Shown here: positions 1 to 64,000 of the stretch, in pieces
How the letters are laid out: each line of letters opens with the position of its first letter
Position numbering within the stretch: the first letter of the stretch is position 1
Assembly (NCBI RefSeq): GCF_018128225.1
Contig: NZ_CP072377.1
Span: forward strand, 1-64,000
Reading direction: 5' to 3'
DNA length: 64,000 bases
Source: Leptotrichia sp. oral taxon 218
Lineage (GTDB): Bacteria > Fusobacteriota > Fusobacteriia > Fusobacteriales > Leptotrichiaceae
Made by a program: the position numbers and the translations under genes
Notes under the pieces: generated by a model
Databases searched by the model: none
What the model was told of the DNA's origin: nothing
What the model saw: only the letters and a program-made list of their open reading frames with translations

Positions 1-9
1 AAAAAAGTG

Positions 10-38
10 TTGACAACAAAAATTTTTTTTGATATAAT
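10..38 (+). promoter_or_regulatory. rRNA operon promoter
   Basis: A perfect -35 box TTGACA (10-15) and a perfect -10 box TATAAT (33-38) are separated by 17 bp. The promoter lies about 150 bp upstream of the 16S gene, as expected for a strong stable-RNA promoter. Further tandem promoters could lie before the window start. Confidence 0.85.
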
Positions 39-185
39 ATATTTCGTCGATAAGAAAAGAGTCGACACCAAGAACAATGAAAAAAGAAGAAGAAAAGTAG
101 TGTGATAGATAAAAAGCAAGTCAAGATTTAGCAATAAATCTCGTCAATGAATAAAAGGTGAAAAAAAGATATAGAAATATATTAT

Positions 186-1696
<1,511 letters not shown>

Positions 1697-1736
1697 CTAA
1701 GGAGAGTTTTTCTTACACTTCTTCTTCTTTAGTTTT

Positions 1737-1813
<77 letters not shown>

Positions 1814-1822
1814 TTCTTGTTT

Positions 1823-1898
1823 GGGGATATAGCTCAGTTGGGAGAGCGCTGCCCTTGCAAGGCAGAGGTCAGCGGTTCGAACCCGCTTATCTCCACCA
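1823..1898 (+). tRNA. tRNA-Ala (TGC)
   Basis: This 76-nt tRNA has an encoded CCA. The anticodon loop CTTGCAA gives TGC, and the GGGGATA acceptor strand pairs with TATCTCC, allowing one wobble. It is the second spacer tRNA, 9 bp after tRNA-Ile. Confidence 0.96.
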
Positions 1899-1903
1899 AT
1901 TTT

Positions 1904-1939
1904 AAGGACAATGGGAAATGAATAGTAGGTAAAAGATTA
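1904..1939 (+). other. 5' arm of the 23S rRNA processing stem
   Basis: The tract AAGGACAATGGGAAATGAAT and the following TAGTAGGTAAAAGATT are nearly complementary to positions 4869-4908 downstream of the 23S gene (AATCTTTTACTTGCCTACT and onward). Together they form the long double-stranded stalk that RNase III-type enzymes cut to release pre-23S rRNA. Confidence 0.7.
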
Positions 1940-1966
1940 CAACAAAATAGATTATTCTGTTAATAA

Positions 1967-4869
<2,903 letters not shown>

Positions 4870-4923
4870 ATCTTTTACTTGCCTACTATTTATTTCTCAT
4901 TGTCTTTTGACATTTAATTACTT

Positions 4924-5037
4924 GTTTGGTGACCATTGCAGCAGGGATACACCCGGTTACATCTCGAACCCGGAAGTTAAGTCTGCTTACGCCTACGATA
5001 CTTAGTCCGTACTAGGGAAAATAGGTAGTCGCCAAAC
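4924..5037 (+). rRNA. rrf: 5S ribosomal RNA
   Basis: This 114-nt RNA is closed by GTTTGGTG (4924-4931) pairing with CGCCAAAC (5030-5037). The conserved loop A/B/C tract near CCCGGTTACATCTCGAACCCG is at 4952-4972. It directly follows the 23S gene. Confidence 0.93.
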
Positions 5038-5049
5038 TTTTTCTTTTGC

Positions 5050-5126
5050 GTCTCCGTAGCTCAGCTGGTTAGAGCATCTGACTGTTAATCAGAGGGTCGT
5101 TGGTTCGAGTCCAACCGGGGACGCCA
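5050..5126 (+). tRNA. tRNA-Asn (GTT)
   Basis: This 77-nt tRNA includes an encoded CCA. The anticodon loop CTGTTAA gives GTT. The acceptor strands GTCTCCG and CGGGGAC pair with one G-T wobble. It is the last gene of the rRNA transcript, 12 bp after 5S. Confidence 0.95.
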
Positions 5127-5192
5127 TTTTTTTGTATTAAAAAATTCCAATCCTATATTTCTTAGAATTGGTAGTGTGTGAAATAAAAAATT

Positions 5193-5879
5193 TTATTTAA
5201 AAACTTCTCCAGCTTCTTTGTACCATAAAACTAAATCTAATTCGTCCATGTCTATTTTGCAAAATTTTGAATAATTTCTCATTTTTTCTTCTATTTCATA
5301 ATATTTTTTTTCAGTAATTGTTTTTGGAATATTGTCAATGATATTTAGTTCTTTCAAATTTCTCAATATATGTCTATCTAAAATTGCTATATTTTCTCCA
5401 AAACCAAGATTTCTTAAGACATGGCTCGCTTCTTTTAATCCCATTCCCTTTATATTTTTTAAAATCCATTTTCTTTTTTCCAAAGTATCACCAATTTCAG
5501 ATAATATTTTTTTCGGTTGAAGTTTTTTATTTTTTGTCATTAAATTTCTCAGTTCTATTAAATATTTTGATTTATTGTTTTTGAATCTTACAATATTTAA
5601 GTATTCTACTATTTCTGATGAACTTCCAGTATATAAAAGATTGTTTTCAACTAAAGTTGTGATTGCACTCCAAGCATTTTTTGCTTTGGATTGTGGGGTT
5701 AAGATACAAAATGCTATTTCTGCAAAAATTTCTTTTTCTGACTTGTTCCACGCTTTTTTGTAGCCTTTAATAGCTTTTTTTATTTCTGGTTTAATAATTT
5801 TATAAATTTTTAAAATTTCTTCGTTTTTTTCTTTGTTTATTGAGTTTTCTAAATTGTTTAAATTGTTATTATTTTTCAA
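5193..5879 (-). CDS. ogg: Ogg2-type 8-oxoguanine DNA glycosylase/AP lyase
   Basis: This 228-aa protein belongs to the HhH-GPD superfamily and most resembles the short archaeal/Thermotoga-type N-glycosylase/DNA lyase (Ogg2). Visible marks are the helix-1 motif ILTPQSKAKNAW (59-70), the helix-hairpin-helix KGMGLKEASHVLRN (144-157) with the expected Schiff-base Lys149, and the catalytic Asp168 in ILDRHIL. No Fe-S cysteines of the Nth/MutY type are present. It would excise oxidised guanine and nick the abasic site. It is convergent with the rRNA operon and is followed upstream by an esterase gene 15 bp away, so the two may be co-transcribed. Confidence 0.85.
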   Translation of the reverse strand: MKNNNNLNNLENSINKEKNEEILKIYKIIKPEIKKAIKGYKKAWNKSEKEIFAEIAFCILTPQSKAKNAWSAITTLVENNLLYTGSSSEIVEYLNIVRFKNNKSKYLIELRNLMTKNKKLQPKKILSEIGDTLEKRKWILKNIKGMGLKEASHVLRNLGFGENIAILDRHILRNLKELNIIDNIPKTITEKKYYEIEEKMRNYSKFCKIDMDELDLVLWYKEAGEVFK

Positions 5880-5894
5880 ATTTCCTCCTAAAAT

Positions 5895-6773
5895 TTATGA
5901 ATTTAGATAAAAATTACATATTTCATCAATCGTTACTTTTGTTTCTTTTAGTGGTGCTAAAATCCAGTCGTGACATAAATTTTTTCCAATTTTTGTCTTT
6001 ACTTTTGTGCCATTTGAAGTTTTTAGCAATTTTTCTAATTTTAAGCAATCAGGGTATAAAATTTCATTTGTTCCAAAAATTAAAAAAATTTCTTTTAAAT
6101 TGTCCATATTTCCGTATATTGGGGAAATTAGAGGATTTTGAGTATCCAAACTTCCTGCAAATTGCTTTCCTGTCGCTATTAATCCATTTAATGGCAAAAG
6201 TGGGTCTTTTTTTTCAAAATCTTTGATTTTACTATTTGACATGGAAACATCGACCCAAGGGGACATTAAAACAGTTTTTTTGGGAAAAGGGACATCGTTT
6301 ATATTTTTTAATTGTTGCAAAAAAGAGAGCGCTAATCCTCCGCCAGAAGAATCGCCGAATAAAAAAAAGTCATCATCTTTGTATTTTAAAGTGATTTTTT
6401 TATATGTTTTTATTAAAATTTCATGCGCTTTTTGAATATCGTTTTCAGGTGCAAGAGGGTAGTCGATGAATGTGACTTTTAAATTATATTTTTTTGCCAT
6501 TGTTTCAATTATAGTTTTATGTCCTTTAACGGCTTTCATAACATATGCTCCGCCGTGTAAAAATATAATATGTTTATTTTTTGAATTATTTTTAAAAATT
6601 GTTAGCATTTGAAATCCATCTATAAATTGTTCTTCTATATTTAGAGAATTATCAAAAAATTTTTTATTTAAAAAATCAGTGTCTCTTCTTGGATTTAAAA
6701 AATCTTTTTCTTTATATTTTTTTATATTTACTAATTTTGCAACAGGGACTGCAATATTTGATAATATGCTCAT
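5895..6773 (-). CDS. alpha/beta hydrolase, HSL-family esterase
   Basis: This 292-aa hydrolase is of the hormone-sensitive-lipase (family IV) type. The oxyanion-hole motif HGGAY is at 73-77, and the nucleophile motif GDSSGGG at 140-146 carries the catalytic Ser142. A probable catalytic Asp242 lies in YPDC and His268 in NLCHDW. No signal peptide is evident, so it is probably cytoplasmic. The substrate cannot be told from the sequence, beyond short-chain carboxyl esters. A Shine-Dalgarno-like AAGGATTTT precedes the ATG. It is followed 15 bp later by the ogg gene on the same strand. Confidence 0.85.
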   Translation of the reverse strand: MSILSNIAVPVAKLVNIKKYKEKDFLNPRRDTDFLNKKFFDNSLNIEEQFIDGFQMLTIFKNNSKNKHIIFLHGGAYVMKAVKGHKTIIETMAKKYNLKVTFIDYPLAPENDIQKAHEILIKTYKKITLKYKDDDFFLFGDSSGGGLALSFLQQLKNINDVPFPKKTVLMSPWVDVSMSNSKIKDFEKKDPLLPLNGLIATGKQFAGSLDTQNPLISPIYGNMDNLKEIFLIFGTNEILYPDCLKLEKLLKTSNGTKVKTKIGKNLCHDWILAPLKETKVTIDEICNFYLNS

Positions 6774-6894
6774 TTATAATTTATTAAAAATCCTTTCTTA
6801 AAATATAAGTATAGTAATAATTGTATTTATTATAACATTTTTGTAAGTTTATTTGTACTAAAAATATTATTTTTATTTTTCTAAAATTTGACAC

Positions 6895-6923
6895 TTTAAA
6901 AACTTAAAAAAGTTTGGTAAAAT
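6895..6923 (+). promoter_or_regulatory. probable promoter of the DeoR-type regulator
   Basis: A -35-like TTTAAA (6895-6900) and a -10 TAAAAT (6918-6923) are separated by 17 bp, with TGG before the -10 resembling an extended -10. The pair lies about 55 bp before the ATG of the regulator at 6977. Confidence 0.4.
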
Positions 6924-6976
6924 AGTAATATATAGTTTTACAAGGGATTTAAATAAAAAAAGAAGGTGTTTTTAGG

Positions 6977-7735
6977 ATGCTAAGCAAAAATAAGAGATTG
7001 GAAGCAATAACGAAAATAGTTGAAGAGAAAGGAACTGTGAGAGTTTCGGATATAGTGGAGTGCTTGAATGTTTCTGATATGACGGTTAGACGAGATTTTA
7101 CAGAATTGGAAGAGATTGGGGTGCTAAAGCGAACGCATGGTGGCGCTAAAAGTAATAATGTTTCTCAATATAAGGAGTTATCGCATGAAGATAAATATAT
7201 TTTAAATATGGAAAAAAAGAGAGAAATAGCTCTAAAAGCTGTAAAACTTATAGAAGAAGGAGATACAATCTTTCTTGGTCCAGGGACAACAATTGAATTG
7301 TTGGCAAAAGAAATTAACTTTAAGTCACTTAGAGTTTTGACAAATTGTTTACCTATTTTTGAAATTTTGTCTGAGAAAAAAAGTGAAACTTTTAGCGTGT
7401 TTCTTGTTGGAGGAGAATTTAGAAAAATAACGAGGTCATTTGTGGGAGAAATAGCGAATACAATTTTAAAAAATATAAATTTTAATAAAATATTTTTTAG
7501 CTGCAATGCGATAAAAGAAAATGATATTATGACTTCTACATTTGAGGAAAGTTATACACAAGAAATAGCTTTGAGTAATTCAGAAGAAAAATATTTACTC
7601 ACAGATGATTCAAAATTTGAAAAAATAGATTTTATAAATTTTTACACACTGGATAAATTAACAGGAATTGTGATAAATAATACTGAAAAAGAAATATTAA
7701 ATAAAATTGAAAAATATGTAAATCTAATTATTTAA
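6977..7735 (+). CDS. lacR: DeoR/GlpR-family transcriptional regulator, probable lactose operon repressor
   Basis: This 252-aa protein has an N-terminal DeoR winged helix (VRVSDIVECLNVSDMTVRRD, about 20-39) followed by the family signature ELEEIGVLKRTHGGA. The DeoR C-terminal sugar-phosphate sensor domain (DeoRC) fills the rest, including FLGPGTTIELLAKEI. It sits immediately upstream of, and codirectional with, the tagatose-6-phosphate lac genes. In streptococci and staphylococci LacR occupies this position and responds to tagatose-6-P, and I infer that role here. The RBS AGAAGGTG precedes the ATG. Confidence 0.82.
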   Translation: MLSKNKRLEAITKIVEEKGTVRVSDIVECLNVSDMTVRRDFTELEEIGVLKRTHGGAKSNNVSQYKELSHEDKYILNMEKKREIALKAVKLIEEGDTIFLGPGTTIELLAKEINFKSLRVLTNCLPIFEILSEKKSETFSVFLVGGEFRKITRSFVGEIANTILKNINFNKIFFSCNAIKENDIMTSTFEESYTQEIALSNSEEKYLLTDDSKFEKIDFINFYTLDKLTGIVINNTEKEILNKIEKYVNLII

Positions 7736-7761
7736 AAAAAGTAAAAAAAAAATATATTATT

Positions 7762-7800
7762 GTACCAAAAAACTTAAGAGTTTGGAGGTGCTTTTTTTTT
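7762..7800 (+). terminator. terminator after lacR
   Basis: GTACC...AAAAAAC (7762-7773) pairs imperfectly with GTTTGGAGGTGC (7780-7791) and is followed by nine T residues. This is a Rho-independent terminator separating lacR from the lac operon promoter region. Confidence 0.65.
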
Positions 7801-7861
7801 ATCAAATTTTAAATTCAAATCGTCAAGTCAAAAATTTTTTTATAATTTAAATTATAATTAT

Positions 7862-8000
7862 ATTTTGTTTACCAAAAATAAAATTTGAAAAAATAAATAA
7901 AAAAATAAGTATTAAAAATTTTGTTTACTAAACAAACAAACAATTTTATGTTTAATATTCAAACAAAAACTATTGTTTTTTGTTTTTTTTGAGGTATACT
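7862..8000 (+). promoter_or_regulatory. lac operon promoter and candidate operator repeats
   Basis: The 313-bp gap between lacR and lacA holds a -35-like TTGTTT (7973-7978), a 16-bp spacer and -10 TATACT (7995-8000). Upstream are repeated TTTGTTTAC motifs (near 7866 and 7921), the palindrome GTTTACTAAAC (7923-7933) and the near-palindrome TGTTTAATATTCAAACA (7949-7965). These resemble operators for a DeoR-type repressor or a CcpA-like factor. The assignment is inference from position and symmetry. Confidence 0.5.
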
Positions 8001-8048
8001 CTTAACAGAAAAAGTAAAAAGAATATTAAAATAAAGGAGATGACCGTG

Positions 8049-8474
8049 ATGAAAGTAATATTAGGTGCTGATACGGACGGCAAAAGTTTAAAAGATTATA
8101 TCAAAAATTATCTTTTAGAAAATGGGTATGATGTAATTGATAAATCAGAAGATAAAGATTTTGTAGATACAACTTATGCAGTAGCAAAAGAAGTTTTATC
8201 AGATGATGATAATTTAGGAATTGTGTTTGATGCATATGGTGCAGGAAGTTTTATGGTTGCTACAAAAATAAAAGGAATGATAGCAGCAGAAGTTTCTGAT
8301 GAAAGATCAGCATATATGACTAGAAGACATAACAACTCTAGAATTATTACAATAGGTTCTGAAATTGTTGGAAAAGGACTTGCTAAAAATATCGTAAAAG
8401 ATTTTTTAAGTGCTCCTTATGATGGTGGAAGACATCAAATTAGAGTAGATATGGTGAACTACTCCCGCTTTTAG
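8049..8474 (+). CDS. lacA: galactose-6-phosphate isomerase subunit LacA, 3' end altered by IS insertion
   Basis: LacA and LacB together isomerise galactose-6-P to tagatose-6-P. The protein (141 aa from the ATG at 8049, RBS AAAGGAG 9 bp upstream) matches LacA throughout: [37 protein letters not shown] and [15 protein letters not shown]. The C-terminus reads [16 protein letters not shown]. The last residues are encoded by the IS605-type element that begins at 8454. Joining 8453 to 10199 across the element gives GTT AAA TAA, so the original end was probably ...VDMVK. The core is intact and the enzyme is probably still active. Confidence 0.88.
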
Positions 8475-8566
8475 AAGCGGGAGCTTCTTGGGAAGTATCT
8501 GCTTCTGTTAGCCAAATATATTTACCAAGCTCTTCGGACAGTCCCTGCCCTGTTTTTTTTATTTCC
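8454..8566 (-). ncRNA. predicted omega-RNA (reRNA) of the IS605 TnpB
   Basis: The stretch between the tnpB stop and the element end is much less AT-rich than its surroundings and folds well. GAGCTTGG pairs with CCAAGAAGCTC, and the terminal CTCCCGCTT/AAGCGGGAG hairpin follows. TnpB guide RNAs are known to come from exactly this right-end region, with the guide supplied by flanking DNA. Here that flank is lacA antisense sequence starting CATATCTACTC. No transcript data are available. The RNA probably extends into the 3' part of tnpB. Confidence 0.55.
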
Positions 8567-9664
8567 CTAATATTCCAACATCAATTTTCCAATGTTTTTT
8601 ATATTCAATGCCGCATTGTAATCTCTATCAATTTCAATCCCACAGCACTCACATTTATAACTTCTTTCTGATAATTTCAGTTCCTCTTTAACATTTCCAC
8701 ATTTACTACAAGTTTTCGACGATGGAAACCACTTATCTATTTTCAAAAATTGTTTTCCTAAAAACATCAACTTATACTCAAGCATTCTCAAAAACATTCC
8801 CCATCCATTATCTCCTACACTTTTTCCAAAATTTAATGCCTGACTCATCCCTTTCATATTCAAATCCTCAACAACCACAGCATTATAATCTTCAGACAAT
8901 TTTTTCGATAATTTATGCAAAAAATCTCTTCGGCAATTTTTGATATACTCATGCAATTTTGATATTTTCGCTTTTTGCTTATACCAATTTTTAGAAAATT
9001 TAACTTTTCTTGATAATGATTTTTGTAATTTTTTCAATTTTTTCTCCAACATCCTAAAATATCTTGGATAATCAGCTCTTTGGTTTTCAGAGCTGACAAA
9101 TAATTCAGACATTGAAAAATCAAGTCCAATTATTTTATCATTACTTGGCACTTTTTGAATTTCTTTTTCAAATTCTGTCAAGATGGAAACATAGTAATTT
9201 CCATTACTGTTTGTTAGTGTTACCGACTTTATTCTATAATTCTTTGGTATTTCTCTATGATATTTTAATTTTATTCTTTTCAATTTTGGCAAGACCAAAT
9301 ATTTATTTTCCTCAATTCGTATCGAATTATTCACGCAATTTGTCGTATAACTTTTAACACTATTCTTTTTAGATTTGAATCTTGGAAATTTTGCCCTCTT
9401 TTGAAAGAAATTCGTAAACGATCGTTTTACATTCAATTGAGCATTTGAAAGTGCTAGACTGTCTACTTCTTTTAGAAATTGATTTTCACTTTTCAAACTG
9501 GCAGGTGTAATCATTTTATTTTTTCCAGTTTCTTCATAAAATTTATTCGCAGCATACAAAATCGTATTGTAAACAAAACGAACACATCCAAAAGTCTTGT
9601 TTATCAACAATTCTTGATCTTTATTTGGATAAATCCTATATTTGAATGCTAAATTATATTTCAT
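8567..9664 (-). CDS. tnpB: TnpB RNA-guided endonuclease (IS605 OrfB)
   Basis: This 365-aa TnpB looks catalytically intact. The RuvC acidic residues are Asp182 (IIGLDFS), Glu266 (VVVEDLNMKG) and Asp348 (DRDYNAALNI). The zinc-finger cysteine pairs are Cys319/Cys322 (CSKCG) and Cys338/Cys341 (CECC). TnpB proteins use an omega-RNA to cut DNA next to a TAM matching the transposon target site, which favours retention of the element. The gene starts 4 bp after the tnpA stop, and its RBS AAGGAGG lies inside the tnpA 3' end, so the two are translationally coupled. Confidence 0.92.
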   Translation of the reverse strand: MKYNLAFKYRIYPNKDQELLINKTFGCVRFVYNTILYAANKFYEETGKNKMITPASLKSENQFLKEVDSLALSNAQLNVKRSFTNFFQKRAKFPRFKSKKNSVKSYTTNCVNNSIRIEENKYLVLPKLKRIKLKYHREIPKNYRIKSVTLTNSNGNYYVSILTEFEKEIQKVPSNDKIIGLDFSMSELFVSSENQRADYPRYFRMLEKKLKKLQKSLSRKVKFSKNWYKQKAKISKLHEYIKNCRRDFLHKLSKKLSEDYNAVVVEDLNMKGMSQALNFGKSVGDNGWGMFLRMLEYKLMFLGKQFLKIDKWFPSSKTCSKCGNVKEELKLSERSYKCECCGIEIDRDYNAALNIKNIGKLMLEY

Positions 9665-9668
9665 GAAA

Positions 9669-10067
9669 TTACACCTCCTTTTGATTTTGAATATATTTTT
9701 TAATTATCTCTAACGGTGCACCTCCAACACTTACAACTAAATAACTTCTACTCCAAAAATATTCTTTCCACAATCTTCCCCTTATTTCAGGAAATTCTTT
9801 TTTTATCAACCTGCTGGAAGCACTTTTATAAGTATTTACAAACTTAGAAAGTTCAGTATTAGGCATAGCATTAATCAACATATGAATATGATCAACATCA
9901 TGTTCCCATTCTTTAAGAACAATGTTATACTTCGGACATATTTTTTTAAAAATCTCTTTCAATCTATTAGAAATTTCATCATCAATGACTTCTCTTCGAT
10001 ATTTTATACAAAAAATCATATGATAATTTATATCAAATACTGAATGATAATTACTATTATATGGCAT
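9669..10067 (-). CDS. tnpA: TnpA, Y1 HUH single-strand transposase (IS200/IS605)
   Basis: This 132-aa transposase has the HUH metal-binding motif His60-Ile-His62 in DHIHMLI and the nucleophilic Tyr125 in YIQNQ. It cuts and joins single-stranded transposon ends at the subterminal hairpins. The length is normal for the family (about 130-155 aa). It is the only tnpA seen in the window, and the IStrons and the small element at 18014 lack one, so it is a candidate trans-acting helper. Confidence 0.93.
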   Translation of the reverse strand: MPYNSNYHSVFDINYHMIFCIKYRREVIDDEISNRLKEIFKKICPKYNIVLKEWEHDVDHIHMLINAMPNTELSKFVNTYKSASSRLIKKEFPEIRGRLWKEYFWSRSYLVVSVGGAPLEIIKKYIQNQKEV

Positions 10068-10274
10068 TATTATTACCTACTTTTATATTATTTCACTGAA
10101 TAAATTATATCATAAATATATCCTTTTTTCAATTTTTTTTTACAAAAAAAGCAATTCATCTCCCGCTTGTAGAAGCCGGAGACTTCTTGCTATCTTTTGT
10201 TAAATAAAATGTGTTAGTTTATTTAATTTAAAAATAATAAAAAATAGAAAATTAAAAAAGGATGGTAAAAAAAT

Positions 10275-10790
10275 ATGAAAATTGCAATTGGATGTGATCA
10301 CATAGTAACCGATGTGAAAATGGCATTATCGGATTTTTTGAAATCAAAAGGTTATGAAGTTTTAGATTGTGGAACTTATGATTTTACAAGAACACATTAT
10401 CCAATTTATGGTAGAAGAGTTGGAGAAGCTGTAGTAAATGGAAAAGCTGACTTAGGTGTTTGCATTTGTGGAACAGGAGTTGGAATTAATAATAGCGTAA
10501 ATAAAGTTCCAGGAATTCGTTCAGCTCTAGTAAGAGATATGACTTCAGCACTTTATGCAAAAGAACATTTAAATGCAAATGTAATTGGATTTGGTGGTGC
10601 AATAACTGGGAAATTGTTGTTATTTGATATTGTAGAAGCCTTTATAAAAGCAGAGTATAAAAAGACTGAAGAAAGTGAAAAATTAATTGCAAAAATTAAA
10701 GCAATAGAAACTGTGAATCCTAATCAAGAAAATGATGACTTTTTTGATGAATTTTTGGAAAAATGGGACAGAGGAGAATACAAAGACTAG
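10275..10790 (+). CDS. lacB: galactose-6-phosphate isomerase subunit LacB
   Basis: This 171-aa protein matches LacB along its length: [20 protein letters not shown], the active-site loop [17 protein letters not shown], and [20 protein letters not shown]. It belongs to the RpiB/LacAB isomerase family and pairs with LacA. The RBS AAAAAGGATGG lies about 10 bp upstream. It was originally about 70 bp downstream of lacA and is now separated by the 1.7-kb IS element, which could affect co-transcription. Confidence 0.93.
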
Positions 10791-10829
10791 AAAAATTTAA
10801 TTTTTAAATTTTTTGATTATATAATGAAA

Positions 10830-10892
10830 TTTAAAATCGAACTTAAAATTTAACCTGTTTATATTCTTTTCTTTCTTAAGTTCGATTTTAAA
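10830..10892 (+). repeat. 17-bp perfect inverted repeat in the lacB-lacC gap
   Basis: TTTAAAATCGAACTTAA (10830-10846) is exactly complementary to TTAAGTTCGATTTTAAA (10876-10892), with a 29-base loop. There is no T-run after it, and it ends just before the lacC RBS AAAGGAG, so it is more likely an mRNA stability or processing element than a terminator. Confidence 0.7.
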
Positions 10893-10909
10893 GAAAGGAG
10901 TTAGTTAAA

Positions 10910-11848
10910 ATGATTTTAACGGTGACAATGAATCCCTCTGTTGACATTTCATATCCTTTGGAAGAATTTAATTTAGATACTGTAAATAGAGTAGCTAAGG
11001 TTAGTAAAACTCCTGGTGGAAAAGGCTTAAATGTTACAAGAGTATTAAAACAATTAGATGATGAAGTTGTTGCAACTGGACTTATAGGTGGTGCTTTAGG
11101 AACAGATATTCAAAAGAAATTATCAAAAAAAGGAATAAAAAATGATTTTTTTGAAATTTCAGGAGAAACTAGAAATTGCATTGCAATTTTACATGAAGGA
11201 AATCAAACTGAAATATTAGAAAAAGGACCAATTATAACAAAATCTGAAAGTGAAAATTTTTTAAAACACTTCGAAGAATTAGTAAAAAATGAAAATACTA
11301 AAATTATCGCTATTTCAGGAAGTTTACCAGATGGATTGGAAACTAATTATTATTCAAAAATGATTGGAATCTGTGAAAAATATGGGAAACCAGTTGTTTT
11401 AGACTGTTCAGGAAAAGCATTAGTAGAAGTTTTGGAAAATGAGCACAAACCAAAAGTGATAAAACCTAATACAGAAGAATTGTCACAATTAATTGGAAAA
11501 GATGTGTCTAAAAATCCAGATGAATTGAAAGAAGTTTTAAAAGATAAATTATTTGAAAATATTGAGTGGATAATTGTTTCACTTGGAGCAGATGGAGCTT
11601 TTGCGAAACATAATGATAAATTTTATAAAGTAAATGTGCCTGACATAGAAGTTGTAAATCCTGTAGGTTCAGGGGATTCGACAGTTGCAGGGATAACATC
11701 AGCAATTCATGAAAATGCAAATGATGAAGATTTATTAAGAAAAGCAAACGTTCTTGGAATGCTAAATGCAATGGAAAAATTAACAGGATTTGTAAATTTA
11801 GAAAGATATGAAGAATTGTTTGGAAAAATTGAAGTAGTTAATTTGTAA
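10910..11848 (+). CDS. lacC: tagatose-6-phosphate kinase LacC
   Basis: This 312-aa PfkB-family sugar kinase has N-terminal [15 protein letters not shown], substrate motif [16 protein letters not shown] (about 35-50) and the ATP/anion-hole motif [12 protein letters not shown] near 248-259 with the catalytic Asp. It phosphorylates tagatose-6-P to tagatose-1,6-bisphosphate. Family members also include FruK, and the position between lacB and lacD decides LacC. Confidence 0.92.
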
Positions 11849-11969
11849 GAAAGATTTATTAAAGAAGTTTATATAGTGTAAGAATAAAATTTGAAATTTA
11901 TATCTAGATTTTTAATAATAGCTAAATACAGTATATTAATCATTTCCAACTTTCAGAATAGGTGGATAT

Positions 11970-11993
11970 GCTTGGATTCTCTCATAATCAAGC
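11970..11993 (+). other. hairpin in the 291-bp lacC-lacD gap
   Basis: The gap 11849-12139 has no convincing gene. GCTTGGATT (11970-11978) pairs with AATCAAGC (11986-11993), with one bulged G, inside a slightly GC-richer patch at about 11945-11995. The rest is AT-rich. It may hold a remnant or an RNA structure, and I cannot assign a function. Confidence 0.3.
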
Positions 11994-12139
11994 TAATAGT
12001 TTTAAAATTGATTTTGAATGCTGTAAAATAAATTAAATTTTATTATGACTATATTTTATTTTATATAATTTAAATAAAGTTAAGTACAAAATAAATCAGA
12101 AATTGATAAAGATAATAATATTTTTAGGAGGAAATAAGG

Positions 12140-13117
12140 ATGAAATTAACAGATCAAAAAAGAAAATATTTAGAAAATTTAAGTGATGAAAATGGATTTA
12201 TATCAGCTTTAGCAATTGACCAAAGAGGAGCTTTGAAAAAAATGTTGAATAAACATCAAGCTTCAGAAGCAACAGCTGAACAAATAAAAGAATTTAAAGT
12301 ATTAGTTTCAAAACATTTAACAAAATACTCTTCTTCAATCTTGTTAGATCCTGAATATGGATTGGATGCAGCAAAAGCTAGAGATAAAAATGCAGGATTG
12401 TTATTGGCTTATGAAAAAACTGGATATGATGCAAATGCAGTTGGAAGATTGCCAGATTGCCTTGTTGACTGGTCTGCAAAAAGATTAAAAGAAGAAGGAG
12501 CAGATGCTGTAAAATTCTTATTATACTATGACATAGATGAAAGTGATGAAATCAACAATCAAAAGAGAGCATACATGGAAAGAGTTGGAGCTGAATGCGT
12601 AGCTGAAGATATTCCATTCTTCTTAGAAATTTTAAGCTACAACTACAAAGATGCTGACAACAGCACAGCAGAATTTGCAAAATTGAAACCAAGAAAAGTT
12701 ATCGAAGCAATGAAAGAATTTTCTAAACCAAGATATAACATAGATGTATTGAAAGTAGAGGTTCCTGTAAATATGAAATATGTTGAAGGATTTGCTGATG
12801 GAGAAGTTGTTTATACTAAAGAAGAAGCAGCAAGCTATTTCAAACAACAAGATGAAGCAACAAACTTGCCATACATTTATTTAAGTGCTGGAGTTAGTGC
12901 AAAATTATTCCAAGATACATTGAAATTCGCTCATGATTCAGGAGCTAAATTTAATGGAGTATTATGTGGAAGAGCAACTTGGGCAAATGGAGTGGAAGTA
13001 TTCGCAAAAGACGGTGAAGAAGCTACAGTAAACTGGTTAAATACAGTTGGAAGAAAAAATATTGAAGAATTAAATGAAGTAGTTGCAAAAACTGCTACAT
13101 CTTGGAAAGAAAAATAA
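12140..13117 (+). CDS. lacD: tagatose-1,6-bisphosphate aldolase LacD
   Basis: This 325-aa class I aldolase begins [20 protein letters not shown] and has [33 protein letters not shown] and the region [18 protein letters not shown], which carries the expected Schiff-base lysine. It cleaves tagatose-1,6-bisP to dihydroxyacetone-P and glyceraldehyde-3-P. The RBS TAGGAGG is 9 bp upstream. This is the last enzyme of the tagatose branch, followed by PTS genes. Confidence 0.94.
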
Positions 13118-13163
13118 AATAATATAAATTATATGTAATAAAAAAATTAAATAGTAGTATTAG

Positions 13164-13183
13164 CAAGGGGAGTCTACCCCTTG
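13164..13183 (+). promoter_or_regulatory. intercistronic hairpin lacD-lacF
   Basis: CAAGGGG (13164-13170) pairs perfectly with CCCCTTG (13177-13183) around a 6-base loop. It is not followed by a T-run. A similar hairpin lies between lacE and lacG, which suggests differential stability of the segments of one lac mRNA. Confidence 0.6.
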
Positions 13184-13257
13184 TTACAAATAAAAACAAT
13201 TGTATTTTGCAAATACGTATAAATAACCAAATAATAATTGAAAAGGAGAAAATCACT

Positions 13258-13572
13258 ATGACTAAAGAAGATGTAACAATGGTTGGATTTGAAATTGTTG
13301 CTTTTGCAGGAGATGCGCGTTCAAAATTGTTGGAAGCATTAAAAAAAGCAAGAAATAACGAATTTGAAATGGCAAGAACTTTAGTAAAACAGGCTGAAGA
13401 ATGTCTTGTTGAAGCACATAATTCACAAACAAAAATGATACAGCAGGAAGCAGGTGGAGAAAATATTGAGATAGGATTTATTGCCGTTCATGCACAGGAC
13501 CATCTTATGACAACAATTTTGTTAAAGGATATAATAGAAGATTTTATAGAACTTTACCAAAGAAAGGGGTAA
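13258..13572 (+). CDS. lacF: PTS lactose-specific IIA component LacF
   Basis: This 104-aa protein starts at the ATG at 13258, 8 bp after AAAAGGAG; an in-frame upstream ATG at 13207 lacks an RBS. It matches IIA-Lac: MVGFEIVAFAGDARSKLLEAL, AEECLVEAHNSQT and VHAQDHLMTT. His78 is the phosphorylated residue in this family, and Asp81 and His82 follow. It forms a trimer that relays phosphate from HPr to LacE. Confidence 0.94.
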   Translation: MTKEDVTMVGFEIVAFAGDARSKLLEALKKARNNEFEMARTLVKQAEECLVEAHNSQTKMIQQEAGGENIEIGFIAVHAQDHLMTTILLKDIIEDFIELYQRKG

Positions 13573-13578
13573 AATATT

Positions 13579-15306
13579 ATGACTGGAGTAATAAAACAAA
13601 TTGAAAAAATGAAACCTTTTTTTGAAAAAGTATCAAGAAATATATACTTAAGAGCTGTAAGGGATGGATTTATTGCAGCGATGCCAGTAGTTTTATTTTC
13701 AAGTTTATTTGTATTAGTTGCATTTGTTCCTAATATTTTTGGATTTAAATGGCCTAAAGAAATAGAAGATGCAATTATAAAACCATATAATTATTCAATG
13801 GGAATTTTAGGACTTTTAGTTGCAGGAACAACTGCAAAAGCGTTGACTGATTCATTTAATAGAAATTTAGAAAGCACAAATCAAATAAATAATGTCTCAA
13901 CAATGCTTGCATCAATAGTAGGATTTTTAGTTTTAGCAGCTGATCCATTAAAAGATGGATTTGCTAAAGGATATTTAGGATCAACAGGATTAATTACAGG
14001 ATTCTTTGCAGCATTTATAACAGTCGGAATTTATAATTTTTGTATAAAAAGAGACATTACAATAAAAATGCCAAGTGAAGTTCCACCTAACTTATCACAA
14101 ACATTCAAAGATGTAATACCATTTAGTGCAGTAATTATATTTCTATATATTATCGACATTATCGTTAGAAGAGTATCAGGACATGGATTTGCACAAAATG
14201 TAATAGAAATCTTTAAACCATTATTCTCAGCAGCAAATGGATATGTTGGAATAACAATTATTTATGGAGTTATTGCAATGTTCTGGTTTGTCGGAATACA
14301 TGGACCGTCAATTGTAGAACCAGCAATCTCAGCAGTTGCATTTATAAATTTAGATGCTAATTTAAAATTATTTCAAGCTGGACAACATGCAAATCATATA
14401 ATAACACCAGGGACACAAATGTTTGTTGCAACAATGGGAGGAACTGGAGCAACACTTGTAGTGCCATTTATGTTTATGTGGCTTGCAAAATCAAAGCAAA
14501 ATAAAGCAATAGGTCGAGCTTCCTGTATTCCTACTGCGTTTGGAGTAAATGAACCAATTTTATTTGGAGCACCGATAGTTTTAAATCCAGTATTCTTTAT
14601 TCCATTTATTCTAGCACCAATTGTAAATGTATGGCTATTTAAAATATTCGTTGATATTCTTAATATGAACAGTTTTTCATACTTCTTGCCATGGACTACG
14701 CCAGGACCAATCGGAATAGTTCTAGGTACAGGATTTAGTTTTTTAGCTATAATTTTAGCGTTACTATTAATTGTAGTCGATACAGCTATTTATTATCCTT
14801 TCTTTAAAGTCTATGATGAAGAAATATTAGCTAAAGAAAAATTAGCTGCTACTGAAGAAAATGAAAATAGTAAAAAAGAGTTTATGAAAAATGATAAAGT
14901 AGAAACTAAAGAAGAAATTAAAGTTGCTTTAAAAACACCAGAAAAAGAAACTAAAACTGAAGAATCAGCAGGTGGACCAAAAATAAAAGAACAAAAAAAT
15001 GTACTTGTATTATGTGCTGGCGGTGGAACAAGCGGACTTCTTGCTAATGCCTTGAAAAAAGCTGCAAAAGAGTACAATGAGCCAATTGATGCAGCTGCTG
15101 GAGCTTACGGAGCACATTATGATATGATGAAAGATTATGATTTAATAGTTTTAGCACCTCAAGTTGCTTCAAATTATGAAGATATAAAAAAAGATACTGA
15201 TAAATTAGGAATAAAATTAGTAAAAACACAAGGTGCAGAATATATTAAATTAACAAGAGATCCAAAAGGAAGTTTAGAGTTTGTAAAAAAACAATTTGAA
15301 AATTAA
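13579..15306 (+). CDS. lacE: PTS lactose-specific IICB component LacE
   Basis: This 575-aa permease has a multi-spanning IIC domain (about 1-410), a charged Lys/Glu-rich linker (about 415-470), and a IIB domain with the phosphorylated Cys479 in [15 protein letters not shown] motifs include [15 protein letters not shown] and [17 protein letters not shown], which contain the family His and Glu residues. It imports and phosphorylates lactose. It starts 6 bp after the lacF stop with RBS AAAGGGG. Confidence 0.94.
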
Positions 15307-15317
15307 ATATTATTAAT

Positions 15318-15345
15318 GACAAGGGGGAAAAATTCCTCTTGTTAA
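15318..15345 (+). promoter_or_regulatory. intercistronic hairpin lacE-lacG
   Basis: ACAAGGGGG and TCCTCTTGT pair, with a G-U allowance, across a short A/T loop. It closely echoes the lacD-lacF hairpin at 13164, and no clear T-run follows. Confidence 0.5.
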
Positions 15346-15357
15346 AAAATAAAATAG

Positions 15358-16773
<1,416 letters not shown>

Positions 16774-16780
16774 AAAAACT

Positions 16781-16820
16781 GGGGATAGTTTGGATTATCC
16801 CCATTTGCAGTAAAAATTTT
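16781..16820 (+). terminator. probable terminator of the lac operon
   Basis: GGGGATA (16781-16787) pairs with TATCCCC (16796-16802). The tail ATTTGCAGTAAAAATTTTTG has only a delayed, short T-run, so the termination strength is uncertain. Confidence 0.5.
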
Positions 16821-16988
16821 TGATTAAATAAATGATTTTTTGCTTTTTTTATTATGCAATATATTCATTACTAAGTTTTTAATCTTTAAAAAGTTCTTAC
16901 TTTTGCTGTGTTTTTATTCAAAAAATCTTGATAAAATAAAAAAATAAAATATTATAAAAATTTTTAAATTAATAGAAAGGAGGATAAA

Positions 16989-17996
16989 ATGGCTACAATC
17001 AGAGAAGTTGCAAAAAAAGCAGGAGTTTCAATAACGACAGTTTCCAGAATATTAAATAACGACGATAGTTTTTATGTGAGTAAAAGTACAAAAGAAAAAG
17101 TTTTAAAAACTGTAAAACAGCTAAATTATGTAAAAAAAAGAAAGAAAAATAAAATTTCACAGTCAAATATTGCAATAATAAAATGTTTTGATGAAAAAAT
17201 TGAAAAAGAAGATCCTTATTTTGTCTCTTTAAAAATAAATTTAGAAAACAAATTAAAAAAAATTTTTTCTAGAATAAGGATTTTTAATTTATATGAAATC
17301 CAAAAATTAATAAAATCCAATGAAATAGCAACTTTTTCTTTTGCAGATGCAATTATTTTTGTCGGTGAAATAAATAAGGAAAAGTTAAAATTTTTTAAAA
17401 CTTTAAATGGAAATATTATTTGTGTAGATGTGTATGACACGGATAATATCACAGATTATATAAAATTTGACACAAGAAATTCAGTTGAAATGGTTTTAAA
17501 TTATATGTTTAAATTAAAACATAAAAAAATAGGGTTACTAGTAGGAAGGAATAAAGTTGTGGAAAATTTAGTGGATTTTCGAGAAAGATATTTTAAGGAA
17601 ATAATGATAAAAAATGGACTGTATAGAGAAGAATATCTTAAAATTGGCGATTTTTCGATGGAAAGTGGCTACTTTATGATGAAAGAAATTTTAAAATTGG
17701 AAGATAAGCCGACAGCAGTTTTTTGTGGAAATGATTCGATTGCAATGGGAGCATATAGAGCAATTCGGGAAAAAAAGCTGAAAATTCCAGAAGATATGTC
17801 AATAATAGGATTTAACGATTTAAAATTATCGCAATATTTTACTCCTCCTTTGACAACTATAAAAATTGACACAAAATTAATTGCTCAAGAAACGGTTAAT
17901 TCTTTGATTGAATTGGTGGAAGGAAAGAGACATTATCATAAAAAAGTTTTTCTTCCTATTGAATTAATAGAAAGAGAAAGTTGTCAAAAAATATAA
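16989..17996 (+). CDS. LacI/GalR-family transcriptional regulator
   Basis: This 335-aa protein has the LacI HTH (ATIREVAKKAGVSITTVSRI, residues 2-21) and hinge. A periplasmic-binding-like effector domain follows, with KKIGLLVGRNK, AVFCGNDSIAMGAYRAI and MSIIGFNDLKLSQYFTPPLTTIKID. It has its own RBS AAAGGAGG and follows the lac operon by 215 bp. The effector is not evident. It could control lac, galactose or another sugar. Regulation of lac itself is more likely through the DeoR protein at 6977. Confidence 0.85.
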   Translation: MATIREVAKKAGVSITTVSRILNNDDSFYVSKSTKEKVLKTVKQLNYVKKRKKNKISQSNIAIIKCFDEKIEKEDPYFVSLKINLENKLKKIFSRIRIFNLYEIQKLIKSNEIATFSFADAIIFVGEINKEKLKFFKTLNGNIICVDVYDTDNITDYIKFDTRNSVEMVLNYMFKLKHKKIGLLVGRNKVVENLVDFRERYFKEIMIKNGLYREEYLKIGDFSMESGYFMMKEILKLEDKPTAVFCGNDSIAMGAYRAIREKKLKIPEDMSIIGFNDLKLSQYFTPPLTTIKIDTKLIAQETVNSLIELVEGKRHYHKKVFLPIELIERESCQKI

Positions 17997-18013
17997 ATAA
18001 AAAAGTTTTTTAT

Positions 18014-18278
18014 GAATTATGCCAGAACACTCGCAACTTTAGTCGTGAGATGAATGGCATATTTTTTTGTTTACAAAAAATTTGAAATAGTTAAATACAT
18101 ATGGTATAATAAAAACGGAAAAACTGGTTTTGAATCGAGCCAATAGGACGTAAATGTTCTCAACGGAGAGCTTGTCCATTAAAGTCTTAAGGAAATTAGC
18201 CAGTATTTGAATACTAGATATTCAAAAGAAGCTAAATAGTACTTAAGAACCTCGCGACTTCAGTCGTGAGAGGTTCAG
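18014..18278 (+). mobile_element. 265-bp non-autonomous IS200/IS605-like element with IStron-type ends
   Basis: The left end AGAACACTCGCAACTTTAG then TCGTGAGATGAAT is nearly identical to the IStron left end at 63241. The right end AACCTCGCGACTTCAG then TCGTGAGAGGTTCAG closely matches the right end of the manA IStron at 29880-29910. It is preceded by TTTTAT (18008-18013), as are both IStrons. It encodes no protein. Between the ends lie a strong promoter and a structured RNA. It must depend on a TnpA in trans. Confidence 0.75.
18082..18110 (+). promoter_or_regulatory. promoter inside the small element
   Basis: TTGAAA (18082-18087), a 17-bp spacer and TATAAT (18105-18110) with an extended -10 TGG. 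Transcription would begin near 18117 and run through the folded region to the right end of the element. Nothing coding lies downstream on this strand. Confidence 0.75.
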
Positions 18279-18355
18279 AAAAAAGTAAAAAATATACAGA
18301 CATAAAAAATAAAATTTTAGAATTTAAAATATTTAATATTTTTAGTCTGTATTTT
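18117..18355 (+). ncRNA. predicted structured RNA, possible stand-alone omega-RNA
   Basis: ACTGGTT (18123-18129) pairs with AGCCAGT (18198-18204). GGAC (18146-18149) pairs with GTCC (18174-18177), and inside it TCTC-AACG-GAGA (18158-18169) forms a tetraloop hairpin. The end-of-element hairpin around 18251-18275 follows. Ending at the transposon right end and running into flanking DNA is the layout of a TnpB guide RNA. The identification is inference; no known RNA family was matched. Confidence 0.45.
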
Positions 18356-18356
18356 T
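18296..18356. terminator. bidirectional terminator between the small element and acpS
   Basis: A long imperfect hairpin is formed by ATACAGAC (near 18294) and TTAGTCTGTAT (near 18341), with AT-rich inner pairing, followed by TTTTTTT on the plus strand and an A/T tract on the other. It would end the plus-strand RNA and the minus-strand hem/acpS transcript. Confidence 0.65.
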
Positions 18357-18722
18357 TTATTTATAGAGAATTACCGTTGAAACTGCATATTCTCTGCTAT
18401 GTGAAATACTAATCTGAATTTTAAGATTTTTTGAAAGTTCTTTTATTTTTCCGTAAAGTATGACATAAGGTTTTCCAAGTTCGTCATTTAAAATTTCAAT
18501 GTCTTTTAGGGAAAAACCGTAGACACCAGTTCCAAACGCTTTTGAAACCGCTTCTTTTGCCGCAAATCGTCCCGCATAACTTGCATATGGATTTCTTTTT
18601 TCTTCAATATATTCAATTTCTTTTTTTGTATAAACTTTATTTTTAAACAAAGCTGTGTTATTTATTGCATTTTTTATTCTTGATATTTCAATAATATCGG
18701 TTCCAATTCCATAAATTTCCAT
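18357..18722 (-). CDS. acpS: holo-[acyl-carrier-protein] synthase AcpS
   Basis: This 121-aa phosphopantetheinyl transferase has YGIGTDIIEISRI near the N-terminus with the metal-binding Asp, and GRFAAKEAVSKAFGTG with the second acidic ligand Glu. It transfers 4'-phosphopantetheine from CoA to ACP for fatty-acid synthesis. It is the last gene of a minus-strand cluster, 18 bp after the cobA-hemD stop, an unusual partner for tetrapyrrole genes. Confidence 0.92.
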   Translation of the reverse strand: MEIYGIGTDIIEISRIKNAINNTALFKNKVYTKKEIEYIEEKRNPYASYAGRFAAKEAVSKAFGTGVYGFSLKDIEILNDELGKPYVILYGKIKELSKNLKIQISISHSREYAVSTVILYK

Positions 18723-18740
18723 ATTTTTACCTCAATTTTA

Positions 18741-20240
18741 TTATTTTTTATATTTTAATATTTCTTCAAAAAGTCCGTCTTCTGTGTATCTTTTTGCCTC
18801 AATTTGAACATTGCAGCCATAATTTTGAATAGTTTTGGTTGTGACGGGACCGATTGAAGCAATAACTTTTTCATTTAACAAATTTTTATTTTTTAAATTT
18901 TTCCAAAAATTTTTAAATGTCGAAGAACTTAAAAACATCAAAATATCACTTTTTTTGACATAGTTTTCCACAATTTCTTCTTCATATTTTACGCCGTTTG
19001 TATTGTAAACTACGACTTTTTCAAATTTTCTTTCGTATAAATTGCTGTATTTTTTAGTATTTACTGGTGAAATATTTGAAACTACAAATAAAATTTTGTC
19101 ATTTTTAGATGTAAATTTTGTACTTTCATAAGCTAATTTTTCGACTGTGTATTCTTTTGGATAAAAATCTGGAATAATTTTATATTTTTCTATTTCTTCG
19201 GCAGTTTTTTCTCCAACAACACCAATTTTTACATTCGCCAAAATTCTCATATCTTTTATTTTTTTCATAAATCCAATTACAGAATTTGCGCTGTTAAATA
19301 AAATGGCGTTAAAATTTTTTAAATCTGGCAAGTCAAAATTTAAATATTCAATGTCAATAAATGGCAGTAAAAACGCATTTCCGCCAAATTCATTTATTTT
19401 TTGCAAAATATTTTTTTGTTTATTTTTGTTTCTTGTAATTAAAATATTTTTTCCAAACAATTTTTTATTTTCAAACCATTTCATTTTTTCTCGCAATCTT
19501 ACAACTTCCCCAATTACAATAATTACAGGAGATTTAACATTATTTTTTCGCACAATTTCACAAATATTTTTTAAATTTCCAATAAATGTCTTTTGTTTAG
19601 AAGTCGTTCCATCTTTTATCACGGCAACTGGAGTGTCTTCGTTTTTTCCGTATTTTATAAGACTTTGAGTGATTTTTTCCAAGTTTGAAAGACCCATCAA
19701 AAAAATTAATGTTCCTTGCAATTTTGCAATTTGCGAAAAATCGTGTTCTTTCCCATTTTCTCTCGTGTGTCCAGTAAAAATATGAAAAGAAGTATTAATT
19801 CCTCGGTGAGTAACTGGAATTCCAGCGTATTCTGGCACAGCGATTGCAGAAGTAATTCCTGGAATCACTTCAAAATCTATTTTAATATCATTTTTTTGGT
19901 TATTTTCCAAAATTGCTTCAATCTCTTCACCGCCACGACCAAAAACAAAAGGATCGCCACCTTTTAGCCGAAGCACAATTTTAGGGTTATTTTCAGAATT
20001 TTGAGTTGCTCTTTCGACAATTTTTTCATTTATTTTTTTTTGCAATTCGCCACCTTCAAAATTTTCTTTTCCCATATAAATAAGTTCGGCAGAATTTTTT
20101 TTATATTTTAGAATATTTGGATTTACAAGTCTGTCATAAATTATGCAGTCGGCTTTTTCAATAACTTTTTTTAGTTTTAGTGTAATTAATTCTTCGTCAC
20201 CGCAACCAGCTCCAGCTATAAAAACTTTATTATTTTCCAT
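18741..20240 (-). CDS. cobA-hemD: uroporphyrinogen-III C-methyltransferase / uroporphyrinogen-III synthase fusion
   Basis: This 499-aa bifunctional protein joins two enzymes. Residues 1 to about 245 are a SUMT/CobA methyltransferase (GAGCGDEELITLKLKKVIE, YDRLVNPNIL, RLKGGDPFVFGRGGEE, VIPGITSAIAVPEYAGIPVT). Residues from about 265 to the end resemble HemD (NILITRNK, VVGEKTAEEIEKY, FLSSSTFKNFWKN, SIGPVTTKTIQNYG). It cyclises hydroxymethylbilane to uroporphyrinogen III and methylates it to precorrin-2, the branch to sirohaem and cobalamin. It lies downstream of hemC with a 43-bp gap. Confidence 0.9.
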   Translation of the reverse strand: MENNKVFIAGAGCGDEELITLKLKKVIEKADCIIYDRLVNPNILKYKKNSAELIYMGKENFEGGELQKKINEKIVERATQNSENNPKIVLRLKGGDPFVFGRGGEEIEAILENNQKNDIKIDFEVIPGITSAIAVPEYAGIPVTHRGINTSFHIFTGHTRENGKEHDFSQIAKLQGTLIFLMGLSNLEKITQSLIKYGKNEDTPVAVIKDGTTSKQKTFIGNLKNICEIVRKNNVKSPVIIVIGEVVRLREKMKWFENKKLFGKNILITRNKNKQKNILQKINEFGGNAFLLPFIDIEYLNFDLPDLKNFNAILFNSANSVIGFMKKIKDMRILANVKIGVVGEKTAEEIEKYKIIPDFYPKEYTVEKLAYESTKFTSKNDKILFVVSNISPVNTKKYSNLYERKFEKVVVYNTNGVKYEEEIVENYVKKSDILMFLSSSTFKNFWKNLKNKNLLNEKVIASIGPVTTKTIQNYGCNVQIEAKRYTEDGLFEEILKYKK

Positions 20241-20283
20241 TTTTATCCCTTTTTATCCTTTCAATTATCCTTTCAAAATTTTT

Positions 20284-21231
20284 TCATATTTGCTTTTTTA
20301 TTTTTTGTGCCAGTTCTTGTGCCAATTTTTTTGCATCTTCTTTTTTTCCAGAAATTTTGCAAGAAATTTTTTTATTTCCGTTGTAATACATTCCTTTTAC
20401 AATAATTTTATCACCTAAAATTTTTGCATAGCAGCCAATCGGAGTGTGACATCCACCATCAAATATTTTTGAAAATTCTCTTTCGGCGTCACAAATTAAT
20501 TTTGTATCACAGTCATTTATTTCAAGCAGGAAATTTTTTATAATTTCATCGTCATTTCGACATTCCACACACAAAATAGCCTGTCCAGGAGACGGCATAA
20601 TTTCATCATCGGTAAAATATTGAGTAATTTTATTTTCTAATCCAACCCTTTTTAAACCTGCCGCAGCAAGAACAATCGCATCATAATCTTCCGTTTCAAG
20701 TTTTTTTAGTCTTGTATGAATATTTCCTCTTATCCCTTTTACAGATAAGTCATCTCGTAAAGTCAAAATTTCTTTTTTTCGTCTTGCACTTCCAGTCCCA
20801 ATTACAGCGCCTTTTGGCAAATCTTTTAAACTTTTTCCAGTTTTTGAGACTAAGACATCCCTTGAGTCCTCTCTTGCAGGAAATGAAATATTTACAAGAC
20901 CTTCTGGAGTTTTTTGCGGCATATCTTTTAATGAATGAACGGCTAAATCAATTTTTTTATCCAGCATTTCCTTCTCAATTTCTTTTACAAATAAATCTTT
21001 TTGCGTACTCGATTTTATTTTTTCAAAATCCTGCATATTTTTGTCGCCTTTTGTCACAATAATTTTTATCTCAATTTCTAATTTTTCAAAATTTTCTTTA
21101 AAAATAGATTCAATTTTTTTTGTATCGTTTTTTAAGAAAAAATCAAATTTTTTTTGCAGCAATTCTTTAACTTTTTCAGCTTGAGCTAATGCCAAAATAC
21201 TGCCTCGTGTCCCAATAACAATCTTTTTCAC
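20284..21231 (-). CDS. hemC: hydroxymethylbilane synthase (porphobilinogen deaminase) HemC
   Basis: This 315-aa enzyme starts IVIGTRGSILALAQAE. It contains DLAVHSLKDMPQ, IGTGSARRKKEI and IRGNIHTRLKKLE, and the dipyrromethane cofactor cysteine in FDGGCHTPIG. It polymerises four porphobilinogens. It starts 9 bp after the hemA stop. hemB and hemL are not in this window and must lie elsewhere for the route to work. Confidence 0.94.
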   Translation of the reverse strand: MKKIVIGTRGSILALAQAEKVKELLQKKFDFFLKNDTKKIESIFKENFEKLEIEIKIIVTKGDKNMQDFEKIKSSTQKDLFVKEIEKEMLDKKIDLAVHSLKDMPQKTPEGLVNISFPAREDSRDVLVSKTGKSLKDLPKGAVIGTGSARRKKEILTLRDDLSVKGIRGNIHTRLKKLETEDYDAIVLAAAGLKRVGLENKITQYFTDDEIMPSPGQAILCVECRNDDEIIKNFLLEINDCDTKLICDAEREFSKIFDGGCHTPIGCYAKILGDKIIVKGMYYNGNKKISCKISGKKEDAKKLAQELAQKIKKQI

Positions 21232-21240
21232 ATTTTCTCC

Positions 21241-22256
21241 TTAATTTTTTGAATATTTTTTCTGTTTTTCCAATTTAATTTTTAATTTTTCAAGTTGTTC
21301 TTCAATTAAATAAAAAAAGTTTTCCACAATTTGTTCCCGTTTTTCCACATTTTGGTTATAAAGTTCCCAAATATCGTCCAAATTATACAAAAAAACATTT
21401 TTAAAATTTGCAATTTTTTTGTCAATATCTCTTGGAACAGCCAAATCCAAAAAAATCGCTCTTTTTTGTCACACAAAATCTCTTTTATTCCGTTATATTC
21501 CATAATTAAATGTGGCGCAGAAGTTGCGCTGATTATAATGTCACTTTTTTGTATAAATTCATATTTTTGGCTAAATTTAGCTGTTCTTATATTGTCATAA
21601 ACTTTTTTTAATTCTGTTGATTTTCTCTCACTTCTATTTGTCACAATCAAATTTTTATGTCCCATTTTGTGAAATAAAGTGAGAATTGACTGAGTTAAAT
21701 CGCCAACTCCGATTATAAAAATAGTTTTATCTTCAATATTTTTTACTTTTTCTTTTATAAATTTCACTGAAATTGAATCAAGCGACATATTTTTTTCATT
21801 AATTTTACTTTCAGTACGAAATCTTTTTCCAGTTTCTATTGCACTGTTAAATATTATATTTAAAAGTTTAGAAGTTTTTTTATTTTCTAAACATTTAAAA
21901 TACGCCTTTTTTATTTGCGCTAAAACTTGATCTTCACCTTTTATAACTGAATCCAAGCCACAAATCACATCAAACAAACGAAATACCGCTGCATCATTTT
22001 TTAAAAAGTTAATATTTTGAAAATCAAATTGACAAATTAAATTATTTATTTCAAAATCTTTTTTAGTTTCCAGATAAATTTCAATTCTAAGGCAAGTTTC
22101 CACAATAACATATCCCAAAATATCCCCTTTTTCAAAAAAGTTTTCAATCTTAGTTTTATATTTACTTTTTACAAAATTTTCTCTTTCTTCAATTGACATC
22201 TTTTTATAGCTAAAGCTAATTACAAAAAAATTTTGGCAAAAAATATTATTTTGCAT
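21241..22256 (-). pseudogene. hemA: glutamyl-tRNA reductase HemA, single frameshift
   Basis: The first frame (22256 to about 21468) covers the catalytic domain, with the nucleophile Cys in VETCLRIEIYLE, then GLDSVIKGEDQVLAQIKKAY and the NADPH domain FIIGVGDLTQSILTLFHKMG. The expected continuation, AIFLDLAVPRDIDKKIANF with the C-terminal dimerisation helix, is in the -1 frame and runs to 21241. One additional A in the A6 run at 21462-21467 would restore a protein of about 338 aa. This is either a real mutation, a slippage site or a base-calling error. Promoter TTGCTA-18 bp-TATACT on the minus strand lies at 22335-22306. Confidence 0.82.
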
Positions 22257-22305
22257 CTATTATTTCCTTTTTCCTCTCTAAATTTTATAAATTTAATATA
22301 AATAA

Positions 22306-22335
22306 AGTATAACATTTTACTATACAAAATAGCAA
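22306..22335 (-). promoter_or_regulatory. probable hemA operon promoter
   Basis: On the minus strand, TTGCTA (22335-22330), an 18-bp spacer and TATACT (22311-22306) lie 50 bp upstream of hemA. The region is divergent with the autotransporter gene. Confidence 0.55.
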
Positions 22336-22488
22336 TAAAAAAATATTTTTTTATAAAAAAATAAAAAGTTTATTTGCCATTATAGAAAAACCACTAAAAA
22401 TATGGTAAAATAAATTGTGGAAAATACAGTTATTTAGAAAAATAAATAAAATAAAATAAATTAAATAAATATGGAGGCGAAGTTAATT

Positions 22489-25446
22489 ATGCTTAAAAAT
22501 TTAAAAAATAACTTTAAGAAAAAAAATAATTTTACAAAATATACAGCAGTAGCGATACTTGCCTTTTCAATTGTAAGCTGCGGAGGAGGAGGTGGAGGAG
22601 GTGGAAGTACAACAGGTTCTTCAACACCAGTTGCACCTTCAAATCCAATAGCAAAGCCGGTAATTCCACCATCAAGTGGTCCTTCACAAACAACTACACC
22701 GGCAGTACCAGCTTCAGGACCAATTGCTTGGAACGATTCTTCGGTAAGTTATGACAAAAATAATCAGCATAGCCATTCAGATACAACTTATACTGGAAGC
22801 GGAGCAAAAGTAGGGATTATTGATGTCGGTTTTGAAAATTCTTCTCTAGCATCTGATTTAAGTTCAAAATTTGGGAGCAGACTTCATAAGTTGACAGTTT
22901 CAGGATTTACAGCTACACCTACTCAAAGTGATGATCATGGAGTTGTAGTTGCTTCATTTTTAGGAAGTGCAACTGAAGGAACAGCAAAAAATGTTGAAAT
23001 TTATGCAATTGACGCAGCAAAACAAAATAGCGAAGGAAAAACATATCCAGAAATAAGTCTTAGTATGTACCAAGCGCTACAAAATAACGGAGTAAAAATT
23101 TATAACCAATCTTTTGGAGTTGACAGTGATGTCACTAAATTCAGTCCATTTTCAACTGATGTCAATTATTATGGAACTCAAATTGGAACTGATGTTTTAA
23201 CATTTTATAAAAATGCTGTGGCTAACGGCTCTTTATTTGTCTGGTCAGCAGGAAATGACTCGACTGATAAAAACCCTTCGCTTGAAGCGAGTTTACCTTA
23301 TTTTGACAATACATTGCAAAAAGGTTGGATAAATGTAGTTTCTTTGACATCTAAAAAAGATTCAGATCTAGGAAATACTTCTTGGGACAATCTTACTGCA
23401 TTGACACCAGCGGGAGTTGCAAAAAACTGGACAGTTACAGTTGTGGGAGACCAGATTTTTGAAATAAAAGGACAAAGATATGTAGGTTCAGGATCTTCTT
23501 ATGCAGCACCGGTTGTTACAGGTACAGCGGCACTACTTAAAGAAAAATATCCTTGGATGGACGGAAGTCTTATAAGACAAACTATTTTATCAACAGCAAC
23601 TGACATAGGAGATCCAGGAGTGGATTCAACTTACGGATGGGGTCTTATAAATATTGACAAAGCTCTAAATGGACCTTCTAAATTTAGTAAGGAACTTGCA
23701 TTGGATGAAAATGTTGTAGTTGATATTCCAAGTGGAACTTACACATTTTCAAACGATATTTCAGGAGATGCTGGTTTAATTAAAAATGGAGCAGGAATTT
23801 TAATTTTATCAGGAAACAGCACATTTACAGGAAATACAACAGTAAATGCAGGAAAAGTTCAAGTAAACGGAGTTTATACATCTTCGCTTAATGTGAGACC
23901 GCAAGCGACACTTGCAACTAGAAACGCAGTTATACAAAATGATGTGACAAATGCTGGAACAGTTGAAAATACTGGTAGAACAACATTTGCTGGAAAATAT
24001 ATTTCACTTGAAAATTCGAGAATTAAGACAGATACAAATTCCACATTACATGTAGCTGGAGATGTCAAATTAAATAATGTGACAGTAGAAGTTGCGGCAA
24101 AAGACCAAAATGGACAGGATAAATATGTCACAGCCAAAGGCATTACAAATGATGTAATCACTTCAGACGGAACAGTTGAAGGAACTGTAAAAGGTGAAAA
24201 TGAAAGAGATTTAGTAAATGTAGATGTTCAAAGAAACGGAAACAAAGTTACAGCAAATCTTAGTCGTAAAAATATTGAAACATATGTAAAAGACTCTGAA
24301 AATTCTGATGAAATGCAGCAAAATACGGCAGCAAACATAGAAACAGCATTTCAAAAATTAGACGAAGAAGTTGAAAATGGAAATACACAAAATGTGGAAA
24401 ACTTTGAGAGAAAAGCAGCAGTATTGCAAGGACTTTCTACAAAAAGTGCTTCAAGTGCAGCGGTACTAGACAGTTTGTCTGGACAAATTTACGCTTCAGC
24501 ACAAGCGCTAACTTTCCAGCAATCACAGACAGTGAATAAAGACTTGTCAAATCGTCTTGTAATGCTTGGAACACTTGACAATGTCGGAGATAAATTCGGA
24601 CTTTGGATAACAGGACTTGGAGCAAACGGAAAATTGAAACAGGATGGTTACGCTGAAGGAAAAACTAAAGTTTACGGTGGTCAAGTTGGAGTTGACAAAC
24701 AATTTGGCGACAATTTGATTTTAGGAACTGCATTATCTTATTCCAAAGCAAATGTCAAATTTAACAGATACGGTGGAAAATCTGATGCAAATAACTTTGG
24801 TGTTTCATTGTATGGAAGATTAGGAAATAAAGAAAATCCTTTATATTTACAGGGTCGTGCAGGAATCGGATTTGTGGATAGTGATGTCGAAAGAGATATT
24901 ATTTTGAGTCCGACTGATGCTTCAAGAGCTAAAATTAATCACAATGACAAAGTAATTTCAGGATACTTGGAAACAGGATATGACTTTAAAAATAAAAAAG
25001 GTGACTTTGTTGTGACACCATTTGTTGGAGTTTCTCATGATACAGTAAGACGAGGTTCTTTTTCAGAAGATAACAGCCAATTTGGTCTAAAAGCTGATAA
25101 AAAAACATATGCTCAAACTTCAGGATTAGTTGGATTAAGAGTTGGAAAATCAGTTGACTGGAAAGGTGGAAGCAAATCGACATTCCAAGGTTATGTAACT
25201 CACCAAACTGCTCTTAACAACGAAGATTTAAGTTTTGATGCAAGTTATACAGGACTGTCTAATGCAAAATTCAAAGTAAAAGGAATTGGATTACCTAAAA
25301 ATAGAACTTGGGTAGGAGTTGGAGCATTGACAGAAGTGAATAAAAACTTTGGCTGGTATGCAAATTACGACGGTTCAGTTGACAGCGGTAAAAAAGGAAA
25401 AGGACATAACAATGTATTTACAACAGGAGTGAGAGTAAACTTCTAA
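22489..25446 (+). CDS. subtilisin-like (S8) serine protease autotransporter, lipoprotein-type signal
   Basis: The ATG at 22489 follows the RBS GGAGGCG at 22473-22479; the ATG at 22471 overlaps that RBS. The 985-aa product has a signal peptide ending in a lipobox-like FSIVSC (Cys31) followed by eight Gly, then a Pro/Ser/Thr-rich linker. The S8 domain has Asp111 (GIIDVGFE), His149 (DDHGVVVAS) and Ser336 (GSSYAAP). A passenger-associated repeat (GAGILILSGNSTFTGNT) follows. The last 270 residues or so form an autotransporter beta-barrel ending in Phe. It should export a protease to the cell surface. The substrate is unknown. Confidence 0.92.
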   Translation: MLKNLKNNFKKKNNFTKYTAVAILAFSIVSCGGGGGGGGSTTGSSTPVAPSNPIAKPVIPPSSGPSQTTTPAVPASGPIAWNDSSVSYDKNNQHSHSDTTYTGSGAKVGIIDVGFENSSLASDLSSKFGSRLHKLTVSGFTATPTQSDDHGVVVASFLGSATEGTAKNVEIYAIDAAKQNSEGKTYPEISLSMYQALQNNGVKIYNQSFGVDSDVTKFSPFSTDVNYYGTQIGTDVLTFYKNAVANGSLFVWSAGNDSTDKNPSLEASLPYFDNTLQKGWINVVSLTSKKDSDLGNTSWDNLTALTPAGVAKNWTVTVVGDQIFEIKGQRYVGSGSSYAAPVVTGTAALLKEKYPWMDGSLIRQTILSTATDIGDPGVDSTYGWGLINIDKALNGPSKFSKELALDENVVVDIPSGTYTFSNDISGDAGLIKNGAGILILSGNSTFTGNTTVNAGKVQVNGVYTSSLNVRPQATLATRNAVIQNDVTNAGTVENTGRTTFAGKYISLENSRIKTDTNSTLHVAGDVKLNNVTVEVAAKDQNGQDKYVTAKGITNDVITSDGTVEGTVKGENERDLVNVDVQRNGNKVTANLSRKNIETYVKDSENSDEMQQNTAANIETAFQKLDEEVENGNTQNVENFERKAAVLQGLSTKSASSAAVLDSLSGQIYASAQALTFQQSQTVNKDLSNRLVMLGTLDNVGDKFGLWITGLGANGKLKQDGYAEGKTKVYGGQVGVDKQFGDNLILGTALSYSKANVKFNRYGGKSDANNFGVSLYGRLGNKENPLYLQGRAGIGFVDSDVERDIILSPTDASRAKINHNDKVISGYLETGYDFKNKKGDFVVTPFVGVSHDTVRRGSFSEDNSQFGLKADKKTYAQTSGLVGLRVGKSVDWKGGSKSTFQGYVTHQTALNNEDLSFDASYTGLSNAKFKVKGIGLPKNRTWVGVGALTEVNKNFGWYANYDGSVDSGKKGKGHNNVFTTGVRVNF

Positions 25447-25459
25447 AAAAATAGATTTA

Positions 25460-25488
25460 TTGACTTTTTAGATAACAGATGTTACAAT
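25460..25488 (+). promoter_or_regulatory. bioY promoter with embedded palindrome
   Basis: TTGACT (25460-25465), 17 bp and TACAAT (25483-25488). The spacer contains the palindromic AACAGATGTT (25474-25483), a possible repressor site overlapping the promoter. It lies 36 bp before the bioY ATG. Confidence 0.6.
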
Positions 25489-25523
25489 ACTATAAAATAA
25501 AATAAGATTAACGGAGGTTTTTT

Positions 25524-26102
25524 ATGAAAGAAAATACTTTAATTAGTAATATTGCAAATTTTGAAACAAAAGAAAAAGAAACTTTAAAAAATATTCTTTT
25601 AGTGTTAGGTGGAGTTGCATTTTTATCGTTAATGTCACAAGTTATAATTCCGCTTCCTTTCACTCCAGTGCCAATCTCGCTTGGAACATTCGGAGTTACA
25701 TTGATGGCGTTATTATACGGTAGAAAATTGGGGACAGCAACTATACTTTCATATGTTGCAGCAGGTAGCTTGGGAGCTCCTATTTTTGCTGGATTTAAAT
25801 CAGGATCGTTATTTTCACCAACAGGAGGATATATTTTAGGATATATTGTAGCTACAATAATTTTAGGATACTTATCTGACAAAGGTGTTACAAAATCTTA
25901 TGTGAAAACATTTTTCTCATTGCTACTTTCAAGTGCTATTATTTTAACACTTGGATCAATAGTATTGTCATTATTTGTACCTGGTAAAAATGCGTTTATG
26001 GTTGGAGTATTGCCTTTCCTTCCTGGAGATGCGATAAAATCAACAACAATTACACTTTTACTTCCAACATTGTGGAAAGTTATTGGAAAAGATAAAAATT
26101 AA
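25524..26102 (+). CDS. bioY: biotin transporter BioY
   Basis: This 192-aa membrane protein of the BioY family (ECF S-component) has QVIIPLPFTPVPISLGTFGVTLMALLYG, then LGAPIFAGFKSGSLFSPTGGYILGY, the family core that binds biotin. About six transmembrane segments are visible. No bioMN-like genes are adjacent, so it works alone or with a shared ECF module. The RBS CGGAGG precedes the ATG. Confidence 0.93.
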   Translation: MKENTLISNIANFETKEKETLKNILLVLGGVAFLSLMSQVIIPLPFTPVPISLGTFGVTLMALLYGRKLGTATILSYVAAGSLGAPIFAGFKSGSLFSPTGGYILGYIVATIILGYLSDKGVTKSYVKTFFSLLLSSAIILTLGSIVLSLFVPGKNAFMVGVLPFLPGDAIKSTTITLLLPTLWKVIGKDKN

Positions 26103-26112
26103 ATATAAAAGT

Positions 26113-26152
26113 AAAAAATCTCCTTTGAGAAAAATTCTTAGGAGATTTTTTT
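26113..26152. terminator. bidirectional terminator between bioY and fucO
   Basis: AAAAAATCTCCT (26113-26124) pairs with AGGAGATTTTTT (26140-26151), giving a T-run on both strands. The genes on either side converge here. Confidence 0.9.
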
Positions 26153-26157
26153 GCAAA

Positions 26158-27306
26158 TTACAATAATTTTTTATAAAGTTCTTTTATTTCTTCCAAGTTT
26201 GTATCTCGTGGATTTCCGCCAGTGCAGACATCATTCAAAGCTGATTCGGCGATAAAATCCAAATCTTTTATGTCCATTATTCCCTTTAAATTTTCAGGAA
26301 TATTTACATCGTGTGCTAATTGTCTTACAGCATCTACTGCTGCTTTTCTATATTCTTCAGGAGCCATTCTTCTAGTGTGTTTTATTCCAAAAGCCTTTGC
26401 TATTTCTCTAAATTTTTCCCCTGTATATTCAGCATTGTATTCCATTACAGTTGGTAAAATTATTGCGTTTGCAACACCGTGTGGAGTTCCGTAAAATGCT
26501 CCTAGAGGATGAGCCATTGAGTGTACGATTCCAAGTCCTACATTTGAGAATCCCATTCCTGCTAAATATGAGGCAAGAGCCATTTTTTCTTTAGCTTCTT
26601 CGTCATTTTCCACAGCTTTTCTCAAATATTTTGCTATTAATTCGATTGCTTTTAAATGAAACATGTCAGTCATTTCCCAAGCAGCTTTTGTTGTAAATCC
26701 TTCGATTGCATGAGTTAGTGCATCAAGTCCAGTTGCAGCTGTTAATTCTTTTGGCATTGTCATCATCATTCCTGGGTCAACTATTGCAACTACTGGCATA
26801 TCGTGTGGGTCAACGCAGACAAATTTTCTATTTTTTTCAATATCTGTTATAACATAATTTATTGTAACTTCGGCAGCTGTTCCAGCTGTAGTTGCAACTG
26901 CGATTATTGGAACGCATTTATTTTTTGTATCTGCAACTCCTTCAAGACTTCGAACATCAGAAAATTCAGGATTATTTATAATAATTGCTACAGCTTTGGC
27001 ACAATCCATAGCAGAACCTCCACCAATTGCAATAATATAATCTGCACCACTTTCTTTAAATTTTTCAACTCCAGCTTTTACATTTTCAATTGTAGGATTT
27101 TGTTGAACATCAGAAAATATTAAATATTCTAAATTAGATTTATCAAGTACATCAGTAATTTTTTTAGCTGCTCCAGCCTTAATTAATCCAGGATCTGTAC
27201 AAATAAAAGCCTTTTTGAATTTATTTTTTTCCACTTCACCTGGAATAGATTCAATTGCTCCAAATCCATGATAAGATACTTCATTTAAAATGATACGGTT
27301 TACCAT
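26158..27306 (-). CDS. fucO: lactaldehyde reductase / 1,2-propanediol oxidoreductase FucO-type iron alcohol dehydrogenase
   Basis: This 382-aa group III iron-dependent alcohol dehydrogenase is very like E. coli FucO: RIILNEVSYHGFGAIE, IAIGGGSAMDCAKA, TTAGTAAEVTINYVITD and KFVCVDPHDMP. The metal region is GLDALTHAIEG, GLGIVHSMAHPLGAFYGTPH, supplying the expected Asp and three His. It reduces lactaldehyde to 1,2-propanediol with NADH. No fucose or rhamnose genes are adjacent, so the physiological aldehyde is uncertain. Confidence 0.9.
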   Translation of the reverse strand: MVNRIILNEVSYHGFGAIESIPGEVEKNKFKKAFICTDPGLIKAGAAKKITDVLDKSNLEYLIFSDVQQNPTIENVKAGVEKFKESGADYIIAIGGGSAMDCAKAVAIIINNPEFSDVRSLEGVADTKNKCVPIIAVATTAGTAAEVTINYVITDIEKNRKFVCVDPHDMPVVAIVDPGMMMTMPKELTAATGLDALTHAIEGFTTKAAWEMTDMFHLKAIELIAKYLRKAVENDEEAKEKMALASYLAGMGFSNVGLGIVHSMAHPLGAFYGTPHGVANAIILPTVMEYNAEYTGEKFREIAKAFGIKHTRRMAPEEYRKAAVDAVRQLAHDVNIPENLKGIMDIKDLDFIAESALNDVCTGGNPRDTNLEEIKELYKKLL

Positions 27307-27417
27307 AACAAGTCACTTCCTTTTATTATTTATTATAGAAATATTAATTATTTTTTTCTTTTTCTATTATAATTGTATCTCAAAAATTGTTGTTGTCAAG
27401 ATTAAACAAATATAAAA

Positions 27418-27446
27418 AAAGAAACTTAAAAAACTTAAGCTTCTTT
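27418..27446 (-). terminator. terminator at the msrA 3' end
   Basis: GAAGCTTAAG and CTTAAGTTTC form a stem with one mismatch at the end of msrA, followed on the minus strand by a T-rich tract. It overlaps the msrA stop region. Confidence 0.5.
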
Positions 27447-27958
27447 TAATATTCTTCTTTTTTTTCTTTTTTAAAAATTTTTATGGCGTTTTCCATGTCA
27501 ATATGGCATTCCTTGTCTGGATGTTTTTCTAAATAATTTTGATGATAATCTTCAGCTGGGATGAAATGATTTATTTTTTTGACTTCGACTTTTATATCTG
27601 TAGAATATTTTTTTTGTTCTTCTTCCATTTTTTTTGTGATAACATTTAAATCTTCTCTATCTTTGTAATAGATTCCAGTTCTGTACTGTCGACCTTCGTC
27701 ATATCCTTGGCGATTTAAACTTGTGGGATCGATTATTGAAAAATAATAAGTCAATAATTGTTCCAGTGAAACTATGTTAGAATCATATTTTATGTAAACA
27801 TTTTCGACGTGGTCAGTCATCTTTAAAATATCATAGCTAGTTTCCAAAGTTTGACCATTTGCGTAGCCAACAGTTGTACTCAAAACGCCAGGAGCTTTTT
27901 TAAAAAAGTGCTGTACTCCCCAAAAGCATCCTCCAGCTAAATATATTTCTTTTTCCAT
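27446..27958 (-). CDS. msrA: peptide methionine-S-sulfoxide reductase MsrA
   Basis: This 170-aa enzyme starts at the ATG at 27958, preceded by RBS GAGGAGGTG; a GTG start 12 bp earlier overlaps the RBS. The catalytic GGCFWG is at residues 9-14 (Cys11). Further family motifs are VGYANGQT, HVENVYIKYD and ENAIKIF. It repairs methionine-S-sulfoxide in proteins. No MsrB domain is fused. Confidence 0.93.
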   Translation of the reverse strand: MEKEIYLAGGCFWGVQHFFKKAPGVLSTTVGYANGQTLETSYDILKMTDHVENVYIKYDSNIVSLEQLLTYYFSIIDPTSLNRQGYDEGRQYRTGIYYKDREDLNVITKKMEEEQKKYSTDIKVEVKKINHFIPAEDYHQNYLEKHPDKECHIDMENAIKIFKKEKKEEY

Positions 27959-28028
27959 ATCAAAATACACCTCCTCTAATTCTTTTTTATTATTTAATAT
28001 CTATACATTATATAAATAGTTAAATAGA

Positions 28029-28049
28029 AAAAGATTATTATAATCTTTT
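28029..28049. terminator. palindromic hairpin downstream of the C-S lyase gene
   Basis: AAAAGATTA-TTA-TAATCTTTT is a perfect 9-bp palindromic stem in the 196-bp gap between msrA and the aminotransferase gene, with T-rich sequence on the minus strand side. It is likely the terminator for 28155-29360. Nothing else is visible in this gap. Confidence 0.5.
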
Positions 28050-28154
28050 AATTTTATGAGAAGAGAAAGTGCATTATGTATGGACTACAGTAAACATCAG
28101 TACTGTTGTTATTTCATTCAAATTTATATGTAATTTTAATGTTAAGTATTAATT

Positions 28155-29360
28155 TTATTTATGCTTGAAATTTTCAATCGCATCTTTTAATTGGTTTAAT
28201 GCTTTTTCCAGAACGCTTCTAGGACAAGCTGTATTTAATCTCATAAATCCTTCCAGTCCTTTTTGAAAACTTCGTCCAGGATTTAGTCCAATTTTTGCTT
28301 CTTTTAGCATAAATTCTTCCAATTGTTCTTGATTAAATCCAAATTTTTCACATAATTTTCGACAGTCAAGCCAAACTAAGTAAGTCGCTTGTGGCACATT
28401 TGGCTGAATTTCTGGAATATATTTTTTGAAAAAATCATTTAAAAATAAAATATTGTTTTGCAAATATTCGATTAATTGGTTCAAATATTCTTCTCCGCTG
28501 TTAGAGTAAGCCGCTATTGTGGCAACCAAGTTAAATGGATTATTTCTGTGAACTTCTAAGTCTTTCCAAAATCTATAAAATTTTTCTTTTGTTTCCAAGT
28601 TGTTGAAAACGATTGTCGCACATTGCAGTCCAGCTACATTAAACGCTTTTCCAGTCGAAGTGCAAGTAATTGTGTTTTGTCTTATTTCTTCAGAAACACT
28701 TGCCATTGGAATGTGTTTGTTGTCCCATAAAGTCAAGTCTGAGTGAATTTCATCAGAAATGACAGTAACACCGTATTTTATGCATAAATCCCCAATTGTT
28801 TTTAATTCGTCGTAAGTCCAAACTTTTCCAAGCGGGTTGTGTGGATTGCAAAAGATAAGAAATTTTGGTTTTTCTTTTAATTTATTTTCCAAATCAACTA
28901 AATCTAGTGAATATTTTCCATCTTTTTCAATAAAACGATTTTCAATTACAATTCTTTTGTTATCTTCGTTAATATCGTAAAATTCTGAATAAACTGGTGT
29001 TTGAATCAAAATCTTGTCATTTGGTTTTGAAAAAATTTGAACAAGAGAGCCAAGCGTTGGAACAACACCGATACTAAAACTTACAAGTTCTTTTTTTGGT
29101 TCCCAGTTGTATCTTCTCTTTTGCCAGTTGATAAACGATTCAAAATATTCATCAGGACGGTAGACATAGCCAAAAATCCCGTGTTCAGCCTTTTTTTGAA
29201 TGGCGTCAATTATAGGTTGTGCTGTTTTAAAGTCCATATCGGCAATCCAAAGAGGAATAATGTCGCTATCTTTATCAACTCCAAATTTTTTGTCAATTTC
29301 ACAATATTTTACAGAGTGATTATTTTTTCTGTCGATAATTTCATCAAAGTTGTATTTCAT
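28155..29360 (-). CDS. patB: PatB/MalY-type pyridoxal-phosphate C-S lyase (cystathionine beta-lyase)
   Basis: This 401-aa fold-type I PLP enzyme has PLWIADMDFKTAQPI (substrate loop), FSIGVVPTLGSLVQ, FCNPHNPLGKVWTYDEL, VISDEIHSDL and the PLP-lysine region STGKAFNVAGLQ. These are typical of the MalY/PatB subgroup. It would cleave cystathionine or cysteine conjugates. Oral fusobacteria use such enzymes to make H2S from cysteine. It lies 59 bp after manA on the same strand and may be co-transcribed. Confidence 0.88.
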   Translation of the reverse strand: MKYNFDEIIDRKNNHSVKYCEIDKKFGVDKDSDIIPLWIADMDFKTAQPIIDAIQKKAEHGIFGYVYRPDEYFESFINWQKRRYNWEPKKELVSFSIGVVPTLGSLVQIFSKPNDKILIQTPVYSEFYDINEDNKRIVIENRFIEKDGKYSLDLVDLENKLKEKPKFLIFCNPHNPLGKVWTYDELKTIGDLCIKYGVTVISDEIHSDLTLWDNKHIPMASVSEEIRQNTITCTSTGKAFNVAGLQCATIVFNNLETKEKFYRFWKDLEVHRNNPFNLVATIAAYSNSGEEYLNQLIEYLQNNILFLNDFFKKYIPEIQPNVPQATYLVWLDCRKLCEKFGFNQEQLEEFMLKEAKIGLNPGRSFQKGLEGFMRLNTACPRSVLEKALNQLKDAIENFKHK

Positions 29361-29419
29361 AAAATTTCCTGCCTTTCTTTTAAATAATTTAAATTATTAT
29401 TTTTTATTTTAAAAATTTT

Positions 29420-29879
29420 TTATTCTTCAATTGTTGTTCTCAAAATCTCAAAGTTTCCTTCAAGCTGTACTTTTAAATTAACTGGGATTAAAATATTTTC
29501 TCCTTTTTTTAGTTCTAAAAATTCATTTTCATTCCAGAAAATTTTCCCGTTTCCGTCTAAAACAGTATAAATTATCATACTTTCAGAGCAAAAGTCTTCA
29601 TAAGAATTTAAAATTTTTATTTTATCAATTGAATAAAATTTATTTTTTATTATGTTTTTTTCAGTTTCTCCATTTTTAAAATTTGTATTTTTAATTTCCA
29701 CTTTTTTTCCAAAATCAATAACATCAGCGGCATTATCCAAATGCAATTCCCTTTTTTTTCCATCTTTATCGATCCTGTCAAAGTCGTAAATTCTGTAAGT
29801 GATATCAGAACTTTGCTGAATTTCTGCAAAAATGACGCTTCCTTTTAAACTTGCATGAACAGTTCCAGGAGTTATGTCA
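29420..29879 (-). CDS. manA: mannose-6-phosphate isomerase ManA, 3' exon
   Basis: Reading from 29879 on the minus strand in the frame of the upstream exon gives DITPGTVHASLKGSVIFAEI, then QQSSDITYRIYDFDRIDKDG and RELHLDNAADVIDF, which is the second half of a type I ManA. This holds only after removal of the IStron at 29880-31829. An internal Met at 29746 is not a likely start. Joined to 31830-32338 the gene is 969 bp (322 aa), the usual size for the short Firmicutes-type ManA. The enzyme interconverts mannose-6-P and fructose-6-P. Confidence 0.85.
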
Positions 29880-29965
29880 CTGAACCTCCCACGACTAAAG
29901 TCGCAGGGTTCTAAAATCTTTAAAAATATTCAAAAATTTTCTAAGAAGTTTGATAGCTTTATACT
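29880..29965 (-). ncRNA. predicted 3' part of the IStron omega-RNA
   Basis: The 79 bases from the tnpB stop to the element end finish with the hairpin CGACTTTAGTCG within GAACCCTG...GGGAGGTTCAG. TnpB guide RNAs derive from this position. The guide would be the flanking manA exon, starting TGACATAACTCC on the minus strand. The extent into tnpB is unknown. Confidence 0.45.
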
Positions 29966-31206
29966 ACCCTTATTCTTTTAGGCGTGTCCAGCTCACCTCT
30001 ATTGTATAGGATATTTAAATCCACAACTTTACTTTTTCTTAATATATTTAATGCTCCATTACAATCTGCATTTAATTGATAGCCTTTACTTGTTTGATAT
30101 AGTCCTCTTTTTATCCTTTTTCCACTGAATATATATTCTTTTTGATTTTCTTTATCATATATTGGAATCTCATCTCCATCAAAGAAACTTGCTTTTGATG
30201 TATAACTCTCTTCTTGTAGTCTAAATTCTATTCCATATAGTTTACATAGATATATTAATTTATCTCTTAATTTTCCATATGGTATATTCACAAAGTTTTG
30301 ATTATTTATACTTCCTATATTTGATTTTCTTTGAAAATTCTCGTTATATCCTAGAACTAATTTTCCTATATCATTATTAAGACAATAATTTACAATTATT
30401 CTTGCCGCTTTTGAAAGATAATCTTCTATACGATTATTTCTCTTTCTAGCTATTCTTTTTTGTCTTAATGTTGTCCGCTTAATCTTTTGCTTATCTTTAA
30501 TGCTTTGCAATTTTGCATTTGTCTTATTATAGTATTGATTTATTGATTTTAATTTTCTACCATCTATTATGAATGATGCTCCAGTATTTGTAACACAAGT
30601 ACAAAGATTATCTATACCTAAATCAATTCCTAGTGCATTTTCTTTATTTAATTCCCTTTGAACTTCTTCTACCTCATAAGTATATTGAATTTCAAAGTAC
30701 CTAGAATGTTGTTTAGGTATTATTCTAATTTCTTTTATCTTCTTGTCTTTTAATACTGGTGGTAGTTTTATTGCGATTTCCTTATGTGTCTTTCTAAATG
30801 AATTTGAATAAGGAACTATCAGCATATCATCTTTTAATCTAACAAAACCTATAACAAGAGTTGTAAAACCATCTTTAGCAAGATATTTAGGTAATTTTAT
30901 ATCTTTAAAATTATATTGACCATTCTTAGCAAGTTTCAAAAGTCCAAAAAATGATTTGAAACTTCCGTCTACTTCCTTTAGAATTTGTTGAGCCATATTA
31001 GAATTTAATTTTTTATAGTTCTCGCTATTTTTAAGCATTTTATAGTTTTCGTTATAACTTAAATACTTTTTCTTATTAAAATAATACTGTCTAATATTAT
31101 ATATAGCTTCATTAGTTAAGTTCTTGGCTATATGAGATAAATATTTTAAATTCCTAAACTCTTTTTTACTAAGATGTTTTACCTGCTGTTTTAAAGTTAA
31201 ATACAT
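29959..31206 (-). CDS. tnpB: TnpB-family protein of the IStron, no zinc finger
   Basis: This 415-aa protein starts at the ATG at 31206 after RBS AAAGGAGGTG; a GTG 9 bp upstream overlaps the RBS. It is an IS605 OrfB relative with RuvC Asp195 (GIDLGID) and Asp381 (NADCNGALNI). The position of the usual RuvC-II Glu reads LVLGYNEN, with Gly in its place. An alternative Glu pair is present at 332-333 (EESYTSK), a place where some TnpB/Fanzor proteins carry a relocated Glu. There are no CxxC pairs. It is likely RNA-guided, but cleavage activity is uncertain. Confidence 0.85.
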   Translation of the reverse strand: MYLTLKQQVKHLSKKEFRNLKYLSHIAKNLTNEAIYNIRQYYFNKKKYLSYNENYKMLKNSENYKKLNSNMAQQILKEVDGSFKSFFGLLKLAKNGQYNFKDIKLPKYLAKDGFTTLVIGFVRLKDDMLIVPYSNSFRKTHKEIAIKLPPVLKDKKIKEIRIIPKQHSRYFEIQYTYEVEEVQRELNKENALGIDLGIDNLCTCVTNTGASFIIDGRKLKSINQYYNKTNAKLQSIKDKQKIKRTTLRQKRIARKRNNRIEDYLSKAARIIVNYCLNNDIGKLVLGYNENFQRKSNIGSINNQNFVNIPYGKLRDKLIYLCKLYGIEFRLQEESYTSKASFFDGDEIPIYDKENQKEYIFSGKRIKRGLYQTSKGYQLNADCNGALNILRKSKVVDLNILYNRGELDTPKRIRVV

Positions 31207-31829
31207 AGATATCACCTCCTTTTCATCAGAGATATTATACCATGTATTCTACATTTTATCTGTCAAAAAAGTAATATTTTTTATTTATTTTTAAATATTT
31301 TTAAAGTTTTTAAACCCCCACAACAGTGGGAAGTGTCGTTCACATAAGTGCGCTACTACTTATGCAGTTCTCTTGGCATATATACTCCTTAATAAATTAA
31401 GGAGATTAGCCTTGAACTTCTTGTTATCTCTAACAAGCACAGACTATATCTTATCCATATCCTATTTCAAGGACTTAGGCGAAACCACTTCCAATACCTA
31501 TCGCTTGTATTGTACTCCCCTCACGAGGGATAGTCCGTTGAACTTTCCTTTTCAGGCTTAGCTGCTGATTGTCTATTATCATAATGTTTAGGATTTAACC
31601 TTGCATCATCTAGTATATTTTTTCTGCTTTCGCCACCTTCACACTTATACCATATATTATTACCTAGGTATTATGTTGTGGCTATACTAGCTTTAAGAGT
31701 TCCCAGCAATTCAGTTTCTTTGTTGCACGGTTTTGCTCCGTGTCTACATACAAGTTTCCCTATATGCTTACTAAAATTTTCGTACAATTCATCTCATTCC
31801 TTGCGTCGCGAGTGTTCTTGTACTATTTA
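31207..31829 (-). ncRNA. group I intron 5' region of the manA IStron
   Basis: On the minus strand the conserved group I core is readable. The P/Q region is GACAATCAGCAGCTAAGCCTG, the R element GTTCAACGGACTA lies near 31528-31540, and the S element AAGATATAGTC lies near 31441-31451. GACTA and TAGTC form P7. Compared with the second copy (GTTCAACGACTA) the R element has one extra G. A stem near 31650-31680 and the left-end hairpin are also altered, so splicing may be weakened. An internal extended -10 promoter (TGGTATAAT) lies just before tnpB. Confidence 0.82.
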
Positions 31830-32338
31830 ATAAAATCTCCAGTTTTTACCGATCTTTCTTCAAATAAGTCGCTAAAATCATTATTTTTAACTTTTTCTAA
31901 AAATTTTTTCTTTGTGACACCAGGTTTTGTTCCTAAAATCAAAGTGGCGTCATCACTTGCGTAAACAATGTACCAAGACTCGCTTTTTCCAAATTCATTG
32001 TGTTTTTTCATTGCAACTTCATCGCTTGGATGAACTTGGATGGAAAGTCTGTCGTTTACATCCAAAAATTTTATAAGAAGTGGAAATTTATCTGGGTATT
32101 TTTCAAAAACTTTTTTTCCAACCAGTTTATCTTTATATTCAGAATAAATTTCTTTCAAAGTTTTACCTTTTAGTTTTCCATTTAGCGCAATTCCCATTCC
32201 ATTTGGATGAGCAGAAACTTCCCAAGATTCCCCGATATTTTTATCTTTCGGAAGTTCAATATCCAGTTTTTTTTCTAAATTTTTTCCTCCCCAAATTTTT
32301 TCAATAAAAACTTTTTTAAATTTTAACGGATATAGCAT
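31830..32338 (-). CDS. manA: mannose-6-phosphate isomerase ManA, 5' exon
   Basis: Residues 1-169 match type I ManA: KFKKVFIEKIWGGKNLEKKL, SWEVSAHPNG, PLLIKFLDVNDRLSIQVHPS (zinc-binding QVHP) and KSESWYIVYA. Reading on into the IStron gives stop TAG at 31823-31825 after ...TGDFIK. After splicing the sequence becomes ...TGDFIDITPGTVHA, a normal ManA junction containing the conserved PGTVHA. RBS AAGGAGG, promoter TTGTTT-17-TATTAT on the minus strand. Confidence 0.88.
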
Positions 32339-32384
32339 AAAAAAACCTCCTTAATTTTAATTATTTTTATATATTTATGTTTTA

Positions 32385-32413
32385 ATAATAACATTTATAT
32401 GAAAAAAAAACAA
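32385..32413 (-). promoter_or_regulatory. probable manA promoter
   Basis: Minus strand TTGTTT (32413-32408), 17 bp, TATTAT (32390-32385), about 47 bp before the manA ATG, in the divergent manA-adk gap. Confidence 0.45.
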
Positions 32414-32562
32414 TTGAAAATTTTTTGTTGTGTCGCCATTGAAAAAAATTTTGTAAAATGTTATTATATTATTATAAAATTTAGTTAAGTTAAATAAAAA
32501 AAATTAAATCAAAAAAGCAAAAAACAAAACAAAACAAAAAAAAGAAAGGAAAGGGAAAAATT

Positions 32563-33195
32563 ATGAATATAGTATTATTTGGAGCACCAGGTGCTGGAAA
32601 AGGAACTCAAGCAAAACAATTGGTTAAAAAATATGGAATTCCACAAATTTCAACTGGAGATATTTTAAGAGCGGCAATCGCTAATAAAACTCCACTTGGA
32701 TTACAAGCTAAAGAACTTATGGATCAAGGAAAATTAGTTTCAGATGAAATTGTAAACGGACTTGTGGAAAAAAGACTTGCCGAAAAAGACTGCGAAGAAG
32801 GATTTATCTTAGACGGATTTCCTAGAACTGTAGCACAGGCGCAAGAGTTGGACAAGATTTTAGCTAGACTTGGAAAACAGATTGATAAAGTTATCGCACT
32901 TAAAGTTAGTGACGAAGAAATTATTGAAAGAATAACTGGAAGAAGAGTGTCTAAAAAAACAGGAAAAATTTATCATATAAAATACAATCCGCCAGTTGAT
33001 GAAAATCCTGAAGATTTATACCAAAGACCAGATGATAACGAAGAAACAGTTAGAAACAGACTAAAAGTTTATAAAGAACAGACAGCGCCAGTTTTAGATT
33101 TTTACAAAGCTCAAAATAAAGTTTACAGCGTTGGCGGACATAAAGAAAAAATGGAAGAGATTACAAAAGCTATTGTTGAAATTTTGGAAAAATAA
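32563..33195 (+). CDS. adk: adenylate kinase
   Basis: This 210-aa enzyme has the P-loop FGAPGAGKGTQAKQL at 5-19, the AMP-binding STGDILRAAI and DGFPRTVAQAQEL. The LID region GRRVSKKTGKIYHIKYNPP lacks the four zinc cysteines, so it is the zinc-free type. It converts ATP and AMP to two ADP. The RBS AAAGGAAAGGG precedes the ATG. It is followed by map, as in many bacteria. Confidence 0.96.
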   Translation: MNIVLFGAPGAGKGTQAKQLVKKYGIPQISTGDILRAAIANKTPLGLQAKELMDQGKLVSDEIVNGLVEKRLAEKDCEEGFILDGFPRTVAQAQELDKILARLGKQIDKVIALKVSDEEIIERITGRRVSKKTGKIYHIKYNPPVDENPEDLYQRPDDNEETVRNRLKVYKEQTAPVLDFYKAQNKVYSVGGHKEKMEEITKAIVEILEK

Positions 33196-33342
33196 ATTAA
33201 AAAATTAAAAAACATAAAATTAAAATAAAAAAAATATTTTAAAAAGAGAAAAAAATAAAAATAAATAAAAAATAAAAAAAATTAAAAATCAAAGAAGAAA
33301 AAAGAAAAAAAGAAAAAAGAGAAAAAAGAAAGAAGAATTGAA

Positions 33343-34116
33343 ATGATTATTTACAAAACATTAGAAGAAATAAAAAAAATAAAAAAAGCTAATGAAATAA
33401 TTGCAAGACTTTTGGAAGATGTTTTGCCAAAATATGTAAAAGCTGGGGTTAGTACTTATGAATTGGACAAAATTGCAGAAGATTACATAAGAAGTCAAGG
33501 TGCAATTCCAGGAACAAAAGGCTATGATATAGGAAGACCATATCCGCCATATCCAGCTGCAACTTGTATTTCTGTAAATGAAGTTGTTGTTCACGGAATC
33601 CCAAGTAAAGATAAAATTTTAAAAGAAGGGGATATTTTAACAGTTGACACAGTTACAGTTTTGGATGGATATTTTGGAGATGCGGCGACTACTTATGCTG
33701 TCGGAGAAATTGACGCAACTTCTAAAAAATTGATGGAAGTTACCGAAAAAGCTCGTGAAATTGGGATTGAAGCTGCAAGAGCTGGAAATAGAATTGGAGA
33801 TATAGGAGCTGCAATTCAAGAATATGTTGAAAAATATGGATTTTCTTTGGTCAGAGATTTTGCTGGACATGGGGTTGGAAAAGAAATGCACGAAGATCCG
33901 ATGATTCCAAATTATGGTCGAGCTGGAACTGGTGCAAAAATTGAAAATGGTATGGTAATTACAGTAGAACCTATGGTAAATGTGGGAACTCATAAAGTAA
34001 AAATATTGTCTGATATGTGGACAGCTGTGACAAGGGATAAAAAAAGATCTGCTCAATATGAACACAGCCTTGCTATTATTGATGGAAAACCTGTTATTTT
34101 AAGTTTAAAAGATTAA
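33343..34116 (+). CDS. map: methionine aminopeptidase, type I
   Basis: This 257-aa metalloprotease has the full metal-ligand set: His in VVHGIPS, Asp in TVDTVTV and GDAATT, His in GHGVGKEMHE, Glu in VEPMV and YEHSLAI. It removes the initiator Met. The 147 bp between adk and map are strikingly purine-rich on the plus strand and almost free of C and T, with the RBS AAAGAAAGAAG close to the start. Confidence 0.95.
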   Translation: MIIYKTLEEIKKIKKANEIIARLLEDVLPKYVKAGVSTYELDKIAEDYIRSQGAIPGTKGYDIGRPYPPYPAATCISVNEVVVHGIPSKDKILKEGDILTVDTVTVLDGYFGDAATTYAVGEIDATSKKLMEVTEKAREIGIEAARAGNRIGDIGAAIQEYVEKYGFSLVRDFAGHGVGKEMHEDPMIPNYGRAGTGAKIENGMVITVEPMVNVGTHKVKILSDMWTAVTRDKKRSAQYEHSLAIIDGKPVILSLKD

Positions 34117-34180
34117 TTTAGCTAAAGTTTGTAAACAGTAAAAAAATATATATTATTTTTAGAAAGGAAAAATTATAATT

Positions 34181-34558
34181 TTGAGTATACTAGCAAAATT
34201 TTTAATATTTTTAGTGGCGTTGGAGCATTTTTATATTTTATATCTCGAAATGTATGGAACTGAAAGTAAAACTGCACAAAAAACATTTAATTTAGATTTG
34301 GAATTTTTAAAAGATGAAAGAGTAAAAAAAATTCTTGCAAATCAAGGATTATACAATGGATTTTTAGCTTCTGGACTAGTTTGGAGCTTGATTGAAGCAA
34401 CTGAATATCAAGTTCAAATAGCAGTATTTTTTATTGTTTGTATCATATGTGCAGCGTTTTATGGCTCAGTTACCGCATCTAAAAAAATATTTATGTTACA
34501 GGGAGTTCCAGCAATTTTAGCATTAATAGCTTTATTATTACCACTACTAATTTCATAA
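34181..34558 (+). CDS. DUF1304 integral membrane protein
   Basis: This 125-aa protein of the DUF1304 family has four predicted transmembrane segments, with the conserved N-terminal ALEHFYILYLEMYGT and NQGLYNGFLASGL. The start is TTG at 34181, preceded by AGAAAGGAAA. The function is unknown. It follows map by 64 bp and may belong to the same transcript. Confidence 0.8.
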   Translation: MSILAKFLIFLVALEHFYILYLEMYGTESKTAQKTFNLDLEFLKDERVKKILANQGLYNGFLASGLVWSLIEATEYQVQIAVFFIVCIICAAFYGSVTASKKIFMLQGVPAILALIALLLPLLIS

Positions 34559-34579
34559 AAAAAGAAAATTTAAAATAAT

Positions 34580-34626
34580 AAATGCATAAAAATGTTAAAA
34601 AGTTTAACATAAATAGTGCATTTTTT
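34580..34626 (+). terminator. terminator before ftsK
   Basis: AAATGCA (34580-34586) pairs with TGCATTT, and ATGTTAAA with TTTAACAT inside it, followed by six T residues. This ends the adk-map transcript. Confidence 0.85.
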
Positions 34627-34645
34627 ATTTTGTAAAATTTTAAAA

Positions 34646-34674
34646 ATGACAAACTTTAAAAAATATTGTATAAT
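34646..34674 (+). promoter_or_regulatory. ftsK promoter
   Basis: ATGACA (34646-34651), 17 bp, TATAAT (34669-34674), 82 bp upstream of the ftsK ATG and just after the terminator. Confidence 0.65.
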
Positions 34675-34755
34675 AAAGTAAATTCTTAAAATATAAAAAT
34701 TTTATCGTTGAATTTATTTATATAGAAAATTGCAAAGAAAGGAGAATTAAAATAA

Positions 34756-37275
34756 ATGAATAGAAAAGAAAAAATAGAAGGATTTGCCTGGATTGTAGCT
34801 GGAATAATACTTCTTTTGCTTTTAGCTGTTAATTTGCCAGATAAAACTTCCAGTGATAATCTATTCTCGCTTATTTTGCTATTTTTTGGAAAAATGACTT
34901 GGTTTTTGGGATTTAGTGCGATTGTTTATGGAACTTTTGTATTTTTTTTGGAAAAAGTGAGTGTCACTCGTTGGAAAATAATAGCTTTTATTGGATGGTT
35001 TTTGAGTTTGTCACTAATTTTAATTAGAAGTTCTGTCTTAAAGGGAAGTCCGCTTAGCAAGACATTTATTGAAGCTGGAAGAGAGCTGCTTAGTTATGGG
35101 TTTAATAAGCAGAGCGGAGGAGTTATCGGCGGAATTGTGAGTATGCCGTTTTATCAAATAATTAGTTCATCTGAAATGGGAATTTTTCTTATTATTCTTA
35201 TGATTATATCCATTTTTTTCGTTTTTAAGGATTTGATAGAGTTGGGATATGAGCTTGTAAAAGAGTGGATTAGATATTCGAAAAGTGATGAATATAAAGA
35301 GAAAAAAAGAAAATTGGCAGCTAAAAAATATGCTGAGAAATTAAAGAAAACTAATTATAAAGAATATCAAAAACAAATGTTAAAAGAAAAAATTAGAAAT
35401 TCAAGAAGTGAGAAGCTGAGTTTTGAAATTTCGAAAAAACCAAAGGAAAATTTTTTACAAAAAACGCAAGTTTATTCTGACGAGGAATTGAAAGAAAAAG
35501 AAAAAGAGTGGATGGAAATTTTAGAGAAAAAAGAAAATGAGGACAAAAAGAAGAAAAAGAAACGGGGGAAGCAAAAGACGCACAAGAAGCTAAAGGAAGT
35601 AAAACTGAAAAAAAAGAGAAGTCGGTTGTTGAGAGTAATCTTAAAAGTGAAGTAAAATTGACCAGTTCTGAAACTGAAAAAAAATCTTTAAATAAAAATT
35701 CGGATTCAAAAAAGAGATGAAACTTGAAATCTTGTCGCCAATTAAAAATGAAAAAATAAAAAAAGAGTTGGACGAAAATTTAGATTTTCAACCGTTTCCA
35801 AAACTTTCAGCTTTTGAAAATAAAGAAGTAATTGAAAAAGAAAAAAATTGGAAGAAAAATTAAAAGAAGCTAATAATTTGTTTGAGAAAAAACAAGGATA
35901 TGATGAAGTTGTTAAAAAGTCAATTGAAAAGATTTTTAAATCAAAACCGATGGATTATGACACAAAAAGAAAGATTGAAAAAAGTATTCGAGATAATGTA
36001 AGTCATTTGGAAAGTGTGTTAAAAGAATTTGGAATTGATGCAAAAGTTGTAAATTATGAATATGGGCCTACAATAACAAGATATGAAATTGTAATTCCAA
36101 AAGGAATTAAAGTGAGCAAAGTTACAAATTTAGCGGATGACATTGCGATGAACTTAGCTGCTGAGAGCATTAGGATAGAAGCTCCAATTCCTGGAAAAAA
36201 TACAATTGGAATTGAAACTCCAAATAAAATAAAAGAGAGTGTTTATTTTGCCAATATTATAAAAAATAGTGAGCTTGATAAAGGTGAGTTAAAAGTAATT
36301 TTGGGGAAAAATATTATTGGGAGAGATAAATTTATAGACATTGCAAAAATGCCACATTTACTTATTGCTGGACAAACTGGTTCAGGGAAATCGGTTGCGG
36401 TAAATACAATAATTTCAACTTTAATTTCTAAAAAATCAGAAAAAGAAGTGAGATTTATAATGATTGATCCAAAAATGGTGGAACTTATGCCATATAACGA
36501 CATTCCACACTTGCTTGTTCCAGTTGTAATTGATCCACAAAAAGCAGCAATTGCATTAAAATGGGCAGTTAATGAAATGGAAAACAGATATAAAAAATTG
36601 ATGGAAAATGGAGTTAGAAATATTGTAAGCTATAATTCTTTGAATTTTGTTGAAAAAATGCCATATATCGTCATAATTATTGATGAACTTGCAGATTTGA
36701 TGATGGTTGCTGCAAACAGTGTGGAAGAATCTATCGCAAGAATTGCACAAAAGGCAAGAGCAGTTGGGATTCACTTGGTAGTTGCAACTCAAAGACCATC
36801 AACAGACATAATCACTGGTATGATAAAGGCAAATCTTCCAAGCAGAATTTCTTTTGCGCTTCGTTCTCAAATTGATTCAAGAACTATTCTTGATACATCG
36901 GGAGCAGAAAAATTGCTGGGTCAGGGTGATATGCTTTTACTTGCTAATGGTTCATCTAAATTGGAGAGAATACAAGGAGCTTACATTTCGGATGAAGAAG
37001 TTAAAAATTTGACCGATACACTAAAAAGAACCAAAAAAGTACAATATCAAAGTGAAATTTTATCTGAAAATGAAGATGAAGAAGAAAATGAACTTGACCC
37101 ATATTTTGACAATGCAGTAAAAGTGGTGAGACAGGAACAAAGAGTGTCAATTTCGTTGCTTCAGAGAAAATTAAAAACAGGATTTAATAGAGCTTCAAGA
37201 ATTTATAATCAGTTAAAAGATAATGGAATAATTAGTGATGACGGTCAAATATTAAATGAAGATCTGGATGATTAA
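34756..37275 (+). pseudogene. ftsK: FtsK/SpoIIIE DNA translocase, three frameshifts in the linker
   Basis: The N-terminal part (34756-35655, 299 aa) has four membrane segments and a charged coiled tail. The C-terminal part (from 35848) holds the motor, with Walker A AGQTGSGKSVAV and IIIDELADLMM, and the gamma winged helix (VSISLLQRKLKTGFNRASRIY). The linker between is readable in three successive -1 frames (frames 1, 0, 2, 1). Each step fits the loss of one A, near A5 at 35545, A6 at 35708 and A7 at 35841. Corrected, the protein is about 840 aa, a normal FtsK size. Because ftsK is usually essential, an assembly error is likely. Confidence 0.85.
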
Positions 37276-37294
37276 AAAAATTTTTGTAATGCAA

Positions 37295-37323
37295 TTGAGA
37301 TTATTTGAAAAAAATGGTAAAAT
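37295..37323 (+). promoter_or_regulatory. mreB promoter
   Basis: TTGAGA (37295-37300), 17 bp, TAAAAT (37318-37323) with extended TGG, 94 bp before mreB. Confidence 0.6.
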
Positions 37324-37416
37324 ACACTATGAATACAAAATTGAAAATAAGAGATAGAAATCTTCTATTATTTGATTTAAAATAAGTAAAAAATATGTGA
37401 GAAAAGGAGAAATTAG

Positions 37417-38463
37417 ATGAAATTTTTAGATTTTTTTAAAACAAATATTTCAAATAGATCAATGCGTGATGTAGCGATTGATCTGGGAACAGCGAATACT
37501 GTTGTCTATGTAAAAGGAGAGGGAATTCAAGTAGATGAGCCAACTTATGTAGCGATTAATATAAAGACAGAAGATGTGGAGTTCATCGGATCAAAAGCTA
37601 AAGAAATAATAGGAAGAACTGCAAAACATACAGAAATAATTAGACCACTTAAAAACGGAGTAATTTCTAATTACGAAATAACAGAAAAAATGATAGAGGA
37701 ATTTTTGGGTAAATTAAAAAAAGATAAATTTAATAGCGCAAGAGTTATTATTTGTGTACCTAGTGGAGTAACACAAGTTGAGAGAAGAGCAGTTGTGGAA
37801 GTTGTGAAAGATGCTGGAGCAAAAGATGTATATTTAATTGAAGAACCTGTTGCAGCTGCAATTGGAGTTGGAATTGATTTATTTGAGCCAAAAGGACATC
37901 TTATTGTCGATATAGGAGGAGGAACTACTGAAATCGCATTTATCGTATCAGGAGGACCTGCACTTTCAAGATCAGTAAAAGTTGCTGGAGATCACTTAAA
38001 CGACGATATTGTAGAATATGTAAAAGATGAACATAATTTATTAATTGGCGAAAAAACAGCTGAAGAGTTGAAAATGAATACAATTAGCCAAGATGATCCA
38101 AATAAAGAATATGAAATAAGAGGTCGGGAATTAGGTGTTGGACTTCCGAAAAGTATGAAAATTAAAGCTTCTGAAATTGAAGGAGCGATTGAAAGACATA
38201 TTGACATGATAATTGACGAAGTCAGAATAACAATTGAAGAAATTGAACCGGAAGTAGCAGCTGATATTTATGAAACTGGAATTTATTTGTCTGGTGGAGG
38301 AGCTACAATTAGACTTTTAAAAGAAAGAATAGAAGAAGAATTGAAATTAAAAGTAACTGTTGGAGATGATGCAATTCACGCTGTTATAAATGGTATTGCA
38401 AAAGTTTTAGATGATTTTGATGATTACAAAAATGTAATTATTTCTCCAACAATTGAATATTAA
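37417..38463 (+). CDS. mreB: rod shape-determining actin homologue MreB
   Basis: This 348-aa protein has the actin-fold motifs: phosphate 1 AIDLGTANTVVYVKG, connect 1 NGVISNYEITEKMI, phosphate 2 LIVDIGGGTTEIAFI, adenosine site IYLSGGGATIRLL. It directs elongation of the side wall, consistent with rod or filament-shaped cells. There are no mreC or mreD genes next to it, so it is a stand-alone copy here. RBS AAAAGGAG. Confidence 0.93.
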   Translation: MKFLDFFKTNISNRSMRDVAIDLGTANTVVYVKGEGIQVDEPTYVAINIKTEDVEFIGSKAKEIIGRTAKHTEIIRPLKNGVISNYEITEKMIEEFLGKLKKDKFNSARVIICVPSGVTQVERRAVVEVVKDAGAKDVYLIEEPVAAAIGVGIDLFEPKGHLIVDIGGGTTEIAFIVSGGPALSRSVKVAGDHLNDDIVEYVKDEHNLLIGEKTAEELKMNTISQDDPNKEYEIRGRELGVGLPKSMKIKASEIEGAIERHIDMIIDEVRITIEEIEPEVAADIYETGIYLSGGGATIRLLKERIEEELKLKVTVGDDAIHAVINGIAKVLDDFDDYKNVIISPTIEY

Positions 38464-38542
38464 AAATAAAAAAGGGGTTTGTCTTATTTAAAGGCAATCC
38501 CTAATAATTTTAGTTTTTGAAAAAAAATTTGGATGTGAAAAT

Positions 38543-39142
38543 GTGAAAGATGAAAACACTCAAAATAAAAATTTTAAAATAGAAGAAAAGTTAGAAGCAA
38601 TTATATTTTTATCAAAAGAAATGTTAAAAATCGATAAACTTGCTTCATTTTATAATATAGAAAAAAAAGAGCTTGAAAAAATATTGTTGAATTTAAAAGA
38701 AAAAAGAAAAGATAGCGGAATAAATTTAAAAATTGAAAATGATGTTGTGTATTTTGTATCAAATCCACTATTTGGACTTGATATAAAAAATTTTTTTAAT
38801 CCAGAAGTAAAATTAAAAAAATTGTCCAAGTCAGCGATGGAAACATTGGCAATTATTGCATATAAAGGTCCTGTCACAAAATTGGAAATAGAGCAGATAA
38901 GAGGAGTCAGTGCTGAAAAAAGTTTGGCTGCTCTCCAAGAAAAAAATTTGATTTACATTTCAGGAAAAAAGAAAGCTATAGGAACACCAAATTTGTATGA
39001 AGTGAGCGAAGAATTTTATAGTTATTTAAATATTCAAAAAAAAGCTCAGCTTCCTGGATTTGAACAATTTGAGAAGATAAAATTACTTTATGGCGATGAA
39101 AGCAAAATTATTGAAAATGAAAGTGATAAAATAAAGAAATAA
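38543..39142 (+). CDS. scpB: segregation and condensation protein ScpB
   Basis: This 199-aa protein has two winged-helix domains characteristic of ScpB, with the signature KSAMETLAIIAYKGPVTKLEIEQIRGVSAEKS near 95-126 (split here only for reading). It starts with GTG at 38543. ScpB is the kleisin-associated partner of SMC-ScpA in chromosome condensation. A weak GGGGTTTGTC/GGCAATCCC hairpin separates it from mreB. Confidence 0.88.
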   Translation: MKDENTQNKNFKIEEKLEAIIFLSKEMLKIDKLASFYNIEKKELEKILLNLKEKRKDSGINLKIENDVVYFVSNPLFGLDIKNFFNPEVKLKKLSKSAMETLAIIAYKGPVTKLEIEQIRGVSAEKSLAALQEKNLIYISGKKKAIGTPNLYEVSEEFYSYLNIQKKAQLPGFEQFEKIKLLYGDESKIIENESDKIKK

Positions 39143-39330
39143 AAAAATTTAAAAAATTAAAAAAATCTGAAAAATTGAATGAAAGATAAAAGTAAAAATA
39201 AAAAAATATAAAAATAAAAAGATATGATTAAATTATTAAAATTTAAAATTTAAAATTTTAGTTATAGAAAGCAAAATAAATTAAGATAAAATAAAATAAA
39301 ATAAAACAAATAAACGAGGTAAAGAAAATA

Positions 39331-40017
39331 ATGAGATTGAATAAATTTATAGCTGAAACGGGATTTTGCTCTCGTAGAAAAGCTGATGAATTGATAAACG
39401 AAGGAAGAGTTTCGGTAAATAAGCAAGAAGCAATTATCGGAATGGATGTAAAACCTGAAGATGTTGTAAGAATTGACGGCGAAAGAGTGCGATTAAATAC
39501 AAAATATGAATATTATATTTTAAATAAGCCAAAAAGAGTGCTTTGTTCCAATGAAGATAAATTTGGCAGAAAATTGGCAATAGATTTGATAAAATCAAAA
39601 GCAAGACTTTTTACATATGGAAGACTGGATTTTATGACAGAAGGACTTATTATTATAAGTAATGACGGCGATATTTACAACCATGTCATGCATCCAAGAA
39701 AAAAATTGTATAAAAGCTATATTGCAAAAATAAATCGTGACATTGAAGAAAAAGACATTGAAGCATTGCAACATGGAGTTGTAATTGATGGAAGAAGGAC
39801 AGCTCCTGCAAAAGTGAAAAAACTTGATAGAAGAGAAGTGAGAATTGCAATTTTTGAAGGAAGAAACAGACAGATTAGAAAAATGTTTGAAACTTTGGGA
39901 TATACAGTTGATGCACTAAAAAGAGTAAAAGTGGGAGAACTTACTCTGGGACACTTGGGAGTGGGAGAATACCGAGCGCTAAACGAAGATGAAATTAAAT
40001 ATTTGAAAAGTTTATAA
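39331..40017 (+). CDS. rluB: 16S/23S rRNA pseudouridine synthase, RsuA/RluB family
   Basis: This 228-aa enzyme has an N-terminal S4 RNA-binding domain (MRLNKFIAETGFCSRRKADE, about 1-45) and the catalytic motif GRLDFMTEGLIIIS with the nucleophilic Asp. NRQIRKMFETLGY is typical of the RluB/RsuA/RluE group. RluB is favoured by the pairing with scpB, a common neighbour. The 188-bp upstream gap is A-rich low-complexity DNA with RBS CGAGG. Confidence 0.85.
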   Translation: MRLNKFIAETGFCSRRKADELINEGRVSVNKQEAIIGMDVKPEDVVRIDGERVRLNTKYEYYILNKPKRVLCSNEDKFGRKLAIDLIKSKARLFTYGRLDFMTEGLIIISNDGDIYNHVMHPRKKLYKSYIAKINRDIEEKDIEALQHGVVIDGRRTAPAKVKKLDRREVRIAIFEGRNRQIRKMFETLGYTVDALKRVKVGELTLGHLGVGEYRALNEDEIKYLKSL

Positions 40018-40228
40018 AAATAAAGTCATTAAAAATTGAGAAATAATAGTATTTATGATAATAGACAATTGTAAAAGTAAATAAACTAAAAGCAGTATTT
40101 ATAATCATAAGAGGTTAACCCCCTTATAAAAAAATGGAGAAAAAAGAAAAAGCAAATAAAAAAAATTGTATTTATTGAAATTATTTTATTTTACAAATGG
40201 CTAATTTATGATAACTAAAGGAGAAAAT

Positions 40229-40876
40229 GTGAGCAAAAAATTAATATTTTTAATAGATTTTGATATTACGATTAGTAAAAGAGATTCGACGGATACGTTG
40301 CTTTCGGTGTATCAGCCAGAATTGAAGGAAGATATTAGGAAAAAATATCGAAGTGGCGAAATTACGATGAAGGAATATTTGCAGACTGGGATTGAGAGCT
40401 TGAATATTACGAAAGAGGAATTTCTAGAAACATTGAAATTAGTTGGAATTGACGAAACGTTTGTAGATTTTGTGAAAAGTGGTATTGAATTTAAGATTGT
40501 AAGTGCTGGGACAAAATTAAATATATCAGGTGTTCTTAGAAATTATGGAATTGACCTGAATGAAGATGAAATTATATCAAATGATATTAAATTTGATGAG
40601 AATAAAATTACTGTTTCATTTCCTTACTTAGATAAAGAGCAATATTACGGTGTTGACAAAAAAGAGGCTGTTCAGAAATATAAAGATGAAGGTTATACGG
40701 TTTATTTCGTTGGGGACGGACCTTCGGATTACAGGGCGATTGAAGTGGCAGATTTTTCTTTTGTTAGAAAAGGGACTCGAGCGATTAAGTTTTGTCAAGA
40801 AAATGAGATTGATTTTTTTGAGTTTGAGAATTTTGATGAGATTTTGAACTATTTGAAAAAACAGGAGTCAAAATGA
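40229..40876 (+). CDS. HAD-superfamily phosphatase, MtnX/SerB-like
   Basis: The GTG at 40229, 5 bp after AAAGGAG, is preferred over an ATG at 40208 upstream of that RBS. The 215-aa product has HAD motif I LIDFDITISKRDS, motif II region KIVSAGTKLNI and motif III/IV VGDGPSDYRAIEVADFSF. It resembles MtnX-type 2-hydroxy-3-keto-5-methylthiopentenyl-1-P phosphatases. The residue after the nucleophile Asp is FDI, not the usual DxD, so the second Asp is replaced by Ile, which is odd. It overlaps the next gene by 4 bp. Confidence 0.7.
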   Translation: MSKKLIFLIDFDITISKRDSTDTLLSVYQPELKEDIRKKYRSGEITMKEYLQTGIESLNITKEEFLETLKLVGIDETFVDFVKSGIEFKIVSAGTKLNISGVLRNYGIDLNEDEIISNDIKFDENKITVSFPYLDKEQYYGVDKKEAVQKYKDEGYTVYFVGDGPSDYRAIEVADFSFVRKGTRAIKFCQENEIDFFEFENFDEILNYLKKQESK

Positions 40877-41502
40877 ATTATTTAGCTCATTCGGTTATAT
40901 CACTTGAAATTGATAAAAAAATGAATGAAAATACGCTTTATGGCAATTTTACTGGAGATTTTTATAAAGGAAAAGTTGAGAAAATCGAATTACAAGAAAA
41001 TTTGAAAAGCGGGATAATCTTACATAGACTGATTGATAAAATTTCTGATAGAGAAGAAAATTTTTTGAATGGACTTTTGCGAGAAAAATTTGGGATTTTT
41101 AAGGGGATTGTGTCGGATATGTATGTTGACCATTTTTTGTGTAAAAATTTTGAGAATATATTTTGTAAAAATTCTGATTTTGAAAATGTGGAAAAAGTTG
41201 AAAGAAAAATAATTAAAAATATTGAAAAATATGATGAATTTTTTCCAAGTGATTTTAAAAGTTTTTTTGACTGGTTGAAGAGAGAAAAAGTTTTGGCTAG
41301 GTATAAAAATTTGGATTTTTTGGATAGAGTTTTTTGGGGAATATCAAAAAGAGTGAGAAAAGGGGAAATTCTTAGAAATGCGGTTTGTGAACTGAGAAAA
41401 AATTATGGGGAATTTGAGGAGAAATCGTTGAAAGAATTTTTGTTTGTGAAAAAAGAAGTAGAAAGGGAATTTGGTTTGGTTACGGTTAATAAAAATGCAT
41501 AA
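40873..41502 (+). CDS. AcpH-like acyl carrier protein phosphodiesterase family protein
   Basis: This 209-aa protein begins MNYLAHSVISLEIDKK and has GNFTGDFYKGK, followed by ILHRLIDKISDREE and FKGIVSDMYVDHFL. These match the HD-like AcpH family, which removes the phosphopantetheine arm from holo-ACP. Activity is inferred from family only. Its ATG overlaps the stop of the HAD gene (ATGA), indicating translational coupling. Confidence 0.75.
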   Translation: MNYLAHSVISLEIDKKMNENTLYGNFTGDFYKGKVEKIELQENLKSGIILHRLIDKISDREENFLNGLLREKFGIFKGIVSDMYVDHFLCKNFENIFCKNSDFENVEKVERKIIKNIEKYDEFFPSDFKSFFDWLKREKVLARYKNLDFLDRVFWGISKRVRKGEILRNAVCELRKNYGEFEEKSLKEFLFVKKEVEREFGLVTVNKNA

Positions 41503-41530
41503 TTTAAATTATAATGTGGAGGATTATAAA

Positions 41531-42541
41531 ATGGGAAAAAAAGAATATTCAATCGGAATAATAAAAAAAATAATTGTTGAAAAAGGATACGGGCTTGTCA
41601 ATGATGGAAAAGATGAAAAAAATTTTATTTTTGGAAATGCTAGTTTAGCAGAAGGATTTAAACTTGAAGATTTGAAAGCTGGAGATTATGTTTATTTTGT
41701 TCCGAATGAAGTGGATGATACAAAAAGATATGCAAATGATGTCAATTTAGTTCCTAGTGAAAATGAAACCCTTAAAGGTAAAATAAGAAGTTTGAAAAAA
41801 CTTGATAAAAAGGGAAGAGAGTATAAACATATATTTCCTGAAAATTTTGAGAGAATCTTTATATTGTATTCTAGTTTTCCAATTAATTATTTAGATGGAT
41901 TGAGTTTTGATGGATTAACCAATGATCAGGAAATTTTCTTTAAATTAAAAGTTATGAGAAGTAAAAATGGATATGTTCTTTCGGTAGCAGAAATTTCAAA
42001 AAGTAATGATACTCCGACAATAAAAATTACAGGGAATAATTTGATAGAAAAAACATCTAATGAAATAATCAATGTTTTAAAAACAAATTTAGATGAAGTA
42101 AAAAAAGGTGAAACATTTGAAGATTATTGTGCACTTGTATTAAATTTATTAGGTGTGGAATTGTATCAATATTCTAGAAAAAAACAAGCTGGGAGAGCTG
42201 ATGGAATAATTAAAACATATGAACTTGATATTTTGTATGATTGTACTTTAAGAGAAGATTTTGAAGATTATAAAGAAATGCAAATAGACAACTATGTTAG
42301 CCAAATAAATCAAAATACAATAAGAGTTGAAAAAATGGAAATAGCGTTAAAAGAGCCTAAAAAACAAGTTTGGATAATAACTAAAGGGGGAAATTCAAAA
42401 ACAAGATCTATAAAAGAAAAAGAAAGAGTTAAGATAAAAGAAATTAATATAGAAAATTTAATAGAACTTCTATCTTCTAAAATTACAAACCCAAGAGTGG
42501 ATATTTCAGATAAATTGGGAAGATTAGGAGATATGGAATAA
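41531..42541 (+). CDS. cold-shock-like domain fused to a restriction-nuclease-like domain
   Basis: The ATG at 41531 follows RBS GTGGAGG. Residues about 7-75 resemble an OB-fold cold-shock domain (IGIIKKIIVEKGYGLVNDG, FIFGNASLAEG). Residues about 190-336 look like a PD-(D/E)XK nuclease: GETFEDYCALVLNLLGVELY, KQAGRADGIIKTYELDILYD with Asp224 and Asp233, then QIDNYVSQINQNTI. The expected catalytic Lys is not obvious, since the equivalent stretch reads YDCTLRED. I do not recognise a named family. Neighbouring nuclease and toxin-like fragments suggest a defence or mobile islet. Confidence 0.6.
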   Translation: MGKKEYSIGIIKKIIVEKGYGLVNDGKDEKNFIFGNASLAEGFKLEDLKAGDYVYFVPNEVDDTKRYANDVNLVPSENETLKGKIRSLKKLDKKGREYKHIFPENFERIFILYSSFPINYLDGLSFDGLTNDQEIFFKLKVMRSKNGYVLSVAEISKSNDTPTIKITGNNLIEKTSNEIINVLKTNLDEVKKGETFEDYCALVLNLLGVELYQYSRKKQAGRADGIIKTYELDILYDCTLREDFEDYKEMQIDNYVSQINQNTIRVEKMEIALKEPKKQVWIITKGGNSKTRSIKEKERVKIKEINIENLIELLSSKITNPRVDISDKLGRLGDME

Positions 42542-42562
42542 GAATTGAAATTTAATAGAGTT

Positions 42563-42655
42563 ATGAATAAAAAATTGTTTGTAGGAGTAAATTGAGTAGG
42601 AAAATCTACTTTATTTAGCACAATTATTGAGGATATTAAAGGAATTTCAGAATAA
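42563..42655 (+). pseudogene. remnant of a zeta-toxin-like P-loop kinase
   Basis: Translation from the ATG at 42563 gives KKLFVGVN, a TGA stop, then VGKSTLFSTIIEDIKGIS and a second stop. Replacing the TGA by GGA restores the Walker A motif NGVGKST, typical of zeta-toxin family proteins. Only the first 30 codons remain. The following DpnD/PcfM-type gene is a frequent partner of such genes, by my recollection. Confidence 0.5.
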
Positions 42656-42695
42656 ATTAAGAAGAATCTGATTTGGAAAGAGAGTTGATTTTCAA

Positions 42696-42899
42696 ATGAA
42701 AAAATTTAAAATAGTAATAGAAGAGCATGTTTCAGGAGAATTTGAAATTGAAGCAGAAAATATGGGAAAAGCTTTTAAAATTGCGGAAAAAAATTATTAT
42801 GAGGGAAAATTTGTACTTGAGCCAGGAAATGTTACAAGTAGACTTATGTTTTTAGAAACAACAGATGGGGAAGAATGTTCAGAATGGATTGAATTTTAG
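42696..42899 (+). CDS. DpnD/PcfM-like small protein
   Basis: This 67-aa protein (KKFKIVIEEHVSGEFEIEAE, then MGKAFKIAEKNYYEGKFVLE) has the C-terminal fold of the DpnD/PcfM family found in restriction cassettes and conjugative elements. The function is unknown. It is 10 bp upstream of the HTH-nuclease gene and is probably cotranscribed with it. Confidence 0.65.
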   Translation: MKKFKIVIEEHVSGEFEIEAENMGKAFKIAEKNYYEGKFVLEPGNVTSRLMFLETTDGEECSEWIEF

Positions 42900-42909
42900 G
42901 AGATAAAAA

Positions 42910-43671
42910 ATGAAACAATATGAGGCTGTTATTTTAACACTTGAAAAATTGGGGGGAGTTGCTACTTTAGGAGAATTAAATCATGAAGTTTTCAAGATAG
43001 AAGAGTGTGAATGGAAAACAAAAACACCATTTGCTAGTATACGAAGGATTGTTCAGCAGAGAAAAGAAATTTATAAAATAAAGCCAGGATTATATGGATT
43101 AGAGCAATTTAGAAAAGAAAATGAGTTAAGAGGAATAATCCAAGAAGATGAAAAAAATAAAAATTCTGAAGAAATGATAAAGTTTAATCATTCGTACTAT
43201 CAAGGATTACTCTTAGAAATTGGAAATTTAAAAAAAATGGATACTTTTATTCCAAATCAAGATAAGAATAAAAATTTTATTAATAAAAAATTAGGTGATT
43301 TGAGATCGCTTAAAAAAGTTCCAAAATTTAGTTATCCTAAAATAGTAAATAGAACTTCAACCATTGATGTAATCTGGTTTAATAATAGGTTTTCTGATGA
43401 TAAAGAAGTAAAATTACCACATTCATTTTTTGAAGTAGAACATTCAACAGATATACAAAATTCACTATTAAAGTATAATGATTTACAAGATTTTTATACA
43501 GAGATGTTTATTGTTGCTGATGAAGTCAGAAAAAAGGAATTTGAGGAAAAAATAGGATACTCAGCTTTTAAAGATTTAAAAGTGAATAATAGAGTAAAAT
43601 TTTTAAGTTACAACAGATTAGTAGAACTTTATGAAATAACCAAGAAAAATTTACAGGGAATTAATTTTTAA
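42910..43671 (+). CDS. winged-helix (HARE-like) and PD-(D/E)XK nuclease-like protein
   Basis: In this 253-aa protein, residues 1-65 form a HARE-type winged helix (YEAVILTLEKLGGVATLGEL, KPGLYGLEQF). The rest has the acidic constellation of restriction-type nucleases: Glu103 (LLLEIGN), Asp153 (STIDVIWFN) and Glu175-x-Glu177 (FFEVEHSTD). The substrate and partner are unknown. RBS TTAGGAG. It closes the small accessory islet inserted between acpH-like and gatC housekeeping genes. Confidence 0.65.
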   Translation: MKQYEAVILTLEKLGGVATLGELNHEVFKIEECEWKTKTPFASIRRIVQQRKEIYKIKPGLYGLEQFRKENELRGIIQEDEKNKNSEEMIKFNHSYYQGLLLEIGNLKKMDTFIPNQDKNKNFINKKLGDLRSLKKVPKFSYPKIVNRTSTIDVIWFNNRFSDDKEVKLPHSFFEVEHSTDIQNSLLKYNDLQDFYTEMFIVADEVRKKEFEEKIGYSAFKDLKVNNRVKFLSYNRLVELYEITKKNLQGINF

Positions 43672-43724
43672 GAGATATTTTTATTAATTATTGAAATATA
43701 AAAAATAAAGGAGGAAAATAGCAA

Positions 43725-44024
43725 ATGTTAAGCAAAGAAGATGTACTGAAAATAGCAGCGCTTTCAAAGTTAGAATTTTCAGAAAATGAAATTGAAAAAT
43801 TTAGAGTGGATTTGAATAAAATTTTTGACCATATGGAAGAGTTGAATAGTGTGGATACGAGTGAGGTTGAGCCACTTTTTAATGTGCTTGATTTGAAGGA
43901 TGTATTGAGAAAAGATGTTGTTAAGGATAGTGGAATTAAGAAAGAGATCTTGGAAAATGCACCAAATAGCGATGAGGAATTTATAATTGTTCCAAAAGTT
44001 GTGGGAGAAAATGCGGATAATTAG
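43725..44024 (+). CDS. gatC: Asp-tRNA(Asn)/Glu-tRNA(Gln) amidotransferase subunit C
   Basis: This 99-aa protein contains VLKIAALSKLEFSENEIEKF and the acidic core VDTSEVEPLFNVLDLKDVLRKD, which fit GatC. It stabilises GatAB. RBS AAAGGAGG. It is the first gene of gatC-gatA-gatB. Confidence 0.93.
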   Translation: MLSKEDVLKIAALSKLEFSENEIEKFRVDLNKIFDHMEELNSVDTSEVEPLFNVLDLKDVLRKDVVKDSGIKKEILENAPNSDEEFIIVPKVVGENADN

Positions 44025-44153
44025 GATGTATTGAAAAATGTCTGATTGGTAGAATTTTTGAAGAATAGAAGTTTGAAAATTGGAAGAGAAAAAATTTTTT
44101 GAAAAATTGAGATTTTTAGATACATTTTAGAAAAAATTTAGAAAGGTGGAAAA

Positions 44154-45617
44154 ATGAGTTTATACAAAAAAACGGCTAGTGAAATAGCTGAAATGATAAA
44201 AAATAAAGAGATTACTTCTGAAGAAGTGACAAAATCTTTTTTGGATAGAATTGAGAAAACTGAAAAAAAAATAGGAGCATTTTCTAATGTGTTTCCTGAA
44301 AAGGCTTTAGATGAGGCAAAAAAATATGATTCTGAAAATAATGAAGAAGCTAGAAAAAATTATGATAATGAGTTGTTGTTTGGAGTGCCTGTGGCTTTGA
44401 AGGATAATATTGTATCAAAAGGAGATTTGACTACGGCTGCATCGAAAATTCTTAAAAATTATGTGGGAGTTTATGATGCGACAGTTGTGGAAAAATTGAA
44501 AAAAGCTGGGACACCAATAATTGGGAAAGCTAATATGGATGAGTTTGCGATGGGGTCTTCAAATGAGAATTCGTCGATAAAATCAGTTTCTAATCCTTGG
44601 GATTTGACAAGAGTTCCTGGTGGAAGTAGTGGAGGTTCGGCAGCGATGGTTGCAGCGGGACAAGCACCGATTGCACTTGGTTCAGATACTGGTGGAAGTA
44701 TTAGACAACCTGCTTGTTTGACTGGAACTGTTGGGATTAAGCCAACTTATGGAAGAGTTTCAAGATACGGACTTATGGCGTTTGGATCTTCGCTTGATCA
44801 AATTGGAGCTTTGGCAAAATCGACTGAGGATTTGGCTAGACTTTTACAAATAATTGCAGGTTATGATGAAAAAGATGCGACAAGTGTAAATGTGGAAGTT
44901 CCTAACTATTTGGAAAGTTTGAATAATGACTTGAAAGGCTTGAAAATTGGGATTCCAAAAGAATATTTTGCAGAAGGATTAGATGGAAATATTAAAAAAG
45001 TGATAATGGATTCGGTGGAAAAATTGAAGGAATTAGGTGCTGAAATTAAAGAAGTATCACTTCCATATTCAAAATATGCAATTTCTACTTATTACATAAT
45101 TTCATCGGCTGAAGCTGCTTCAAACTTGTCAAGATACGACGGAGTAAGATACGGTGTGAGAGAAAGCAACGAAGATGTGGAAAAAATGTATGTTGAATCA
45201 AGAACAAAAGGTTTTGGAGATGAAGTAAAAAGAAGAATTATGATTGGAAACTATGTGTTAAGTTCTGGATTCTACGACGCTTATTACAAAAAGGCTTCGC
45301 AAGTTAGAAGACTTATTAGAGACGATTTTTCAAAAGCATTAAAAGAAGTAGATGTTTTATTAACACCAGTTTCTCCAACAACAGCATTCAAAAAAGGAGA
45401 AAAAAACACAGATCCAGTGCAAATGTATTTAGCAGACATTTACACAGTTTCAGTAAACATGGCTGGACTTCCTGCAATTTCAGTACCTGCGGGATTTGTT
45501 GACGGATTGCCAGTTGGAATTCAGTTAATCGGAAATTATTTTAGAGAGGATTTATTGTTTAATATTTCTCATAAATTTGAAGGTGTTCGTGGGGAAATTG
45601 AATATCCTGAGTTTTAA
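44154..45617 (+). CDS. gatA: Asp-tRNA(Asn)/Glu-tRNA(Gln) amidotransferase subunit A
   Basis: This 487-aa amidase-signature enzyme has the Ser-cisSer-Lys triad: Lys in VALKDNI, PGGSSGGSAAMVAAG, and GSDTGGSIRQPA. It releases ammonia from glutamine for transamidation. The 129-bp gap from gatC contains no clear signal. RBS GAAAGGTGG. Confidence 0.96.
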   Translation: MSLYKKTASEIAEMIKNKEITSEEVTKSFLDRIEKTEKKIGAFSNVFPEKALDEAKKYDSENNEEARKNYDNELLFGVPVALKDNIVSKGDLTTAASKILKNYVGVYDATVVEKLKKAGTPIIGKANMDEFAMGSSNENSSIKSVSNPWDLTRVPGGSSGGSAAMVAAGQAPIALGSDTGGSIRQPACLTGTVGIKPTYGRVSRYGLMAFGSSLDQIGALAKSTEDLARLLQIIAGYDEKDATSVNVEVPNYLESLNNDLKGLKIGIPKEYFAEGLDGNIKKVIMDSVEKLKELGAEIKEVSLPYSKYAISTYYIISSAEAASNLSRYDGVRYGVRESNEDVEKMYVESRTKGFGDEVKRRIMIGNYVLSSGFYDAYYKKASQVRRLIRDDFSKALKEVDVLLTPVSPTTAFKKGEKNTDPVQMYLADIYTVSVNMAGLPAISVPAGFVDGLPVGIQLIGNYFREDLLFNISHKFEGVRGEIEYPEF

Positions 45618-45740
45618 AAATAGAAGTAAAAAAATTTTTTAAAATAATAAAAGATAAAAAAAAACATTTAAGAATAGCGAGTTTTTTATTAAATAAAGTG
45701 GAAATGAAAGATTTGAAGAAGAAAGGAAAAATATTAGAAA

Positions 45741-47174
45741 ATGAGTATGGAATATGAAACAGTCATCGGACTGGAAGTGCATTGTCAATTAAAAACAAAT
45801 ACAAAAGTATGGTGTTCGTGTGATGCCGATTATGATAACAAACATCCAAATACATCGGCGTGTCCAGTATGTACTGGTCAACCAGGAGCATTGCCAAAAT
45901 TGAATGAAAAAGTGCTTGATTATGCGATAAAAGCGGCACTTGCTTTGGGATGTGAAATAAATGAGGAAAGTCAATTTGATAGAAAAAATTATTTTTATCC
46001 AGATTCGCCAAAAAATTATCAAATTACGCAATATTTTAAACCTTATGCGGAAAATGGGACTTTGAAAATTACGACAAATTCTGGAAAAGAAGCAGTTGTT
46101 GGGATTGAGAGAATTCAAATTGAGGAAGATACGGCGAAAAGTATTCACACAACTTCTGAAACATTGTTGAATTACAACAGAGCGTCTGTACCGTTAATCG
46201 AGATTATTTCTAAGCCAGAAATTAAAAATGCTGAAGAGGCTTATGCGTACTTGAATACATTGAAGGATAGATTGAAATATACTAAAGTTAGTGATGTAAG
46301 TATGGAATTGGGGTCGCTTAGATGTGATGCGAATGTTTCTGTTAGAAAAAAAGGTGAAAAAGAATTGGGGACTAGAACGGAAACTAAAAACTTAAATTCG
46401 TTTAAAGCGGTTATGAGAGCCATTGAATATGAAACAAATAGACAAATTGAAGTGATTGAAAATGGTGGAAGAGTTGTTCAGGAAACTAGACTTTGGGATG
46501 AGGAAAATGCTGTAACTAAGCCAATGAGAAGCAAAGAGGAAGCTATGGATTATAGATATTTCCCTGAGCCAGATTTGCCTACACTTGTAATTTCTGACGA
46601 AAGATTGGAAAAAGTAAAAGGTGAAATGCCAGAATTTGCTGATGAAAAAGCGAGAAGATTTGTAAATGAGTATAAATTACATGAAATGGAAGCTGCAACA
46701 CTTTCTTCAGAACAAGAATTAGCTGAATATTATGAAGAAATTGTAAATGATACAAAAGAGCCAAGACTTGCGGCAAACTGGGTGTTGACAGAAGTTTTGA
46801 GAGTATTGAAAGAAAAAAATATTTCGATTTCAGAATTTAATGTAACGCCGAAAAATTTAGGAAAATTAATTAAATTGATTCAAGCGAAAACAATTAGCTC
46901 GAAAATAGCAAAAGATGTATTTGAAATTTTATTGACAGAAGATAAAGATCCTGAAATTATCGTAAAAGAAAAAGGATTGGTTCAAATTACTGATGACAGT
47001 GCGATTGAGAAAATTGTTGATCAAGTGTTGGCTGAAAATGCACAATCGGTGGAAGATTACAAAAATGGAAAAGATAATGCAATAAAATATCTTATGGGAC
47101 AAGCTATGAAGTTATCTCGTGGAAAAGCTAATCCACAAATGATAAATAAGCTAATTTTAGATAAGTTAAGTTAA
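45741..47174 (+). CDS. gatB: Asp-tRNA(Asn)/Glu-tRNA(Gln) amidotransferase subunit B
   Basis: This 477-aa protein begins MEYETVIGLEVHCQLKT. It has CPVCTGQPGALP with the zinc-type cysteines CSCD...CPVC, YFYPDSPKNYQITQ and LWDEENAVTKPMRSKEEA. The C-terminal YqeY-like tail domain is present. Starts at the ATG at 45741 or 45747. With GatAC it makes Gln-tRNA(Gln) and/or Asn-tRNA(Asn). Confidence 0.96.
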   Translation: MSMEYETVIGLEVHCQLKTNTKVWCSCDADYDNKHPNTSACPVCTGQPGALPKLNEKVLDYAIKAALALGCEINEESQFDRKNYFYPDSPKNYQITQYFKPYAENGTLKITTNSGKEAVVGIERIQIEEDTAKSIHTTSETLLNYNRASVPLIEIISKPEIKNAEEAYAYLNTLKDRLKYTKVSDVSMELGSLRCDANVSVRKKGEKELGTRTETKNLNSFKAVMRAIEYETNRQIEVIENGGRVVQETRLWDEENAVTKPMRSKEEAMDYRYFPEPDLPTLVISDERLEKVKGEMPEFADEKARRFVNEYKLHEMEAATLSSEQELAEYYEEIVNDTKEPRLAANWVLTEVLRVLKEKNISISEFNVTPKNLGKLIKLIQAKTISSKIAKDVFEILLTEDKDPEIIVKEKGLVQITDDSAIEKIVDQVLAENAQSVEDYKNGKDNAIKYLMGQAMKLSRGKANPQMINKLILDKLS

Positions 47175-47199
47175 TCTTTTGGGATAATTTAGGAGAGAA

Positions 47200-49308
47200 A
47201 TGGGAAAAAAAAGTGATATTCTAAACAAAGCTAAACGAAATTTAGAAAATAAAAAAAGTGGAAAAGATAAAAGAATTAATTCCGAGAGTATGTGGAACAA
47301 ATGGTATATAAGAGTAATGATGCTTTGTTTTGTTCTTTTTATTTACACTTGTATATTAATAGGGAATTTATTTAAATTACAAATATTAAAAGGTGACATG
47401 TATAGTGCGCTTGGTGAAAAGCAGTATTCGTCAGAAAATTATATAAAACCTAAAAGAGGAAAAATTTCAACAGACGATGGTCAGCTCTTGGCATATGATG
47501 ATGAGCAATATGTAGTAATTTTAGATCCTTCTATAATTAAAGAAGAAAACATTGATAAGTTATTAGATATGCTTAAAATGTATATAGAACCTTTGGATGT
47601 TGAAAAAGCAAGAGATAGTTATGAAATTAAGAAAAAATATAATAAAAAATATTTGAAACTGGATTATAAAATACAAGAAGACGCTAAACACGCCATTGAG
47701 CAAGAAGTTGATGCCGCCACTAAACAAGTGAAAGAAAATAATAAAGGAAAAGACAAGTCCCAGAAAAAGACAAATCCATTTTTGGGAATCGCATTTGAAA
47801 CTGTTTATACACGAAGATATGAAAATATCAGTGCTTTTCAAGAAACAGTGGGATTTGTAAATAATGAAAATGATGGTATTTATGGAGTTGAAAAATATTA
47901 TGACAAGGAACTTGCTGGAGAAATGGGAGTTGTTAAAGGTTCTTTAAAAATACCTGAACCTTTTTTGAAGTTTTCGAATATAAAAAATAAAGGTGAGTCT
48001 AAACCAGCGAAAGACGGGAATAATATAGTATTGACAATCGACAATAAAATTCAAGATATGCTAGATCGAGAATTGAATAGAACATTTAATGAGTACGATG
48101 CAACTTCCACAATGGGAATTTTACTGGAAGTTGAAACTGGTAAGGTACTTGCAATGTCGTCGTATCCAAAATCAAGCGATTATTCAAAAGTGAAGAATCG
48201 AACAATTACTGACTTTTTTGAGCCAGGGTCAATATTTAAGCCAATAACGGTATCAATGGGATTGCAGTCGAAGAAAATAAGTGCTGACACAAGATTTCAA
48301 TTGAATGGTTCAATTCAAGTGCAAGATAGGGTCGTTAGAGATCACGATGATACAGCTTTGGGAAATTTAAGTTTAGCAGATGTAATAGCTCATTCATCCA
48401 ATGTCGCAATGGTAAAAATTTCACAAAAATTAGACAGAGCAACTTTTTATAAATATTTAGCAAGCGTTGGACTGGGTTCAAAAACAGGAATTGACACTTC
48501 TGCGGAAATGACAAAGAAACTTTTGAGTTTAAAAGATTTGACAGAAGTGAGAAAAGCGAATGTGGCATTTGGTCAAGGTATTGCGATGACTCAGATTCAG
48601 ATGTTAATGGCGCTTAATACTGTAATAAACAACGGAAAACTTATGAAACCTTACATAGTTGACCGAATAGAAGATGAAAATGGAAATATTGTCAAAAAAA
48701 ATAATCCGATTGTGTTAAGAAAAGTTTTTAGCGATGAAGTTTCAAGATTGAACAGAAGCTACATGGAAGCCGTTGTCAGCCGTGGAACAGGGAAAGATGC
48801 GCAAATTCAAGGTTATCGTGTAGGTGGTAAAACTGGAACGGCACAAAAATCTGGAAAAGGCGGTTATCAAAAAGGTCGTTATTTCAGTTCATTCTTCGCA
48901 TTTTTTCCAGTGGATCGTCCTAAATATGCGTTGCTTATCACCATAAATGAGCCAAAGGGTAAAAATTATTATGGAGCTTTAGTGGCATTGCCGTCGGTAA
49001 AAAAAGTTTTGACAGAATTAATTAACTATAAGCGAATAGGTCCTGACGGAGAAACAAAAGTTGAACCTTCGGTAAAAGAAACAGTGATTGAAGAAAATAA
49101 AAAAGATTTAAATGAAATTAAAACAATGTTTTCTAAAAATGTTATGCCGGATTTAAAAGGAGTTGTATTAAGAGATTTTTATTCAATTTATCCACAAGGA
49201 AAATATCCGAACTTTAAAGTATCTGGAAGTGGAAAAGTTGTGGATCAGTATCCAAAAGCTGGAGAAAAAATTGATAGCAAGACAAATATTAAAATATATT
49301 TTCAGTAA
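47200..49308 (+). CDS. ftsI: class B penicillin-binding protein (FtsI/PBP2-type) with PASTA domain
   Basis: This 702-aa protein has an N-terminal cytoplasmic Lys-rich tail and one membrane anchor (VMMLCFVLFIYTCILIGNLF, about 40-60). A PBP dimerisation domain follows. The transpeptidase has SIFKPIT (SxxK), SSN in AHSSNVAMVKIS and KTGTAQ (KTG). The C-terminal about 60 residues (MPDLKGVVLRDFYSIYPQ...DQYPKAGEKI) form a PASTA domain. It cross-links septal peptidoglycan. It lies 25 bp after gatB with RBS TAGGAGAG. Confidence 0.92.
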   Translation: MGKKSDILNKAKRNLENKKSGKDKRINSESMWNKWYIRVMMLCFVLFIYTCILIGNLFKLQILKGDMYSALGEKQYSSENYIKPKRGKISTDDGQLLAYDDEQYVVILDPSIIKEENIDKLLDMLKMYIEPLDVEKARDSYEIKKKYNKKYLKLDYKIQEDAKHAIEQEVDAATKQVKENNKGKDKSQKKTNPFLGIAFETVYTRRYENISAFQETVGFVNNENDGIYGVEKYYDKELAGEMGVVKGSLKIPEPFLKFSNIKNKGESKPAKDGNNIVLTIDNKIQDMLDRELNRTFNEYDATSTMGILLEVETGKVLAMSSYPKSSDYSKVKNRTITDFFEPGSIFKPITVSMGLQSKKISADTRFQLNGSIQVQDRVVRDHDDTALGNLSLADVIAHSSNVAMVKISQKLDRATFYKYLASVGLGSKTGIDTSAEMTKKLLSLKDLTEVRKANVAFGQGIAMTQIQMLMALNTVINNGKLMKPYIVDRIEDENGNIVKKNNPIVLRKVFSDEVSRLNRSYMEAVVSRGTGKDAQIQGYRVGGKTGTAQKSGKGGYQKGRYFSSFFAFFPVDRPKYALLITINEPKGKNYYGALVALPSVKKVLTELINYKRIGPDGETKVEPSVKETVIEENKKDLNEIKTMFSKNVMPDLKGVVLRDFYSIYPQGKYPNFKVSGSGKVVDQYPKAGEKIDSKTNIKIYFQ

Positions 49309-49347
49309 AATTTATAAAAAATAAAAAAAATTAGTGAGGTAAAATTG

Positions 49348-49836
49348 ATGAAAAAGTTAATTTTTATGTTATTTATGATTTTTTGTGTGATGTCATTTTC
49401 GGCGATAGATAAAGGAGTAGCCGTAGTTAGAAATGATGATTACAGCGCCACATATTTGATAACATCAGTTAGCCGTGGAAAATTGGCGGATAAACTTTTC
49501 GGCTGGAAAAAAGGCGGTGATCTTTCTCAAAAAATTTATTCAAATTTAAGAGATGCTTCAAAAATAGAATTTATAATTGAAAAAAATGAAGAAAGTGCAG
49601 TTTTGGGAGCGTTAAAATTATTTGAAAAAAATGGATTTTCAGGAGAAATTACGATTACAGAAATTGCAAAAATAGAAAATATAAATTTGAGAAATATTGC
49701 AACAAAAAATAACTGGACTTATAAAGTTTATAGCTCACCAGAGGAAATCGAAGGAAATGTAAATCTTGAAGGTGGCTCTGATACAAAAGCAAATTTTGTA
49801 AAAATGCTTTTAAAAAATGTGAAATCTAAATTGTAA
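49348..49836 (+). CDS. secreted protein of unknown function
   Basis: This 162-aa protein starts at the ATG at 49348 (RBS GTGAGG); a TTG 3 bp earlier is less likely. It has a clear signal peptide (KKLIFMLFMIFCVMSFSA, cleavage probably after SFSA). The mature part has mixed alpha/beta character (LGALKLFEKNGFSGEITITE) and no motif I recognise. It follows the PBP gene by 39 bp and may act in the envelope. Confidence 0.7.
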   Translation: MKKLIFMLFMIFCVMSFSAIDKGVAVVRNDDYSATYLITSVSRGKLADKLFGWKKGGDLSQKIYSNLRDASKIEFIIEKNEESAVLGALKLFEKNGFSGEITITEIAKIENINLRNIATKNNWTYKVYSSPEEIEGNVNLEGGSDTKANFVKMLLKNVKSKL

Positions 49837-49855
49837 ATTTAAAAATTTTTATCAT

Positions 49856-49889
49856 AAATAGGTTAATAATAATTATTATTGACCTATTT
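49856..49889 (+). terminator. terminator after 49348-49836
   Basis: AAATAGGT (49856-49863) pairs with ACCTATTT (49882-49889), with extra AT pairing (ATAATAATTATTAT) inside, followed by TTAGTTTG. It precedes the mvaK1 promoter. Confidence 0.65.
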
Positions 49890-49893
49890 TAGT

Positions 49894-49922
49894 TTGCTAA
49901 AATAAAATAAATATATTATAAT
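49894..49922 (+). promoter_or_regulatory. mvaK1 promoter
   Basis: TTGCTA (49894-49899), 17 bp, TATAAT (49917-49922), 58 bp before the mvaK1 ATG. Confidence 0.6.
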
Positions 49923-49979
49923 AAAAATAAGTAAAATTGGATAAAAAATATTTTTTTGAAAAGGAAAAAGAAGAAAAAA

Positions 49980-50864
49980 ATGAAAAAAGGTATTGGAAAA
50001 GCACACAGTAAAATTATATTGCTGGGAGAACATTCTGTTGTTTATGGTTATCCTGCGATTGCAGTTCCGCTAAAAAATATTGAAATTGAATGTGAGATTT
50101 TAGAGAGCAAGACAAATTTTTGCTGTAATGAAAATGATACTCTTTCAGTTGCAATTTTTACGGCACTAAAATATTTGAAAAAAGAAAAAGAAAAAATAAA
50201 ATATAGCATAAAATCAGAAATTCCCACAAAAAGAGGAATGGGTTCGTCAGCGGCAGTGAGCATTGCGGCTGTTCGAGCAGTATTTGACTATTTTAATCAA
50301 AAAATCGAAACTGATTTGCTAGAAAAATTGGTAAATGTTGCAGAAACTACAGCACATCAAAATCCAAGTGGACTGGACGCCAAAACTTGTCTGAGTGAAA
50401 AGCCAATAAAATTTATAAAAAATAAAGGATTTTCATATATTGATATAAATTTGGGAGCATATTTAGTTATTGCAGATTCGGGAATTTATGGAAATACAAG
50501 AGAAGCTGTGGAAAAAGTGAGAAATTTGGGAGAAAATGCAAAAGAGCCGTTAAAAAATTTGGGAGAACTTACAGAAAAATTTGAAAGTTTGATAAAAAAT
50601 AAATTTGAAACTGAAAAAGTAAAAAAAATCGGACAAATAATGACAAATGCGAATGACGAATTGAAAAAAATAGGCGTTACAATTGAAAAAACGGAGATGC
50701 TTGTAGAAAAAGCGTTGGAAAATGGAGCAAGTGGTGCAAAAATTTCAGGTGGTGGACTGGGAGGCTGTATTATCGCACTTTGCAAGTCACAAAAAATTGC
50801 AGAAAAAGTAAAAAAAATATTGATTGAAAATGGAGCAATCAATATTTGGATTGAAAAAATTTGA
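49980..50864 (+). CDS. mvaK1: mevalonate kinase
   Basis: This 294-aa GHMP kinase starts at the ATG at 49980; a TTG at 49956 would add a Lys-rich extension. Motif 1 is LLGEHSVVYGYPAIAVPL, motif 2 the phosphate loop PTKRGMGSSAAVSIA, and motif 3 GASGAKISGGGLGGCIIALC. It phosphorylates mevalonate in the mevalonate route to isoprenoids. It is followed by mvaD. mvaK2, hmgS and hmgR are not in the window. Confidence 0.92.
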   Translation: MKKGIGKAHSKIILLGEHSVVYGYPAIAVPLKNIEIECEILESKTNFCCNENDTLSVAIFTALKYLKKEKEKIKYSIKSEIPTKRGMGSSAAVSIAAVRAVFDYFNQKIETDLLEKLVNVAETTAHQNPSGLDAKTCLSEKPIKFIKNKGFSYIDINLGAYLVIADSGIYGNTREAVEKVRNLGENAKEPLKNLGELTEKFESLIKNKFETEKVKKIGQIMTNANDELKKIGVTIEKTEMLVEKALENGASGAKISGGGLGGCIIALCKSQKIAEKVKKILIENGAINIWIEKI

Positions 50865-50916
50865 GAATAAATTTAAAAATAAAAAATAAAAAAATTTAAG
50901 ATGGAGAAAATTTGAG

Positions 50917-51893
50917 ATGGAAAAGGTAAAGTCGTACGCAAATATAGCGATTATAAAATACTGGGGAAAAAAAGATAAACAAAAAATGATACCTGCGACA
51001 AGCAGTATTTCATTGACTTTAAAAGATTTGTATACGGAAACGGAAATTGAATTTGTGGATGAATTTGAAATAAAAAAAGAAATTGAAAAAAATGAAAAGA
51101 AATTTTCTGGAATTAGAGATTTATTTTATTTAAATGGTGAGTTGCAAGATAAAAATCACACTGAAAAAATTAGTAAAGTAGTGGATTTATTTAGAGCAAA
51201 ATCAAATGAAAAAAATAAAAAAGTAAAAATCAAAACGACAAATAATATGCCAACAGCAGCGGGACTTTCTTCAAGTTCAAGTGGATTATCAGCTGTAATA
51301 AAAGCGTGTAACAAGTTATTCAAAAAAATTTATCACAGGAACAGTTAGCACAAATTTCTAAATATGGTTCGGGTTCTTCTGCCAGAAGCTTTTTTGGACC
51401 TGTCGCCGCTTGGGACAAGGATAGTGGAGAAATTTATAAAGTGAAAACTGATTTGAAATTGGCTATGATTGTTTTAGTTTTAAGCAAGAGTAAAAAAGAT
51501 GTGTCAAGTCGGGATGGAATGGAGCGTTGTGTAAAAACTTCGACATATTTTAAAGAGTGGGTAGAACAATCAGAAATTGATTTTGAAAATATGAAAAAGT
51601 ATTTGCAAGATAATGATTTTGAAAAAGTTGGGAAATTAACTGAAGAAAATGCACTAAGAATGCATAAGACGACTGAAACATCAAATCCGCCATTTTCATA
51701 TTTTTTGCAGCAAACTTACGAAGCTATGGAATTTGTTAAAAATTTGAGAGAGAAAAATAACGAAAAATGCTATTTTACAATGGATGCTGGTCCGAATGTA
51801 AAAGTTCTTTGCTTGGAAGAAGATTTGGAGAGATTGGCAGGAATATTTTCTGAAAAATATGAAATAATTATGAGTAAAACTGTTGAATTGTAA
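50917..51893 (+). pseudogene. mvaD: diphosphomevalonate decarboxylase MvaD, single frameshift
   Basis: The first part (50917-51348) has KSYANIAIIKYWGKKDKQ, MIPATSSISLTL and the GHMP loop PTAAGLSSSSSGLSA. The frame breaks at the A7 run 51322-51328. In the -1 frame the sequence continues NLSQEQLAQISKYGSGSSAR, then SFFGPVAAWDKDSG and the C-terminal part to 51893 (RDGMERCVKTSTYFKEW, FTMDAGPNVKVLCLEE). Adding one A gives a protein of about 325 aa, the normal size. It decarboxylates mevalonate-5-PP to isopentenyl-PP. The loss of a single A parallels hemA and ftsK. Confidence 0.85.
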
Positions 51894-51930
51894 TATTTTA
51901 GAGTTATAAATAAAGAAAGGGGAAATTTTT

Positions 51931-54012
51931 TTGGGAATTATAAGAATTTTGGATGAAAGTGTGTCTAATGTCATTGCGGCTGGGGAAGTTGTGGAAAATC
52001 CAGCTTCGATGATTAAAGAGATGATTGAAAATTCTTTGGATGCCAAAGCTACGATGATTAAAATCGAAGTTTTTAAGTCGGGAGTCGATGTCAAAATTAG
52101 TGATAATGGGATTGGAATGGATAAAGATGATACACTTTTATCGGTAGAGCGACATGCCACTTCTAAAATTTTGAAAAAGGAAGATGTGTTTAATTTGACG
52201 ACATACGGATTTCGTGGAGAAGCACTTTCTTCGATTGCAGCTGTTTCAAAGCTGACAATTTTGACAAGGACAAAAGATAGTTCGGTTGGATATAAAATTT
52301 CAAGTTATGGCGGAGTTGTGAGAAATTTTGAAGAAGTTTCAAAAAATGTCGGAACGGAAGTGGAAGTGCGAGATTTATTTTACAACACTCCTGCAAGAAA
52401 AAAATTTTTGAGAAAAACTTCTACGGAATATTCCAAAATTAGAGAAATTGTGCTAAAAGAAGCACTTGCAAATAGCGATGTTTCATTTTCATTGGATTTG
52501 GATGGGAAAAAAATTCTTCGGACAAGTGGAAATGGAATAGAAAATACGATTTTGGAGTTGTTTGGAAAGTCAGTTTTAAAAAATTTAAAAAAATTTGAGT
52601 ATGGATATTTGGGAAATGTGGAAATTTTGAGAAGTACAAAAGATTTTTTGTTCACTTTTGTGAATAATAGATATGTGAAATCGTTGACAATTGAAAGAGC
52701 AATAATAGATGGTTACTATACAAAACTTATGAAAGGAAAATATCCTTTTGCTATAATTTTTTATAATACTGACCCAAAAGAAATTGATGTCAATGTTCAT
52801 CCGTCTAAAAAAATAGTCAAATTTTCCAATGATAAAATCGTTTACAGTGAAATAAAATCAGCTATAGATGACTTTTTTTACTACGCTGACAGAGAAAATT
52901 GGCAACCAAATATTAATTTGATTAAAAAAAATATAAATTTGAACGAGAAAAAAGAAATGAAAGATGATTTATTTTCTGATGAAGTTCCAAAAATTGAAGA
53001 AAACAAATTTTTTAGCCTTGAAACTTTTGATGGGAAAATTCAAACTGAAGAAAAAAATCAAGAAAATCAAAAAAATAAGCGAACAGAAGAATATGAAAAA
53101 AATAAAGAAAATAAAGAAGAAACTGAAATAAAAAAAGAAAATTTAAACAAATTTTTTCAAAATAGTGAAAAATTTGAAAAAATTGAAAAAGATGAAGAAC
53201 ATGAAAAAAAAGATGGAAAAAATGGAAAAGTTGAAAAAAATCAAGAAATTGAAGAAATTAAAAAAATTTTTGAAATAGAAAAAAATTCAAAAATTGGAGA
53301 AAATATAAATTATGATTTAAATAAATTTTCTAAAAAAGATAAAAATAAAAATTTTGAAATTAAAAATAATGAAACTTTGGAAATTAAACAAGAAAAAAAC
53401 TCGAATTATAAAGTTGGGACATTTGAAAAATTTGAAGGAGAAAAAGTTGTCTATGATATTTTAGGACAGATTTTTGACACTTATATTTTGGTTAAAAGAA
53501 ATGATGAACTTGAAATTTATGACCAGCACATAATTCATGAGAGAATTTTGTACGAAGAGTTAAAAGAAAAATTTTATGGAAAAAAAATTGATTCAACTCA
53601 GCTTTTGATTCCAAAAAAAATGGAAGTTACTTCGATTGAAAAAGAAATTATATTTGAAAATATTGAGATTTTTAACAATTTTGGTTTTGAAATTGACGAA
53701 TTTTATGAAAATGAGATTTTAATTCGAGCAGTGCCAGTTTTTGACTTTAGAGAAAGTTGTGAAAATGTTTTTGAAAAATTGTTGAATGATTTGAAAAATG
53801 AAGTTGAAATAAAAGATTTAAGAGAAAAAATTATTATTTCGATGTCTTGCAGAGGTGCAGTAAAAGCTGGACAAAAGTTATCTTTTGACGAGATGCAAAA
53901 TATGGTGAGAAGAATACACGAAGTTGGGAAATACACTTGTCCCCACGGTCGACCAATCATTGTAAAACTTACTAAGAATGATTTGGATAAAATGTTTGGG
54001 AGAAGAAAATAA
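51931..54012 (+). CDS. mutL: DNA mismatch repair protein MutL
   Basis: This 693-aa protein starts with TTG at 51931 after RBS AAAGAAAGGGG. The GHKL ATPase motifs are IAAGEVVENPASMIKEMIEN, SDNGIGMDKDD and YGFRGEALSSIAAVS. A highly charged Lys/Glu/Asn linker spans about 340-500. The C-terminal domain has DQHIIHERILYEE, a fair match to the endonuclease motif DQHA(x)2E(x)4E, with SCRGAVKAG and CPHGRP. mutS is not present in the window. Confidence 0.93.
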   Translation: MGIIRILDESVSNVIAAGEVVENPASMIKEMIENSLDAKATMIKIEVFKSGVDVKISDNGIGMDKDDTLLSVERHATSKILKKEDVFNLTTYGFRGEALSSIAAVSKLTILTRTKDSSVGYKISSYGGVVRNFEEVSKNVGTEVEVRDLFYNTPARKKFLRKTSTEYSKIREIVLKEALANSDVSFSLDLDGKKILRTSGNGIENTILELFGKSVLKNLKKFEYGYLGNVEILRSTKDFLFTFVNNRYVKSLTIERAIIDGYYTKLMKGKYPFAIIFYNTDPKEIDVNVHPSKKIVKFSNDKIVYSEIKSAIDDFFYYADRENWQPNINLIKKNINLNEKKEMKDDLFSDEVPKIEENKFFSLETFDGKIQTEEKNQENQKNKRTEEYEKNKENKEETEIKKENLNKFFQNSEKFEKIEKDEEHEKKDGKNGKVEKNQEIEEIKKIFEIEKNSKIGENINYDLNKFSKKDKNKNFEIKNNETLEIKQEKNSNYKVGTFEKFEGEKVVYDILGQIFDTYILVKRNDELEIYDQHIIHERILYEELKEKFYGKKIDSTQLLIPKKMEVTSIEKEIIFENIEIFNNFGFEIDEFYENEILIRAVPVFDFRESCENVFEKLLNDLKNEVEIKDLREKIIISMSCRGAVKAGQKLSFDEMQNMVRRIHEVGKYTCPHGRPIIVKLTKNDLDKMFGRRK

Positions 54013-54036
54013 AATAATTGACAATGAGGGGAAAAT

Positions 54037-54507
54037 ATGATAAGAATTAATATAGTGTGTGTTGGAAAAATTAAAGAAAAATATATAAAAGATGGAATAG
54101 AAGAATTTTTAAAAAGGTTGTCAAAATATGCAAAATTGGATATAATTGAATTGAGCGAAGAAGATGACAATAAAGGCGTAAAAAATGCCATAGATATTGA
54201 AACAGAAAGAATAATAAATATAATTGAAAAGAAAAATTATTCTTATAATATTTTGCTGGATTTATCTGGAAAGATGCTGACTTCTGTGGAAATGGCACAA
54301 AAAATTGAAAAAATTTCACTCACAAATAGTGAAATTAATTTTATAATCGGTGGCTCGAACGGAGTGGCGGATAAACTTAGAAAAATTGTTGATTTTAGAT
54401 TGGCATTTTCTAATTTTACATTTCCGCATCAATTGATGCGACTTATATTAGTTGAACAAATATATAGATGGATTTCAATAAATAATAATATAAAATATCA
54501 TAAATAG
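54037..54507 (+). CDS. rlmH: 23S rRNA (pseudouridine1915-N3)-methyltransferase RlmH
   Basis: This 156-aa SPOUT methyltransferase has IVCVGKIKEKYIKDGIEEFLKR at the start, INFIIGGSNGVADKLR (SAM knot) and FPHQLMRLILVEQIYRW at the end. The length matches the family (about 155-160). It methylates helix 69 of 23S rRNA. It follows mutL by 24 bp. Confidence 0.95.
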   Translation: MIRINIVCVGKIKEKYIKDGIEEFLKRLSKYAKLDIIELSEEDDNKGVKNAIDIETERIINIIEKKNYSYNILLDLSGKMLTSVEMAQKIEKISLTNSEINFIIGGSNGVADKLRKIVDFRLAFSNFTFPHQLMRLILVEQIYRWISINNNIKYHK

Positions 54508-54518
54508 TGGAGGAAGTT

Positions 54519-54950
54519 ATGTATTCGGCTGGTGAAGAATTTGAGAGATATAACGAAGAAAATGAATTGGAGAGTTTTACTTGTATTGCAAATGTCAATG
54601 CTGACGGCAAGGAATACTTGGTATGTGATGATGAAACTGGAGAAAAAAGAATTTTTTTGTATGACAGTATTGAAGAAGAATTAAAAGATTTGGATGAAGA
54701 TGAGCAGGAGCGGATTTTAGAAATCTGGGACGAGGAATATTATGGCTCTGATAAAGATTATATGTACTGGAATGAAGATTTTGGGGAATATGATAAAGAA
54801 GGAGATTTTGAAGAAAAAATTGATGAAAATGATTTTGGAATACTGGATGGCGAAGACGATGAATTTTTGGAAGTGGATGTTGAAGATGACGACGATGAAG
54901 AAATTGACGAAGATTTGGATGAATTTCTGGATGAATTTTTGGATGAATAA
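54519..54950 (+). CDS. DUF1292-like acidic protein
   Basis: This 143-aa protein starts at the ATG at 54519 after RBS GTGGAGGAAG. The N-terminal part (SFTCIANVNADGKEYLVCDD, EKRIFLYDSIEEE) resembles DUF1292 proteins. The C-terminal third is almost wholly Asp/Glu (DVEDDDDEEIDEDLDEFLDE). Function unknown. The extreme negative charge suggests a binding or buffering role. It is close-packed between rlmH and the next small gene. Confidence 0.7.
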   Translation: MYSAGEEFERYNEENELESFTCIANVNADGKEYLVCDDETGEKRIFLYDSIEEELKDLDEDEQERILEIWDEEYYGSDKDYMYWNEDFGEYDKEGDFEEKIDENDFGILDGEDDEFLEVDVEDDDDEEIDEDLDEFLDEFLDE

Positions 54951-54974
54951 TAAAAAAATTAAAAAGGGAAAATT

Positions 54975-55346
54975 ATGAAAATAAAAATAAAAAGTTTCGA
55001 TAAATTTTCACAAAATTATGAAAAAGAATTTGAGCTTATAAAAGTGACAGATTTGGACAAGAAAAAAGAATATCATTATAGCGATGAATATGGAATTTGT
55101 AAAATTGTTGATAATCACGATTTTATCGAGATTTATCGCCGTGGAGAAATCAATTCAAAGCAAGTGTTTAAAGTTAGTAAGCATACGCCATTTATTTATA
55201 TGACAAAACAATTTCATGCAAAATATAAAATTTTTACAAAAAAATTTGAAAAAGAAACTGACAAAATAATGTTAGAATATGATATAATGGATAATGACAA
55301 TATAATAAATAACATAAAATTAAATATTTATTTTATGAAAAAATAA
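54975..55346 (+). CDS. DUF1934-like beta-barrel protein
   Basis: This 123-aa protein (MKIKIKSFDKFSQNYEKEFE, YRRGEINSKQVFK, YDIMDNDNIINNIKLNIYFM) resembles the DUF1934/YwiB family in length and strand pattern. The role is unknown. RBS AAAAGGGAAAA. It is 24 bp after the DUF1292-like gene. Confidence 0.6.
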   Translation: MKIKIKSFDKFSQNYEKEFELIKVTDLDKKKEYHYSDEYGICKIVDNHDFIEIYRRGEINSKQVFKVSKHTPFIYMTKQFHAKYKIFTKKFEKETDKIMLEYDIMDNDNIINNIKLNIYFMKK

Positions 55347-55391
55347 AAGAAAAACAAAAAAAAGCAAAATAAAATAAAGAAAGGAAAAGTG

Positions 55392-56885
55392 ATGAGTAAT
55401 CAAAAAAATCAAACACCAAATGACAATGGTATAATAAGAGAAAAATTAAAAAAAGTAGCAGAATTAAAAGAGTTGGGGATTGAACCTTATGGAAGAAATT
55501 ACGACAAAGTAAATGATATTGCCGAAATTAATAAATATGATGAAACATGTGACAAAGTATTTAAAACAGCGGGAAGAATTGTAGGATTCAGAAGAATGGG
55601 AAAAAATGGATTTGGAAAATTGCAAGATCCAACTGGACAAATTCAATATTATGTTAAAAAAGAAGAAGTTGGAGAAGACCAATATGAAATTTATAAAAAA
55701 TTGGGACTTGGAGATTTTCTTGGAGTTGAAGGATCGTTATTTAGAACTAAAACTGGAGAATTAACTTTAAGGGTAAAATCTTTTGAAGTTTTATCAAAAA
55801 ATGTAAGACCACTACCAGAAAAATTCCATGGATTAACTAATGTAGAAACTCGTTACAGACAAAGATATGTTGATTTAGTAATGAATAGAGAAGTTATGGA
55901 AACTATGAAAAAAAGATTCCAAGTTATTAGATTTTTTAGAAGCTATTTAGAAAAAAAAGGATTTACGGAAGTTGAAACTCCAATGATGCACCCAATCGCA
56001 GGTGGAGCAACTGCAAGACCATTTGTTACGCACCACAATGCATTAGATATGGAATTATTCTTAAGAATCGCACCTGAATTATACTTAAAAAGATTATTAG
56101 TTGGTGGATTTGAAAAAGTATTTGAAATTAATAGAAGTTTTAGAAATGAAGGAATTTCTGTAAAACATAATCCTGAATTTACAATGATGGAATTGTACCA
56201 AGCGTACGCTGATTTTAATGATATGATGGACTTGACAGAAGACTTAATTTCTAACTTGACTTTCGAGTTACATGGAAAATATGAAATTGAATATGAAGAT
56301 AAAACTATTAATTTAGCTAAACCTTGGAGAAGAGTAACAATGAAAGAAGCTGTAAAAGAATCAACTGGATTTGATTTTGATTCAATTTCAAGTGATGAAG
56401 AAGCTGTTGAAAAAGCGAAAGAATTTGGAATTCCTTTAGAAAAAGATAAAACTTATACAAAATTTGGAATTTTAAATTTATTCTTTGAAGAAAAAGTGGA
56501 AGAAACATTAATTAATCCAACATTCATAACAGAATATCCAAAAGAAATTTCTCCACTTTCAAAAAATCAAAAAGGTGAAACTGAATGGGTTGACAGATTT
56601 GAATTGTTTATTTCTGGAAGGGAATTTGCAAACGCATATTCAGAATTAAATGATCCGCAAGATCAAAAAGAAAGATTTGAAGAACAGGTTAAACTAAAAG
56701 AAGCGGGAGATGACGAAGCTCAAGGAATGGATTTAGATTATATAAGAGCGCTGGAATATGGAATGCCGCCTGCAGGAGGTCTTGGAATAGGAATAGACAG
56801 ACTTGTTATGTTACAGACAAATTCTGCGTCAATTAGAGATGTTATTTTATTTCCGACTCTTAGAAAAGAAGATATTGATTTATAA
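55392..56885 (+). CDS. lysS: lysyl-tRNA synthetase, class II
   Basis: This 497-aa enzyme starts at the ATG at 55392. It has an N-terminal OB-fold anticodon domain ([20 protein letters not shown]) and class II motifs: motif 2 [20 protein letters not shown] and motif 3 [14 protein letters not shown]. It charges tRNA-Lys. It is followed by a strong terminator. Confidence 0.97.
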
Positions 56886-56923
56886 ATTATTTAATAAAAA
56901 AATATTATTTAATAAAATTTTTT

Positions 56924-56957
56924 CTCACTATATTAATTTTGGATAGTGAGTTTTTTT
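56924..56957 (+). terminator. terminator of the lysS transcript
   Basis: CTCACTAT (56924-56931) pairs perfectly with ATAGTGAG (56943-56950), followed by seven T residues. Confidence 0.9.
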
Positions 56958-56983
56958 ATTTTATTTTTTAAATAAAAATAATT

Positions 56984-57011
56984 TTGAAAATATAAAAAAA
57001 TATTGTATAAT
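56984..57011 (+). promoter_or_regulatory. hslO promoter
   Basis: TTGAAA (56984-56989), 16 bp, TATAAT (57006-57011), 66 bp before the hslO ATG and right after the lysS terminator. Confidence 0.6.
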
Positions 57012-57077
57012 TTACACATAAAACATAAAACATAAAACAAAAACTAAAATAATAAATTAAAACAGAAAGTGGGAAAA

Positions 57078-58025
57078 ATGGGAAAAAAATCAGAATTAAT
57101 AAGAGGGACAAGTAAATGTGCCAGATTTTTTGTCTGTGATACAACACAAGTTGTAAAAGATGCGCAAAGTAAGCATGGACTTGATGCGATTGCAACAGTT
57201 AATTTTGGGAAACTGCTCACTGCTGCGGCTATGATGGGAAAAGATTTGAAAGTGGAAGATGGAGTAGTTTCGGTGGAAATAAGCGGTGATGGAGCTTATG
57301 GAAAAATGGTTGCAACTGCGAATATGAAAGGCCATGTAAAAGGATATGTCGGAAATTCTTCAAATGCTAAACTTATTGACAAAGATGGAAATTTCGTGAG
57401 AGATGAAAAAGGGAGAATTAAACTTATTGGCGATGGAATAATGCAAGTTAGAAAAGATATTGGATTAAAAATGCCTTTTTCTGGAATGGTTGCGCTAGAA
57501 AATCAAGATATAGCAGACATTGTTGCAAGTTATTTTTTACAGTCGGAACAAATAAAGTCAGTTGTTGCACTTGGAGTAAAACTTAACGAAGATGGAAGCG
57601 TGAATCGTGCAGGAGGTTATTTAATTCAGCTTCTTCCTGGTGTAGAAGATACTTTTATAGATAAACTGGAAGATAAACTGAAACAAATCAGAAGTATCAC
57701 AGAGTTATTAAACGGCGGATTTAGTCTTGAAAGAATAGTTGAGCTTTTGTATGAAGATATTTCGGTGTTTGAAGAAACTGAAGATGTTGATGGAAATCAT
57801 AAAAAGAAGTATGTTGAAAATTTTGAAATTTTGGAAAAAAGTGAAATTGAGTATAAATGTAACTGTTCAAGAGAAACATTTTTAAAGGGTTTAATTACTT
57901 TGGGAAAAGAACAAATTGATGAAATCTTTAAAGAGCAAGGGAAAATTGAAGTGGAATGTCATTTTTGTGGGAAAAAACACCAATTTGAAAAAAAGATTTT
58001 GAAGGAGCATTTTAATTTAAAGTAA
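57078..58025 (+). CDS. hslO: redox-regulated chaperone Hsp33
   Basis: This 315-aa protein starts at the ATG at 57078 (RBS AGAAAGTGGG). It contains AQSKHGLDAIATVNFGKLLTAAAMMG, IQLLPGVEDTFIDKLE, and the redox zinc switch CNC (YKCNCSRE) and CHFC (VECHFCGKKH) near the C-terminus. Oxidation releases zinc and activates holdase function. Typical length is about 290. Confidence 0.94.
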   Translation: MGKKSELIRGTSKCARFFVCDTTQVVKDAQSKHGLDAIATVNFGKLLTAAAMMGKDLKVEDGVVSVEISGDGAYGKMVATANMKGHVKGYVGNSSNAKLIDKDGNFVRDEKGRIKLIGDGIMQVRKDIGLKMPFSGMVALENQDIADIVASYFLQSEQIKSVVALGVKLNEDGSVNRAGGYLIQLLPGVEDTFIDKLEDKLKQIRSITELLNGGFSLERIVELLYEDISVFEETEDVDGNHKKKYVENFEILEKSEIEYKCNCSRETFLKGLITLGKEQIDEIFKEQGKIEVECHFCGKKHQFEKKILKEHFNLK

Positions 58026-58142
58026 TTAAAAAAGATTTTTAAAAATAAAAAAAATTCATAAATTAATTTTTAAATTTTTTTCGAAAATAAATATTAAATA
58101 AAAATAAAGTGAAGTAAAGAAAAATAAGTAAAAAAAACAAAA

Positions 58143-58200
58143 TATAATAAAAAAAATAAAATATAATAAAATATAATAAAATATAATAAAATATAATAAA
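58143..58200 (+). repeat. tandem 10-bp repeats carrying TATAAT upstream of ddl
   Basis: The unit ATATAATAAA is repeated four times at 58161-58200, with one more TATAAT at 58143. Each unit carries a perfect -10-like TATAAT. The tract ends about 20 bp before the ddl ATG and just upstream of its RBS AAAGAAAGGA. Copy-number change could alter transcription. Confidence 0.75.
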
Positions 58201-58219
58201 AAAAGAAAGGATTTAAAAA

Positions 58220-59146
58220 ATGAGTAAAATAAGAGTTGGAGTAATAAGAGGAGGAGTTTCGACAGAAAGAGAAATTTCATTGAAAACTGGAAGTGAAATT
58301 GTAGCAAATTTGAATAGGGACAAATATGAAGTGTTTGATATTGTAATTGACAAGGAAAATGAGGTTTTTGAAAAAGTGAAAGATTTAAACCTTGATTTTG
58401 TATATATCGCTCTACACGGAGTTTTCGGAGAAGATGGAAGAATACAGGCCATTTTACAAAGTCTTGGAGTGGCTTATAGTGGGCCTGGTGTAATGTCAAG
58501 TGCAGTTTGTATGGATAAGGAATTTTCTAAAAGAATTGTTGCAGGATATGGAGTTAGAATTGCAAAATGGATAAGTGTGCGTCGTGGAGAAACTGCGAAT
58601 TTCGATGAAATAAAAGAAAAATTGGGAGATAAAGTTGTTGTAAAACCAAATAGTGGAGGTTCAAGCATCGGAGTAAGCTTTGTTTCTAATCAAGAAGAAC
58701 TTGAAGCTGGGTTAGATTTGGTGTTTAGCATGGATAAAGAAGCTCTTATTGAAGAAGTTTTGACTGGAGTTGAAATTAGTGTTCCTGTGATTGACGGGAA
58801 AGTTTTTCCAACTATAAGAATCGAAGCACTTGCAGGAGATTATTTTGACTTTGAATCTAAATATGCAAAAGGTGGGGCAAAAGAATATGTCTATGAATTT
58901 AGTGAAAAAGTTCAAAATGAAATAAATAAATTTGCAAAAGATAGCTATTATGGATTAAAATGTGAAGGATTTTCAAGAATAGATTTTATGGTAGTAAATG
59001 AAGACACGCCTTATTTTATGGAAGTAAATACATTGCCAGGAATGACTGCTGCAAGTTTACTTCCTAAAAGTACAGCATCTCTAGGTTATAATTACGAACA
59101 GACATTGGATTTATTAATAAATTCTTCGATTGATGTAGAGAGATAA
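58220..59146 (+). CDS. ddl: D-alanine--D-alanine ligase
   Basis: This 308-aa ATP-grasp ligase has IRGGVSTEREISLKTGSEI, ALHGVFGEDGRIQA, VVKPNSGGSSIGVSFV, EEVLTGVEISVPVIDGK and the metal site GFSRIDFMVVNEDTPYFMEVNTLPGMT (read across about 243-269). It makes the D-Ala-D-Ala dipeptide for peptidoglycan. The active-site loop does not show the D-lactate variant pattern that I would associate with vancomycin resistance. Confidence 0.95.
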   Translation: MSKIRVGVIRGGVSTEREISLKTGSEIVANLNRDKYEVFDIVIDKENEVFEKVKDLNLDFVYIALHGVFGEDGRIQAILQSLGVAYSGPGVMSSAVCMDKEFSKRIVAGYGVRIAKWISVRRGETANFDEIKEKLGDKVVVKPNSGGSSIGVSFVSNQEELEAGLDLVFSMDKEALIEEVLTGVEISVPVIDGKVFPTIRIEALAGDYFDFESKYAKGGAKEYVYEFSEKVQNEINKFAKDSYYGLKCEGFSRIDFMVVNEDTPYFMEVNTLPGMTAASLLPKSTASLGYNYEQTLDLLINSSIDVER

Positions 59147-59183
59147 AATAAAAAATAAATAAAAAGGAGTTAAATTTTAAATT

Positions 59184-59849
59184 ATGATTGGAATTATTGG
59201 AGCTGTCGATGAAGAAGCGGATGAAATAAAAAAAGAAATTAAAGATATAAAAGAAGAAGTGATAAGTGGAATTTCTTTTTTCCGTGGAAAATTTAATCAA
59301 AAAGAAGTCGTTTTTGTTCAGTCAGGAATCGGAAAAGTTAATGCGGCGATTACTGCGACGCTGTTAATAGAAAAATTTGATGTAAAAACTGTTATTTTTT
59401 CGGGAGTTGCAGGTTCGTTAAGTAAAGATTTGAAAGTTGGAGATGTTGTTGCGGGAGTTGATGTTGTTCAGCACGATGTCGATGCTACAGCGTTTGGCTA
59501 TAAAATGGGACAGATTCCACAGATGAAACAGTGGGCTTTTGAGTCGGATAAAAATCTTTTGGAAAAAGTTCAAAATATAAGTCATAAAGTTGTGTTGGGA
59601 AGAATTTTGACAGGGGATCAGTTTGTCAGTAAAAAAGATGTGAAAATAAAACTGGGAGAAGATTTTTCGGCACTTTGTGTGGATATGGAAAGTGGTGCTG
59701 TGGCACAAGTTTGTAGCCGTTTAAATGTAAAATTCTTAATAATTCGTTCTATTTCCGATAGCATTACTGATGAATCAGATATGGAATACAATAGTTTTGT
59801 AAAATTGGCAGCAAAAAATTCAAAAGAAATTTTGAAAGAAATAATATAA
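59184..59849 (+). CDS. mtnN: 5'-methylthioadenosine/S-adenosylhomocysteine nucleosidase
   Basis: This 221-aa Pfs-family enzyme has IGIIGAVDEEADEIK, VVFVQSGIGKVNAAITA and VDMESGAVAQVC with the catalytic Glu (MES), then IRSISDSITDES. It hydrolyses MTA and SAH to adenine plus thioribose or S-ribosylhomocysteine. The frame is intact. Confidence 0.95.
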   Translation: MIGIIGAVDEEADEIKKEIKDIKEEVISGISFFRGKFNQKEVVFVQSGIGKVNAAITATLLIEKFDVKTVIFSGVAGSLSKDLKVGDVVAGVDVVQHDVDATAFGYKMGQIPQMKQWAFESDKNLLEKVQNISHKVVLGRILTGDQFVSKKDVKIKLGEDFSALCVDMESGAVAQVCSRLNVKFLIIRSISDSITDESDMEYNSFVKLAAKNSKEILKEII

Positions 59850-59877
59850 AAATTTATGGAATATTTTAGGAGGAGTA

Positions 59878-60774
59878 ATGAAAGAGAGAATAAAAAAATT
59901 ACAAAAAGAAAAAGATGTGGCGATTTTAGCTCATTATTATGTAGATGGAGATGTACAGGAGATTGCTGACTATGTTGGAGATTCTTTTTATTTAGCTAAG
60001 ACTGCGACAAAGCTGAAAAATAAGACCATAATAATGGCAGGAGTATATTTTATGGGTGAAAGCATAAAAATTTTAAATCCAGAAAAAACAGTGTATATGG
60101 TTGATATTTATGCCGACTGCCCTATGGCACATATGATAACTATAAAAAAAATAAAAGAAATGAGAGAAAAGTACAATGATCTGGCAGTAGTATGTTATAT
60201 AAATTCAACAGCTGAAATTAAAGCACATTGTGATGTCTGCATAACTTCATCCAATGCACTTAAAATTGTAAGTAAATTAAAAGAAAAAAATATCTTCATA
60301 GTTCCTGATGGAAATTTAGCCTCATATATCGCAAAACAGGTAAAAAATAAAAATATTATTTTAAATGAAGGTTATTGCTGTGTACATAATTTAGTGCATT
60401 TAGAAAATGTAAAGAAACTAAAAGAAGAATATCCTAATGCAAAAGTTTTGGCTCATCCAGAATGCAAGGAAGAAATTTTGGAACTAGCAGACTATATTGG
60501 GAGTACAAGCGGGATAATTGCTGAGACTTTAAAGGAAGGAGATGAATTTATAATTGTAACTGAAAGAGGAATTAGATTTGAAATATATAAGAAAGCTCCT
60601 AATAAAAAATTGCATTTTGCAGATACTTTGATATGCAGAAGTATGAAGAAAAACACCTTGGAAAAAATCGAAAAAATTTTGACGGAAGGTGGAGATGAAC
60701 TGAAAGTTGATGATGAAATAGCTAAAAAAGCTCTAATTCCTTTGGAAAGAATGTTAGAATTGGCAGGGGATTGA
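59878..60774 (+). CDS. nadA: quinolinate synthase NadA
   Basis: This 298-aa iron-sulphur enzyme has the three cluster cysteines expected for the family: YADCPMAH, HPECKEE and LICRSMKKNTLEK. It condenses iminoaspartate with dihydroxyacetone-P to quinolinate. Starts with ATG (RBS TAGGAGGAG). The nadA stop and nadB start are 1 bp apart. First gene of nadABC. Confidence 0.95.
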   Translation: MKERIKKLQKEKDVAILAHYYVDGDVQEIADYVGDSFYLAKTATKLKNKTIIMAGVYFMGESIKILNPEKTVYMVDIYADCPMAHMITIKKIKEMREKYNDLAVVCYINSTAEIKAHCDVCITSSNALKIVSKLKEKNIFIVPDGNLASYIAKQVKNKNIILNEGYCCVHNLVHLENVKKLKEEYPNAKVLAHPECKEEILELADYIGSTSGIIAETLKEGDEFIIVTERGIRFEIYKKAPNKKLHFADTLICRSMKKNTLEKIEKILTEGGDELKVDDEIAKKALIPLERMLELAGD

Positions 60775-60775
60775 A

Positions 60776-62077
60776 ATGAAAGCTGAAAATTACGATGTAG
60801 TTATAATTGGTTCTGGAGTTGCGGCATTGATTTGTGCTTTGACATTAGATGACAGTATAAATATATGCTTAATAACGAAAAAGGAGCTTAAAGACAGTAA
60901 TTCTTATCTTGCACAGGGAGGAATATCTGTTTGCAGGGGAAAAGAGGATAGAGAAGATTATATCGAAGATACTTTAATTGCAGGCCATTATAAGAATGAC
61001 AGAAAGGCAGTTGAAATATTAGTTGATGAATCAGAAGAAGCTGTAAAGACTTTGATTGGAATGGGAGTAAAATTTACAGGTGATAAAAAAGGTCTTTTCT
61101 ATACAAGAGAGGGAGGACACAGAAAATTTAGAATTTTATATTGTGAAGATCGAACTGGTAAATACATAATGGAAAGCCTTATAAAAAAAGTTTTGGAAAA
61201 AAAGAACATAAAAACAATAGAAAATTGTGAATTTTTAGATATAGTTGAAGAAAATAATACTTGTCTTGGTATTGTAGCCAAAAATAAAGAAATATTTTCC
61301 ATAAGATCTAAATTCACAGTTTTAGCAACAGGAGGGATAGGCGGAATATATAAAAATACTACAAATTTTTCTCATATAAGAGGAGATGGAGTAGCAGCAG
61401 CTATCAGACATAATATAGAATTAAAGGATATTTCGTATGTTCAAATACATCCAACGACATTTTATACAAAAGATAATGAAAGGAAATTTTTGATTTCGGA
61501 ATCAGTAAGAGGGGAAGGAGCGGTGCTTTTAAATCAGAAGTTGCAAAGATTTACAGATGAGTTAAAACCTAGGGATGAAGTCACAAAAGCAATACTGAAA
61601 GAAATGAAAAAAGATAAATCTGAATATGAATGGTTAGATTTTAGCACAATAAAATTAGATATTGAAAAAAGATTTCCAAATATTTATAAACAATTAATAA
61701 AAAAAGATATAAATGTATTGAAAGATAAAGTTCCAGTAGTTCCTGCTCAGCATTATACAATGGGAGGAATCAAGGTTAATATGGATTCAAAAACTTCAAT
61801 GAAAAATTTGTATGCTGTTGGTGAAGTTGCCTGTACGGGTGTTCATGGGCAAAACAGGCTTGCAAGCAATTCATTATTAGAAAGTGTTGTGTTTGGAAAA
61901 AGAGCAGCCCGTTCGATTAATATTGAAAATAACATCTCTAATTATAATAATGCGGCAGCAGATAATGCTTTTAAAAATATTGAAAAAGAGGTTTTTGAAA
62001 TAGAAAATAAAATAAAAGAAAATAAAAATATTATAGAGCAAAGGATAAAAGAAGATGAGTTTGAGAAAAATAGATAA
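60776..62077 (+). CDS. nadB: L-aspartate oxidase NadB
   Basis: This 433-aa flavoprotein has the FAD motif VVIIGSGVAALICAL, SYLAQGGISV, VQIHPTTFY and RGEGAVLLN, and the C-terminal GEVACTGVHGQNRLASNSLLE. It oxidises aspartate to iminoaspartate for NadA. The protein is shorter than E. coli NadB (540) because the C-terminal helical domain is reduced, as in several Firmicutes. Overlaps nadC by 23 bp. Confidence 0.95.
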   Translation: MKAENYDVVIIGSGVAALICALTLDDSINICLITKKELKDSNSYLAQGGISVCRGKEDREDYIEDTLIAGHYKNDRKAVEILVDESEEAVKTLIGMGVKFTGDKKGLFYTREGGHRKFRILYCEDRTGKYIMESLIKKVLEKKNIKTIENCEFLDIVEENNTCLGIVAKNKEIFSIRSKFTVLATGGIGGIYKNTTNFSHIRGDGVAAAIRHNIELKDISYVQIHPTTFYTKDNERKFLISESVRGEGAVLLNQKLQRFTDELKPRDEVTKAILKEMKKDKSEYEWLDFSTIKLDIEKRFPNIYKQLIKKDINVLKDKVPVVPAQHYTMGGIKVNMDSKTSMKNLYAVGEVACTGVHGQNRLASNSLLESVVFGKRAARSINIENNISNYNNAAADNAFKNIEKEVFEIENKIKENKNIIEQRIKEDEFEKNR

Positions 62078-62909
62078 ATTTCAAATGGATGATTCAATCA
62101 AATTAGCATTAAAAGAGGATATTACTTCAGAAGATGTAAGTACAAATGCAATTTATAAGGATGATAGATTGGCAGAAATTTCTTTATATTCCAAGGGAGA
62201 AGGAATTTTGGCAGGACTTGATGTATTTAAAAGAGTTTTTGAGTTAAATGGTTCTCCTGTTTTTACTGAGTATAAAAAAGATGGGGATGAAGTTTTTAAA
62301 AAAGATCTGATACTAAAGATAAGAGATGATGTAAAAGCATTGCTATCTTCTGAAAGAGTAGCTTTAAATTATTTGCAAAGAATGAGTGGAATTGCAACTT
62401 ATACAAAAAAAATGATAGAAGCGCTAGACGATAAAAATATATATTTACTAGATACAAGAAAAACTGTTCCGAATATGAGAATATTTGAAAAGTACGCAGT
62501 TGTAGCTGGTGGAGGGCATAACCATAGATATAATCTTTCTGATGCGATAATGTTAAAAGACAATCATATAGATGCCGCTGGTTCAATAACAAAAGCTATA
62601 AAACTTGCTAGGGAATATTCTCCTTTTATTAAAAAAATTGAAATAGAAGTTGAAAATTTAGAAGGGGTGGAAGAGGCAGTTAGAGCTGGGGCAGATATAA
62701 TTATGCTTGACAATATGGATATAGAAACTATTAAAAAGGCTATAAAAATTATACGAAAGAAAGCTGTAATAGAATGTTCTGGAAATATAGACATTAATAA
62801 TATAAATCGCTTTAAAGGATTGGAGATTGATTATGTTTCAAGTGGGGCTATAACACATTCAGCTAAAATTTTAGATTTAAGTCTAAAAAATTTGAGGTAT
62901 ATAGAATAA
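62055..62909 (+). CDS. nadC: nicotinate-nucleotide pyrophosphorylase NadC
   Basis: This 284-aa quinolinate phosphoribosyltransferase has LALKEDITSEDVST, RVALNYLQRMSGIATYT, LLDTRKTVPNMR, GGGHNHRYNLSDAIMLKDNH and SSGAITHSAKILDLSL. It converts quinolinate and PRPP to nicotinate mononucleotide. The start overlaps nadB in another frame, so the genes are translationally coupled. Confidence 0.96.
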   Translation: MSLRKIDKFQMDDSIKLALKEDITSEDVSTNAIYKDDRLAEISLYSKGEGILAGLDVFKRVFELNGSPVFTEYKKDGDEVFKKDLILKIRDDVKALLSSERVALNYLQRMSGIATYTKKMIEALDDKNIYLLDTRKTVPNMRIFEKYAVVAGGGHNHRYNLSDAIMLKDNHIDAAGSITKAIKLAREYSPFIKKIEIEVENLEGVEEAVRAGADIIMLDNMDIETIKKAIKIIRKKAVIECSGNIDINNINRFKGLEIDYVSSGAITHSAKILDLSLKNLRYIE

Positions 62910-62927
62910 GAAAGGGGGTAAATTTTT

Positions 62928-63233
62928 ATGAAAAATAATATTGAAGATATGACACTTAAAGAAGTCCAGTATCTGATTAAAAGAATAGAAAAAGGGACTT
63001 TAGATGAAAGCAGAGATAAGGAAGAATCGCAGAAAAAAAAAGAAAATGGACAAAGATTAGTTTTAAAATTAATTGAGGAATTTGGGGAACTGGCTGAAAA
63101 TATTAGAAAAAATACGAGGTTTGATGGACAAAATATAAAGGGGACGATTGAGGAGGAAGTATTTGATGTATTTTATTATATTGTTGCGATTGCGAATTAT
63201 TATGAAATTGATTTTGAAAAAATCTTTTATTAA
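62928..63233 (+). CDS. MazG-like nucleotide pyrophosphohydrolase, 5' exon cut by IStron
   Basis: This 101-codon reading frame has MazG-type metal-binding helices KLIEEFGELAENIRK and EEEVFDVFYYIVAIANYYEID. It reads FEKIFY and then stops at TAA (63231-63233), which is the first codon of the inserted IStron. By analogy with manA, the rest of the gene should lie beyond the element, outside the window, and be joined by splicing. Truncated as it stands. RBS AAAGGGGG. Confidence 0.78.
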   Translation: MKNNIEDMTLKEVQYLIKRIEKGTLDESRDKEESQKKKENGQRLVLKLIEEFGELAENIRKNTRFDGQNIKGTIEEEVFDVFYYIVAIANYYEIDFEKIFY

Positions 63234-63849
63234 ATAGTGCAAGAACACTCACAACTTTAGTCGTGAGATGAATTGCACGAAAATTTTAGTAAGCATATAG
63301 GGAAACTTGTATGTAGATACGGAGCAAAACCGTGCAACAAAGAAACTGAACTGCTGGGAACTCTTAAAGCTGGTATAACCACAACATAATACCTTCGTTC
63401 AAATATGGTATAAGTGTGAAGGTAGCGAAAGCAGAAAAAATATACTAGATGGTGCAAGGTTAAATCCTAAACATTATGATAATAGACAATCAGCAGCTAA
63501 GCCTGAAAAGGAAAGTTCAACGACTATCCCTCGTGAGGGGAGTACAATACAAGCGACTGGTATTGGAAGTGGTTTCGCCTAAGTCCTTGAAACAGGATAT
63601 GGATAAGATATAGTCTGTGCTTGTTAGAGATAACAAGAGGTTCAAGGCTAATCTCCTTAATTTATTAAGGAGTATATATGCCATGAGAACTGCATAAGTA
63701 GTAGCGCACTTATGTGAACGACGCTTCCCACTGTTGTGGGGTTTTAAAAACTTTAAAAATATTTAAAAATAAATAAAAAATATTACTTTTGACAGATAAA
63801 ATGTAGAATACATGGTATAATATCTCTGATAAAAAGGAGGTGATTATAC
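63231..63849 (+). ncRNA. group I intron 5' region of the second IStron
   Basis: The P/Q tract CAATCAGCAGCTAAGCCTG (63487-63505), R at 63515-63526 and S at 63605-63615 are consensus-like for a td-type (IA2-like) intron. An ACCTTC/GAAGGT stem (near 63391-63422) is intact, in contrast to copy 1. GTGAGA at 63263-63268 can pair with the exon end TTTTAT, including a terminal U-G, and would serve as the internal guide in P1. Confidence 0.85.
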
Positions 63850-64000
63850 ATGTATTTAACTTTAAAACAACAGGTAAAACATCTTAGTAAAAAAGAGTTT
63901 AGGAATTTAAAATATTTATCTCATATAGCCAAGAACTTAACTAATGAAGCTATATATAATATTAGACAATACTATTTTAATAAGAAAAAGTATTTAAGTT
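63850..64000 (+). CDS. tnpB: TnpB of the second IStron, N-terminal fragment (window edge)
   Basis: The reading frame from the ATG at 63850 (RBS AAAGGAGGTG) gives MYLTLKQQVKHLSKKEFRNL and onward, identical over the visible 50 codons to the TnpB at 29959-31206. It is truncated by the end of the window, so its catalytic residues cannot be checked. Confidence 0.9.
   Translation, partial: MYLTLKQQVKHLSKKEFRNLKYLSHIAKNLTNEAIYNIRQYYFNKKKYLS

Follow-up and report, generated by a model that had tools for sequence, protein, structure and literature searches.

The manA gene of Leptotrichia sp. oral taxon 218 is interrupted by an element which, by its sequence features, is a group A (IS200/IS605-type) IStron of the same kind as LbISt1. 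The gene lies in the window, that is, in the whole 64,000-nucleotide stretch of DNA that was analysed. Judged from alignments, the boundaries of the element are exact, its site is empty in relatives, and its group I core covaries and contains a guide that pairs with the TTTAT target. We hold, with slightly better than even confidence, that this IStron was inserted in trans, that its sister copies splice, and that the ribozyme of the manA copy is impaired by an extra G in helix P7.

The manA gene lies on the minus strand: its first part runs from 32338 to 31830, an interruption of 1950 bases follows (31829-29880), and the second part extends from 29879 to a stop codon ending at 29420. The two pieces match the catalytic (exon 1) and cupin (exon 2) domains of phosphomannose isomerase, and the last bases of exon 1 are TTTAT, which places a U at the 5′ splice site. 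In two relatives (G005 and G012) the exons adjoin with zero gap (1501-2009 and 2010-2469 of one locus), and both genomes encode a ManA of 322 aa, with no base lost or gained at the junction. Hence, the element coordinates proposed in the initial annotation proved exact to the base, and the in-frame repair to a 322-aa ManA that it had predicted corresponds to the very junction found in these relatives; the U before the element and the G at its end were also recovered, as TTTAT and TTCAG, in all close copies. The boundaries, as aligned, would restore the manA frame if the intron was spliced, while translation of an unspliced mRNA would end with ...GDFIK and a stop after 171 aa. Exon 1 has a single match in its own genome, and 75% identity across its length was found in L. 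hongkongensis. Both exon frames are open, with dN/dS values of 0.06-0.08 against two relatives. The features of the locus are collected in Table 1.

Table 1. Features of the interrupted manA locus (window coordinates)
Feature	Position	Strand	Evidence or partner
Whole IStron, TAAATAG...TTCAG, 1950 bases	29880-31829	(-)	Copy alignment; empty site in relatives
TTTAT, target of the transposon; also the 5′ strand of splice helix P1	31830-31834	(-)	
Internal guide sequence GUAAG, pairs with UUUAU	31767-31771	(-)	
Left-end hairpin region, common to two TnpA-bearing IS elements	31787-31818	(-)	
Core of the group I intron, from guide to P9	31420-31771	(-)	RF00028; covariation
P3, 5′ strand	31713-31718	(-)	Partner 31481-31486
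P7, 5′ strand including extra G (31535-31536)	31530-31536	(-)	Partner 31442-31447
5′ arm of the 9-bp stem that closes the 3′ end of the intron	31326-31334	(-)	Partner 29884-29892
tnpB, 415 aa, intact frame	29962-31206	(-)	PF01385, PF07282, NCBIfam guided_TnpB
Right-end hairpin GAACC...GGTTC	29882-29911	(-)	Presumed TnpA site and guide-RNA scaffold end (role inferred)
manA exon 1	31830-32338	(-)	PF20511; 169 complete codons + AT
manA exon 2 including stop codon	29420-29879	(-)	PF21621

The element was compared with IStrons already in print. In the part of the 2014 survey drawn on here, IStrons are reported only from Firmicutes and Fusobacteria, including LbISt1 in Leptotrichia buccalis, their sites are mostly intragenic, and group A members have the targets TTGAT, ATTAT, or TTTAT, a TCAG end, no target duplication, and an often truncated ORF A (6/7 group A table entries examined) (PMC4227781). 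The manA element has the 5′ group I intron, the target and TCAG end without duplication, the U-G pair in P1, the IS200/IS605-type ORF B, and, within the 6-10 bp range, a 9-bp 3′ inverted-repeat stem. As the survey describes it, LbISt1 resembles the manA element in genus and group, in its similar length (1760 versus 1950 bases), in an ORF B of IS200/IS605 type beside a truncated ORF A, and in having the targets and the TCAG end of group A; it was reported as one copy, versus 28 close copies here (PMC4227781). The likeness is one of description. FnISt1 and FnISt2 of Fusobacterium nucleatum, likened to it in the same descriptive way, share the fusobacterial host and a TnpB-type ORF, and occur in the cited passages in 3-5 and 1-6 copies, respectively; the TTGAT target of FnISt1 is that of the second family described below (PMC1924603, PMC4227781). 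CdISt1 of Clostridioides difficile, also set beside it by description, combines a group IA2 intron with an IS605-type element, a T-rich pentanucleotide target, and a TCAG end, and its splicing has been reported; a variant is cited with two complete transposase-like proteins, while the IStrons of the present genome gave no Y1 TnpA match (PMC4227781, PMC3984707). The initial annotation had called an IStron with TnpB but no TnpA in a fusobacterial housekeeping gene unusual. The literature does not bear this out, because IStrons are described for both Fusobacterium and L. buccalis, and truncation of ORF A is common in group A (PMC4227781, PMC1924603). A later study of Leptotrichia IStrons was not found by title among the open-licence papers searched. 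The kind is already known, and its copy number here is high.

The 2.17-Mb genome holds 34 IStrons, which are 28 close copies (85-100% identity) and 6 copies of a second family (72-74% identity in the intron), besides short matches. By comparison, the survey lists, in the part cited, as many as 24 copies in a strain of C. difficile but 1-6 in strains of other hosts (PMC4227781), and five IStrons are described for F. nucleatum subsp. polymorphum (PMC1924603). All 28 close copies follow TTTAT (27 directly, L055 with one additional T) and end in TTCAG. From seven relatives 33 matches were sampled, each including the element from its first base, with shorter matches left out; 32 of the 33 had both ends, and all 32 of these had the same boundaries as the own-genome copies. 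The TnpB of the manA element had no match in 6 of the 13 genus genomes, one of which, G001, contained a partial intron match. The second family (six copies, L059-L063) follows the target TTGAT, and its guide GUCAG pairs with UUGAU. Short derivatives with IStron ends but no intron core were also present (L064, 320 bases; L065; L067, 312 bases).

The group I identity of the core was examined by Rfam search and by covariation. The manA copy matched RF00028 (Intron_gpI) with 42.4 bits and an E value of 1.7e-9, which is below the Rfam gathering score of 50, while a search of a wider 3.7-kb stretch, with E up to 1, gave no match, and it was the shorter stretch that gave the match to RF00028. Three other copies scored 50.3 and 51.3 (first family) and 65.9 (second family), all above the gathering score, and the deficit of the manA copy may have causes besides its extra G. 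Eleven helices were drawn on the 34 own-genome copies (28 of the first and 6 of the second family). The structure, which was drawn on the manA copy itself and thereby has an advantage over the slid controls, was paired in 99.4% of 1832 cells. Changes on both sides were found at 16 pairs versus 12.0 in shuffles (5 of 500 shuffles reached 16), and double-change cells numbered 108 versus 19.7 (sd 3.7), although these represent few events, because a large share of them falls in the six second-family rows; further pair types were no more numerous than in shuffles (27 versus 27.9). In P3 three of the six pairs were altered on both sides. In the exon-guide helix P1, a U-A pair became G-C exactly where the target TTTAT became TTGAT, and since guide and target change together, the same upstream sequence serves both as the transposon target and as the 5′ splice site of the ribozyme. 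The U-G pair at the 5′ splice site lay within a continuous P1 in 34/34 copies. P7.1 and P7.2 are marks of the IA2 subclass, and both pair, between P7 and P3, in 34/34 rows. The 3′ inverted-repeat stem, which shares bases with the right-end hairpin, was 7-10 bp long in 59 of 65 rows (those with the 5′ arm found by script). P10 pairing was rejected as a conserved feature, as the start of the 3′ exon differs among copies. These data support a group I core, the exon-guide helix included. Hence, the IStron identity initially proposed, a 5′ group I core plus tnpB, is upheld by RF00028, by covariation, and by the TnpB profile matches, and the Intron_gpI match expected on the minus strand was obtained, though under the gathering score.

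The P7 helix of the manA copy differs from that of its sisters. In the alignment of own-genome copies it reads GTTCAACGGACTAT, while the other copies read GTTCAACGACTAT, and the extra G (31535-31536) occurs in the manA copy alone among the 34; the initial annotation did not mention it. A P7 substitution is present in one other own-genome copy, L045. Across 13 genus genomes the extra-G motif occurs once, here, and the normal motif 73 times, in 8 genomes. Among 60 aligned first-family introns the only P7 indel is that of the manA copy, the remaining indels in conserved columns lying elsewhere, and five of the six P7 pairs are invariant across the 34 copies. P7 contains the guanosine site, which in Tetrahymena has a single bulged base, according to the text cited (PMC10020454). 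The manA copy departs from this single-base-bulge form expected of a splicing-competent P7: in a toy fold of shortened P7 strands without the rest of the intron, which has no bearing on catalysis, the extra G lowered the energy from -9.3 to -14.2 kcal/mol and gave a longer helix without a bulge. A paper on guanosine-site mutants of the td intron was not found among the open-licence literature searched. Since P7 could pair without its bulge, the extra G most likely impairs guanosine binding, and ManA would then probably be produced poorly or not at all. The ability of the manA ribozyme to splice is, on this evidence, doubtful, and the copy may no longer splice. Thus, of the claim that splicing repairs manA, the part concerning the boundaries stands, while the part concerning the ribozyme is called into question by a P7 insertion unique among the 34 copies.

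The strongest alternative, which we regard as quite possible, is that the manA copy splices normally and manA is fully repaired, the extra G being a tolerated second bulged base or an assembly error. The absence of decay in the manA exons, with their signal of purifying selection, is consistent with it and counts against an impaired ribozyme, as does the Rfam match, which still has an E value of 1.7e-9; the other core helices, the guide, the 3′ closing stem, and tnpB are intact as well. Because manA has not decayed, the P7 lesion would be recent, tolerated, or a sequencing error, and such an error in the GG pair may have occurred. What argues against normal splicing is that the extra G is unique in the 13 genus genomes and falls within a highly constrained helix.

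The placement of the copies in host genes was analysed by taking 120 codons as the ORF threshold. First-family copies lay in sense open frames in 22 of 28 cases in the own genome and in 31 of 32 in the relatives, and in none in antisense, where "sense frame" is a generous term, as L049, L054, and L057 resemble leaders of a co-oriented gene. Two further own-genome copies are in shorter sense genes (L036, in a YaaA-like gene, and L043), and L031, L048, and L056 are apparently intergenic or in leaders. All six second-family copies were in sense frames, one of them truncated by the end of the examined stretch. Genes matched by NCBIfam models, with the pieces unjoined and some matches partial and below the whole-protein cut-off, include gmk, queA, recJ, sbcC, yggS, and heptose adenylyltransferase in the own genome, and dnaB, uvrB, and ruvB in the relatives. 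The gmk gene, the sole guanylate kinase gene above the family cut-off in the genome, is split within its start codon, between AT and G, by an IStron at L042 3001-4912, which in genome coordinates is G000:C1:449178-451089. Hence, IStrons interrupt several presumably essential genes. Two similar apparent splits between AT and G occur in the relatives G003 and G022, at L119 and L131, with the start codons inferred.

This distribution could also arise if TnpA inserted the elements on the lagging strand and genes were co-oriented with it, with no selection for splicing and no need of it. In own-genome flanks, random TTTAT sites were in sense in 36% of cases over both strands and in 81-82% on the IStron's own strand; the strand bias is real, since TTTAT on that strand is mostly sense already, and the conservative P value for 22/22 sense copies is only 0.010-0.013 (own-strand null). 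Pooling with the relatives gave 53/53 and P of about 3e-5, with the own-genome null used for all and shared sites kept in, and the pooled sites are not fully independent, because in three pairs the site appears to be the same in two species. We nevertheless consider this explanation improbable, given the pooled value, the start-codon split in the only above-cut-off guanylate kinase gene, the split DnaB, RuvB, and UvrB genes of relatives, and the position of both measurable intron-less derivatives (L064 and L067) outside long ORFs. The site pairs apparently occupied in two species are L033/L137, L124/L138, and L132/L136, and they could reflect inheritance or repeated insertion.

The conservation of the family also bears on whether it splices at all. 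Of the 28 close copies in the own genome, 22 have a full-length tnpB of 414-415 codons and 6 a broken or shortened one. A dead IS605-type insertion with a relic intron, a manA pseudogene, and a family that splices nowhere would fit these broken genes and the P7 insertion, and is very improbable in view of 351 of 484 alignment columns at least 95% alike (60 copies, eight genomes), a tnpB dN/dS of 0.16 (190 pairs among 20 genes of 415 codons), and the interruption of presumably essential genes.

Under the reading we prefer, with trans insertion, splicing sisters, and an impaired manA ribozyme, TnpA supplied in trans would have placed the IStron 3′ of TTTAT in manA. A Y1 TnpA search gave no match inside any IStron copy. 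The absence of TnpA from the genome was rejected, as four Y1 TnpA genes occur elsewhere in it. Two of these four sit in TnpA-TnpB elements, L068 and L069, both of which follow TTTAT, have a left hairpin region 94-97% identical to that of the IStron over 32 bases, and have a right-end hairpin, read by eye, which ends in TTCAG and resembles that of the second family. They differ from the IStron in having TnpA, a different TnpB, and no intron that could be seen. Because of the shared target, left hairpin, and right end, these TnpA-bearing elements may move the IStrons in trans. The survey, in the part cited, judged trans mobilization by another IStron unlikely, on the ground that no genome paired truncated copies with an IStron of intact ORF A (PMC4227781). 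Among the 13 genus genomes a close TnpA was found only in the own genome and G012, which are two of the seven genomes with near-complete first-family copies, and G003, with 13 copies sampled, had no close TnpA (best match 39% identical); therefore, this route does not explain all present carriers. An IS200/IS605 TnpA gene of another type, sharing 39% identity with the TnpA of L069, lies in the window at 9681-10043 (-), where a tnpB adjoins it, and also at G000:C1:940002-940364.

Once inserted, the sister copies would splice and thereby be tolerated in housekeeping genes, and TnpB would cut empty sites, so that the element is retained. TnpB reportedly cleaves empty sites and so keeps the element in place, and a 2024 study of guide-RNA conflict in IStrons is said to have found competition for the 3′ end between splicing and the formation of guide RNA. 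In the TnpB of the manA element the RuvC aspartates are present in GIDLG and NADCNGA, the canonical glutamate position reads LGYNENF, and a possible alternative, displaced glutamate is found in QEESYTSKA; such an alternative position is described in the text cited (PMC10711439). The second-family TnpB has the canonical glutamate. The manA-element TnpB is without the zinc-finger cysteines of other types, and a sequence search with it against solved structures gave no match within an E value of 0.001.

More tentatively, and with clearly less than even confidence, we propose that IStrons without TnpA are moved in trans by intron-free IS elements, giving a 34-copy intron complement which includes the gmk start codon, and that the manA copy is losing its ribozyme. 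If so, the gmk start codon would depend on splicing, and the manA copy would show the loss of an intron's ribozyme in progress within a host gene. With 34 IStrons in 2.17 Mb, some of them in presumably essential genes, the genome offers a natural test bed for bacterial dependence on ribozyme splicing; the intron-free IS elements with matching ends are a candidate answer to the question of who mobilizes IStrons, and the P7 variant allows two natural forms of the guanosine site, which differ by a single base, to be compared. The window contains another copy of the manA-type IStron, L034, at 63231-64000 (+), which continues to 65176 in the genome. Its upstream frame, about 101 codons from ATG, runs into a stop exactly at the junction in both the spliced and the unspliced form.
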